Part shown: positions 1 to 36,906 of the stretch, one piece after another
Numbering within the stretch: the stretch's first letter is position 1
How the letters are laid out: each line of letters starts with the position of its first letter
Source: Ignavibacteriales bacterium
GTDB taxonomy: Bacteria > Bacteroidota > Ignavibacteria > Ignavibacteriales > Ignavibacteriaceae
DNA: 36,906 bases
Reading direction: 5' to 3'
Assembly: GCA_020061465.1 (NCBI GenBank)
Contig: JAGUYG010000005.1
Coordinates: 1 to 36,906, forward strand
Program-made: the position numbers and the translations under genes
The notes under the pieces: model-generated
What the model was told of the DNA's origin: nothing
The model's input: only the letters and a program-made list of their open reading frames with translations
The model's database searches: none

Positions 1-4
1 GCAG

Positions 5-152
5 TTCTGACAGAAATACAAATACAAAGTTAGCACTGATAATAAGTCTCTCTCTTTTTAAGAGAGAGATTAGAGAGAGTTTAAGTACCGGGAAAATTAA
101 GAGCAACAAAAAAGTTTGCTGAAAAAACAAACTTTTTTAACGTAGTAGCACT
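5..152. repeat. Left copy of a terminal inverted repeat element
   Basis: This segment matches the reverse complement of 36712-36879 from TTCTGACAGAA at its outer edge to CGTAGTAGCACT at its inner edge. The inner 110 bases match closely and the outer 45 only loosely. It contains two hairpins: TCTCTCTCTT/AAGAGAGAGA (47-56 and 60-69) and AAAAAAGTTTG/CAAACTTTTTT (about 109-138), the second flanked by T-runs and terminator-like. It carries no coding sequence. It could be a dispersed, MITE-like repeat; lying at both window edges also fits an assembly that broke at a multi-copy repeat. Confidence 0.85.
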
Positions 153-158
153 TTGTAA

Positions 159-180
159 GAACCTCCGACCCGCTTCGGAG
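159..180 (-). pseudogene. tRNA fragment: variable loop and 5' T-arm, cut in the T-loop
   Basis: Read on the minus strand this is CGAAGCGGGTCGGAGGTTC, which looks like the end of an anticodon arm, the variable loop, a T-stem GGAGG and the start of a T-loop (TTC). At the T-loop the similarity stops and the sequence runs into TTACAAAGTG and then the terminal repeat element. No 3' acceptor half is visible inside the window. It is short, so the identification rests on similarity to the two neighbouring tRNA-like segments. Confidence 0.4.
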
Positions 181-217
181 ACTTTCAAACAGACGTTTAG
201 AATTCTTTAAAATAAAA

Positions 218-243
218 ATGCGAAAGAACTTTTTCTTTCGCAT
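218..243. terminator. Strong bidirectional Rho-independent terminator
   Basis: The hairpin is a perfect 11-bp stem, ATGCGAAAGAA (218-228) and TTCTTTCGCAT (233-243), with a 4-nt loop. It is followed by CTTTTTG on the plus strand, and on the minus strand by TTTTATTTT (from the A-rich stretch at 209-217). It therefore has the form of an intrinsic terminator in both directions. It lies directly behind the minus-strand tRNA 3' fragment at 250-293. Confidence 0.75.
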
Positions 244-249
244 CTTTTT

Positions 250-293
250 GCGGGCTCGGAAGGATTTGCATGTCCCTATGGGAAACCTTCGAC
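250..293 (-). pseudogene. tRNA 3' fragment with a 15-nt palindromic insert in the T-loop
   Basis: On the minus strand the T-stem GAAGG (286-290) pairs with CCTTC (259-263), followed by the acceptor 3' strand CGAGCCC (252-258). The T-loop should be TTCAAAT. Here TT and CAAAT are separated by 15 nt at 269-283 containing the palindrome TCCC-ata-GGGA. No 5' half (acceptor 5' strand, D-arm, anticodon arm) is found upstream, so it cannot be an intact tRNA gene. The terminator at 218-243 follows immediately, as expected behind a former tRNA. Confidence 0.6.
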
Positions 294-315
294 ACAATAC
301 AATCTTAAAATAAAG

Positions 316-335
316 AGGCGAAGTAAACTTCGCCT
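316..335 (-). terminator. Terminator-like hairpin behind the tRNA-Met-like gene
   Basis: AGGCGAAG (316-323) and CTTCGCCT (328-335) form a perfect 8-bp stem with a TAAA/TTTA loop. On the minus strand it is followed by CTTTATTTTAAG, a modest T-rich tail. It begins 7 nt after the 3' end of the tRNA-like gene at 342-446, which is the usual place for a tRNA terminator. Confidence 0.6.
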
Positions 336-341
336 TACAAG

Positions 342-446
342 TAGGCTCGGAAGGACTTTCCCGAAGGGAACACTTTGTGAGAAACTCCAACCCGCTGATT
401 ATGAGTCAGCTGCTCTAACTCCGCCAGAGGAGGAAGCTACGAGCTT
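342..446 (-). pseudogene. Interrupted tRNA-Met (CAT) with insertions in D-loop and T-loop
   Basis: The minus strand carries an anticodon arm GCTGA-CTCATAA-TCAGC with anticodon CAT, typical of elongator Met or lysidine-Ile tRNA. Acceptor strands AAGCTCG (440-446) and CGAGCCT (343-349) pair in 6 of 7 positions. The total is 105 nt instead of about 77. The excess sits in the D-loop (roughly 8 nt, including CTCC/GGAG) and in the T-loop. In the T-loop about 22 nt with CACAAAGTG and TTCCCttcGGGAA separate the TT from the AGT. The T-stem pairs in only 4 of 5 positions. A normal tRNA fold looks impossible, so I treat it as a pseudogene unless the inserts are processed out. Confidence 0.6.
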
Positions 447-536
447 AAAATATTTCAAAATTAAAAATGCAAAATGATTTTTTTTGATTTTTGATCGGAT
501 TTATGGACACAGGGACTGTTTTGGAGTGAGGCAGAT

Positions 537-2273
537 CTATAAATCAATTCGCAGTGCGATACCGAAGTCATAGTCAGTCGTTGTAGTTCCTTTAAGTGAT
601 TCGCGCCGCCGCTGCATCTCATAGCGAACCTCGAAAAACATTTGATTAACGATCTCGTAGGCAACGAACGCTTGAAATCGACTCGTCTTCACAAGATTGC
701 CGCCGAGAAACTCTTTGATGTCGGTATCTTTCCCCCCGCGATGCGGCTGGAAAATGTCCCCACCCACGTTTTTCACAAGCATGCCCGTATTTGTGTCGTA
801 GATGTTGTTCCCTTCGCGCTGAGTCTCGAACCGAAATGACGATATCAACTTGCGGCTGAAGAGATAATCGAGCCGAAAGAACCAGCTATCGGCGTTCGGG
901 CCGATGTGATGTCCAAGTATGCGGCTCCCGCTCGTATAACTGTTGTTGCGCGATCGTCCGTGCGAAAACGTGTACGGCTCAACGCGCGTGTATTCAGCGG
1001 CGAGCGTAACATTTGGAACGCCGAACAGATCGACCGCCATTCCTCCGATTTGATACGCGTATCGGTTTGTCCAAACGTCCGTCCCCCAGTCGGGAAAATT
1101 GATGTCATCAAATACAATACCGGCATGCAGTTGCCATCCTTTCACAAATCTCGTCTTGATGTCGAATACCCACAGAACATTGTCCCGCTCGTCCCTCGAA
1201 CGCTGAGCAGATTCGATGAGTTTCAGCGGGTTGAGATACGCCAGGTCGGGCGAACGATTGCTGTAAATGGCTATCTCTTGAAATCCAATGTCGAAAAGAG
1301 AAGGGAACGAAAGCGAAAATCTGTGTGCCGCAAAATACTTGTCGGCAGTCACCGGCTCGACAAACTGATACGATGTATCTGAAGGCAAAGTGAAGCGAAC
1401 ATCCGACCGGCTTCCGAGTAGCCACGCATGAAGAAACGTGTATTTGAACGACTTATACTCTGCATCCAACCGAATGAAATCATACACACGGACATTGTCG
1501 GAAGCAATCAGCTTATCCCCATAACCGTTTCCCCATAATAGACGCTCTCGACCCAACTGAGTAGAGACAATGTCACCGTCGTACCGAACATATCCTTCCG
1601 TAAAGTCGAAGTTTCTCGCATTCGTTGTGGCAAGTCCATAGCTTTGGCTGATCAGCTTGTCACGAAATAAAAGCTCTCTGCTTCCCCAATACTGTGCATT
1701 TGTCGCCTGCAGATAGTAGCCGAGTCGGCTGAAAACTGTTCCGCGGATCCTCCCGCCGAATTGCACAAATGTCGCATTCTTCTCCCTCAACGTCTCGCTT
1801 GTACTCTTGCGCGAGTCAACCGTAAGCAAACCATCGACAAAGAACGTCACATTCGTGTCAGCATACGCGTACAGGAATTTCTGTCTCTCCGTCAACATGC
1901 CGCTAACTGCAGCACCGAACGATGGCTCCCGTGAATCGACCAGCATGTGGTATCCCTCCGTCGTTCCATAAACGTCATACTCAAATTCAGTGAAGAAGTC
2001 CTCGAGAATGTCGACTTCAACACCGGTCAGTTCACGTTCCTTCGTGTGCACTTCTTTGAGACATCCGGCTATTTGTCGCCTCGACAACGGAAGGACCGCA
2101 TCGTAATAGCGCTCGATGATGCCCTTCACTTCCATACGTTTGAGAAAGCGGTAAACCGGATGATCCGTAGGAACATTTTCCGCTTGCGCATGCAGTGGAG
2201 AAGGAACCCACAGAATGATGGAAACGAAGAAGAGGAATTTAGCAATTTGGTTGAACTTGATGTGATTCTTCAA
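537..2273 (-). CDS. Wzi-like capsule assembly outer-membrane protein
   Basis: This 578-residue protein resembles the capsule assembly Wzi family, outer-membrane beta-barrels that help hold polysaccharide at the cell surface. It has an N-terminal signal sequence (LFFVSIILWVPSPLHAQ), then a periplasmic region and many alternating beta-strand segments. It ends in DFGIALRIDL, whose hydrophobic last residue is typical of outer-membrane barrels. I place the start at a TTG at 2273: GGAG stands 7 nt upstream, and the codon overlaps the stop of the DUF2279 gene as TTGA. An ATG at 2291 is the alternative but has no Shine-Dalgarno sequence. The gene is visibly more GC-rich than the polysaccharide genes upstream. 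It is the last gene of the run before the tRNA remnants, and its place here supports a role in surface attachment of the product. Confidence 0.8.
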   Translation of the reverse strand: MKNHIKFNQIAKFLFFVSIILWVPSPLHAQAENVPTDHPVYRFLKRMEVKGIIERYYDAVLPLSRRQIAGCLKEVHTKERELTGVEVDILEDFFTEFEYDVYGTTEGYHMLVDSREPSFGAAVSGMLTERQKFLYAYADTNVTFFVDGLLTVDSRKSTSETLREKNATFVQFGGRIRGTVFSRLGYYLQATNAQYWGSRELLFRDKLISQSYGLATTNARNFDFTEGYVRYDGDIVSTQLGRERLLWGNGYGDKLIASDNVRVYDFIRLDAEYKSFKYTFLHAWLLGSRSDVRFTLPSDTSYQFVEPVTADKYFAAHRFSLSFPSLFDIGFQEIAIYSNRSPDLAYLNPLKLIESAQRSRDERDNVLWVFDIKTRFVKGWQLHAGIVFDDINFPDWGTDVWTNRYAYQIGGMAVDLFGVPNVTLAAEYTRVEPYTFSHGRSRNNSYTSGSRILGHHIGPNADSWFFRLDYLFSRKLISSFRFETQREGNNIYDTNTGMLVKNVGGDIFQPHRGGKDTDIKEFLGGNLVKTSRFQAFVAYEIVNQMFFEVRYEMQRRRESLKGTTTTDYDFGIALRIDL

Positions 2274-3397
2274 AAGTACACTCCATACCATATAGTGGAT
2301 GGGGAAATTCTCACTGCCGGAGCCGGCCATCGTATGAAATTCAGGGCCCGTCCGAGAGACCGGAGAAACCATGTGTTGTTAGGAATGATCTTCGTCATGT
2401 CGTAATCGAGACCGATGAAGACAACCGGATAGGGATTCTGTCCTTTCACATCTCTCGCGGCGTAGCCCACTGCCAATCCGAGAAAATCGGGCCAGTACGG
2501 CTCCAAAGATGAGGGGAGAAGATTGTTTACTTTTAGCCCGAGCCAAAAGGTTTGCCCTTCGTAGTCGTCCATCATCAAACGTTTCTGTCCGGGAAAGGAT
2601 CCGGGTGTGTGGATATTTTGCGAAGGCCAGTAGCTAAACTTGACATCCACATTTTCCAGAGACGGAATGTAATACCGAGCAATGGGCCACAGAGCACCGA
2701 GCGTGTTCGCGGCGAAATCCACTCGATCAAATCCCCACGCTGAAAACCCATCCTGGATCTCGATGTATGTTTGGAAAATGAAACTCGCCCCTGCTCCCAT
2801 CCAAATCGCTGTCGGCTCAGGTACGTTCGCCCACTCGAACGACTTGCTCGCGATGTATGTAAGAAGGGAAGCTCCAAAGAAATGACCAATCTTATCAACC
2901 CAAAGACCGTAACGGAGATCCTCCAGGAAGTGAAACGGTGCACGGTTATCTTTCCACCATCCATTCTGCTGATAGATGTGGATAGCCAACATTCCACCGA
3001 CTAACGTTCCTCCCACAATTGCCAAACGTCCGTATGATAACTCTGATGAGGAATCAACGCTGATTTTACGCGGCACATCCAAATCAGAATTCTCTTCAGA
3101 GGCGTGCGAGATGTGACTCGTCGAATCAGAATCAGTGAGTCGCGATTCGCTGAACACCAACTGAGCCGGTGAGACACACACGAGAGCAAAAAGACAAACC
3201 GATAGAGACCGTGTAATAAGTATTTTGCTAATAAATAACTCACCCTGAATCCCTCTCTTGAAAAGAGAGGGACTTTGAAAATAGAGCGAAATCGCCCCTT
3301 CTCTTTGTAAGAGAAGGGGTAGGGGGATGAGTTCGGTTGCTTTAAAGAACCTTTTACACAAGCTCGATAGGCTCGGCCACCGTATTTTCCACTTCAT
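2270..3397 (-). CDS. DUF2279 (YfiM-like) membrane protein with a repeat in its N-terminus
   Basis: The central part (DKIGHFFGASLLTYIASK ... GFSAWGFDRVDFAANTLGAL) matches the DUF2279/YfiM family, whose function is unknown. Members are often predicted envelope proteins. Before it lies a hydrophobic signal-like stretch (RSLSVCLFALVCVSPAQ) and one membrane segment (AIVGGTLVGGMLAIHIY). The start chosen is ATG at 3397, giving 375 residues, with GGAA 9 nt upstream. About 31 residues following the first 20 (TELIPLPLLLQREG onwards) are the translation of a dispersed palindromic repeat at 3238-3335, so the natural N-terminus has been split or replaced. No canonical in-frame start exists after the repeat. 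The open frame extends upstream to 3532 through more palindromes, which I do not believe are coding. Its 3' end overlaps the Wzi-like gene. Confidence 0.7.
   Translation of the reverse strand: MKWKIRWPSLSSLCKRFFKATELIPLPLLLQREGAISLYFQSPSLFKRGIQGELFISKILITRSLSVCLFALVCVSPAQLVFSESRLTDSDSTSHISHASEENSDLDVPRKISVDSSSELSYGRLAIVGGTLVGGMLAIHIYQQNGWWKDNRAPFHFLEDLRYGLWVDKIGHFFGASLLTYIASKSFEWANVPEPTAIWMGAGASFIFQTYIEIQDGFSAWGFDRVDFAANTLGALWPIARYYIPSLENVDVKFSYWPSQNIHTPGSFPGQKRLMMDDYEGQTFWLGLKVNNLLPSSLEPYWPDFLGLAVGYAARDVKGQNPYPVVFIGLDYDMTKIIPNNTWFLRSLGRALNFIRWPAPAVRISPSTIWYGVYF
3238..3335. repeat. Double-hairpin palindromic repeat, copy 1 (inside DUF2279 N-terminus)
   Basis: Two hairpins lie in tandem: TCCCTCTCTT-GA-AAAGAGAGGGA near 3250-3271 and CCCCTTCTCTT-TG-TAAGAGAAGGGG near 3296-3319. 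They are bordered by CTCACCCTGAAT on one side and GGGATGAG on the other. The same architecture occurs inverted at 33388-33474. Similar CTCACCC...CCCTCTCTT arrays are common dispersed repeats in many bacterial genomes. Confidence 0.85.
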
Positions 3398-3424
3398 ATT
3401 CAAACTATTTCCATTCTTTTGCCG

Positions 3425-3680
3425 TCCCCCAGACCTGCCCGACTGACTGGCGTCAGCATGTCGGGCGGGCTCGTTCGAACCCCCGCCTGCCATGCCTTCG
3501 GCAGGTAAACCGGACTGGCAGGAGTGTCTCATCCTTTCTTTTGTTGTTTTTGTGTCAACCTATTTCAGGACAAGACAGAAGGGGTTGCCTGCCCCGCTAT
3601 GTTAAGCTTGCAGAAGCAGGCGGGGGAGGATGAGTTCTACCTGCCCGCCATGTCGATAGCCCGCCGCGGCGGGAAAAAGA
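3425..3680. repeat. Cluster of GC-rich palindromic repeats in a 400-base gene-free stretch
   Basis: The interval 3398-3798 has no credible gene. It holds at least three GC-rich palindromes. One is CCTGCCCGAC (3434-3443) with GTCGGGCGGG (3460-3469) enclosing TGAC-tggc-GTCA. The second is GCCTGCCCCGC...GCAGGCGGGG around 3590-3627. The third is a segment starting GATGAGTTCTACCTGCCCG at about 3629 that recurs at 4729. The segments are much richer in G+C than the flanking genes. The open frame passing through 3400-3532 is a translation of this repeat sequence, not a protein domain. Confidence 0.75.
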
Positions 3681-3798
3681 GGATAACCAAAGTGTTATTA
3701 ATCAAATTAATTTAGAAGTTTAATGCATCGAAACATCCATAATTCTGATTGAATTAAAAACTCTTTGAGTATCCTCAAAATAACCTGTTATTTAAATT

Positions 3799-4710
3799 TT
3801 ACTTGGTCAACAACATTTTTTTGGAAAGTGTTTTACCAATAGCTTTTAATTTATAAACATAAACTCCGCTTGATAATCCGCCGAAGGCGGACGCGTTAAA
3901 ATTGACTCGATAGCTTCCGGCTGACTTGTAACCATCAACAAGAGTTGCGACTTCAACACCGAGCAAATTATAGACCTTTAACGAAACATTTGAACCTTTT
4001 AAAATTGAATACTCAATATGGGTACCCGGGTTGAATGGATTAGGATAATTTTGTTTTAGCTCAAAGTCTTTTGGAATAGTACTAAGTACTTCCTCGCCGA
4101 CATCTACCAGAGTTTGATCGCCGGCGCCAATCTCAGAGAAATGACTGATTTTGGCAGTGACTTTTGTCGGTTCATTGATTGTTAAAATATCGATGTTGGT
4201 GAACCCAACTCCAGTCTTATAATAAGCGAATTGCCATGTCGTTCCGGGTGTATATCCAAGAGTCGAAATCATTGCATCGAATTGAGTTGTGCGCGGCATC
4301 TCAAAAACTGCAGCTTTATTATTTAAAAACCAGAAATCAGCTCCGATAACTCCATCGACTTCGAACACACCAAGGAACCAGACTTTTTTGCCGTCAATCA
4401 TCCAGGGAATAGTTGGTGGCACTTCCATTAAAATTCTAATTGATATATTTCTATCGATTCCGCCATCCTCGACATAAAATTTAGAACCTGCGATTCCATC
4501 ATAGTAATATTGATAAACATCAAATGGTGGTGACAACGTTTTCGTTGGAATAATATAATTCTGCCCTTCAACGATCTTTCCGGTTGTAACTTCCTGAATG
4601 CTGAAACCTTGTGAAACGAATAATGTAATAGAAATTGTGTCAGGCGGTGTTTGTGAATAAGTTAGACTTGCAGTGAATAATACTGCCAAAAGAAGTATAA
4701 GTTTTTTCAT
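3799..4710 (-). CDS. Secreted protein with type IX secretion (T9SS type A) sorting domain
   Basis: This 303-residue protein has a classical signal peptide (MKKLILLLAVLFTASLTYSQ), a middle region of about 190 residues that I do not recognise, and a C-terminal T9SS type A sorting domain. The domain runs from FELKQNYPNPFNPGTHIEYS to the end KTLSKKMLLTK, with the usual YNLLGVEV and SGVYVYKL motifs. Proteins of this kind are exported by the Por/type IX system and attached to, or released from, the cell surface. The start is ATG at 4710 with GAGGGG three nt upstream; an upstream in-frame ATG at 4752 lies in repeat DNA. Its position among capsule genes suggests a surface partner of the polysaccharide, which is inference only. 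Confidence 0.85.
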   Translation of the reverse strand: MKKLILLLAVLFTASLTYSQTPPDTISITLFVSQGFSIQEVTTGKIVEGQNYIIPTKTLSPPFDVYQYYYDGIAGSKFYVEDGGIDRNISIRILMEVPPTIPWMIDGKKVWFLGVFEVDGVIGADFWFLNNKAAVFEMPRTTQFDAMISTLGYTPGTTWQFAYYKTGVGFTNIDILTINEPTKVTAKISHFSEIGAGDQTLVDVGEEVLSTIPKDFELKQNYPNPFNPGTHIEYSILKGSNVSLKVYNLLGVEVATLVDGYKSAGSYRVNFNASAFGGLSSGVYVYKLKAIGKTLSKKMLLTK

Positions 4711-4728
4711 GTTCCCCTCGTTTTTTTT

Positions 4729-4780
4729 TGATGAGTTCCACCTGCCCGCCATGTCTATAGCGAAAAGGTAGGCGGGATAG
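4729..4780. repeat. Short GC-rich repeat, second copy of the GATGAGTTC family
   Basis: The segment starts GATGAGTTCCACCTGCCCG, continues with CCATGTCTATAGC, and ends in GGTAGGCGGG. It matches 3629-3670 almost base for base in the first 40 nt (one T/C and one G/T difference). The ends CCTGCCCGCC and GGTAGGCGGG can pair. It lies just upstream of the T9SS gene's ribosome binding site. Confidence 0.7.
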
Positions 4781-4837
4781 TTACCAAAATAAAATCCTTA
4801 CTTTGGTATAATATCGTGATAGTTATTTAACATAATG

Positions 4838-4874
4838 CTTAATTGAAGCCCATATGAGGTGATCACCAATTAAG
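4838..4874. terminator. Inverted repeat behind the capD-like gene, possible terminator
   Basis: CTTAATTG (4838-4845) and CAATTAAG (4867-4874) form inverted arms. The perfect 10-base palindrome GGTGATCACC (4858-4867) overlaps the second arm. It begins 6 nt after the stop of the CapD-like gene. No clear T-run follows on the minus strand, so intrinsic termination is uncertain. Confidence 0.35.
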
Positions 4875-4880
4875 AAGATT

Positions 4881-6764
4881 TTAATTTTTTTTATACTCCG
4901 GAATTATTTCTGATAAATATTTAACTAATTCATTATGATCATTTGAGTCAATAATTGATTTTAAATGACCTAATTGTTTTTGAAATTTTATAAAGTAATC
5001 ATTGGATGATGCAGAAATGTTATGTATTGGATTCATTAATCTGTAGATTTTATCAATGTCTGTTTTCGAAAATGCTTCTCCTTCATATTTAATCTCCTCA
5101 AAAATCTTTTCACCTTCTTTCAAACCAATAATTTCTAACTTAATATCTTCATCTAAAACTAAACCTGAAAGTTTTACCATATCTTTAGCTAAATCTAAAA
5201 TTTTTATTGGTTCACCCATCTCGAGAACAAATGTTTCATTATTAGTCCCCAATGCGCTCGCTTGAAGAACAAGTTGAACAGCTTCAGGAATTGTCATAAA
5301 ATATCTTTTAACATCAGGATGTGTTAAAGTTATAGTCCCACCCCTTCTTAACTGATCTTGAAAAATTGGAACGACACTTCCTCTGCTACCGAGGACATTA
5401 CCAAATCTAACAGAAACGTAATTTTTATTATATTGATTTGCGTACAAATAAAAAGCCAATTCAGCAATTCTTTTTGTTACCCCCATAATGGATGATGGTT
5501 TAACAGCTTTATCAGTTGAAATCAATATCATTTTTTCAACATTATGTACCACACCTAACTTAAGTAGATTTATTGTCCCAAAAACATTATTAGAGATTGC
5601 TTCAGGAATATTTTTCTCCATCAATTCAACATGCTTATGGGCAGCAGTATGGTAGACAATTTCTGGTTTGTAAGAATTAAAAATGTGATCCATTCGTGAA
5701 TAATCTCGTATATCACCTATCAATTTCTCGAAATTATTAAATCCAATATTTTCCTGTAGTTCACGAGAAATTTGATAGATACTATTCTCTCCATGACCCA
5801 ATAATAAAATTTTATTCGGATTAAACTTAATAATTTGCCTTATAATTTCTGATCCTATTGAACCACCAGCACCAGTAATTAGCACATTTTTTGTTTTGAT
5901 AACTGACTCAACAAAGGTTAAATCAGTTTTTATCTGGTCTCGTCGTAAAAGATCTTCAATATTAATTTTTCTTAATCTATCGATACTAATCCTTCCATTT
6001 ACTAACTCAAATAAGCTGGGCATAGTTAATTTTTCAATATTAATATCTTTAAGGGATTCAAGAATTTCTCTAATTCTTGTTCCTTTGGCTGATGGAATAG
6101 CTAATACGATTAAATCCGGATTATTAGGCTCAACAATTTTTCGAATATTGTTAATCGTACCTAAGACATTTATCCCGCGAATTCTCATATTTTGCTTTTG
6201 TGGATCATCATCAACAAATCCGATAGGTAGCAACCCTGAGCTTTTATTGCTTTGCATCTCTTGAGCAATAATAACGCCGGCTTTACCTGCACCGATGATC
6301 AATACTTTTTTTACCTTTTCATAAACTGCAAATCTTTGATCAATTCTTTCTAAAATTCTAATACTCAATCTAGAAAAAGAAATATATAAAGTTGTTAGCA
6401 TGCCATCTATAATAGGAATTGATCGGGGTATAAAAATATTTATAGATAAAAAATTATGAAATAATTTGAACGTTATAAAATATTCTAAAAAAATAATTAG
6501 AACCCCACTCAAACTTATTTTAACAACCTCATCAATACTAGCATATCGCCATAATCTACTGTATAGTCCCAGAGAATATAAAACTATAATTTTGAGAATT
6601 AAATAAACCGGTACGATCAATAAAATTTCTTCCCCGTAAATACTAAATGAAGTTATATCACCTGTTCTAAGGAAAATACTAAGAATCGGCGTTACGGTAA
6701 AAGCTACAATATCAAGAACGAAAAAATGCCGATTTCTAACTTTAAATATAAGATCCCCTATCAT
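4881..6764 (-). CDS. CapD/FlaA1/WbpM-type UDP-N-acetylhexosamine 4,6-dehydratase, membrane form
   Basis: This 627-residue protein has the full-length architecture of the CapD/WbpM family. About four N-terminal membrane helices (residues 15-115) come first. A Rossmann-like domain with GAGKAGVIIAQEM follows near residue 155, and then a short-chain dehydrogenase/reductase domain with the NAD(P) motif GAGGSIGSE near 296. The catalytic region carries STDKAVKPSSIMG instead of a classic Tyr-x3-Lys, which is normal for this family. These enzymes convert UDP-GlcNAc to a 4-keto-6-deoxy intermediate used for QuiNAc, FucNAc or bacillosamine-type sugars. The start ATG at 6764 has AAGG about 9 nt upstream. 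It is preceded by a 517-base gap filled with palindromes, so it may have its own promoter. Confidence 0.92.
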   Translation of the reverse strand: MIGDLIFKVRNRHFFVLDIVAFTVTPILSIFLRTGDITSFSIYGEEILLIVPVYLILKIIVLYSLGLYSRLWRYASIDEVVKISLSGVLIIFLEYFITFKLFHNFLSINIFIPRSIPIIDGMLTTLYISFSRLSIRILERIDQRFAVYEKVKKVLIIGAGKAGVIIAQEMQSNKSSGLLPIGFVDDDPQKQNMRIRGINVLGTINNIRKIVEPNNPDLIVLAIPSAKGTRIREILESLKDINIEKLTMPSLFELVNGRISIDRLRKINIEDLLRRDQIKTDLTFVESVIKTKNVLITGAGGSIGSEIIRQIIKFNPNKILLLGHGENSIYQISRELQENIGFNNFEKLIGDIRDYSRMDHIFNSYKPEIVYHTAAHKHVELMEKNIPEAISNNVFGTINLLKLGVVHNVEKMILISTDKAVKPSSIMGVTKRIAELAFYLYANQYNKNYVSVRFGNVLGSRGSVVPIFQDQLRRGGTITLTHPDVKRYFMTIPEAVQLVLQASALGTNNETFVLEMGEPIKILDLAKDMVKLSGLVLDEDIKLEIIGLKEGEKIFEEIKYEGEAFSKTDIDKIYRLMNPIHNISASSNDYFIKFQKQLGHLKSIIDSNDHNELVKYLSEIIPEYKKN

Positions 6765-6986
6765 TATTTAGACCTTTTAAACTTGCTTCTAAAAACTTTT
6801 TGAGATTGACAATGAGTTTTTTGCAATGTATTAGAAAATATCAGACGTGTTAAATATATGGGTGTTAATTGCGTGAACCGGACTATTAGCATCATGAATG
6901 AGCCGAATCTACCTGGCGGTAGACAGGTCAAATGACAGAGTCATCACTTTGTGAAAAGGTCAAAATTGAAAATTAATGCTACACTT

Positions 6987-7240
6987 CACGAAACTTGCTT
7001 ACGCTAAAGCTTCAGCGAGGCTAAGCGTTTCGTGCATGCACGCCAAAGTGCACGCCCGCAGTTCTAGTATTTTGATATGCGGGCGTTACCTGCCTGCGCG
7101 TAGCCTGCCTTCTGAAAGTTTCATACGGCAGACACAGGCGTAGGCAAGCCGCTTCGGCAAAGGCAGGCGGCACGCAGGCGTGTAGTGAAGATTCGCTTTT
7201 ATCTCAATTTCAAAACCCGCCGTGGCGGGTTATTGAAATT
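6987..7240. repeat. Mosaic of palindromes between capD-like and aminotransferase genes
   Basis: The 517-base gap 6765-7281 has no credible gene. It holds a chain of hairpins. CACGAAAC (6987-6994) pairs with GTTTCGTG (7027-7034), enclosing GCTT/AAGC. GCCCGCA (7054-7060) pairs with TGCGGGC (7078-7084). A GC-rich block of CCTGCCTG and GGCAGGC units fills 7090-7170. A long perfect hairpin ends the chain: AATTTCAA-AACCCGCC (7206-7221) with GGCGGGTT-a-TTGAAATT (7224-7240). TCCC-tcac-GGGA at 7259-7270 closes the stretch. The last long hairpin lies 41 nt after the aminotransferase stop and could also stabilise or terminate its message. Confidence 0.8.
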
Positions 7241-7281
7241 ATCATTTTGCCATAGGCATCCCTCACGGGATTTGAGTAGGC

Positions 7282-8433
7282 TCATGAATTTAATAAAGAT
7301 AATCTTTGGGCAGCTTCTTGAAGTATATGGTCTCGTTTCGCAAAACAAAACCTAGCTATTTTTTCCCCTTTATCTGAGCTGTAAAAAGCTTGTCCCGGAA
7401 CACAAGCAACTCCAGTTCTATTCAAAATCTCCATCGCTTTTTCTTTACTATTTTTTCCTTTTACATTTGAGATATCCGCTAAAACATAATATGCGCCTTT
7501 CGGAACTATTGGGTTTAATCCGCAGTCAGTAAGTGCGTTGCAGATTATTTCTCTTTTTTTAGAATAAGTAGTCTTAAGATTCAAATAAAACTCATCAGTT
7601 AAAAATTTTATTCCCGCAGTAACTCCGTTTTGTAATGGAGCAGGTGCGCACACGTACATTAAATCATGAACAAATCCAATCACTTCTTTAATATTTTTAT
7701 TACAAGCGATATAGCCAATCCTCCAACCGGTAATGCTAAATGTCTTGGAGTAGCCGCCAATTGTAATAACCGTGTCTTCAAATTCCTTAAAGGATCCCGG
7801 GCTAATATGCTCTTCATCATCATAAAGAAAATATTCATAAATCTCATCTGTGATCAAGTATATCTTTTTTTCTTTAGCAATTCTACATATCTCATAAATT
7901 TCATTTTTTGAAAATACCTTACCTGAAGGATTAGTAGGAGTGTTAAGTATTATTGCTTTTGTATTCTTTGTAATACTTTTTTTAAGTTTATCAAAGTCAA
8001 TATTCCAATTAGGGGCAGGCAATTCAAAATATACAGGACTCATATTTAGAGCAAGAATTGTATTGAGATGGTAACCATAGTATGGTTCGAAAAGAAGTAC
8101 TTCATCTTTCGGTTTTAGCAAAGCATATAAAACACAAAACAATGCCGCTGTAGATCCGTTTGTTACTATTATATTCTCTTCTGGATCAGCTTTTATTTTA
8201 TTATACTCAAATAATTTGGATGATAAGGCATTTCTTAATTCCAGGATCCCATCAAACCTAGTATAATGATTATTGCCTGCATCAATTGCTTCTTTTGCTG
8301 CTTTACTAATAACATCATTTATTTCAGTATCAGAAAATCCTTGTGATAAGTTGATACCATTCACTTTAGCACATTCAATGGACATATTCCGGATTTCAGA
8401 TTGAATTATTTTATTAGATATTTTTTCAAGCAT
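7282..8433 (-). CDS. Class I/II pyridoxal-phosphate aminotransferase
   Basis: This is a 383-residue fold-type I aminotransferase of the aspartate/aromatic group. Visible motifs are GSTAALFCVLYALLKP (cofactor phosphate loop, near 93), NTPTNPSGKVFS near 164, DEIYEYF near 199 (Asp pairing with the pyridine nitrogen) and GGYSKTFSITGWRIGY near 227 with the Schiff-base lysine. The length is normal and the start ATG has GGAA 7 nt upstream. Such enzymes usually act on amino acids or 2-oxo acids rather than nucleotide sugars. Next to an E1 alpha/beta pair and a sugar aminotransferase, it may supply an amino-acid-like decoration or amine. The substrate cannot be read from the sequence. Confidence 0.88.
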   Translation of the reverse strand: MLEKISNKIIQSEIRNMSIECAKVNGINLSQGFSDTEINDVISKAAKEAIDAGNNHYTRFDGILELRNALSSKLFEYNKIKADPEENIIVTNGSTAALFCVLYALLKPKDEVLLFEPYYGYHLNTILALNMSPVYFELPAPNWNIDFDKLKKSITKNTKAIILNTPTNPSGKVFSKNEIYEICRIAKEKKIYLITDEIYEYFLYDDEEHISPGSFKEFEDTVITIGGYSKTFSITGWRIGYIACNKNIKEVIGFVHDLMYVCAPAPLQNGVTAGIKFLTDEFYLNLKTTYSKKREIICNALTDCGLNPIVPKGAYYVLADISNVKGKNSKEKAMEILNRTGVACVPGQAFYSSDKGEKIARFCFAKRDHILQEAAQRLSLLNS

Positions 8434-8590
8434 TATTAAATTCCAATAGTTATTAAGTTATATTAGGCAGCATTTTGAACCCAAACCCTAAATTTGAGTT
8501 GTTCAAAAAGTAAATTATTATAATAAATAGAACGCTGATGACACTGATTTTGGCGGATTTTCGCAGATGATTTCAGTGTGAGTTAGTAAA

Positions 8591-9691
8591 TTATTTACCA
8601 TAGAATGAACGCACGACTTTAATCACGTAATCAATCTCCTCATCAAAAATTTCAACATTCATCGGTAAGGAACATACCTCACGGCTTAATGCTTCCGTTT
8701 CCGGAAATCCCCTATCAATAAGATTTAATCCTTTATGCTTGTAATAGGGTTTTCTGAATTGGGTTAATACACCGATACCATTTTTCTTAAGATAATCAGA
8801 GAACTCATTTCCTTGTTTTGAACGGACTGTATAATTTTGATAAACGTGATCAAATCCGGGAACATTATAATGCGGTAAAAGTAAGTCAGGGAGATGATTA
8901 AGACCTTCATAATATTTTTGAGCTACTTCTTTTCTTCTTTTAATCCATTTAGGAAAATGTTTCAACTTGACATCTAAAAAAGCAGCCTGAAGATTATCTA
9001 ATAAACATGTAAATCCATGCATATAATATTCACCACTATCTCTATCTTCCCCGTTATATCGTATTCTTTTCGCAAAAAAAGCAATATTTTCATCATCAGT
9101 TGTAATTGCGCCGCCATCACCATAACCGCCTAATATTTTAAACGGGTAAAAACTAAAGCAGCCGGTATTCCCCCAGGCACCTGCACCTTTTCCGTTTATA
9201 CTAGAACCTAAACTTTGACATGCATCTTCCACAATGTATAGATTATACTTTTTTGCTATTTCCATGATTACGGGCATGTCTGCCATCCAACCACTTAAAT
9301 GGACAGGCATTATTGCTTTTGTTTTATTTGTTATTACTTCTTCAATCTTAGTTACGTCAATATTAAAATCTTTGGCAACATCCACTAGGACAGGTGCAGC
9401 ACCAACATTCGGGATAGCGGAACAAGAAGCAACAAATGTATGTGCAGGCACAATGACTTCATCACCCGGTCCAATTCCTAATGCTCGAAGAGAAACTTGT
9501 AAAGCATCATATCCGCTATTCAATCCAACTGCATATTTTGTCCCTACAAATTTTGCCAGGTTATCTTCAAAATTCTTTAAGTGACCTCTATCTATGTAAT
9601 CGCCTTTTTCCATTACATCATGGTAAGCTGCATCTATTTCTTCTTTTATTAAATGATAATTTCTAACCGGATTAACAAATGGTACTTTCAC
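8591..9691 (-). CDS. DegT/DnrJ/EryC1/StrS-family nucleotide-sugar aminotransferase
   Basis: This is a 366-residue PLP enzyme that transfers an amino group to a keto group of a nucleotide sugar. Motifs seen are GLNSGYDALQVSLRAL, PAHTFVASCSAI, VEDACQSLGS and SFYPFKILGGYGDGGAI, where the lysine binds PLP, followed by the family-typical RIRYNGED. I chose the GTG at 9691 as start because AGGAG stands 7 nt before it and the protein then begins VKVPFVNP like other members. The frame continues upstream to 9760 only because it runs into the IS200-like element. It could be the missing aminotransferase for the wlbA/wlbB-type pathway encoded 18 kb upstream, or could serve the CapD or E1 products. Confidence 0.9.
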   Translation of the reverse strand: MKVPFVNPVRNYHLIKEEIDAAYHDVMEKGDYIDRGHLKNFEDNLAKFVGTKYAVGLNSGYDALQVSLRALGIGPGDEVIVPAHTFVASCSAIPNVGAAPVLVDVAKDFNIDVTKIEEVITNKTKAIMPVHLSGWMADMPVIMEIAKKYNLYIVEDACQSLGSSINGKGAGAWGNTGCFSFYPFKILGGYGDGGAITTDDENIAFFAKRIRYNGEDRDSGEYYMHGFTCLLDNLQAAFLDVKLKHFPKWIKRRKEVAQKYYEGLNHLPDLLLPHYNVPGFDHVYQNYTVRSKQGNEFSDYLKKNGIGVLTQFRKPYYKHKGLNLIDRGFPETEALSREVCSLPMNVEIFDEEIDYVIKVVRSFYGK

Positions 9692-9750
9692 TAAAGGTCT
9701 CCTATAAATATTTTTTTTGAAGATCATAAGAATAATGCATACTTCATGAG

Positions 9751-10300
9751 TTAACCCCACGATTTATCGTGGGGGTTACAGTACAGATGATTCAGGGCTT
9801 TAGCCATGATAAGAACTTTGTTATAAATTCTTCATACTCGCTTTTGAATGTCATTTTTTTATGATGCTCTTCTTGACATTTGATGTAATCCCGAACTTTA
9901 TCGAGCATTGATTCACTAACAGATACTGCAAAATACTCATCCGCCCATTCTAATTTCTGTTTTAGCAGTGAGTTCTTATTTGCCCAATATGCAGCTTCCC
10001 CTTTTATCAGTTGCATAACTTTTGCGATCGTAATATCAGCATTCAATGCTAACAAGCAATGTATGTGGTCCAAATCTCCATTAATAAAATCAATATGAAT
10101 CTGTTTCTCTTTTGCATTCTCACGGATATGCTGAAAAAGTTGTTGTCTAATATCCTTAAAGAGAACACGCTCATGGTTTTTCGTACCCCAAACTGCATGG
10201 ATCCATATTTTAACGTGTGACATAATTCATGTTGATGCAGGGCTAAAGCCCGAAGTCGTTTTTAGTATTTCCCTCCACACACTGAAGTGTGGGGTTTATG
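9751..10300 (-). mobile_element. IS200-like insertion element, about 550 bp
   Basis: A single HUH-transposase gene is bounded by subterminal hairpins, as in IS200/IS605 elements. The left hairpin is AACCCCACGAT/ATCGTGGGGGTT (9753-9777). The right one is CCACAC/GTGTGG with flanking C/G runs (about 10271-10294). GGGCTTTAGCC (9796-9806) and GGGCTAAAGCCC (about 10242-10253) form a further related pair just inside. There are no terminal inverted repeats or target duplications, which fits this class. The element separates the E1 beta gene from the DegT aminotransferase and reaches into the open frame upstream of the latter. The exact cleavage sites cannot be fixed without an empty-site comparison. 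Confidence 0.75.
9792..10223 (-). CDS. tnpA: IS200/IS605-family transposase TnpA (HUH, Y1)
   Basis: This 143-residue protein is the length of a stand-alone IS200 transposase. The metal-binding HUH motif appears as DHIHCLLAL near residue 71. The single catalytic tyrosine is probably the one in VRDYIKCQEEHHKK near 112. The fold begins with the typical VKIWIHAVWGTKNHERVL strand. Such enzymes cut and rejoin single-stranded DNA at hairpin ends. The frame looks intact, so the element could be active. A TnpB or serine-recombinase partner is absent. Confidence 0.92.
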   Translation of the reverse strand: MSHVKIWIHAVWGTKNHERVLFKDIRQQLFQHIRENAKEKQIHIDFINGDLDHIHCLLALNADITIAKVMQLIKGEAAYWANKNSLLKQKLEWADEYFAVSVSESMLDKVRDYIKCQEEHHKKMTFKSEYEEFITKFLSWLKP

Positions 10301-10342
10301 CAAAAAATATCTGTTTGATATCCATGAAAAAAGCTCGTGTCT

Positions 10343-11341
10343 TTATGATGAACCTTTTTTGAATATTTTACAGATAGATTCATAGATTTTTTTTTCGTTC
10401 AAATAATAAGCAGCTTCTAATGTTCTGCTTGCAGGAGCCGGTGTATCAGGGAGCGCTAATCTTTTAATAGGTGATTTTAAGTTGATACCGCTCTCGGCTA
10501 TTCTTGCTGAAATCTCTGCAGAAATTCCAAAACTTTTCCACCCCACATCTATAATAATCACTCTGCCGGTTTTCTTAACTGATTTTAATATTGTATTAGT
10601 ATCCAGCGGCTTGATTGATCTTAAATCAATTACCTCAGCGTCAATTCCATTTTCAATAAGTTTCGGAGTCACCTTTTCTACAAGAAAAGCTGAATATGAT
10701 ACCGAAATAATCGTTATGTCTTTGCCTTTTTTACGTACTGCAGCTTTACCGATTGGGACACTATATAATTCTGTGGGAACTACTCCTTTGTTACTGTATA
10801 ATAATCTTTCATCAATGAATACTACCGGATTAGGATCTAACACAGCAGAGATCATTAAACCTTTAGCATCATAAGGAGTTGACGGCATAACGACTTTTAA
10901 GCCCGGAATATGTGCAAACAATCCGTGCAATGCCTGTGAATGCTGCGCAGCTTGTTCACCCCCTCTATTAATAATTCCCCAAAAAACAACCGGTACAGAA
11001 ACTTTACCCCCGCTCATGTAAAACCAATTAGCCGCTTGATTTATTATTGGGTCGAATGCATACAACATAAAATCCATTCTTGGATGAACGACAATAGAAG
11101 GATACCCTGCAATCGAAGCTCCTATAGCCATTCCAGTCATTGCATTTTCCGAAACCGGAGTATCTATAACTCTCTTTTCACCAAACTTTTCCACTAATCC
11201 GTTGCAAGTATTCCCTACATACCAAGGGCTCTTCACACCTTGACCCATCAATAAAATACTTCTATTCTCATTCATCATCTGATGAAGTGCTTCATTTATT
11301 GCAAGGCTATACTCAAGTTCTCTTGGTTTATCTAAAGACAT
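10343..11341 (-). CDS. Thiamine-diphosphate 2-oxoacid dehydrogenase E1 component, beta subunit-like
   Basis: This 332-residue protein is closely like the beta subunit of pyruvate/acetoin-type E1. It shows DTPVSENAMTGMAIGASIAG (with the thiamine-activating Glu), NQAANWFYMSGG, GGEQAAQHSQALHGLFAHIP, PSTPYDAKGLM and a C-terminal transketolase C domain (VIDLRSIKPLDTNTILKS). The start is ATG at 11341, preceded by GGTGGAG and overlapping the 3' end of the alpha gene by 14 nt, so the two subunits are translationally coupled. The upstream open frame to 11416 is just overlap. No E2 or E3 is in the window. Inside a glycan locus a carboligase role making a two-carbon branched sugar, like that proposed for AviB1/AviB2 in avilamycin synthesis, is more likely than central metabolism, but this is inference. 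Confidence 0.88.
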   Translation of the reverse strand: MSLDKPRELEYSLAINEALHQMMNENRSILLMGQGVKSPWYVGNTCNGLVEKFGEKRVIDTPVSENAMTGMAIGASIAGYPSIVVHPRMDFMLYAFDPIINQAANWFYMSGGKVSVPVVFWGIINRGGEQAAQHSQALHGLFAHIPGLKVVMPSTPYDAKGLMISAVLDPNPVVFIDERLLYSNKGVVPTELYSVPIGKAAVRKKGKDITIISVSYSAFLVEKVTPKLIENGIDAEVIDLRSIKPLDTNTILKSVKKTGRVIIIDVGWKSFGISAEISARIAESGINLKSPIKRLALPDTPAPASRTLEAAYYLNEKKIYESICKIFKKGSS

Positions 11342-12311
11342 AATACTCCACCTCTTCTCCTTTAGGAAAGTTCGAAATTTGAGCTTTTTGATGGGCAGCA
11401 AATACCTGCGATTCAACTTTCTTGGAAATATTTAATAATTCTTTTTGTTCACATATTCTATTCTTAAGCATATACCTTTCCAATCTTTTAATCGGATCTT
11501 TCTTCTTCCACTTTTCAATTTCTTGTATTGGACGTATATCGGTTTGAGTTCCTTGAATATTATCACTTGGTCCAACATGTCCCCTCAACCTGTATGTTTT
11601 AAATTCTATGAAAACGGGTCCTTCTCCTTTTCTGCATGTACTAATTGCTTTTTCACAAACCGCTGTTGTTTTCAGAATATCATTGCCATCAACTTGAAAT
11701 GATTTTATTCCAAAAGCTCTTCCTATTTTATATACGGGATAATTAGGTCTCGTCTCTCTTATTGGCAAATGTGTAGAGTAGTAATTATTTTCGCATGAAA
11801 AAATGATCGGTAATTTTCTCAACGCAGCAAAATTAATTGATTCAAAAAGAACACCCTCCCCTGTACCGCCGTCACCGAAAAAGGCAACTGCTACATTTTT
11901 CTTTTTCTCATACTTAAACCCCAACGCTGCGCCTAATGTGAGCGATATTGTCCCGGCAACTATCGGTGCTGCACCAAGCATCCCAACTGATTTATCAATT
12001 ATATGCATAGAGCCCCCTCTCCCTCCGGCGCATCCATCCTCTTTGCAATAAATCTCAGCTACCATCGCTTCAAGATTCCCCCCTTTGACTATATAATGAC
12101 CATGTGAACGGTGATTGCCAAAGAAAACATCTTCTTTTTTTAGGTATGCAGAAAAACCTACAGCAACAGCTTCTTCGCCAGAATAAAGATGTACTGGACA
12201 TTTAATTCTACCATTTAATATTGGTTCGACAAAGCTTTCCTCAGTTCTTCTTATAAGAACCATTTGTTTATAAAGATTTAAAAGCTCTTTTTTTTTGTAA
12301 GAAATCTTCAT
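11328..12311 (-). CDS. Thiamine-diphosphate 2-oxoacid dehydrogenase E1 component, alpha subunit-like
   Basis: This 327-residue protein matches E1 alpha. Conserved segments are MVLIRRTEESF, HLYSGEEAVAVGFSAYL, NHRSHGHYIVKGG, GGRGGSMHI and the thiamine-diphosphate motif GDGGTGEG with ENNYYST about 28 residues on. A late YRLRGHVGPSD contains the histidine expected at the active site. The cofactor motifs look intact, so an active heterotetramer with the beta subunit encoded next is expected. AAAGGA lies just upstream of the ATG, only 9 nt after the phosphoglycosyl transferase stop, so it belongs to the same operon. Phosphorylation-site loops of mitochondrial type are not evident. The substrate is unknown. 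Confidence 0.88.
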   Translation of the reverse strand: MKISYKKKELLNLYKQMVLIRRTEESFVEPILNGRIKCPVHLYSGEEAVAVGFSAYLKKEDVFFGNHRSHGHYIVKGGNLEAMVAEIYCKEDGCAGGRGGSMHIIDKSVGMLGAAPIVAGTISLTLGAALGFKYEKKKNVAVAFFGDGGTGEGVLFESINFAALRKLPIIFSCENNYYSTHLPIRETRPNYPVYKIGRAFGIKSFQVDGNDILKTTAVCEKAISTCRKGEGPVFIEFKTYRLRGHVGPSDNIQGTQTDIRPIQEIEKWKKKDPIKRLERYMLKNRICEQKELLNISKKVESQVFAAHQKAQISNFPKGEEVEYYVFR

Positions 12312-12320
12312 CTCTTTCCT

Positions 12321-12920
12321 TTATTTAGGTAAGACTCTCTTAATTGTTTGCAAAATTAGTTTAACGTCTAAAAACATATTTTGCTCTTCTACGTATTTCA
12401 TCTGTAACCGCAACTTTTCAGGCCTAATCAGTTTCATATACGCTTCATCTGCATCTATAATACCGGAGTTCTCAATTATTTCCCCTTCATTATGAAATTT
12501 AATTGATGCGAAATCCGTAATACCGGGCCTAACTGTTAATATTTTTTTTTCTTCCTCAGTATATTGATCTACAAATTTTTGAACTTCAGGGCGAGGTCCA
12601 ACCAAACTCATATCTCCCCAAAAAACATTAATTAATTGAGAGAATTCGTCTAGTTTGTATTTTCTAATAAACATTCCAACTTTTGTTAACCTAAAATCAT
12701 TTTTACTAGTAGAGGCCGCACCGATATTATCAGCATCTACCACCATACTTCTAAATTTAAAAATGCAGAATGGTTTTCCATGCAATCCAACTCTCAACCC
12801 GCGAAAAAAAACTGGACCATTTGAATCCAATTTTATCCAAATCGCCATAATCAAAAAAAATGGGGATAATATTACAAGACCTAAACTTGAAAAAAAAATA
12901 TTAAATATTCGTTTTAGCAT
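12321..12920 (-). CDS. Initiating sugar phosphotransferase (small monotopic phosphoglycosyl transferase)
   Basis: This 199-residue protein of the bacterial sugar transferase family (PglC/WcaJ catalytic-domain type) transfers a sugar-1-phosphate from a UDP-sugar to undecaprenyl phosphate, starting the repeat unit. It has the single N-terminal re-entrant hydrophobic helix (FFSSLGLVILSPFFLIMAIWI), then GPVFFRGLRVGLHGKPF, the FKFRSM motif, the catalytic Asp-Glu in KYKLDEFSQLINV and WGDMSLVGPRPE followed by RPGITDFASI. At about 200 residues it is the short PglC-like form, lacking the extra N-terminal helices of WbaP/WcaJ. The sugar specificity is likely to follow the CapD product. A degraded relative remains at about 14690-14843. 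Confidence 0.92.
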   Translation of the reverse strand: MLKRIFNIFFSSLGLVILSPFFLIMAIWIKLDSNGPVFFRGLRVGLHGKPFCIFKFRSMVVDADNIGAASTSKNDFRLTKVGMFIRKYKLDEFSQLINVFWGDMSLVGPRPEVQKFVDQYTEEEKKILTVRPGITDFASIKFHNEGEIIENSGIIDADEAYMKLIRPEKLRLQMKYVEEQNMFLDVKLILQTIKRVLPK

Positions 12921-13353
12921 GAGTCAAATTTTCATTTTACTACACAAATAACTTACTTTACAAGAAACGGGTCAGTTCTTTGGACTAAACAATAATTTAT
13001 TCTAAGAGAATTTTTAAAATAAATCAGCCTAAAGTTGGAATTAGCGCGTCTATCTACTAATACAAATTTGGTTTAGAAGTCAACATCAAAAATTTCTTTT
13101 CGTAGGAGAATTATGATCATGATTATTTGGTTTGGTAATTCACTAACGAACTATAAGACTATATCAGTGAAATTAATAAAAATAATATAATTCACCGTAG
13201 CCGAAAACTTTTTCAATCAGTTTTCATTACCGTTGGCTATAGTATATCACTTATGTTTTTCTATTCTGGTTCAGACATACTTTGTTTTCCTAGTGTTGTC
13301 GAAGAATCATGATTTAGGTTTGTGTCTTAATAGTATACTATACCGCGCTCTTT
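12921..13353. other. 433-base AT-rich gene-free interval with a weak stem-loop
   Basis: No credible open frame on either strand. The only structure I see is a nested inverted repeat near 13195-13242: GAAAACT/AGTTTTC around a 9-nt loop, bracketed by TAGCC and GGCTA with an unpaired right side. It does not resemble the GC-rich palindromes elsewhere. It could hold a promoter for the phosphoglycosyl transferase and E1 genes, but no promoter motif convinces me. Confidence 0.4.
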
Positions 13354-14649
13354 TTAATATATAGCATTATTACCATGACCATCCTTCTGTCCATTACCAA
13401 CTGTTACTTTATTTTGTATTAAGAATTGCCCAAATATTTTGAAACCAAAGCGATTTATTCTTACTCCACTTCCAATAAATTTGAACCCCACTTTTAGACA
13501 AACTTTTATAGAAGGAATATTTGCATTTCTAGTTATATACCATATTTTTCTACTAGGTTGATAATACTTCTTAGTAATGAATTCAAGAGCAATTGGAGCA
13601 AGACCTTTTCCCCGAAAATCAGGATGTGTCCAAGTGCTAGTAACTTGTAAATCATTTCTGCTCATGAACCGCCAACGGAAGTATCTTGGAATTACACAAG
13701 ATCTGTGAACTATTCTACTATTTCTCTTTATATAAACAATACTATAATCCTTTGTAGAAAACAAATGAAGAAAATGCATAATGGACCAAAGGAGAAATCT
13801 CTTATTTAAAGAAGGAGGAAATATAGAACTCAGCGATGGTTTCCAAATAATTAAATTCTCAGGATAATAAAACTCAGTGGAATTCTCAGTATCCCTGTTG
13901 TAGAAGCTAAATTGTTTTTCCTTATTCACCATTATAATTTCATTATCTTTTCGTAACAGATAAGCAACCTGCCCTACTAGGAATGGGAAAATCCTACAAA
14001 CTAAAAAATAAATACTGGGAATATTTTTTGAAAGAAACCGTCCTATTGGTGGAATAAGCGCGCCTTTTTCCATTGTAATCAATTTAGTTTGGGTGCCCAC
14101 ATTAAAAAAATTCTTAAGTTTCTTTTTTGTTAGAGCATTATAATTCGGATTATTTGGTTTTGGTATTCGCCAGTCTATTAATAATATATAACCTCCAACT
14201 TTACAGACACGAATCATTTCATCGGCAATGGATTTACAAAGCGTATCATCTGGCAATATGGAAAACACTGTAGATTCATAAACTAAATCAAAAGTATTGT
14301 TTCCAAATTGCATTTTTGAGGCATCACATACATAAAAATTAGCCTGGGGGTAGAGGTCTTTTATTTTCTCAATATTTTCTTCTTGAATATCTACACCTGA
14401 TATATTTGATGCTTTATACCCAAGTCTTATTAACTGGAATAAATTTCCTCCTGATCCACATCCGACATCCAGCAATTTGTCATCTTCTTTTTCTCCTTCA
14501 ATAATTCTAATAGCCTTTACTAGAGAAACTTCGGAAGCCAAAGCTTGAAACAAAACTTCTGGATTCCTGAGCAAATCATTCCTGTATTTTCCTTTTCTTT
14601 CGTAATAACCCTTATACCATTCTCTCGTCTCTTCACTATTTTCTATCAT
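13354..14649 (-). CDS. Fusion of a SAM-dependent methyltransferase and a GNAT acetyltransferase
   Basis: This 431-residue protein has two parts. Residues about 1-200 form a class I methyltransferase, with the SAM motif LLDVGCGSGGNLFQL, the acidic GVDIQEENI and a VCDASKMQF loop. Residues about 260-415 look like a GCN5-type N-acetyltransferase: TSTWTHPDFRGKGLAPIALEFI is the acetyl-CoA loop, and ITRNANIPSIKVCLKVGFKFIG is the usual end with Asn and Gly-Phe. The ATG has AAGGAAG just upstream. Such a pair could methylate and acylate the same amino sugar, for example making an N-acyl or N-methyl group on a sugar from the nearby aminotransferases. The middle segment (200-260), with hydrophobic IPSIYFLVCRIFPFLVGQVAYLL, may touch the membrane. 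Confidence 0.8.
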   Translation of the reverse strand: MIENSEETREWYKGYYERKGKYRNDLLRNPEVLFQALASEVSLVKAIRIIEGEKEDDKLLDVGCGSGGNLFQLIRLGYKASNISGVDIQEENIEKIKDLYPQANFYVCDASKMQFGNNTFDLVYESTVFSILPDDTLCKSIADEMIRVCKVGGYILLIDWRIPKPNNPNYNALTKKKLKNFFNVGTQTKLITMEKGALIPPIGRFLSKNIPSIYFLVCRIFPFLVGQVAYLLRKDNEIIMVNKEKQFSFYNRDTENSTEFYYPENLIIWKPSLSSIFPPSLNKRFLLWSIMHFLHLFSTKDYSIVYIKRNSRIVHRSCVIPRYFRWRFMSRNDLQVTSTWTHPDFRGKGLAPIALEFITKKYYQPSRKIWYITRNANIPSIKVCLKVGFKFIGSGVRINRFGFKIFGQFLIQNKVTVGNGQKDGHGNNAIY

Positions 14650-14689
14650 AACTTCCTTCTAAAAGTATTATTTTTAAGTTTTGCCTGTC

Positions 14690-14843
14690 AAAAACAAGAT
14701 TATTCCCCAAACCGAACCCAAACCATGCTTTCGCTTGGTGAACCACAGTTTCTAAATCATAGGAAAAACCGAATAATCAACAGGGGCAAGAAGACGATAA
14801 GGCCAACGGAAGAAAGGACGATGTCTAACAAACGTTTTAACAT
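14690..14843 (-). pseudogene. Remnant of a second phosphoglycosyl transferase
   Basis: From ATG at 14843 the minus strand reads MLKRLLDIVLSSVGLIVFLP followed by LLII, the hallmark N-terminal helix of the bacterial sugar transferase family and very like the intact gene at 12321-12920. The frame stops at 14757 after 28 codons. Beyond it a short stretch (GSPSESMVWVRFGE) still recalls the family's GSPGPVFF-RVGE region before another stop. Nothing of the catalytic core is left. It lies just behind the GT2 gene, which suggests that the initiating enzyme of this locus has been replaced. Confidence 0.6.
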
Positions 14844-14867
14844 GATTTTGCAAAGAAATTTTATATT

Positions 14868-15944
14868 TTATCTGTGGAATCGATTTTTCCAAAATTTTTT
14901 GGAAATGATTGTCCTTGAAAGCCCGACCAATGATCCCACCCCATAAGCTATGTGCAAGGAACAGAAAATGAACGGCATCATTAAAATATATTTGCCGTTC
15001 TTTTCTTTAATAGCAATCTTTAGGGAAAAATAAAGACTTAACAAGAAGTAAGGGCCCAATATGAACAGGAGAAACCAAAGAAAATATCGATAGAATAAGG
15101 ATAAAATTCCTAGAGTGAATAAGCCAGAAACAAAAACCAGTGGCACCAAATGTCTCCAGGAAACAGGCATAAAACAAGAATATTTGAAAGGAATAATTGC
15201 CCAGATACCATTTCTATAATTGTGCCACCAAAATGATTTAAAGCTAGAGCGAGCGTGGTAGTAACTTACAAGTTCTGGCACTAACAATATCTTGAGTCCG
15301 GCTCTTCTAAGCCTTAAACTTAATTCCATGTCTTGGCTGTAAACAAGATTTTCATTAAATAAGCCAATTTTGTTGAATATCTCTCTCTTATAACAGGGCC
15401 CAAATACTGTACTAGCCCACTTTGGGTTTTTTGAACCAATTCTAAAATCAGAATTTCCAACACCAAAAGAACTAGAAATACTCTGAGCTATTGCTTTCCC
15501 GAGCAAGTTATTAGTTCTAGGAATTGTTTTTATTATCCCCCCAACGCAGTCTGCTCTGTATTCTTTTAAATATTTTATACATCCATTTATATACTCTTCT
15601 TGATACTCATTATGCGAGCTTGCCCATATAATTAAATCCCCTCTCGAATTATTTATCCCAATGTTCAGAGCACAAGAAATTATTCTTTTTGGATTATCTA
15701 GGAGCTTGATAAAAGGATATTTTTTTGTGTATTCTTTAATCATTGTTCTTGTTCTTTCTTCACTCATACCGTCTACAACTAAAACTTCAAGCTTATCTAT
15801 AGGAAAATTTTGTCTAATAATGGAATCAAGACATCTAGCTATGTATTTTTCTTCTGCAATGCTAGAAGAATCAAGACACCTGCCAGAATATTTTTGCTCA
15901 TTTCGGCAAGGGATGATGACTGAAATTAAGCTTTGATCAGAAAT
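14868..15944 (-). CDS. GT2 glycosyltransferase with C-terminal membrane helices, non-canonical start
   Basis: This membrane-associated family 2 glycosyltransferase shows SVIIPCRNE at the N-terminus, LEVLVVDGMSEERTR, a DxD-like region replaced by WASSHNEYQ, the acceptor-side FGPCYKREIFNKIGLF and SQDMELSLRLRRAG, then two to three C-terminal helices (about 230-290). This sub-family is like ExoA/succinoglycan-type enzymes. The only in-frame ATG (15767) would cut off the first 59 residues, including the UDP-binding strand. The frame is open to 15962, and AAGG stands 7 nt before an ATT at 15944, so I favour initiation there (358 residues). The N-terminus also holds a diverged 45-bp tandem duplication (15810-15899). 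It may alternatively be a pseudogene that has lost its start. Confidence 0.75.
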   Translation of the reverse strand: MSDQSLISVIIPCRNEQKYSGRCLDSSSIAEEKYIARCLDSIIRQNFPIDKLEVLVVDGMSEERTRTMIKEYTKKYPFIKLLDNPKRIISCALNIGINNSRGDLIIWASSHNEYQEEYINGCIKYLKEYRADCVGGIIKTIPRTNNLLGKAIAQSISSSFGVGNSDFRIGSKNPKWASTVFGPCYKREIFNKIGLFNENLVYSQDMELSLRLRRAGLKILLVPELVSYYHARSSFKSFWWHNYRNGIWAIIPFKYSCFMPVSWRHLVPLVFVSGLFTLGILSLFYRYFLWFLLFILGPYFLLSLYFSLKIAIKEKNGKYILMMPFIFCSLHIAYGVGSLVGLSRTIISKKFWKNRFHR

Positions 15945-16037
15945 GATATTACCTTGTTTTAATCATTTAAAAGTAAATTCATAATTTACATTGAATCAAT
16001 GATTGGATGGAGATTTGAAGAGATCTTTGGGTCTACC

Positions 16038-17486
16038 CTAATTTTTTCCCTTTAATCTTATTAAGAGAAATTTTAAATAATTTGATAGGGCAAAGAGCAA
16101 GGGTCTATAATAAAAAAAATCCCTTTCTCCCTGAATAAAATGCAATAAATGATTCCAAATAATCCTAGGCCTGCAATAGAACTCTGTTATGGCTTGTTTT
16201 TGTAACGCCTTCATCTGATCTGGTTTAAGGGAAGGAGTTTCTATTACAGCATTTCCCCATCTTGTAAATTCTCTCCAATCGCTAGTCAATAATTTTATCC
16301 CTTCTTCTTTAAGAGCTTGATTATATATTTCAGTGCCAGGGAGAGGGGTCATAATATTGAAATTTGCCCTATCTATCTTTAATCTTTTGGAGAAATCGAT
16401 AGTCTTTCTAACAGTTTCTAATGTTTCAAATGGGAACCCTATAATAAATGATCCTCGAGTTTCAATTCCTATATCTTTTATAATTTTGAAAGCTCTTTCA
16501 AAATCTTCTAATAGCAATTTCTTTTCTACTTTATTTAATATACCTTGATCCCCACTTTCCACTCCCAATGAAATCATGTGGCAACCTGCCTTTTTCATGA
16601 TAGAAACAATTTCTTGGGTTACAAGATTGGCTCTTGTCATACACCACCACGGAATACTAATTTTTCTGTTAATCATTTCTTCACATATTTTAAATACATG
16701 TTCTTTTTTATAGCTAAAGCTTTCATCTAAAAAGACAAAGTACTCATGTTTATATTTTTTCACGCAGTATTCAATTTCATCAACTATGTCAACAGGATTC
16801 CTAACTCTCATTCTTCTACTATTGAAGAAAGAATAGCAATAACTACAGTTATAAGGGCACCCTCTTCCAGTCAAGATTGTTCCAAATGGTCTCATGCCTT
16901 TCTTGGGAACTGAATACAAATAATCCTCAGGGGCCATCAAGTCTCTGTCAGGCCAAGGAAGGGTGTCTATGTCATCAATAAAAGGGCGGCCTTCATTGTA
17001 AATGATTTGTTCATCTCTTCTAAAAGATAGACCTTTTATCCCTGCATAATCTGAATTACCATTTTCTAATGCGTTTAGAAACTCTAACATAGTTATCTCA
17101 CCCTCTCCTCTAATTACAAAATCTATCTCCGGATAATCCTTTAAGGTTTCTTCTGGTAAGGCTGAAACATGGGAGGCCCCAAAAACTATTTTTGCTTTGA
17201 AAGATTTTTTGATTATCCTTACTATTTCTATACAATTAAAAAATTCTGGTGTGGTTGGGCCAAAACCAATCACTGCTGGCTCAATTCGTTCGATTTCACG
17301 CAATAATTCTTCAATAGAATAGTTTTTTACCTCATTGTCTATAAGGAAAACTCGATGTCCATGCTTTTTTAAATAGGAAGCTAAATAAAGAATTCCCGTG
17401 GAGGGCAATACTAATTTTGGTGATTTTGTTTCCTTGAAGACCTTGTAAATACCTGAAAAAGCAGGTCTAATAAATAGAACCTTCAT
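16038..17486 (-). CDS. B12-binding-domain radical SAM protein
   Basis: This is a 482-residue protein. An N-terminal cobalamin-binding-like domain (about 1-140; LPSTGILYLASYLKKHGHRV ... VIGFGPTTPEFF ... FGASHVSALPEETLKD) lacks the DxHxxG motif, as is common in this family. A radical SAM domain follows with the cluster motif RGCPYNCSYCYSF near 214 and late GVESGDQGIL and GFPFETLETVRKTI motifs. A helical tail may bind the membrane. Relatives make C-methyl groups, rearrangements or epimerisations in antibiotics, lipids and glycans. Here a modification of a sugar or lipid carrier is likely, but the reaction is unknown. AGGAGG lies upstream of two consecutive ATGs; the second, at 17486, is better spaced. 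Confidence 0.88.
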   Translation of the reverse strand: MKVLFIRPAFSGIYKVFKETKSPKLVLPSTGILYLASYLKKHGHRVFLIDNEVKNYSIEELLREIERIEPAVIGFGPTTPEFFNCIEIVRIIKKSFKAKIVFGASHVSALPEETLKDYPEIDFVIRGEGEITMLEFLNALENGNSDYAGIKGLSFRRDEQIIYNEGRPFIDDIDTLPWPDRDLMAPEDYLYSVPKKGMRPFGTILTGRGCPYNCSYCYSFFNSRRMRVRNPVDIVDEIEYCVKKYKHEYFVFLDESFSYKKEHVFKICEEMINRKISIPWWCMTRANLVTQEIVSIMKKAGCHMISLGVESGDQGILNKVEKKLLLEDFERAFKIIKDIGIETRGSFIIGFPFETLETVRKTIDFSKRLKIDRANFNIMTPLPGTEIYNQALKEEGIKLLTSDWREFTRWGNAVIETPSLKPDQMKALQKQAITEFYCRPRIIWNHLLHFIQGERDFFYYRPLLFALSNYLKFLLIRLKGKN

Positions 17487-17532
17487 CATTACCTCCTAAG
17501 TATAATTCAATGAACAAAGCACTCTCTCATTA

Positions 17533-18579
17533 TTATAATGGATTTTTACTTAAATAATGAAGTAGTTGCTTCTGATAATTTAGATTATCTAAAGAGCTTG
17601 GTATCTTAATTTGATAACATTCATAATGCGCGAATGTACGTCTAAAAATGTCTTTAATCTCACTAAAAAGTGAAGTTAACGAAAATTTACTTAGTGCACT
17701 ATACGTATATAAAATTGCCATGGATTGATACCATTCTTGAAATAAAACATTTACACAAATTTCCGCCAAATCGCTAGAATTGATTCGTTTGACTGTGATT
17801 TCATCGAGACTATTTTCTAAGCGGCATAAGTAATATATCTCTTCAATTTGACCTTCTTTTATAATACAGTTTTCACCAAATATTTTTTTAGGTGACATGT
17901 TGATATATTTAATCTTTATAGAATAAAGTATTAAAAGTAATAGTTTAATGGCCCTATAATTTTTGTGTTTTTCAAGAGGTTCAATGATTTTATCTAATAT
18001 TTTGTCTATCCTAAATCCATTTTCTATTTTTAAAATATCAAGGTGATAGGGATAAATAGAAAAGTCAGATGGATAACTTAAAATCTTTCTTTCATTTATA
18101 ATGTTCATATCATCCCCAAATAATTTTCCCCCACTATATATTATTGCAGAAATTGTTGTTGTTTTCCCTACCCCACCAAATGCTGGAAAGAGATAATTTT
18201 TTCCCTTATATTTTGCTGCAGCTGCATGTATAAGAGAATAGCCTTTAGTTAATAATATTAATTCAATTAAGAAGCTAAGGGGGATTAGAAACTTTTCACA
18301 ATACACAACAAAAGGAACATCAATAAAATTAAAGCAAAATTTCTCAATAGGTATATTTAGATAATTATTGGAGTTGTAATAATAGTAGTTCGATATAACA
18401 ATAGAGTTTTCAAATTTTGGGCATTTGGAATGATCATATATGAATATATTAATATTTTTATCCTCTACAAATGACTCTTCAAACTCCCCAATTTGATGCA
18501 TGGTTTCCACTATCTTTGACGAGACGTTGGACTCAAATTTTATTTTGACTATGTTGTGTATGTTAAAATACTTTATCAT
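17533..18579 (-). CDS. HprK-like P-loop protein of a polysaccharide locus
   Basis: This is a 348-residue protein resembling the HPr kinase/phosphorylase C-terminal fold. Its core is YSLIHAAAAKYKGKNYLFPA followed by FGGVGKTTT (Walker A, near 150) and KLFGDDMNII (acidic Walker B-like pair). The N-terminal 110 residues and C-terminal 130 are not recognised. Such proteins recur next to glycosyltransferases, in exosortase-linked and lasso-peptide loci, without a known substrate. Genuine HprK of the carbon-catabolite pathway has a different N-terminal domain and is not expected here. The ATG overlaps the stop of the upstream GT2 gene (TAATG), so the two are translationally coupled. The gene is among the most AT-rich in the window. 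Confidence 0.75.
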   Translation of the reverse strand: MIKYFNIHNIVKIKFESNVSSKIVETMHQIGEFEESFVEDKNINIFIYDHSKCPKFENSIVISNYYYYNSNNYLNIPIEKFCFNFIDVPFVVYCEKFLIPLSFLIELILLTKGYSLIHAAAAKYKGKNYLFPAFGGVGKTTTISAIIYSGGKLFGDDMNIINERKILSYPSDFSIYPYHLDILKIENGFRIDKILDKIIEPLEKHKNYRAIKLLLLILYSIKIKYINMSPKKIFGENCIIKEGQIEEIYYLCRLENSLDEITVKRINSSDLAEICVNVLFQEWYQSMAILYTYSALSKFSLTSLFSEIKDIFRRTFAHYECYQIKIPSSLDNLNYQKQLLHYLSKNPL

Positions 18580-19571
18580 TACGATTTATTCCTTTTTAGA
18601 CTTATTCTTTTATTAAAAAATTCTAGATCTCCTTTTTTAATTTCATCCAAGTGTTTGATACAATAAATACTCGATTCTAATAAATGTCCGATTCTAATTA
18701 GTTCTATTTTAGATAATTTGGAAAGAAAACGACCTACAGCGAAAAACAACTTTCCGATCCTGCTCATAAAATAAATTAGTTTATTTTTAAAATTTTGGTC
18801 AAACATTTTATAAAAAAGATACAGCTCGTAAATTTCACACATATCACTCAATTGTTTTTGGGGCATTCTTCCTTTCGGTGATACTTTATGGATCAATTTT
18901 GCATAAGGAGTAATGTATAATGAGCTATGATACCTTTTAAAAACTCTATATGATAAATCTATATCTTCTCCTTGGGACCATTTTTTTAAGTTTTCATCAT
19001 ATTTGAATTGCTCTAAAATGCTTCTTCTATAAGAGTGGTTTGCTCCTGAAAGCCATTCGCATGGAATAATTCTATTTAATGGATAAGGGTAGATTGAACT
19101 TATAGAAGGCAAAACCCTGCACTCGTCTTCTTTTAAATAACTAAGGAAAAAAATCTTAGAAATTAGATTTATGATTTTTAAAGTTTTCTTCTTTGTTATA
19201 TAAATATAACCTTGAACACCTAAAGCATTTGGATATCGTTCATAAACTTTTACAATTTCTTTCAGGTAATCCTTATCCACAACTACGTCATCGTCTAAAA
19301 ACAAAATTATGTCTCCACCAGCATTCTGGATTCCGATATTTCTTGCCACCGTTAAGCTATTTTCTCTCTTATTTTCTATGTATTTCAAAGGTATGTTATG
19401 TTTTCTGAAATCTTCTTTTTTATTCTTTATCAAATTTCCCAATTCGCTATTATCTCCGTTATCCACAACTATTATCTCGTCAGGTAAAGTTGTCTGAAAC
19501 AAAATTAAATTTAAACACTCATTTAATTCTTCCCCTCTATTATATGTTACAATAATTATTGAGATTTTCAT
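18579..19571 (-). CDS. GT2 family glycosyltransferase
   Basis: This is a 330-residue GT-A enzyme: ISIIIVTYNRGEELNECLN at the start, DEIIVVDNGD, the metal-binding ILFLDDDVVVDKDYL, WLSGANHSYRRSIL on the acceptor side and WSQGEDIDLSYRVFKRY near the base. The first ATG in the open frame is at 19589, but the one at 19571 puts the conserved beta-strand at the N-terminus as usual. Neither has a clear Shine-Dalgarno sequence. It probably adds one sugar of the repeat unit at the cytoplasmic face. Its 3' end overlaps the start of the HprK-like gene by one base. Confidence 0.9.
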   Translation of the reverse strand: MKISIIIVTYNRGEELNECLNLILFQTTLPDEIIVVDNGDNSELGNLIKNKKEDFRKHNIPLKYIENKRENSLTVARNIGIQNAGGDIILFLDDDVVVDKDYLKEIVKVYERYPNALGVQGYIYITKKKTLKIINLISKIFFLSYLKEDECRVLPSISSIYPYPLNRIIPCEWLSGANHSYRRSILEQFKYDENLKKWSQGEDIDLSYRVFKRYHSSLYITPYAKLIHKVSPKGRMPQKQLSDMCEIYELYLFYKMFDQNFKNKLIYFMSRIGKLFFAVGRFLSKLSKIELIRIGHLLESSIYCIKHLDEIKKGDLEFFNKRISLKRNKS

Positions 19572-19625
19572 TAGCAAGCTGTATGGCATTACTCACAGAA
19601 GTGAGAAATTACCCCACGGACTCCT

Positions 19626-20369
19626 TTACTCCATGATTACTCTAATCATAAATCCTTGTTTCAGCCAAGGTTCTTCTGGCCATAGCTCTTTTGGGAGCTT
19701 GGTCAAATAAATAGAATCCTTCGATACATATTTTTTTAGCAAATCAACATAGTTTCTTTTCCAATTACCGTGGTCGTAAAAGCATGCATATTTCTTTAAG
19801 TGCTCATCGTGCAATTCAATGAAAATCAAAGCGCGACGCGTAATACGGAACATCTCTTTTATAACGGAGTCAATTTTATCCGCACCAATATATATTAACA
19901 AAGCATCCGTGAAGACGATATCAAAACTTTTATTTTGCAATTGTTTTAGTTCATCTGCTTTACCAACTAACAGTTTAACGTTTAAAATATTTTCTTTGGT
20001 AAACCATTCATTACCAATTTGAACCGATTTTGGATTAATATCAATTCCTCTTATCATGGCGTTAGGGAAGCTTTTAGCAATTACATAAAGGTTGGGGCCA
20101 AAACCACATCCTATTTCCAAAACACTAGAGACGGGATCGAATGCCTCTAACGCTTTCACTAAAAAAAGCCGGCGGGGATGGTCTTGAGATCCGAACCCTT
20201 TTTCAATCTCAGAAAGCGGCCGTTTGACCCATCTTTTTTCTTCGATTTTTGTCCCAAATAAACACATCTGCAAACCACTAATTTTCCAATATAAATGCCG
20301 AACAAAAGAGAAAAGGGTTGGAAATAGCGCTTGAAAGTTATTTTTTACTTTACCGATCATTTTTACCAT
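19626..20369 (-). CDS. SAM-dependent class I methyltransferase
   Basis: This 247-residue protein has the SAM-binding motif SSVLEIGCGFGPNLYVI near residue 82, the acidic end of strand 2 in IRGIDINPKSVQIG, KADELKQL and the post-motif FDIVFTDALLIYIG. It probably methylates a sugar of the glycan. The gene overlaps the end of the GT4 gene by about 20 nt. ATGs at 20369 and 20360 are both possible and neither has a strong ribosome binding site, so the start is uncertain by three codons. Confidence 0.82.
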   Translation of the reverse strand: MVKMIGKVKNNFQALFPTLFSFVRHLYWKISGLQMCLFGTKIEEKRWVKRPLSEIEKGFGSQDHPRRLFLVKALEAFDPVSSVLEIGCGFGPNLYVIAKSFPNAMIRGIDINPKSVQIGNEWFTKENILNVKLLVGKADELKQLQNKSFDIVFTDALLIYIGADKIDSVIKEMFRITRRALIFIELHDEHLKKYACFYDHGNWKRNYVDLLKKYVSKDSIYLTKLPKELWPEEPWLKQGFMIRVIME

Positions 20370-21450
20370 ACAATAGCTCTATGTAGATATTTTCCATTTT
20401 GTGCATTTCTATTTGGTAATTATTTCTTTCCTCAATTATCTTTCTATTACTTTTACCAAATCTTTCTCTTACCTCTTTATTCCTTAAGATATATATAATC
20501 TTCTCAGCCAACATCTTTGGATCTTTTATAGGCACTAAAAATCCATTCTCTCCGTCTTTAACCCATATCTTATTCTCACCAAAATCCGTGATTATTACGG
20601 GTAATCCACAAGCCATAGCTTCGGCTGTACTAGCAGCAAGCCCAGCATCTGATGAGGAAGTAGAAATATAAATATCTGACGTTACCAGATATTGGGGGAG
20701 TTCATCGTTTGAAATCTGGCCTACAAACCTGACGCTCTCTGAAACTCCCAAAGATTTAGCTAATCTATTTAGCTTCCCTTCACTAGAGCCTGTCCCACCA
20801 ATCACAAATTTTGCAATTGGAATCTCTTTTAAAACATGAGGTATAGAGTTAATTAAAGATTCAATGTCATATATTGGTTCAAGACTTCTTAGACTTATTA
20901 TTAAGGGCGAGTTGAATATCCCTAATTTATGTCTGAGCTTTTCACTTCTCTCTCCAGGATTAAATTTTTCAGTATCGGTTCCAAAGTAGACAATGTGAAT
21001 TTTTTTAGGCTCCACTCCTAGCCGCGTCATTTCGGCTCGCATATGTTCTGCATCACATGTTATCAAGTCTCCTTTGCTTAATGCAAATTTTATCAAGGGT
21101 CTTTTTATCTTAGATTTTCCTGCGATTAAAACATCAGAGCCCCAAGCAGTTACAATAATGGGATGAAATTTGCTTAATGCACCTACTAAACCATAAGTTC
21201 CCGCAGAGTGGACATGCAGAATCTCTGGTTGAATACTTTCTATTAATTTTCTAACCCGTGGAACTGCTAGCAATATCTGAAATGCCTTTATTGGAAACCG
21301 CTTTATCTCATAAAAATCCACATTTTCAATACTATCTATACTCGGTGTAGCAAGGGATATCCAGTGAATTTCGTATCCTTTGTCAGCAAAGTATTTAATC
21401 CAGCGATGACTATGAACAGAATTAGCAGGTGCTAAGAAACAAATCTTCAT
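20350..21450 (-). CDS. GT4 family glycosyltransferase
   Basis: This is a 366-residue GT-B enzyme. Its N-terminal domain (MKICFLAPANSVHSHRWIKYF ... LHVHSAGTYGLVGAL) resembles WbnK/PglA-like glycosyltransferases. The C-terminal nucleotide-sugar domain has LISLRSLEPIYDIESLI, KFVIGGTGSSEGKL and the retaining-enzyme motif AGLAASTAEAMACGLPVIITD with its Glu pair. The start is ATG at 21450, 10 nt after the polymerase stop; the open frame begins earlier at a TTG inside the polymerase gene. It likely adds a hexose or fucose with retention of configuration. Confidence 0.9.
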   Translation of the reverse strand: MKICFLAPANSVHSHRWIKYFADKGYEIHWISLATPSIDSIENVDFYEIKRFPIKAFQILLAVPRVRKLIESIQPEILHVHSAGTYGLVGALSKFHPIIVTAWGSDVLIAGKSKIKRPLIKFALSKGDLITCDAEHMRAEMTRLGVEPKKIHIVYFGTDTEKFNPGERSEKLRHKLGIFNSPLIISLRSLEPIYDIESLINSIPHVLKEIPIAKFVIGGTGSSEGKLNRLAKSLGVSESVRFVGQISNDELPQYLVTSDIYISTSSSDAGLAASTAEAMACGLPVIITDFGENKIWVKDGENGFLVPIKDPKMLAEKIIYILRNKEVRERFGKSNRKIIEERNNYQIEMHKMENIYIELLYGKNDR

Positions 21451-21460
21451 AATTGTTTGT

Positions 21461-22885
21461 TCAACTCTTTTTATAATCAACCATTCTCGTAGGGGAAAAC
21501 CATTTGTTTATTACCTTTGCCAATACCAGAACTGGAAGAACTTTTGACCAAAAAATGGGGAAAAATGCGTAGAGCGGTTGAAGACATGTCGGTATTCCAT
21601 TAGTCAGAAGAGAAGCAGCAAAGCTTACAGCGACAATCACGCCAACTAATCCTCCTCTTGCATCACACCAGCTGAGTATAATCTTCCAAAGGATGCCTGT
21701 GAAGAAACCAGCGAGGATAACCCAAATCCATCCCCCTTCCCAGTAAGCATGAGCCGAGGCGAGAAAAGGCCCCATTTGGTCTAATGGGCTGCCCTTTCCG
21801 CGCTGAACGAGGAACATCGCGGATCCATAGTTCGTTTCATCCATGCTACCAGGCGGTCTTTTTTCAGCCCAAATAATGCGTGGCACCGGAAAATATAGAG
21901 CAGACAGCAGTGGTTTAGCTCCTGCACCGTTACCGTTATCGTACAGGCTATAAAGGAACACGGAGTTCCTAACATCCTCAGCTCGAATTGCCATTTCACC
22001 CAACAACTCTGAACTGTAGCCTGTGGTTTGGGATTTTCCTACTATCCCGTCAATAAAAGCCTTACCCACAAACCTCAATTTTTCAGCATAACTTGCGCCA
22101 TAAAGCCCTGTGTAGATTTCCCATCGCATAGTATATTGCAAGAACGAGAACATTGAAAGTCCCAAAATGGCCAGAAGCCCAGTTATAACAACCAATTTTC
22201 TATTTTTTTTTAGGAGGCCAAAAGCTAATAATAGCGATAGGGGCCGGGCTAAGTGTCCTCGGAATCCACGCATAAGCCCGGCGACTATGTATAAGCCTGC
22301 AATCCCAACTCCTATGGCACGGATACCCTTTGAATATTTCATATCGGCAACAACATAGCAGGCGGCGATAAGGGAAGGGTATTCAAACGCCTGCCAAAGC
22401 CAAGATAGGAGCATTTCACCAACATTTTCATGCCTTATGATTTCCGCATGGTGTATGATATCATCAAGTTCTGTAGGCATAGCAAGTGCTAGTTTTAATG
22501 TGATGGGCAGTCCTATCACTACCAATGTTGTAGCCAACTTTCTTTCATTCGAAGTCATCCCCCATATCCCGTAATTGTATTTCGTCACTTTTACAGAGCT
22601 ACTCTTGATAAGGACAAAACCTAACAAAAACATTATCACGAAAAGTGTGTGACCCATCAACACTATAACAATATCCTGAACATCTACACCGATTTGTCTT
22701 TCGAGTTCAAAACCCGTTATTACTGAATAGTACATAGGGAATGTAACGAAGGCTATTTCGTAGAAAAAAGTCAACCCAAAAACAACATGTGTACGTCCTG
22801 AGAAATACCTATTAAGCCACAGGAAAATAACTGGCGAAATCATACTCAAAAAGAGGACACTCGTTGACATTATAATCTTTTCCAT
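21461..22885 (-). CDS. O-antigen/capsule repeat-unit polymerase (Wzy-like)
   Basis: This 474-residue integral membrane protein has about ten hydrophobic segments spread over its length and a large loop near residues 250-360 (ending RIIWAEKRPPGSMDETNYG). It resembles O-antigen polysaccharide polymerases of the oligosaccharide-repeat-unit type: an early VFGLTFFYEIAFVTFP helix, MRGFRGHLARP near the middle and SAHAYWEGGWIWVILAGFF. Wzy proteins join flipped repeat units in the periplasm. It is the only polymerase candidate in the locus, next to a flippase and Wzz. The gene is noticeably richer in G+C than its neighbours. AAAGGA precedes the ATG, which lies 1 nt after the upstream stop. Confidence 0.8.
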   Translation of the reverse strand: MEKIIMSTSVLFLSMISPVIFLWLNRYFSGRTHVVFGLTFFYEIAFVTFPMYYSVITGFELERQIGVDVQDIVIVLMGHTLFVIMFLLGFVLIKSSSVKVTKYNYGIWGMTSNERKLATTLVVIGLPITLKLALAMPTELDDIIHHAEIIRHENVGEMLLSWLWQAFEYPSLIAACYVVADMKYSKGIRAIGVGIAGLYIVAGLMRGFRGHLARPLSLLLAFGLLKKNRKLVVITGLLAILGLSMFSFLQYTMRWEIYTGLYGASYAEKLRFVGKAFIDGIVGKSQTTGYSSELLGEMAIRAEDVRNSVFLYSLYDNGNGAGAKPLLSALYFPVPRIIWAEKRPPGSMDETNYGSAMFLVQRGKGSPLDQMGPFLASAHAYWEGGWIWVILAGFFTGILWKIILSWCDARGGLVGVIVAVSFAASLLTNGIPTCLQPLYAFFPIFWSKVLPVLVLAKVINKWFSPTRMVDYKKS

Positions 22886-22886
22886 C

Positions 22887-24590
22887 TTATATCCTTTTTA
22901 GCAAGCAAGACAAAATAGGCTTATTATTTTTATATGCGTGCAATAGCCTAAAAGCATTAACTATGCGGCCTTTGAAAAGTAATTTCTTAAGGAGCCTTTT
23001 TCCACTCGTTTGCCATCCGTCTTTAATTATAATTTCCAAGATATCAGTAGGGATCTTTTTTACAATTTGATTAAATTTAGATTCACTAAGGCAGACTAAC
23101 GAGTATCCCGCATCTATATACCTGTAATTTCCTTTAATTAAGGAGTCTTTCAATGTTCCAGTTACCTCTCCACTATAAAGAAACCGAATAAACTCGGATC
23201 TACCGGACTCAATACATCTCTTAGTCACCATCGTGGTAGAAGGAATCAGCATGTATGGTACCAGTGCATTTCTTTGAGCAAAATAATATGCATCATCATT
23301 TTCAGGTTTGTCAATAGATAACCCCCAGCTAGAAATGTTGATATCTATGCCTTCTTTAACATCATAGTCAAGGGAATATGCCTGGAGTTGTAGTTTTTCA
23401 GGTTCCCAATAATCGCCGTCGGTAATAAAAGCAATATAATCTCCTTCCAAATTAGCCAGCGCGTCTTCAAAGTTATGAAAAAAGCTCGTCTTATATTTTA
23501 TGGGACTTGTGCTGAGCGCTCCCCTTTTTATTTTCACAATAACATTAGGTACCTTCTGAGAGTTAATACTTTTTACAGTTATGTTGCTAAGCTTTTTAGC
23601 ACCTAGGCTATCATATATTAGTATAATCCTTGAGTCACTAATATATGATTTAGGTACTTGAGGAGGAGTGTACGTCTCAATTTCTTTAAAGATGTCTTCA
23701 AAACGCCTTTCCCAAGTATGTTCTGTGATAACTCTTTGGTATGCAGCATGGGCTATTACCTCACGTTCATTATTATTTTGAAGGTAGTATTTTGTTTTAT
23801 CGACCAGGTCATCTAAATCATGGAAGGTCACTAGCTCTTTATCTTTTTCGAAATATTCATACAAGTCTGGATTATGCTCTGTTAATTGGAAACCACCACA
23901 CCCTGCGATTTCAAACGTACGTCCTTTTATTTGCAGGCCACTCATAGTGCCTGCCATTGCGGGATTTAAATTGATTTTTGTTTGATTGATTATTTTGACC
24001 ATATTCTCATCAGAAAGATATCCGCCTGAAATGCTCTTAAAGCCAGTTAATCTTGCCCATCCTGGCCCAAATACTTTTACTTTTATCCCTTTATTTATCA
24101 AATGCTTAACTATCTGAACTCTGTTAGAATGAGGAGCTCCTATTAAAGACACGTCAATCGTTTTCTTTATTCTGAGAGGCTTAAATAACTCTTGATTACA
24201 TGCCCACTGAGACAAAATAACATTGGTAAATCCATGTTTTTTATACAGAGGGAAAACACTCTTATAAGTGGTAATGACCCAGGTAAAATACTGCACAAAA
24301 TATCTGCTGCTGGAAAAGAAATATAAATCGTCATCGGTGAAAAAAACGATTTTATTTGGAATATTGATTTGTCTATAAGTATCTACTTTGAAAGGCATAT
24401 AACCCATGGTCATCAACAGATATTCGTAAGAATTAGAACTCAAAACTTTGTTCAATATTGAAAGATTTTTTTGCTGCATTTGTACTTGGTTCAAAATCAA
24501 ATGGTCGAACCCTCTTTTTTTTAAATACTTTGCCCAATGTTTAGCAAAATACCCATGGTGTTTGTATGAAATAAATAATCCCTTCTTCAT
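22887..24590 (-). CDS. Two-domain glycosyltransferase: CgeB-like GT-B plus GT2-like GT-A domain
   Basis: This 567-residue protein has two glycosyltransferase modules. Residues 1-300 match the CgeB/DUF3880-glycosyl_trans_1_2 type: VFFTDDDLYFFSSSRYFVQ, VSLIGAPHSNRVQIVKHL, TKINLNPAMAGTMSGLQIKG, RTFEIAGCGGFQLTEHNPDL. Residues 320-500 look like a short GT-A domain, with RIILIYDSLGAKKL, GDYIAFITDGDYWEPEKLQL (acidic metal site) and MVTKRCIESGR. Double-domain enzymes often add two successive sugars. A weak purine-rich stretch precedes the ATG. The stop is 1 nt before the polymerase start. The sugar donors cannot be predicted. Confidence 0.8.
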   Translation of the reverse strand: MKKGLFISYKHHGYFAKHWAKYLKKRGFDHLILNQVQMQQKNLSILNKVLSSNSYEYLLMTMGYMPFKVDTYRQINIPNKIVFFTDDDLYFFSSSRYFVQYFTWVITTYKSVFPLYKKHGFTNVILSQWACNQELFKPLRIKKTIDVSLIGAPHSNRVQIVKHLINKGIKVKVFGPGWARLTGFKSISGGYLSDENMVKIINQTKINLNPAMAGTMSGLQIKGRTFEIAGCGGFQLTEHNPDLYEYFEKDKELVTFHDLDDLVDKTKYYLQNNNEREVIAHAAYQRVITEHTWERRFEDIFKEIETYTPPQVPKSYISDSRIILIYDSLGAKKLSNITVKSINSQKVPNVIVKIKRGALSTSPIKYKTSFFHNFEDALANLEGDYIAFITDGDYWEPEKLQLQAYSLDYDVKEGIDINISSWGLSIDKPENDDAYYFAQRNALVPYMLIPSTTMVTKRCIESGRSEFIRFLYSGEVTGTLKDSLIKGNYRYIDAGYSLVCLSESKFNQIVKKIPTDILEIIIKDGWQTSGKRLLKKLLFKGRIVNAFRLLHAYKNNKPILSCLLKRI

Positions 24591-24630
24591 AAGCTTTTCT
24601 TTAAGTGATTGATTTTAATTACTCCAAAAA

Positions 24631-25410
24631 TTAATTTTTAGTGAACCAAAATAATCCACAAGCATAATCAGAATTTTCCAGTACAGTCATATCAATGTTT
24701 CTCAGGAAATTTCCTGCGTCATCTATACCTGAAAATTCTAAGAGCTGAAGCTCACAGCAATACTCTAAAATTTGTTTGGCTGAGTGAATACGGTGTGCAT
24801 TAAAACACAGTCTCGTTTTCCCCGCGGGTAAAGATAAGTATAAGTTCCCTTTAGGAGCGAGGACTCTGGACAATTCTTTAATTGCTTTTTCCGTCCCCCT
24901 AGGATCAAGTTGATCACCATAGCGTCCTAAACCTATATGTTCGGCAACATGCAAACAAGATAAAGAAAAGATGGAATTATCCCCAAAGGGCAACGAAAGT
25001 ATGCTCCCTTCTTTTGGATCAAAATTTTCTAAATTTACCATCAGTGGACGAATATCAACGAAGGTAATTTTAGTAATGACTGATAGAAAACCGACAAAAT
25101 CCACTCTAGAACCTACATCAACATGGTGGTTAGTTTTGCTCTCATATATTTTCCTGAAAGCCCAAATGTCCTGATAAAAATAATGACTGTCAAAACCAGT
25201 AGTTCTTGTTTTATCATGAATACATGGGTAAGTATCAACTATTTTTACTGGTTCTGAACCTTCCATCTTTTTATAGTTAATCAAATCATTGAAGTATCCA
25301 AAAAATCCGGGAACTGCCCTGAGTACTCTAATGGGGTCAATTATCGGGCTCAGCCAACGATAAAACAGATAAGCAAAATCCTTGAACTTATTGTTATCGA
25401 ATTTCCTCAT
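24631..25410 (-). CDS. DUF268 family protein, methyltransferase-like
   Basis: This 259-residue protein is typical of DUF268. The signature HHVDVGSRVDFVGFLSV near 94, FVDIRPLM, LPFGDNSIFSLSCLHVAEHI and GLGRYGDQLDPRG, then KELSRVLAPKGNLYLSLPAG and FNAHRIHSA are all present. The arrangement looks like a divergent Rossmann methyltransferase with VDVGSR in place of the usual glycine-rich loop. Members commonly sit in surface-glycan loci. The product may methylate a sugar, but no member's reaction is known to me. No clear Shine-Dalgarno sequence precedes the ATG. Confidence 0.78.
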   Translation of the reverse strand: MRKFDNNKFKDFAYLFYRWLSPIIDPIRVLRAVPGFFGYFNDLINYKKMEGSEPVKIVDTYPCIHDKTRTTGFDSHYFYQDIWAFRKIYESKTNHHVDVGSRVDFVGFLSVITKITFVDIRPLMVNLENFDPKEGSILSLPFGDNSIFSLSCLHVAEHIGLGRYGDQLDPRGTEKAIKELSRVLAPKGNLYLSLPAGKTRLCFNAHRIHSAKQILEYCCELQLLEFSGIDDAGNFLRNIDMTVLENSDYACGLFWFTKN

Positions 25411-25471
25411 ATTTACAATAGCTTAAATGAATGCACGATTGCTTTCTAACCTGCAATATTAACCCGTCGCC

Positions 25472-26848
25472 CTAATCTTTGTTTTGCACAGGATAGGTTG
25501 CAGGATTTCTCACTAATTTCTGTACTACTATCATACACCACATAACATAGACAAGCCCTGCAAGTGCCAGTCCCCATACTACACCAGCAGGTCCGATTCT
25601 TGCCGATAGATAAAATGTGCCGGCTCCTGCTACTATAGAAGATATACACTTAGGTATAAGATAACTCCACGGCTTATTGGCAAGTGCCGCGAAAGAAAAG
25701 AGGGCCTGTCCTAAGTAGAAAAGCCCCCAGGCAACTGTCAACCATGGCAATAAATATGAAAATCTAGCGAAATGAACATTGCTTATTAACAATATTAACG
25801 GATGATGAAACACGGCATACAGTGCTATCAAAACCGCTATTCCTATAATATAAACACCAACCATTGTCCATAAAATTTTGTTGGCAGAATCTATGTTTTG
25901 TGTGCTTTTAAGATCTCCTGCGCGTTGAAATACTATAGGTGTAAAAAGGGTGGACAAGAAACTAGAGCCAAAAATAATGGGGTAGGTAGCTACTGATGAC
26001 ACTACTGCAAACGCTCCTACAATATCCTCCCCGTAAAAGGCTTGAAGTGACCACCGATCACATGACATATAAACCCAATTAAACATCCCCCAGATAACAA
26101 ATGGACAAGAATAGGAAAAGATTTGTCTTCCTAAACCTTGAAACAAAGGAATTGACTGTTTTATTTTTAATATAGGTGGAGAAACCTCAGAAACAATACG
26201 ACGATAGAGAGATTCTGCTACTACGAATATCAAAAATGTAGCCAAGAGATACCCTACCATAACCCAACTTGCACTTGAGGCTATTAATATTATCAAAAGT
26301 GCTCCAATTGCAAGTCGAAAAAAGGCATTACCTATATTTAGAAAGGCAATCCATCGCCTCTTGCGCGCTGCCGTGAAAATAGATACTATAACATCTAACC
26401 AGCCCGAAGCTACCCCCACACCGAAGGAAAATGCAACTAAGAGTGCCCAATCGATACCCTTAGATAGTCCAACAGCAATAATTAACACGGTAGCCACCAA
26501 ACCACTTATATAAGTAACATATTCCCTGTATCGGTTAGAAATGGCATAAAAACCCCCGAGATTTTCCCCCTCTCGGGAAATAGCCCAGAAACGCATTAAG
26601 CCTTGCCCAAGTGGACTAAAGAGATTTGTAGAAATAAGACTAACAGCCGTACTGGCTAGAGCTAATTTACCAAATTCACTGGGATCAAGAAGATAGGTTA
26701 GTACCTTTATACCCAGCAACCCAACGATAGCAGTACCCACCTGCCCTAAAAATATCCAGAATGCCTCTGGACTTAATTTTAAGGCTCTTTGCCATATTAT
26801 GCTTATTATACTTCTCCTATTTAACAATGGGAACTCATTTAGAAACAT
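25472..26848 (-). CDS. Oligosaccharide flippase (Wzx-like, MOP superfamily)
   Basis: This 458-residue protein has about twelve hydrophobic helices across its length, starting with FWIFLGQVGTAIVGLLGIKVLTYLLDPSEFGKLALA, the usual first helix and loop of PST/MOP exporters. Other landmarks are SPLGQGLMRFWAISREG, FSYSCPFVIWGMFNWVYMSC and SSFLSTLFTPIVFQRAG. It should flip lipid-linked repeat units from the cytoplasmic to the periplasmic face, feeding the Wzy polymerase. GAGTGGT lies just before the ATG. A gap of about 140 nt separates it from the upstream acetyltransferase gene. Confidence 0.88.
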   Translation of the reverse strand: MFLNEFPLLNRRSIISIIWQRALKLSPEAFWIFLGQVGTAIVGLLGIKVLTYLLDPSEFGKLALASTAVSLISTNLFSPLGQGLMRFWAISREGENLGGFYAISNRYREYVTYISGLVATVLIIAVGLSKGIDWALLVAFSFGVGVASGWLDVIVSIFTAARKRRWIAFLNIGNAFFRLAIGALLIILIASSASWVMVGYLLATFLIFVVAESLYRRIVSEVSPPILKIKQSIPLFQGLGRQIFSYSCPFVIWGMFNWVYMSCDRWSLQAFYGEDIVGAFAVVSSVATYPIIFGSSFLSTLFTPIVFQRAGDLKSTQNIDSANKILWTMVGVYIIGIAVLIALYAVFHHPLILLISNVHFARFSYLLPWLTVAWGLFYLGQALFSFAALANKPWSYLIPKCISSIVAGAGTFYLSARIGPAGVVWGLALAGLVYVMWCMIVVQKLVRNPATYPVQNKD

Positions 26849-26991
26849 ACCACTCGTCCGTCATTCTTATCCCTTATAATTATTCTCTGCAATAAAAAGT
26901 TTATCGGATGTAAGTTTTGTTGCTCCTTAAAGATTAATCGGCGCAGCTGCTGTAATGCACTCATGCATCTATCCAATATACATTCATCTAA

Positions 26992-27588
26992 TCATTCTAT
27001 CACTGCAACCACTCTACCATTTTCAAGTTTATATTTTTTTCCACTTTTCTCACAATACGCATAACCATTCTCATCAAATTGTAGTTTTTTACCCGCTTCA
27101 GAAACCCATCCTACAATTCTTCCAGGATTCCCGACAACCAAGGCATAATCCGGAATGTCTTTTGTTACAACCGCACCGGCACCTATTAAGCAATGCTTGC
27201 CTAGTGTATGTCCGCACACGATTGTAGAATTAGCTCCTAATGACGCTCCTTCCTTAACTAAGGTTTTAATATAAAATTCTTTTCCAACTTGTGGATATTT
27301 GCAACGTGGATCTAATATATTAGTAAAAACCATTGACGGACCACAGAAAACATAATCCTCTAAAGTTACTCCTTCATAAACCGATACATTATTTTGTATT
27401 TTACAGTAGTTACCGAGAGTAACGTTATTCCCGATATTTACGTTTTGACCAAGTACACATTTTTTGCCAATCTTTGCACCCTTCTGGACGTGCGAGAAGT
27501 GCCAAATTTTCGTTCCTTCGCCAATTTTAACATCGTCATCTATGACAGCATATTCGTTAACATAATAATTTACATTTTTATCGCTCAT
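26992..27588 (-). CDS. wlbB: WlbB/WbpD-type UDP-3-amino-sugar N-acetyltransferase
   Basis: This is a 198-residue left-handed beta-helix acetyltransferase with hexapeptide repeats throughout (IGEGTKIWHFSHVQKGAKIG, LGQNVNIGNNVTLGNYCKI). The QNNVSVYEGVTLEDYVFCGP and SMVFTNILDPR segments are hallmarks of WlbB/WbpD, which acetylates UDP-GlcNAc(3NH2)A at C3 using acetyl-CoA. LGANSTIVCGHTLGKHCLIG and GAGAVVTKDIPDYALVVGNP follow. AAGGAAAAACA precedes the ATG. It lies directly behind the wlbA/wbpB homologue, as in Bordetella wlb and Pseudomonas wbp clusters. A C-terminal extension with YAYCEKSGKKYKL recalls a small zinc-ribbon-like tail. Confidence 0.88.
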   Translation of the reverse strand: MSDKNVNYYVNEYAVIDDDVKIGEGTKIWHFSHVQKGAKIGKKCVLGQNVNIGNNVTLGNYCKIQNNVSVYEGVTLEDYVFCGPSMVFTNILDPRCKYPQVGKEFYIKTLVKEGASLGANSTIVCGHTLGKHCLIGAGAVVTKDIPDYALVVGNPGRIVGWVSEAGKKLQFDENGYAYCEKSGKKYKLENGRVVAVIE

Positions 27589-27664
27589 TGTTTTTCCTTT
27601 CGATTTAGAGTCATTTCACTTTGTTTGGTACTACAATTATGTTTTTTACTACCATAAGCAATTT

Positions 27665-28588
27665 TTAGAAATTTATATTGTTTCTAATTTTGTAAACTAA
27701 TTCAATTGATTGTCGGGCTTGTTTTATACCAAATCCCCTTCCGGCTAAAGTTTCTTCGTAAACTTTTGTATGTAAATCTGTAAAGCCATCCATAAATTCA
27801 ATTTCTTCATCATCTACTTTAATAGAACGATAAGTAGATCGTCCATTAGTTTTGGTATTATCCGGTAAATCATTTCTATCTATAGCTAAAAACCAATCTA
27901 CAAATGCAAACTCTAATTCGAGCTTTCCAGTCATTCTTTTAATTTCATTAGATGTTACTTCCGAATGAATTACATTACCAAAAAGATATAATAATAAATC
28001 AAAGAAATGAATACCGATATTAGTAGCTATACCGCCGGATTTTTGGGGATCGCCTTTCCAGGAATAATCATACCAAAGTCCACGTGAAGTTATATAGGAT
28101 AATGTAACGTAATACTTTTTGTTTTTATTTATTTTTACTTCCGTATCAATCTTATTTTTTAATGAAATGATTGAAGGATGAACATGTAGTTGAAGTATAG
28201 TGTAAACTTTATTTCCCGTTTCCTTCTCAAGTATTTCTAAAGCATCAAGGTTCCATGGATTAAGAACAAGAGGTTTTTCACAAATTGCATCGGCTTCTAA
28301 TCTTAAAGCCAAACGGATATGTGCATCATGCAGATTATTTGGTGAACAAATGGTAAGATAATCTATTTTCCCCGAAGGACTTTTTCTTCTTAACTTATCG
28401 AGATGACGGTCAAATCTTTCAAACTCTGTAAAAAAAGCAGCGTCGGGAAAATATTGATCCAAGATCCCTACTGAATCATGTGGATCTAGAGCAGCAATAA
28501 GATTATTCCCGGTTTCTTTAATTGCTTTAAGGTGCCGTGGTGCTATATAGCCGGCTACTCCGGTAATTGCGAAGTTTTTTCCACTCAT
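27665..28588 (-). CDS. wlbA: WlbA/WbpB-type UDP-GlcNAcA 3-dehydrogenase (Gfo/Idh/MocA family)
   Basis: This 307-residue NAD-dependent oxidoreductase has the WlbA/WbpB signature GVAGYIAPRHLKAIKETGNN at the N-terminus and FFTEFERFDRHLDKL, then DYLTICSPNNLHDAHIRLAL and EADAICEKPLVLNPWN (the EKP motif of the family). It oxidises C3 of UDP-GlcNAc uronate and works with a DegT aminotransferase and the WlbB acetyltransferase. The aminotransferase may be the one at 8591-9691. No UDP-GlcNAc 6-dehydrogenase (WbpA) is found in the window, so the uronate must come from elsewhere. AAAGG precedes the ATG. A 406-base repeat-filled gap lies upstream. Confidence 0.9.
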   Translation of the reverse strand: MSGKNFAITGVAGYIAPRHLKAIKETGNNLIAALDPHDSVGILDQYFPDAAFFTEFERFDRHLDKLRRKSPSGKIDYLTICSPNNLHDAHIRLALRLEADAICEKPLVLNPWNLDALEILEKETGNKVYTILQLHVHPSIISLKNKIDTEVKINKNKKYYVTLSYITSRGLWYDYSWKGDPQKSGGIATNIGIHFFDLLLYLFGNVIHSEVTSNEIKRMTGKLELEFAFVDWFLAIDRNDLPDNTKTNGRSTYRSIKVDDEEIEFMDGFTDLHTKVYEETLAGRGFGIKQARQSIELVYKIRNNINF

Positions 28589-28994
28589 TTTAACCTTTTA
28601 ATTATATTTCATCAATTTGTTTTCTGCTTCTCGTATTCCGTTTCATTAAGGACAGGTCTATGTGCTTGAGTGTTTGGTTGAATGGTTGTTTGTTAATAGT
28701 CTGTGGTTTGTTGATTAGTGTACCATAAAATTATTTTTTTTACCACAGACCTGCCCGGCTCTGACGGATAACACTGACTCTCACACCCGTCTACCTATGG
28801 CAGAGATTATTCGATAATTATTTCCGTTTTAATCTGTGCAAACCTGTCTCTACCTATCGGTAGTCAGGTGCAGGTAGGCGGGTTTGTGGTTCGTTCTTTT
28901 TCGTTTCACTCAGGACAGGGATCAGTCCGCCAAAGGCGAATAAACCACGCCCAATAGGATCCGTCAAAAAGATACCGGACAAGTGACGGGTGAA
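28589..28994. repeat. 406-base gene-free interval with palindromes and a direct repeat
   Basis: No gene is visible. Two copies of a 20-base direct repeat, TCCGTTTCATTAAGGACAGG (28637-28656) and TTCGTTTCACTCAGGACAGG (28900-28919), bracket about 243 bases. These contain CCTGCCCGGCTCTGACGG-type and CTACCTATCGGTAG-type GC-rich palindromes. It may hold an inserted repeat composite. No promoter is convincing. Confidence 0.55.
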
Positions 28995-29966
28995 TTATTG
29001 ATACTTTAAAAACCATTCGTATGTTTTTTTAATACCTTCTTCGAGATCAATTTTACTTCTCCATCCTAGACCGTTTATTCTACTTACATCTAACAATTTT
29101 CTAGAGGTGCCGTCAGGTTTAGTCGAATCATAAATTATTTCACCTTTAAACCCTATAATTTCTTTTATCATCTCAGCAAGCTCTTTAATAGTAATATCCT
29201 CACCCGTACCAATATTTAAATGAGTAATCCGTTGCTCGTAAATATCCCTTGCTTCGACTTCGCTCAGCAAAAAGAAGAGAGCGTCTGCAAGATCATCTAC
29301 GTAGAGGAATTCGCGGCGGGGAGTGCCGGTGCCCCACACTTCGACAGGACTCAGTGTAGATTTATCGACAAGCTCAGCATTGTTGACCTTAGCCTCGTGG
29401 AATTTGCGGATAAGTGCCGGGAGGACATGGGACGTTTCGAGATCGAAGTTGTCATTGGGACCGTAAAGGTTTGTAGGCATAACGGAGTAAAAGTTGCAAC
29501 CATACTGTTTATAATAATTTTCACAAAGTTTTATTCCAGCGATCTTGGCAATTGCATAGGGTTCGTTTGTTTGTTCCAATGGTCCGGTTAATAAGTATTC
29601 TTCTTTGATAGGTTGGGGACAGTCGCGCGGATAGATACAAGAGCTGCCGAGGAAGATGAGCTTCTCGACTCCGCTCGAAGCTGATGCATGGATTATATTT
29701 GATTGGATCATTAGGTTATCATATAAGAACTCTGCGCGGTACGTATTGTTGGCAAGGATGCCACCAACTTTGGCTGCGGCGATTATTACATATTCGGGTT
29801 TTTCGGTTTGAAAAAAGTGAGTTACTGCTTGCTGGTTACGGAGATCGAGTTCTTCCCTAGTTTTAGTGATAATGTTGGTGAAGCCTTCAGCAGTGAATTT
29901 TCGCATCAAAGCTGAGCCGACCATGCCGGTATGACCAGCGATGTAGAGTTTGGAGCTTTTATTCAT
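28995..29966 (-). CDS. fcl: GDP-L-fucose synthase
   Basis: This 323-residue NADP-dependent epimerase/reductase catalyses the last step to GDP-L-fucose, from GDP-4-keto-6-deoxymannose made by Gmd. It has YIAGHTGMVGSALMRKF (NADP loop), FLGSSCIYPRDCPQPIKEEY (Ser-Cys), YAIAKIAGIKLCENY (catalytic Tyr and Lys four apart), NLYGPNDNFDLETSHVLPAL and REFLYVDDLADAL, a full-length set. The start is ATG at 29966 with TGAG 7 nt upstream; the frame runs 12 nt further to a TTG. The genes gmd and fcl are normally adjacent, but here a four-helix-bundle gene separates them. Confidence 0.93.
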   Translation of the reverse strand: MNKSSKLYIAGHTGMVGSALMRKFTAEGFTNIITKTREELDLRNQQAVTHFFQTEKPEYVIIAAAKVGGILANNTYRAEFLYDNLMIQSNIIHASASSGVEKLIFLGSSCIYPRDCPQPIKEEYLLTGPLEQTNEPYAIAKIAGIKLCENYYKQYGCNFYSVMPTNLYGPNDNFDLETSHVLPALIRKFHEAKVNNAELVDKSTLSPVEVWGTGTPRREFLYVDDLADALFFLLSEVEARDIYEQRITHLNIGTGEDITIKELAEMIKEIIGFKGEIIYDSTKPDGTSRKLLDVSRINGLGWRSKIDLEEGIKKTYEWFLKYQ

Positions 29967-30038
29967 AAGTAATCTCAAGTATAAAGTAAAAAGTCAAAAG
30001 GAAAAAGTAATTGAAAAGGCAAGAGTGATTTAATAATT

Positions 30039-30383
30039 CTATTTTAATTTGGACTTTGAAACAATTTTACCAAGGATTTTTTTTAATTCTTCTGATTCAT
30101 TAATTAAAAAATTAGTTTCCTCTAAAGGTGCGATTTCGACTGCTTTAATCATTCTAAGCCAATAATTTGATTCACGCATTTCTTTAAGAGATATATTTAC
30201 TTTATTAATAAAATCTGCTTTTGATGAAGCGGCTTGGGATTCTTCGTAATTCGCACCGGAAGATGTAGAAGATTTTGTCAACTGATTAATAATCACCTTG
30301 TTAACTTCAGAGTATTTTATTTTCTTTAATAGCTGTAAGACTTTTACACCAAAATTGAATAGACGTAAAGCTAAATCATTCAT
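30039..30383 (-). CDS. Four-helix-bundle (S23/IVS-like) protein, copy 2
   Basis: This 114-residue helical protein contains LALRLFNFGVKVLQLL, VIINQLTKSSTSSGANYEES and SKADFINKVNISLKEMRESNYWL. These are the hallmarks of the four-helix-bundle family first known from 23S rRNA intervening sequences and related to the Avd accessory proteins of diversity-generating retroelements. Its function is unknown. ATG at 30383 is chosen. The gene is flanked by AAGTAAAAAGT-rich tracts in inverted orientation (29990-30015 and 30388-30418), giving it the appearance of an inserted cassette between gmd and fcl. It is distinct from copy 1 at 32965-33342. Confidence 0.85.
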   Translation of the reverse strand: MNDLALRLFNFGVKVLQLLKKIKYSEVNKVIINQLTKSSTSSGANYEESQAASSKADFINKVNISLKEMRESNYWLRMIKAVEIAPLEETNFLINESEELKKILGKIVSKSKLK

Positions 30384-30420
30384 CTCACTTTCCACTTTTT
30401 ACTTTCTACTTTTTACTTAC

Positions 30421-31599
30421 TCAGAACCCTCTTTTGAGAACTTTTTCAAGATCGGCTTGAACCATTATATTAATGAGTTCTTCAAATTTTACTTTGGGTT
30501 CCCAGCCGAGTTTTTGTTTTGCCTTGGATGAATCACCTATTAAGAGATCGACCTCGGTTGGTCGGTAGTAGTTGGGATCAATTGTAACAAGGGTGGTGCC
30601 CAAGTCAAAAGGTAAAAGGTTAAAGGAAAAAGTGTTCTTAAAAGAATGGTTGTATGGCTGTATTGCTGCATGAGATTGCCACGTCGCAGAGTTTATCCCG
30701 CATGCGGGGCTCATCGCTATGACAGACGGGTCTAAAGATTTGACGATTCCTATTTCGTTTTCGGCGGAGCCGGACCATTCTAATACTATACCGAGCTGGG
30801 AAAAAGTTTTTTCGCAGAATTCGCGGATAGTGTGAGTCTCACCGGTTGCAAGAACAAAATCTTCAGGTTGATCAAGCTGAAGCATTTTCCACATACCTTC
30901 ACAATACTCAGGTGCGTAACCCCAATCGCGTTTAGCATCGAGATTACCGAGTGTCAGATTTTCCTGAAGTCCAAGTAAAATTCTAACAGCGGCACGGGTA
31001 ATTTTGCGTGTAACAAATGTCTCTCCCCGACGTGGAGATTCGTGATTGAAGAGAATACCGTTTATTGCAAAAAGTTTATAAGCTTCGCGGTAATTTTTTG
31101 TAATCCAGAAACCATAAAGCTTAGCCACTCCATAAGGAGAGCGTGGGTAAAATGGAGTATTTTCATCCTGCGGTATTTGCTGTGCTTTTCCATAAAGCTC
31201 AGAGGAAGATGCTTGATAAAATTTTACTTTTTGAGTTAAACCAGTTTCTCTAATAGCATCCAGGAAGCGTAATGTACCAAGCGCATCGACTTGAGCTGTG
31301 TAGTCAGGTATTTCGAAGGATACTTTCACATGCGATTGAGCTGCGAGATTATAGATCTCGTCAGGGGCAATTTTTTCTAAAAGTCGATTAAGACTACTTG
31401 TATCTACAAGATCACCATAGTGGAGAAAAAGCGTTCTGTTTAGAACTTCAAGATTATTGTATAGATGATCGATACGCGATGTGTTAAATGAAGAACTTTT
31501 GCGAATGATACCGTGAACTTCGTAGCCTTTTTCTAAAAGTTGTTCGGTGAGATAACTACCATCTTGACCGGTAATTCCTGTAATTAATGCTTTCTTCAT
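30421..31599 (-). CDS. gmd: GDP-mannose 4,6-dehydratase with an in-frame insertion
   Basis: This 392-residue enzyme dehydrates GDP-mannose to GDP-4-keto-6-deoxymannose, upstream of Fcl. It has [15 protein letters not shown] (NADP loop), [52 protein letters not shown] (catalytic Tyr and Lys), [16 protein letters not shown] and the closing [20 protein letters not shown]. Between ENEIGI and TLVTIDP lie about 50 residues (286-335; 30595-30744) where many bacterial Gmd proteins have 10-25. The extra DNA is repeat-like rather than coding (a CCCGCATGCGGG palindrome and an ACCTTTT tract), so it probably inserted in frame. The catalytic residues are intact. AAGAG precedes the ATG. Confidence 0.92.
30595..30744. 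repeat. REP-like insertion within gmd
   Basis: On the minus strand the segment starts near TTTAGACCCGTCTGTCATAG, contains the perfect palindrome CCCGCATGCGGG, passes GCGACGTGGCAATCTCATGC and ends in CCTTTAACCTTTTACC. The middle resembles a widespread dispersed repeat of the type GTCATTGCGA...GCAATCTC, and the end resembles intergenic tracts seen elsewhere here (29990-30015, 30388-30418). Its length is a multiple of three and it has no stop in the gmd frame. Confidence 0.65.
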
Positions 31600-31748
31600 T
31601 TTAACTCTTAGATAAATATTGTTTAGATGGAATTATTGCTCAAATTTTTCAACTTGTGCTTGGCGGGTTAAATCAAGTCCTGGGTAATCTGCAGTAAGTA
31701 TGTTTATGTAGCCAGAGTTAACAAGTTTTCTATGTATGCAGAACCGAC

Positions 31749-31804
31749 CCCGTCAGAGTCGGGCAGGCCCGTCAGAGACGGGCAGGCATTCCAGTATGGC
31801 CTGC
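31749..31804. repeat. Two tandem 19-base palindromic units plus hairpin
   Basis: CCCGTCAGAGTCGGGCAGG (31749-31767) is followed immediately by CCCGTCAGAGACGGGCAGG (31768-31786), one base different. Each can fold as CCCGTC/GACGGG or nearly so. The end of unit two, GCAGGC (31782-31787), also pairs with GCCTGC (31799-31804). It lies in the 252-base gap between Wzz and gmd; no gene is visible there. Confidence 0.75.
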
Positions 31805-31851
31805 AATGTAGATTTTCTTATTTACATTCAGGTTTACCTTCAGGTTTAACA

Positions 31852-32868
31852 TCAACTCCCTGCATTCTTATATACATTATAATAATGAACGACTCTGTTA
31901 TTAAATAAGAAGTATCCTGCACTAAATAAAAATGAAAAGAACATGTACAGAATTAGGGTATTTAGTCTTTTCGGACTTGCTTTTTGAATTGGTTCCCTGG
32001 CAATTTCAAGCACATTAACTATCGGTGTATCTCTTATCTCATCAATCTTCACTATTTCCAATTGTTTTGCCAAAGCTAAATATACGGTCTGTAAGATTTC
32101 AACATTTCTAGCAAACCTTCCCTGCTCAAGAAGTAATTGTGGTGAATTTGAGATGATTCTATTCTGTTCTCGGAAAATTTTTAATTTTTCCTCCGCAATT
32201 GTTAATGAATCCTGGACTTCGTTAATCCTTTTGCTAATATATATTTTTTGCTCACTTACGAAAGATTTCCTTTTATTTCTCACTAAATTATCTAGAGAAG
32301 CTGCAAGGTTATTTGCTACTTCAGCAGAAAGCTGAGACTCCGGCATTGTGACGCGAATAGTCAGAATTTTGGTCATTCTGTCAACTTCAGATTCAACATT
32401 ATTTTTAGAGAGAATATTAAAAACCTTTAAGAATCTTTTGCGATTTTCCAGATCTTCAGGAGAATCAGAGTCAGTATCAATTCTGTAATATTGATACAAA
32501 TTAACTGAATCCTTAAACTTATTTGTTTTATATTTTGCAGTAATAACCGGCTCAAAAACAGATTCACTGTAAATTAGTTTTTCATAAACATTAGTTGAAG
32601 CACTTTGTTCAAGTGAAAGTCCAGCCATACTTGCTATATCTTGCAAACCACCTAAAGATGATGATTTTCCGACAAATTCAGGTAATACAATCACTTTACT
32701 CTCGTAATATGGTACGGCAATGAATATCAAATAAATTAGGGTTAAACCCATGACTATTGCGTTGAAGATTATTAGCTTCCATCGCACTTGCCATAGTTTT
32801 TGGATGTAAGGGCGTAGCTTTTCTATAAGCTGGATGAAACGTTGTTCAGTAGTAAGCTCATCGTTCAT
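31852..32868 (-). CDS. Wzz-type polysaccharide chain-length determinant
   Basis: This 338-residue inner-membrane protein has a helix near residues 30-53 (WKLIIFNAIVMGLTLIYLIFI), a periplasmic domain with a long coiled-coil hairpin (SLDNLVRNKRKSFVSEQKIY ... EEKLKIFREQNRI) and a second helix near the C-terminus (LNTLILYMFFSFLFSAGYFLF). The proline-rich PIQKASPKR just before it is typical. It sets the modal length of the polymer with Wzy. There is no Wzc kinase domain or tyrosine-rich tail. I choose ATG at 32868. The open frame extends to 32919 through a low-complexity stretch of ATGAAC-like repeats that is probably intergenic. Confidence 0.88.
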   Translation of the reverse strand: MNDELTTEQRFIQLIEKLRPYIQKLWQVRWKLIIFNAIVMGLTLIYLIFIAVPYYESKVIVLPEFVGKSSSLGGLQDIASMAGLSLEQSASTNVYEKLIYSESVFEPVITAKYKTNKFKDSVNLYQYYRIDTDSDSPEDLENRKRFLKVFNILSKNNVESEVDRMTKILTIRVTMPESQLSAEVANNLAASLDNLVRNKRKSFVSEQKIYISKRINEVQDSLTIAEEKLKIFREQNRIISNSPQLLLEQGRFARNVEILQTVYLALAKQLEIVKIDEIRDTPIVNVLEIAREPIQKASPKRLNTLILYMFFSFLFSAGYFLFNNRVVHYYNVYKNAGS

Positions 32869-32964
32869 AGTTTTCTGATCTTGATAATTAAGTGCTTGGT
32901 TAATTGGTTCGTGGTTCATAGTTGAAAGCTCATAGTTGATAGTTCATGGATGATGGTTCATATT

Positions 32965-33342
32965 TCAAGGTTTAGTAATGATAGATTTTTTTATTGAGTT
33001 TATTAAACTTGATAACATTTTGCCAATCTCGCTTCCCTTCATTCTTGTACTGTCGTACTTTTCGATACTAATCCAATTTTTACGTTTAAAGATTTCAATA
33101 AGAGTGATTGTCTCGAATAATGATCCTCTCGCGTAATATAGAAATTGAATAAACTCTTTTTTCGAATATCTACCTTTTCCCTCTGCAATGTTCAGTGCAA
33201 TTGAGGTCACTGCTGATTCTAGTTGCTCTATTATTCTATAATGTTTTCTATCGGACTGCAATGTATCTATTAGATCAATAACCTCGGTACAAAATTCAAC
33301 AGCTTTTTTCCAAACGCCCAAATCCTCAAATGCGAAATGAAT
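32965..33342 (-). CDS. Four-helix-bundle (S23/IVS-like) protein, copy 1, start codon uncertain
   Basis: This roughly 125-residue helical protein has the family signatures FEDLGVWKKAVEFCTEVIDL, EQLESAVTSIALNIAEGKGR and YSKKEFIQFLYYARGSLFET. Its function is unknown. The conserved N-terminal HFAFEDL lies upstream of the only near-canonical start (TTG at 33321, with GAGG only 2 nt away). In frame before it the first plausible initiator is ATT at 33342, where relatives would have ATG. The open frame continues to about 33370 with no ATG, GTG or TTG. It may start at ATT, or may be a silent copy with a mutated start. It is divergent from copy 2. Confidence 0.75.
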   Translation of the reverse strand: MHFAFEDLGVWKKAVEFCTEVIDLIDTLQSDRKHYRIIEQLESAVTSIALNIAEGKGRYSKKEFIQFLYYARGSLFETITLIEIFKRKNWISIEKYDSTRMKGSEIGKMLSSLINSIKKSIITKP

Positions 33343-33387
33343 ATTTTTATAGGGGTATAAAAACGAGTCATGTTAAATACTGAAACT

Positions 33388-33474
33388 CATCCTCCAACTC
33401 CTTCTCTTACCAAGAGAAGGAGTGAACTTTAAGTCCCTCTCTTGCAAGAGAGGGATTTAGGGTGAGTTATGTTT
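33388..33474. repeat. Double-hairpin palindromic repeat, copy 2 (inverted partner of 3238-3335)
   Basis: It contains CTCCTTCTCTT-AC-CAAGAGAAGGAG and TCCCTCTCTT-GC-AAGAGAGGGA, bordered by CTCATCC on one side and AGGGTGAG on the other. Its reverse complement matches the copy at 3238-3335 in order, spacing and most bases. Together the two copies bracket 30 kb of the locus in inverted orientation. It lies in the gap 33343-33711, which has no gene. Confidence 0.85.
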
Positions 33475-33485
33475 CTAAAAACAGA

Positions 33486-33516
33486 CCCGCCACAAGATAG
33501 CTATGTTGTGGCAGGG
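33486..33516. repeat. Hairpin GCCACAA/TTGTGGC in the gap behind the SLBB gene
   Basis: CC-GCCACAA (33489-33495) and TTGTGGC (33506-33512) form a 7-bp stem around GATAGCTATG, extended by C/G pairs. A TTTT run follows on the plus strand only. On the minus strand (the coding direction) it is followed by GGGTCTGT, so it is not an obvious terminator for the export gene. Confidence 0.55.
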
Positions 33517-33657
33517 TTTTCTAGCAGTGTCAATTAAATCCTCAAATAGTATCGTACAAGAAGTTTTATTAATTGTCTATTCTACAAGTACAACATGATT
33601 CATTTTTACACCCCATTTATTTTTATTCTCCATTTACAATTTGTCCAACCATCTATC

Positions 33658-33707
33658 AGCTATCCGTCAGCTGACGGACTATGAGCTATCCGACAACTGA
33701 CGGACTA
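33658..33707. repeat. 24-base tandem repeat pair containing a perfect palindrome
   Basis: The unit AGCTATCCG-tc-AG-ctgacggacta occurs at 33658-33681 and again at 33684-33707, three bases different. The first contains the perfect 14-base palindrome CCGTCAGCTGACGG (33664-33677). It sits directly behind the stop of the SLBB export gene. Confidence 0.75.
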
Positions 33708-33711
33708 AAAA

Positions 33712-36411
33712 CTATTTCTTCACTTGCGATACTAAATAAATTAATGTTGCTGCACTGGCCGCTATTGCAAATACGTCTTTAATGGTTCCGGCTATATCGA
33801 ACTTCTCTCCCTCTGGCGGGGGTGGTGGGACACGTTTAACATGAATGATCGACCCATCAAGTGCTTCGGGATTTGATGAAAATAGACCGAATCCAACTTT
33901 CTTCGATTCACCATTTGCCTTCCTATAGATAATATAATCTGCGCTATCAGTTTCGCCACCGGCTCGATCGATATAGTCCTTTACATTATCCCCTTCTAAA
34001 AATTTGAATAAACCGGGATTATTAACTTCCCCTGTAACCAATACAGTATTTGGTACCTTCGGAATAAAAACATCATCCCCTTCTAGTAATTGAACATCGT
34101 AATCTTCATCCTCATCGTCATACAATTTTTCTAAATCCACGACCAATCGTTGATCTCCTCTTGAAAATAATGAGCCAAAAAGAAAAGCTTCTGAGGTTGG
34201 ACCATAGGCTTTTTTAATTAATCCAAGCAGTTTCTCTTTTCGATTTTCCAATACGTAAGTTCCAGGATATTTTACTTCACCTCTAATTGTAACTCGTCTT
34301 TGTGGTTCATAATTCGGATTTTTTCTCACAATAACAACATCTTTATGTTGAAGCTTGAAGTCGGTCTTGGTATCTAACGTATCTATTGAATTGTCAGTAT
34401 TTCCCTGTTTCTTCTCAAAATTTACCGGTAATTTAACGGTATATATTTCGCTAAGCTTATCTCCTGGGTAACCACCTGGCCGCAGCCGATTCACATAAAC
34501 TTCTGTTCGTAATGAGGATTCGGTGAAACCGCCAGCTTGAAGAATTGCATCTATCACGGTCATATTGGAATTAAGATTAAATTGCCCAGGACTACGAACA
34601 TCCCCTTCCACGGAAACAGATTTATCCAATACTTTTTCAACTTCAGCCGTGTAGATATAAATCTTATCGCCTGGATTTAATTGCATATTAAAAGATTGGT
34701 CGTTCAACAATTTTTCGAGATCAAAAGGAATAATTCGAGTTGTTAATCCATCCGGATTGATCCTTATGAGGTCACCTCTCATCATGAATGCTCTTCCACG
34801 GAAGATTGGATCTTGCAATCCTCCCGCTCGAAATACCATATCATAAAGAGTAAGACTGTCAGCATAGGGAAGTGTAACAGGCGATTTTACATATCCCGAG
34901 ATCGAAACAGATTTTCTATCTACTAACTCATAGATAGAATATATCTTAACTTGATCACGAGGTTTTAAATTTATATTGTTTAATGGATCCCCCTGTAAAG
35001 CTAATCCAAGATTAAAAGAAATAAATTCATAAGTTTCATCCGGTCTGGTACGGATGATATCCGCTTTTCCATAATAGACTTCTGGAAGCACACCATAAGC
35101 TTCAGAAATCAATTCTTTAATATTTTGAACTTTACTTAATTCATATGTACCGGATCGATAAACGGCTCCCTCAACTTTCACAAAGTTTTCAACTCTATCA
35201 AGTACAGGAAAAATAGTGACGACATCGTTATCGTATAATTGAAATTCTTCATCTTTTATTCCAATTATTTTGGAGAGGTCTAAATCAAGAAATTGTCTTT
35301 CCAGTTCAAATTTTTTCCTTTGCTCGAATGGGAGAACTCTTTCAACTTGTGCTCTGCCAAGATAGGCGGTGGTTTTCAATCGTCCTGAATAATCGATCAA
35401 CTTCTTTAAATTCTCTCCTGGCTTAAGTTCATAAATCGCAGGTCTTAGAATTTCCCCCTTAATAGTAACTGTCTTTCCACGAGGCGGGATAAAAATCATA
35501 TCGTTGTTTTGGAGACGCACATCTCCTATTAATTGTCCCTTCAGTAAATAATCATAGAGATCGACAGTTGTTAATACTTTGTTGTTTCTGATCACTCTAA
35601 TTTCTCTTAAACTTCCTGAAGTCAATGGACCACCAACTGCATATAATGCATTGAAGACAGTTGCGAAGCTACTAATGTTATAACCTCCAGGTCGAGGGAC
35701 CTCACCAAGAACAAATATTTTTATAGGTTTGAGCTTTGCAATAGATATGTCGAGAAATATGGTTGGTGGTTCAGATGCCAATCCTTCATAAAACTTCGAT
35801 AGGTATCGAGTCATTTTAACTTGAAGATCTTTGTATGATACACCTGAGACAAAATATTGCCCCGCAGTGGGAATAAATATTGTACCCTGTGCATCGACCT
35901 CTAGCTGATGTTGTAATTCAACAGAACCCCAAAGGTATAATCTCAGTACATCACCCGGACCAATCAAATAACCCGGATCTATCGGACCTACAGCAGTTGG
36001 TTCAAATGCAGTTGGAATGCTTTCAAATATTTTATATCCGAAGTATTCCATTCCACCTTCAGTCTTTGGCGTTGGCGGAGGTGGTGGTGTCGTTTCAATT
36101 TCTTTCGGTTTTTCTTCAGTTACTACAGTTGTTTGGACAGTTGTAGCGCCGGTAGTAGTTGGAGGTTCAATCGCTTTTCCTCCCAATATATATGTCTTTA
36201 TAAATTGATCATAATCCATCCCATACTGTTTTGCTAACTTGCGGGCATCATCTTCTGTCATGTTTCGTTTTTTAAGCTCAGCTTGAACGTCAGACATTGA
36301 AGTGATACCTTCCTGCTGAAGTTTTTGCTGAATTTGTTGTTCAGTTTGAGCTAATGAAATTACACTCGTGAGAATGAAAATGAATAAAGTTGATGTAATT
36401 AATTGTTTCAT
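33712..36411 (-). CDS. Polysaccharide export protein with seven SLBB repeats
   Basis: This 899-residue protein begins with a signal peptide (LITSTLFIFILTSVISLAQ). It has a proline-rich linker (residues 83-120, PPPPPTPK), a Poly_export domain (about 145-230; YLIGPGDVLRLYLWGSVELQ) and seven SLBB domains, each marked by a VxGEVxxPGxY-type start (for example IFVLGEVPRPGGY, VTIRGEVKYPGTY, VLVTGEVNNPGLF). A C-terminal helix (IKDVFAIAASAATLIYLV) closes it. It should be the outer-membrane or periplasmic channel (Wza-like but far longer than the 380 residues of Wza). The start is ATG at 36411; a TTG at 36426 is less likely. It is the first gene of the run. Confidence 0.9.
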   Translation of the reverse strand: MKQLITSTLFIFILTSVISLAQTEQQIQQKLQQEGITSMSDVQAELKKRNMTEDDARKLAKQYGMDYDQFIKTYILGGKAIEPPTTTGATTVQTTVVTEEKPKEIETTPPPPPTPKTEGGMEYFGYKIFESIPTAFEPTAVGPIDPGYLIGPGDVLRLYLWGSVELQHQLEVDAQGTIFIPTAGQYFVSGVSYKDLQVKMTRYLSKFYEGLASEPPTIFLDISIAKLKPIKIFVLGEVPRPGGYNISSFATVFNALYAVGGPLTSGSLREIRVIRNNKVLTTVDLYDYLLKGQLIGDVRLQNNDMIFIPPRGKTVTIKGEILRPAIYELKPGENLKKLIDYSGRLKTTAYLGRAQVERVLPFEQRKKFELERQFLDLDLSKIIGIKDEEFQLYDNDVVTIFPVLDRVENFVKVEGAVYRSGTYELSKVQNIKELISEAYGVLPEVYYGKADIIRTRPDETYEFISFNLGLALQGDPLNNINLKPRDQVKIYSIYELVDRKSVSISGYVKSPVTLPYADSLTLYDMVFRAGGLQDPIFRGRAFMMRGDLIRINPDGLTTRIIPFDLEKLLNDQSFNMQLNPGDKIYIYTAEVEKVLDKSVSVEGDVRSPGQFNLNSNMTVIDAILQAGGFTESSLRTEVYVNRLRPGGYPGDKLSEIYTVKLPVNFEKKQGNTDNSIDTLDTKTDFKLQHKDVVIVRKNPNYEPQRRVTIRGEVKYPGTYVLENRKEKLLGLIKKAYGPTSEAFLFGSLFSRGDQRLVVDLEKLYDDEDEDYDVQLLEGDDVFIPKVPNTVLVTGEVNNPGLFKFLEGDNVKDYIDRAGGETDSADYIIYRKANGESKKVGFGLFSSNPEALDGSIIHVKRVPPPPPEGEKFDIAGTIKDVFAIAASAATLIYLVSQVKK

Positions 36412-36426
36412 AATTATCAGATCCAA

Positions 36427-36711
36427 TCTAGTTTGTATTGCCGTTTTTGATAAATACGTTGATGTAAGCTAGTTGTTGTATCGCTTAATTTACTATTTAC
36501 TAATGAAGAAATATTTTCTAATCCTAATTTTTTCGGTCTTCTTTTCTATAAAATCTTTTTTTTACCTATAAAAAAGATACAAAATCTTTCAGGATCTTAA
36601 GATCAATTCGACGTAATATTTTTATGTTGCACACAAGAAACCTGCCTTTGCTTTCACCATTAATTCTACATTTTCCCCACCTACGAGGTTGTCCAAAAAG
36701 TAAATTTTCTT
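36427..36711 (-). promoter_or_regulatory. Upstream region of the operon; promoter not resolved
   Basis: This AT-rich gene-free interval separates the first gene from the right terminal repeat and must hold the promoter if the locus is transcribed as one unit. I see a weak inverted repeat ATCTTTTTT/AAAAAAGAT near 36552-36580 but no convincing -35/-10 or Bacteroidetes-type TAnnTTTG box. GGAT lies 12 nt before the ATG. Confidence 0.35.
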
Positions 36712-36879
36712 AGTGCTACTACGTTAAAAAAGTTTGTTTTTAAAGCAAACATTTTTGTTGCTCTATATACGGTACTTTTTAACTCTCTCTGCCGAAGGCA
36801 TCCCTTCGGGATAATCTCTCTCTTACAAAGAGAGAGACTTATTACTAATTATGTCTTTACATTTATAATTCTGTCAGAA
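36712..36879. repeat. Right copy of the terminal inverted repeat element, with nested palindromes
   Basis: Its reverse complement follows the left copy (5-152) from CGTAGTAGCACT (36712-36723) outward to TTCTGACAGAA (36869-36879). It carries 22 extra bases (36790-36811) made of TGCC-gaa-GGCA and TCCC-ttc-GGGA, which are absent from the left copy. The GTTTG/CAAAC and CTCTCTC/GAGAGAG hairpins are kept. Outside 36879 only unplaced AT-rich sequence remains. Confidence 0.85.
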
Positions 36880-36906
36880 TGTTAAATGTTAAGTTATCTC
36901 TGCCAA

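Follow-up and report, generated by a model that had tools for sequence, protein, structure and literature searches.

Degenerate tRNA-Met copies at an Ignavibacteriales contig end as probable remains of a family of tRNA-targeting homing elements

Three short segments near the end of a contig from an Ignavibacteriales bacterium resemble pieces of tRNA, lie in a row on the minus strand and are broken by small palindromes. What these segments derive from, and what kind of process leaves such pieces behind, is the question that this locus raises. The window, by which is meant the whole stretch of DNA that was analysed, is the complete contig C67 (36,906 nucleotides) of a 4.2 Mb genome in 122 contigs. 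All three segments (159-446) are derived from one tRNA-Met(CAT), the intact form of which, at C15:126680 on another contig of the same genome, served as the reference (Table 1). The summed score of exact blocks between the window and this tRNA is 84, against a maximum of 28 when the tRNA was shuffled 2000 times; the runner-up among the 44 distinct tRNA sequences of the genome scores 20. BLAST aligns the two with 97% identity over 35 nt (E 2e-12).

Table 1. Features of the window around the tRNA-Met(CAT) copies, in window coordinates
Feature	Position	Strand	Evidence
Near full-length tRNA-Met(CAT) pseudo-copy (segment 1)	344..446	-	Exact blocks, tRNA 3-12 at 444-435, 19-48 at 419-390, 58-72 at 358-344; BLAST
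15-nt palindrome-like D-loop insert, in place of tRNA 13-18	420..434	-	Gap between exact blocks
22-nt T-loop insert, two small hairpins (CACAAAGTG; TTCCCTTCGGGAA, completed by the neighbouring A)	359..380	-	Block gap and sequence
Terminator-like hairpin and T-run behind copy 1	305..335 (about)	-	GGCGAAGTTTACTTCGCC, then T-rich, read from the sequence
3' fragment of tRNA-Met, T-arm and acceptor 3' strand (segment 2)	252..293	-	tRNA 61-73 exact at 264-252
15-nt T-loop insert TCCCATAGGGACATG	269..283	-	Sequence; related insert at C15 and C69
Terminator-like hairpin behind fragment 2	214..247	-	Inverted repeat I1, 93% complementary
Third tRNA-Met fragment (tRNA 42-57), ends in T-loop at 159 (segment 3)	159..174	-	16 nt exact, 174-159
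Dispersed repeat, entered by the third fragment; copy at the opposite contig end too	1..152		Genome matches

Much of what the initial annotation read from the letters holds against this reference. The exact blocks bear out three tRNA-like segments in succession, and the second has its T-loop split just as claimed, into TT and CAAAT by 15 nt (283-269), with the T-stem GAAGG/CCTTC unbroken. The insert of about 22 nt in the Met(CAT) segment is present, the third segment does stop in the T-loop and run into the terminal repeat, terminator-like hairpins follow two of the segments (1 and 2), as claimed, and the sequences TTCTCACAAAGTG and TTCTTACAAAGTG are each found. A tRNA origin and the palindromic character of the inserts are likewise correct. 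The inventory of T-loop inserts was right as described, and it overlooked the 15-nt insert in the D-loop of the first copy.

What does not stand is the reading of these segments as tRNA genes interrupted in place, for they are degenerate partial copies, and the intact gene survives elsewhere. ARAGORN finds no tRNA in the window, and Rfam lists none for bases 1-1000 at E<=10; the sub-threshold matches to sRNA and snoRNA models in those bases were taken as chance. The intact gene on C15 scores 73.6 bits against the covariance model, and the window segments give no match. The covariance-type search that had been proposed thus returns no tRNA for the segments with their inserts, and the comparison proposed alongside it, with the intact tRNA-Met genes of the genome, yields the exact blocks of the C15 gene. 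These blocks match with the inserts still in place, contrary to the case, foreseen as a refutation, of segments that would match no tRNA even after removal of the inserts. RNA folding of the segments did not produce a complete cloverleaf; bases 130-310 fold strongly (z -3.9), in a stretch that includes a terminator hairpin.

Downstream of the whole tRNA-Met gene on C15 lie two of its own 3' pieces, both of which carry a T-loop insert and have a terminator-like hairpin. Window positions 268-396 are 94% identical to C15:126831-126959, and for positions 268-367 a counterpart with 96% identity lies close to the end of C69. The window segments are relocated or duplicated pieces of a C15-like tRNA-Met array, not genes. 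Positions 1-520 have 62 matches in the genome (self included), most of them within 1-152 and many at contig ends. This hairpin-rich dispersed repeat occupies both ends of the window (1-152 and 36712-36879) and many other contig ends of the genome, and its internal copies are longer than the stretch visible here. Elsewhere in the window, an IS200-like Y1 transposase ORF (9792-10223, minus strand; PF01797, E 2.8e-24) is presumably of the REP-associated type. A GDP-mannose dehydratase-like ORF (30421-31599, minus strand) carries what we take to be an extra in-frame stretch near the C-terminus relative to its family, in which an inverted repeat was sought and not found. Two small minus-strand ORFs (30039-30395 and 32965-33321) look, in our estimation, like four-helix-bundle (rRNA intervening sequence) proteins.

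Degenerate copies of this kind are not confined to tRNA-Met. Each of the 44 distinct tRNAs of the genome was searched against its own flanks, up to 1.5 kb per side and on the same strand only, and 18 chains of exact blocks were found at 10 of them, namely Asn, Asp, Cys, Gly(GCC), Leu(CAA), two Met, Pro(CGG), Pro(TGG) and Thr(TGT). Shuffled tRNAs gave no chain in any of 20 rounds, and the flanks of other tRNAs gave 0-2. Copies upstream of a tRNA are mostly 5' parts and those downstream mostly 3' parts, with breaks often at the D-loop, anticodon arm or T-loop. The exceptions are the copies of tRNA-Leu(CAA), which are near full-length, and one copy of the second Met, which ends short of the 3' end. 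At this tRNA-Leu(CAA) (L084, C15:88300-89000), the tRNA lies between two near full-length copies accompanied by smaller pieces, and these copies bear a long palindrome after the anticodon arm. Palindromes of the form TCCCGn(3-14)CGGGA occur 96 times in this genome and the reversed control pattern 11 times, and among the places listed only some are near tRNAs. None occurs within the window, so that the window inserts belong to the T-loop and D-loop type and not to the commonest palindrome.

The same genome holds eight matches to the GIY-YIG nuclease domain. At tRNA-Asn and tRNA-Pro(CGG), a small GIY-YIG ORF lies between the intact tRNA and its 3' copy, and a further match lies 337 bp downstream of tmRNA. 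Downstream of tRNA-Ala is a decayed GIY-YIG stretch below the family cut-off. Of the other four matches, two belong to long frames (573 and 615 aa) and two lie at the ends of contigs. At tRNA-Met, no GIY-YIG nuclease remains in the window's genome. The tmRNA itself (L103, 763-1162), which has the GIY-YIG ORF downstream, contains short palindromic stretches that resemble the T-loop inserts when read by eye.

Beyond this genome, the association is regular. The window's genome and 20 related genomes contain 132 GIY-YIG matches, 37 in frames of at least 558 aa (UvrC-like and similar) and 95 in frames shorter than 300 aa. All 95 were examined for tRNA neighbours, in two sets of 62 (60 with a protein of at least 40 aa) and 33 matches; for these genomes, the far-side-fragment counts and the tree draw on the first set. 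Within 700 bp of an ARAGORN-called tRNA or tmRNA lie 58 of the 95 (41 of the first set and 17 of the second). One of the 17 adjoins a protein of another kind, and its tRNA call is uncertain. In 58/58 the nearest tRNA or tmRNA is on the strand of the nuclease. Nucleases next to a tRNA occur in at least 17 of the 21 genomes. On the far side of the nuclease, a piece of the same tRNA was detected in 37 of 41 pairs and none in the other 4. By reading of their sequences, 22 of the 37 non-adjacent short-frame matches are other GIY-YIG subfamilies; the remaining 15 include two further units of a tRNA-Asp array and two decayed or cut matches. At one locus (L137), two tandem nuclease units lie beside a 5' tRNA-Leu-like piece and the intact tRNA is absent. 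Four nucleases (L110, L260 twice, L265) have 51-678 bp of upstream DNA to the contig end, one of the tRNA-linked type (L274) sits at the downstream end of its contig with ample upstream DNA and no tRNA, one (L275) has tRNA-Lys at 740 bp, and three others of the tRNA-linked type (L117, L125, L278) have ample flank and no tRNA in it. Another GIY-YIG subfamily occurs away from tRNAs (L102, L111, L140). In the window's genome, L102 lies at one contig end and a truncated match resembling it in sequence (L105) at another, which suggests a second dispersed element.

Some of these loci are tandem arrays. In one relative (G001), five 315-bp units stand behind tRNA-Asp, each consisting of a terminator, a nuclease gene and a 3' tRNA piece that carries TCCCGACTAGTCGGGA in its T-arm, the last piece being shortened. 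In the same genome, three 316-bp units precede tRNA-Ser(TGA), each with a 5' piece bearing a palindromic D-loop insert and a nuclease gene. The locus most pertinent to the window is that of G007, at the same type of tRNA-Met. There a nuclease gene with a far-side fragment lies 39 nt downstream of the tRNA, and upstream are six tandem 5' tRNA-Met units of ~74 bp, in which the palindrome TCCCGA-nnCA-TCGGGA replaces the anticodon arm and which have no nuclease. Pieces of tRNA-Met without a nuclease are thus an observed state beside the element, and the window would represent another such state. From this likeness we infer that the window segments originated from such an element.

A wider survey gives a similar picture. 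An alignment of five nucleases of the tRNA-adjacent type was used to scan the genomes of 84,980 species and found 338 relatives, of which the 80 listed were analysed; at least four of the five queries are tRNA-linked, and the sample is therefore biased toward likeness to them. Among the 80 are Ignavibacteria, Cloacimonadota, Marinimicrobia, Balneolaceae, several Bacteroidota orders, Chlorobiota and the candidate phyla radiation. Carriers in culture include Marinigracilibium pacificum KN852 (L212), Terrimonas pollutisoli H1YJ31 (L194) and Psychroserpens luteolus XSD401 (L210). A tRNA lies within 3 kb at 67 of the 80 listed loci, the nearest being on the same strand in 67/67, and within 300 bp at 58, with the nuclease downstream in 45 and upstream in 13. 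Ten of the 13 listed loci without a tRNA have at most 260 bp of upstream DNA, and three (L178, L229, L235) have ample upstream DNA and no tRNA in it. For listed pairs less than 600 bp apart, a far-side fragment was detected in 57/65 and not in 8/65, at a threshold that shuffled tRNAs pass in 0.5% of cases. A perfect stem of at least 6 bp occurs in 48 of 59 inserts of this named set, compared with 2.3% of shuffles.

A complete element is ~300 bp in length. It comprises a gene for a GIY-YIG protein of ~80 aa between the intact tRNA or tmRNA and a partial copy in direct orientation, this copy being a 3' part when on the 3' side and a 5' part when on the 5' side. Pooling of the 65 named loci with 29 from the relatives, one nuclease per locus, gave 94 pairs, and in 86 of these a piece of the paired tRNA lies on the other side of the nuclease. 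Fragments on the 3' side reach exactly the last base of the tRNA in 52 of 72 cases; those on the 5' side begin at base 1 in 12 of 14, and five of them end by position 30. When the 20 nt that follow the intact tRNA are compared with the 20 nt that follow the fragment, identity is at least 70% in 19 of 43 comparable pairs, against 0.17% of mixed pairs, so that the end of the tRNA was often copied along with the flank beyond it. Nuclease-less arrays are also found, with six units at one tRNA-Met and two each at tRNA-Asn and tRNA-Gly.

An insert of at least 8 nt is present in 73 of the 86 fragments, and none was detected in 13. The stretch of the fragment that is replaced or split usually holds a palindrome, often TCCCGA-n-TCGGGA. 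The anticodon arm is the site at 46 loci, the T-arm or T-loop at 29, the D-loop at 5 and elsewhere or spanning sites at 7, some loci having two. Among inserts in the anticodon arm, 28 of 46 hold TCCCG together with CGGGA, as do 16 of the 30 in the T-arm. The replaced position depends on the target, being mostly 50-59 in tRNA-Asp and about 27-45 in most other tRNAs. The proposal that the T-loop is a preferred entry point thus survives in part, in that insertion there is recurrent; the anticodon arm is the commoner site and the D-loop is also used.

PF01541 (GIY-YIG) is found in all five nucleases that were scanned, and Y5, Y16, G18, R26, H30 and E62, which we take to be catalytic-type residues, are invariant in 17 that were aligned. 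The nucleases are single-domain proteins, nearest in the PDB to UPF0213 (1zg2, E 1.2e-15) and SLX1 (E 4.9e-9), and NCBIfam offers no name for the five beyond one weak UvrC match. In a tree of 113 proteins (99 with a target label; 86 columns, with many weak forks, and near-copies that aid clustering), the target tRNA changes 32 times compared to a shuffled mean of 73.3, none of 200 shuffles being as low. A mainly tRNA-Asp group (support 89, not starred) unites Cloacimonadota, Marinimicrobia and Ignavibacteria. On the same tree, 21 changes of insert class compare with 28.8 in 100 shuffles (minimum 24), and 10 changes of nuclease side with 15.1 (minimum 12), both characters being confounded with tRNA type. 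In the 13 of 21 nuclease pairs that were unsaturated, dN/dS is 0.08-0.46, and the nuclease is under purifying selection.

Occupied and unoccupied sites are seen at a conserved Tyr-Gly-Thr-Trp tRNA cluster, for which 14 genomes were searched and 13 clusters read. In 11 relatives the Gly-Thr spacer measures 9-78 nt; the two relatives with a nuclease and a fragment there have spacers of 334 and 425 nt, giving two filled and 11 empty spacers. One of the "empty" spacers (G019) contains, as read by eye, a tRNA-like 5' piece with TCCCGCTAAAGCGGGA that is likely a remnant of an element. No group I or II intron surrounds the nuclease at the 12 carrier loci searched with Rfam at gathering score, which returned only tRNA and tmRNA. 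One nuclease query gave no plasmid or phage match at E<=1e-5, and a scan of viral contigs for the nuclease gave two weak hits.

The best reading of the loci with a nuclease beside a tRNA is that they constitute a chromosomal family of tRNA-targeting homing elements. The three window segments would then be nuclease-less remains of such an element, to which a probability of about 0.74 can be given, and the initial observation is one end of something larger, probably the remains of this family. Weighing against this reading are the nucleases of the tRNA-linked type that have ample upstream DNA and no tRNA (four in the relatives and three among the 80 listed loci), the pairs in which no far-side fragment was detected, the fragments in which no insert was, and the lack of a nuclease at tRNA-Met in the window's genome. 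In such a cycle, the nuclease would cut an uninvaded copy of its own tRNA gene, and repair from an invaded copy through tRNA homology on both sides would bring in the nuclease gene while leaving one intact tRNA. Nearly every pair offers what break-repair homing requires, namely tRNA homology in direct orientation on either side of the nuclease gene. The palindrome, situated where the copy lacks its natural arm, may destroy the cut site, such that the nuclease gene is not excised again. Repeated cutting with self-templated repair, or unequal exchange, could yield the tandem arrays, and loss of the nuclease would leave arrays of pseudo-tRNA pieces like those of the window. A candidate means of protecting the carrier, an altered intact target, which not every enzyme of this class needs, is not supported at tRNA-Asp. 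In three carriers (L159, L120, L133) the intact tRNA-Asp agrees over 75 nt with the nuclease-free tRNA-Asp of the window's genome. As this tRNA can be identical with and without the element, simple self-immunity by sequence fails, and the carrier would be expected to stay open to cutting unless this is weak or repressed.

The elements might instead act at the level of RNA, the nuclease or another factor acting on the tRNA itself and the palindrome-bearing copy serving as an expressed decoy or antidote. Such a role would suit the frequent exchange of the anticodon-arm hairpin for a hairpin of similar size, and the retention of nuclease-less arrays of up to six units. A GIY-YIG domain fused to a tRNA methylase-like domain, described in the accessible part of a published analysis (PMC1564403), also lends it some credit. 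Against it, the 3'-side and 5'-side fragments have no core in common, being mostly anchored at the last and first bases of the tRNA, as counted above, with otherwise widely variable boundaries. Moreover, the relatives in the PDB are UPF0213 and SLX1, and SLX1 is by its PDB name a structure-specific endonuclease. SLX1 acts on DNA. An RNA-level module is accordingly unlikely.

A second alternative holds that independent mobile palindromes insert into the hairpin loops of redundant tRNA copies, and that the linkage to a nuclease is secondary. The dispersal of TCCCG-CGGGA in the genome would be expected of such palindromes, several T-loop inserts consist of two tandem small hairpins when read by eye, and the palindromic stretches within the tmRNA of the window's genome may be counted with them. 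However, the same-tRNA fragment across the nuclease in 86 of 94 pairs would be left unexplained, as would the dependence of position on the target tRNA, and this alternative seems quite improbable. The attachment-site scars that ordinary integrative elements with a tyrosine integrase leave in tRNA genes, a known source of partial tRNA genes (PMC9897764, in the text accessible), are a very improbable origin, since the units read are ~300 bp with a single GIY-YIG ORF and no integrase gene, 5' fragments occur too, and palindromes within the copies are not predicted.

The nearest known system to these putative homing elements is that of SegB, a protein larger than the ~80-aa nucleases described here, and the likeness lies in a GIY-YIG nuclease gene next to tRNA genes. 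SegB of phages T4 and T6 is a free-standing GIY-YIG homing endonuclease adjoining tRNA genes (PMC13096335), reported to cut in the tRNA region and to drive tandem amplification of a tRNA-segB segment (PMC13096335; PMC2988022). Its homologues are reported to lie often close to tRNAs in phages and to be present in phages of several phyla, including Bacteroidota, and free-standing enzymes are noted typically to cut the donor allele inefficiently (PMC13096335, published in 2026). Unlike SegB, the present elements are chromosomal, encode proteins of ~80 aa closest in the PDB to UPF0213 and SLX1, and combine nuclease lineages tied to their target tRNAs with a palindrome-disrupted partial copy and nuclease-less arrays. 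Proteins of the UPF0213/SLX1 type are the sequence family to which these nucleases belong; of 23 loci in the same genomes that were assigned, by reading of their sequences, to different short-frame GIY-YIG subfamilies, 22 lack a tRNA in the flank examined and one has an uncertain call at 533 bp. Partial tRNA genes in prokaryotic genomes also arise from integrated genetic elements (PMC9897764, in part), a resemblance that ends with units of ~300 bp without integrase, palindromes in place of arms, and fragments of both the 5' and 3' ends.

Short palindromes inserted into genes are likewise familiar from the Rickettsia palindromic elements; unlike these, the present palindromes lie in tRNA pseudo-copies beside a nuclease, and the functional tRNA is clean. 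In the accessible part of a 2006 survey of the GIY-YIG superfamily, tRNA appears in the text on a methylase fusion and in two references, none of it concerning gene linkage (PMC1564403). No paper in the searched literature treats GIY-YIG together with tRNA genes and Bacteroidetes, or UPF0213 together with GIY-YIG, and no description of the chromosomal element was recognised, by titles and the starts of abstracts, in that literature, which leaves most subscription journals outside. The proposed family of tRNA-homing elements is to that extent undescribed.

A broader proposal, possible though at clearly less than even odds, is that these elements represent a cell-encoded class of tRNA homing spread over several phyla, in which SLX1-like, perhaps DNA-structure-directed nucleases recognise the cruciform-forming arms of tRNA genes and the palindromes, together with nuclease-less units multiplied in trans into arrays. 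If the nuclease does read hairpins in DNA, this would be a novel mode of finding a homing site. The element shows how a selfish entity can reside at essential genes without breaking them, and it accounts for the pieces of tRNA and the tandem repeats that trouble annotation and assembly. Many small stand-alone GIY-YIG proteins, common in these genomes, gain an identity and a testable target in a tRNA gene, and together they provide a set of natural nucleases with differing candidate tRNA-gene targets.
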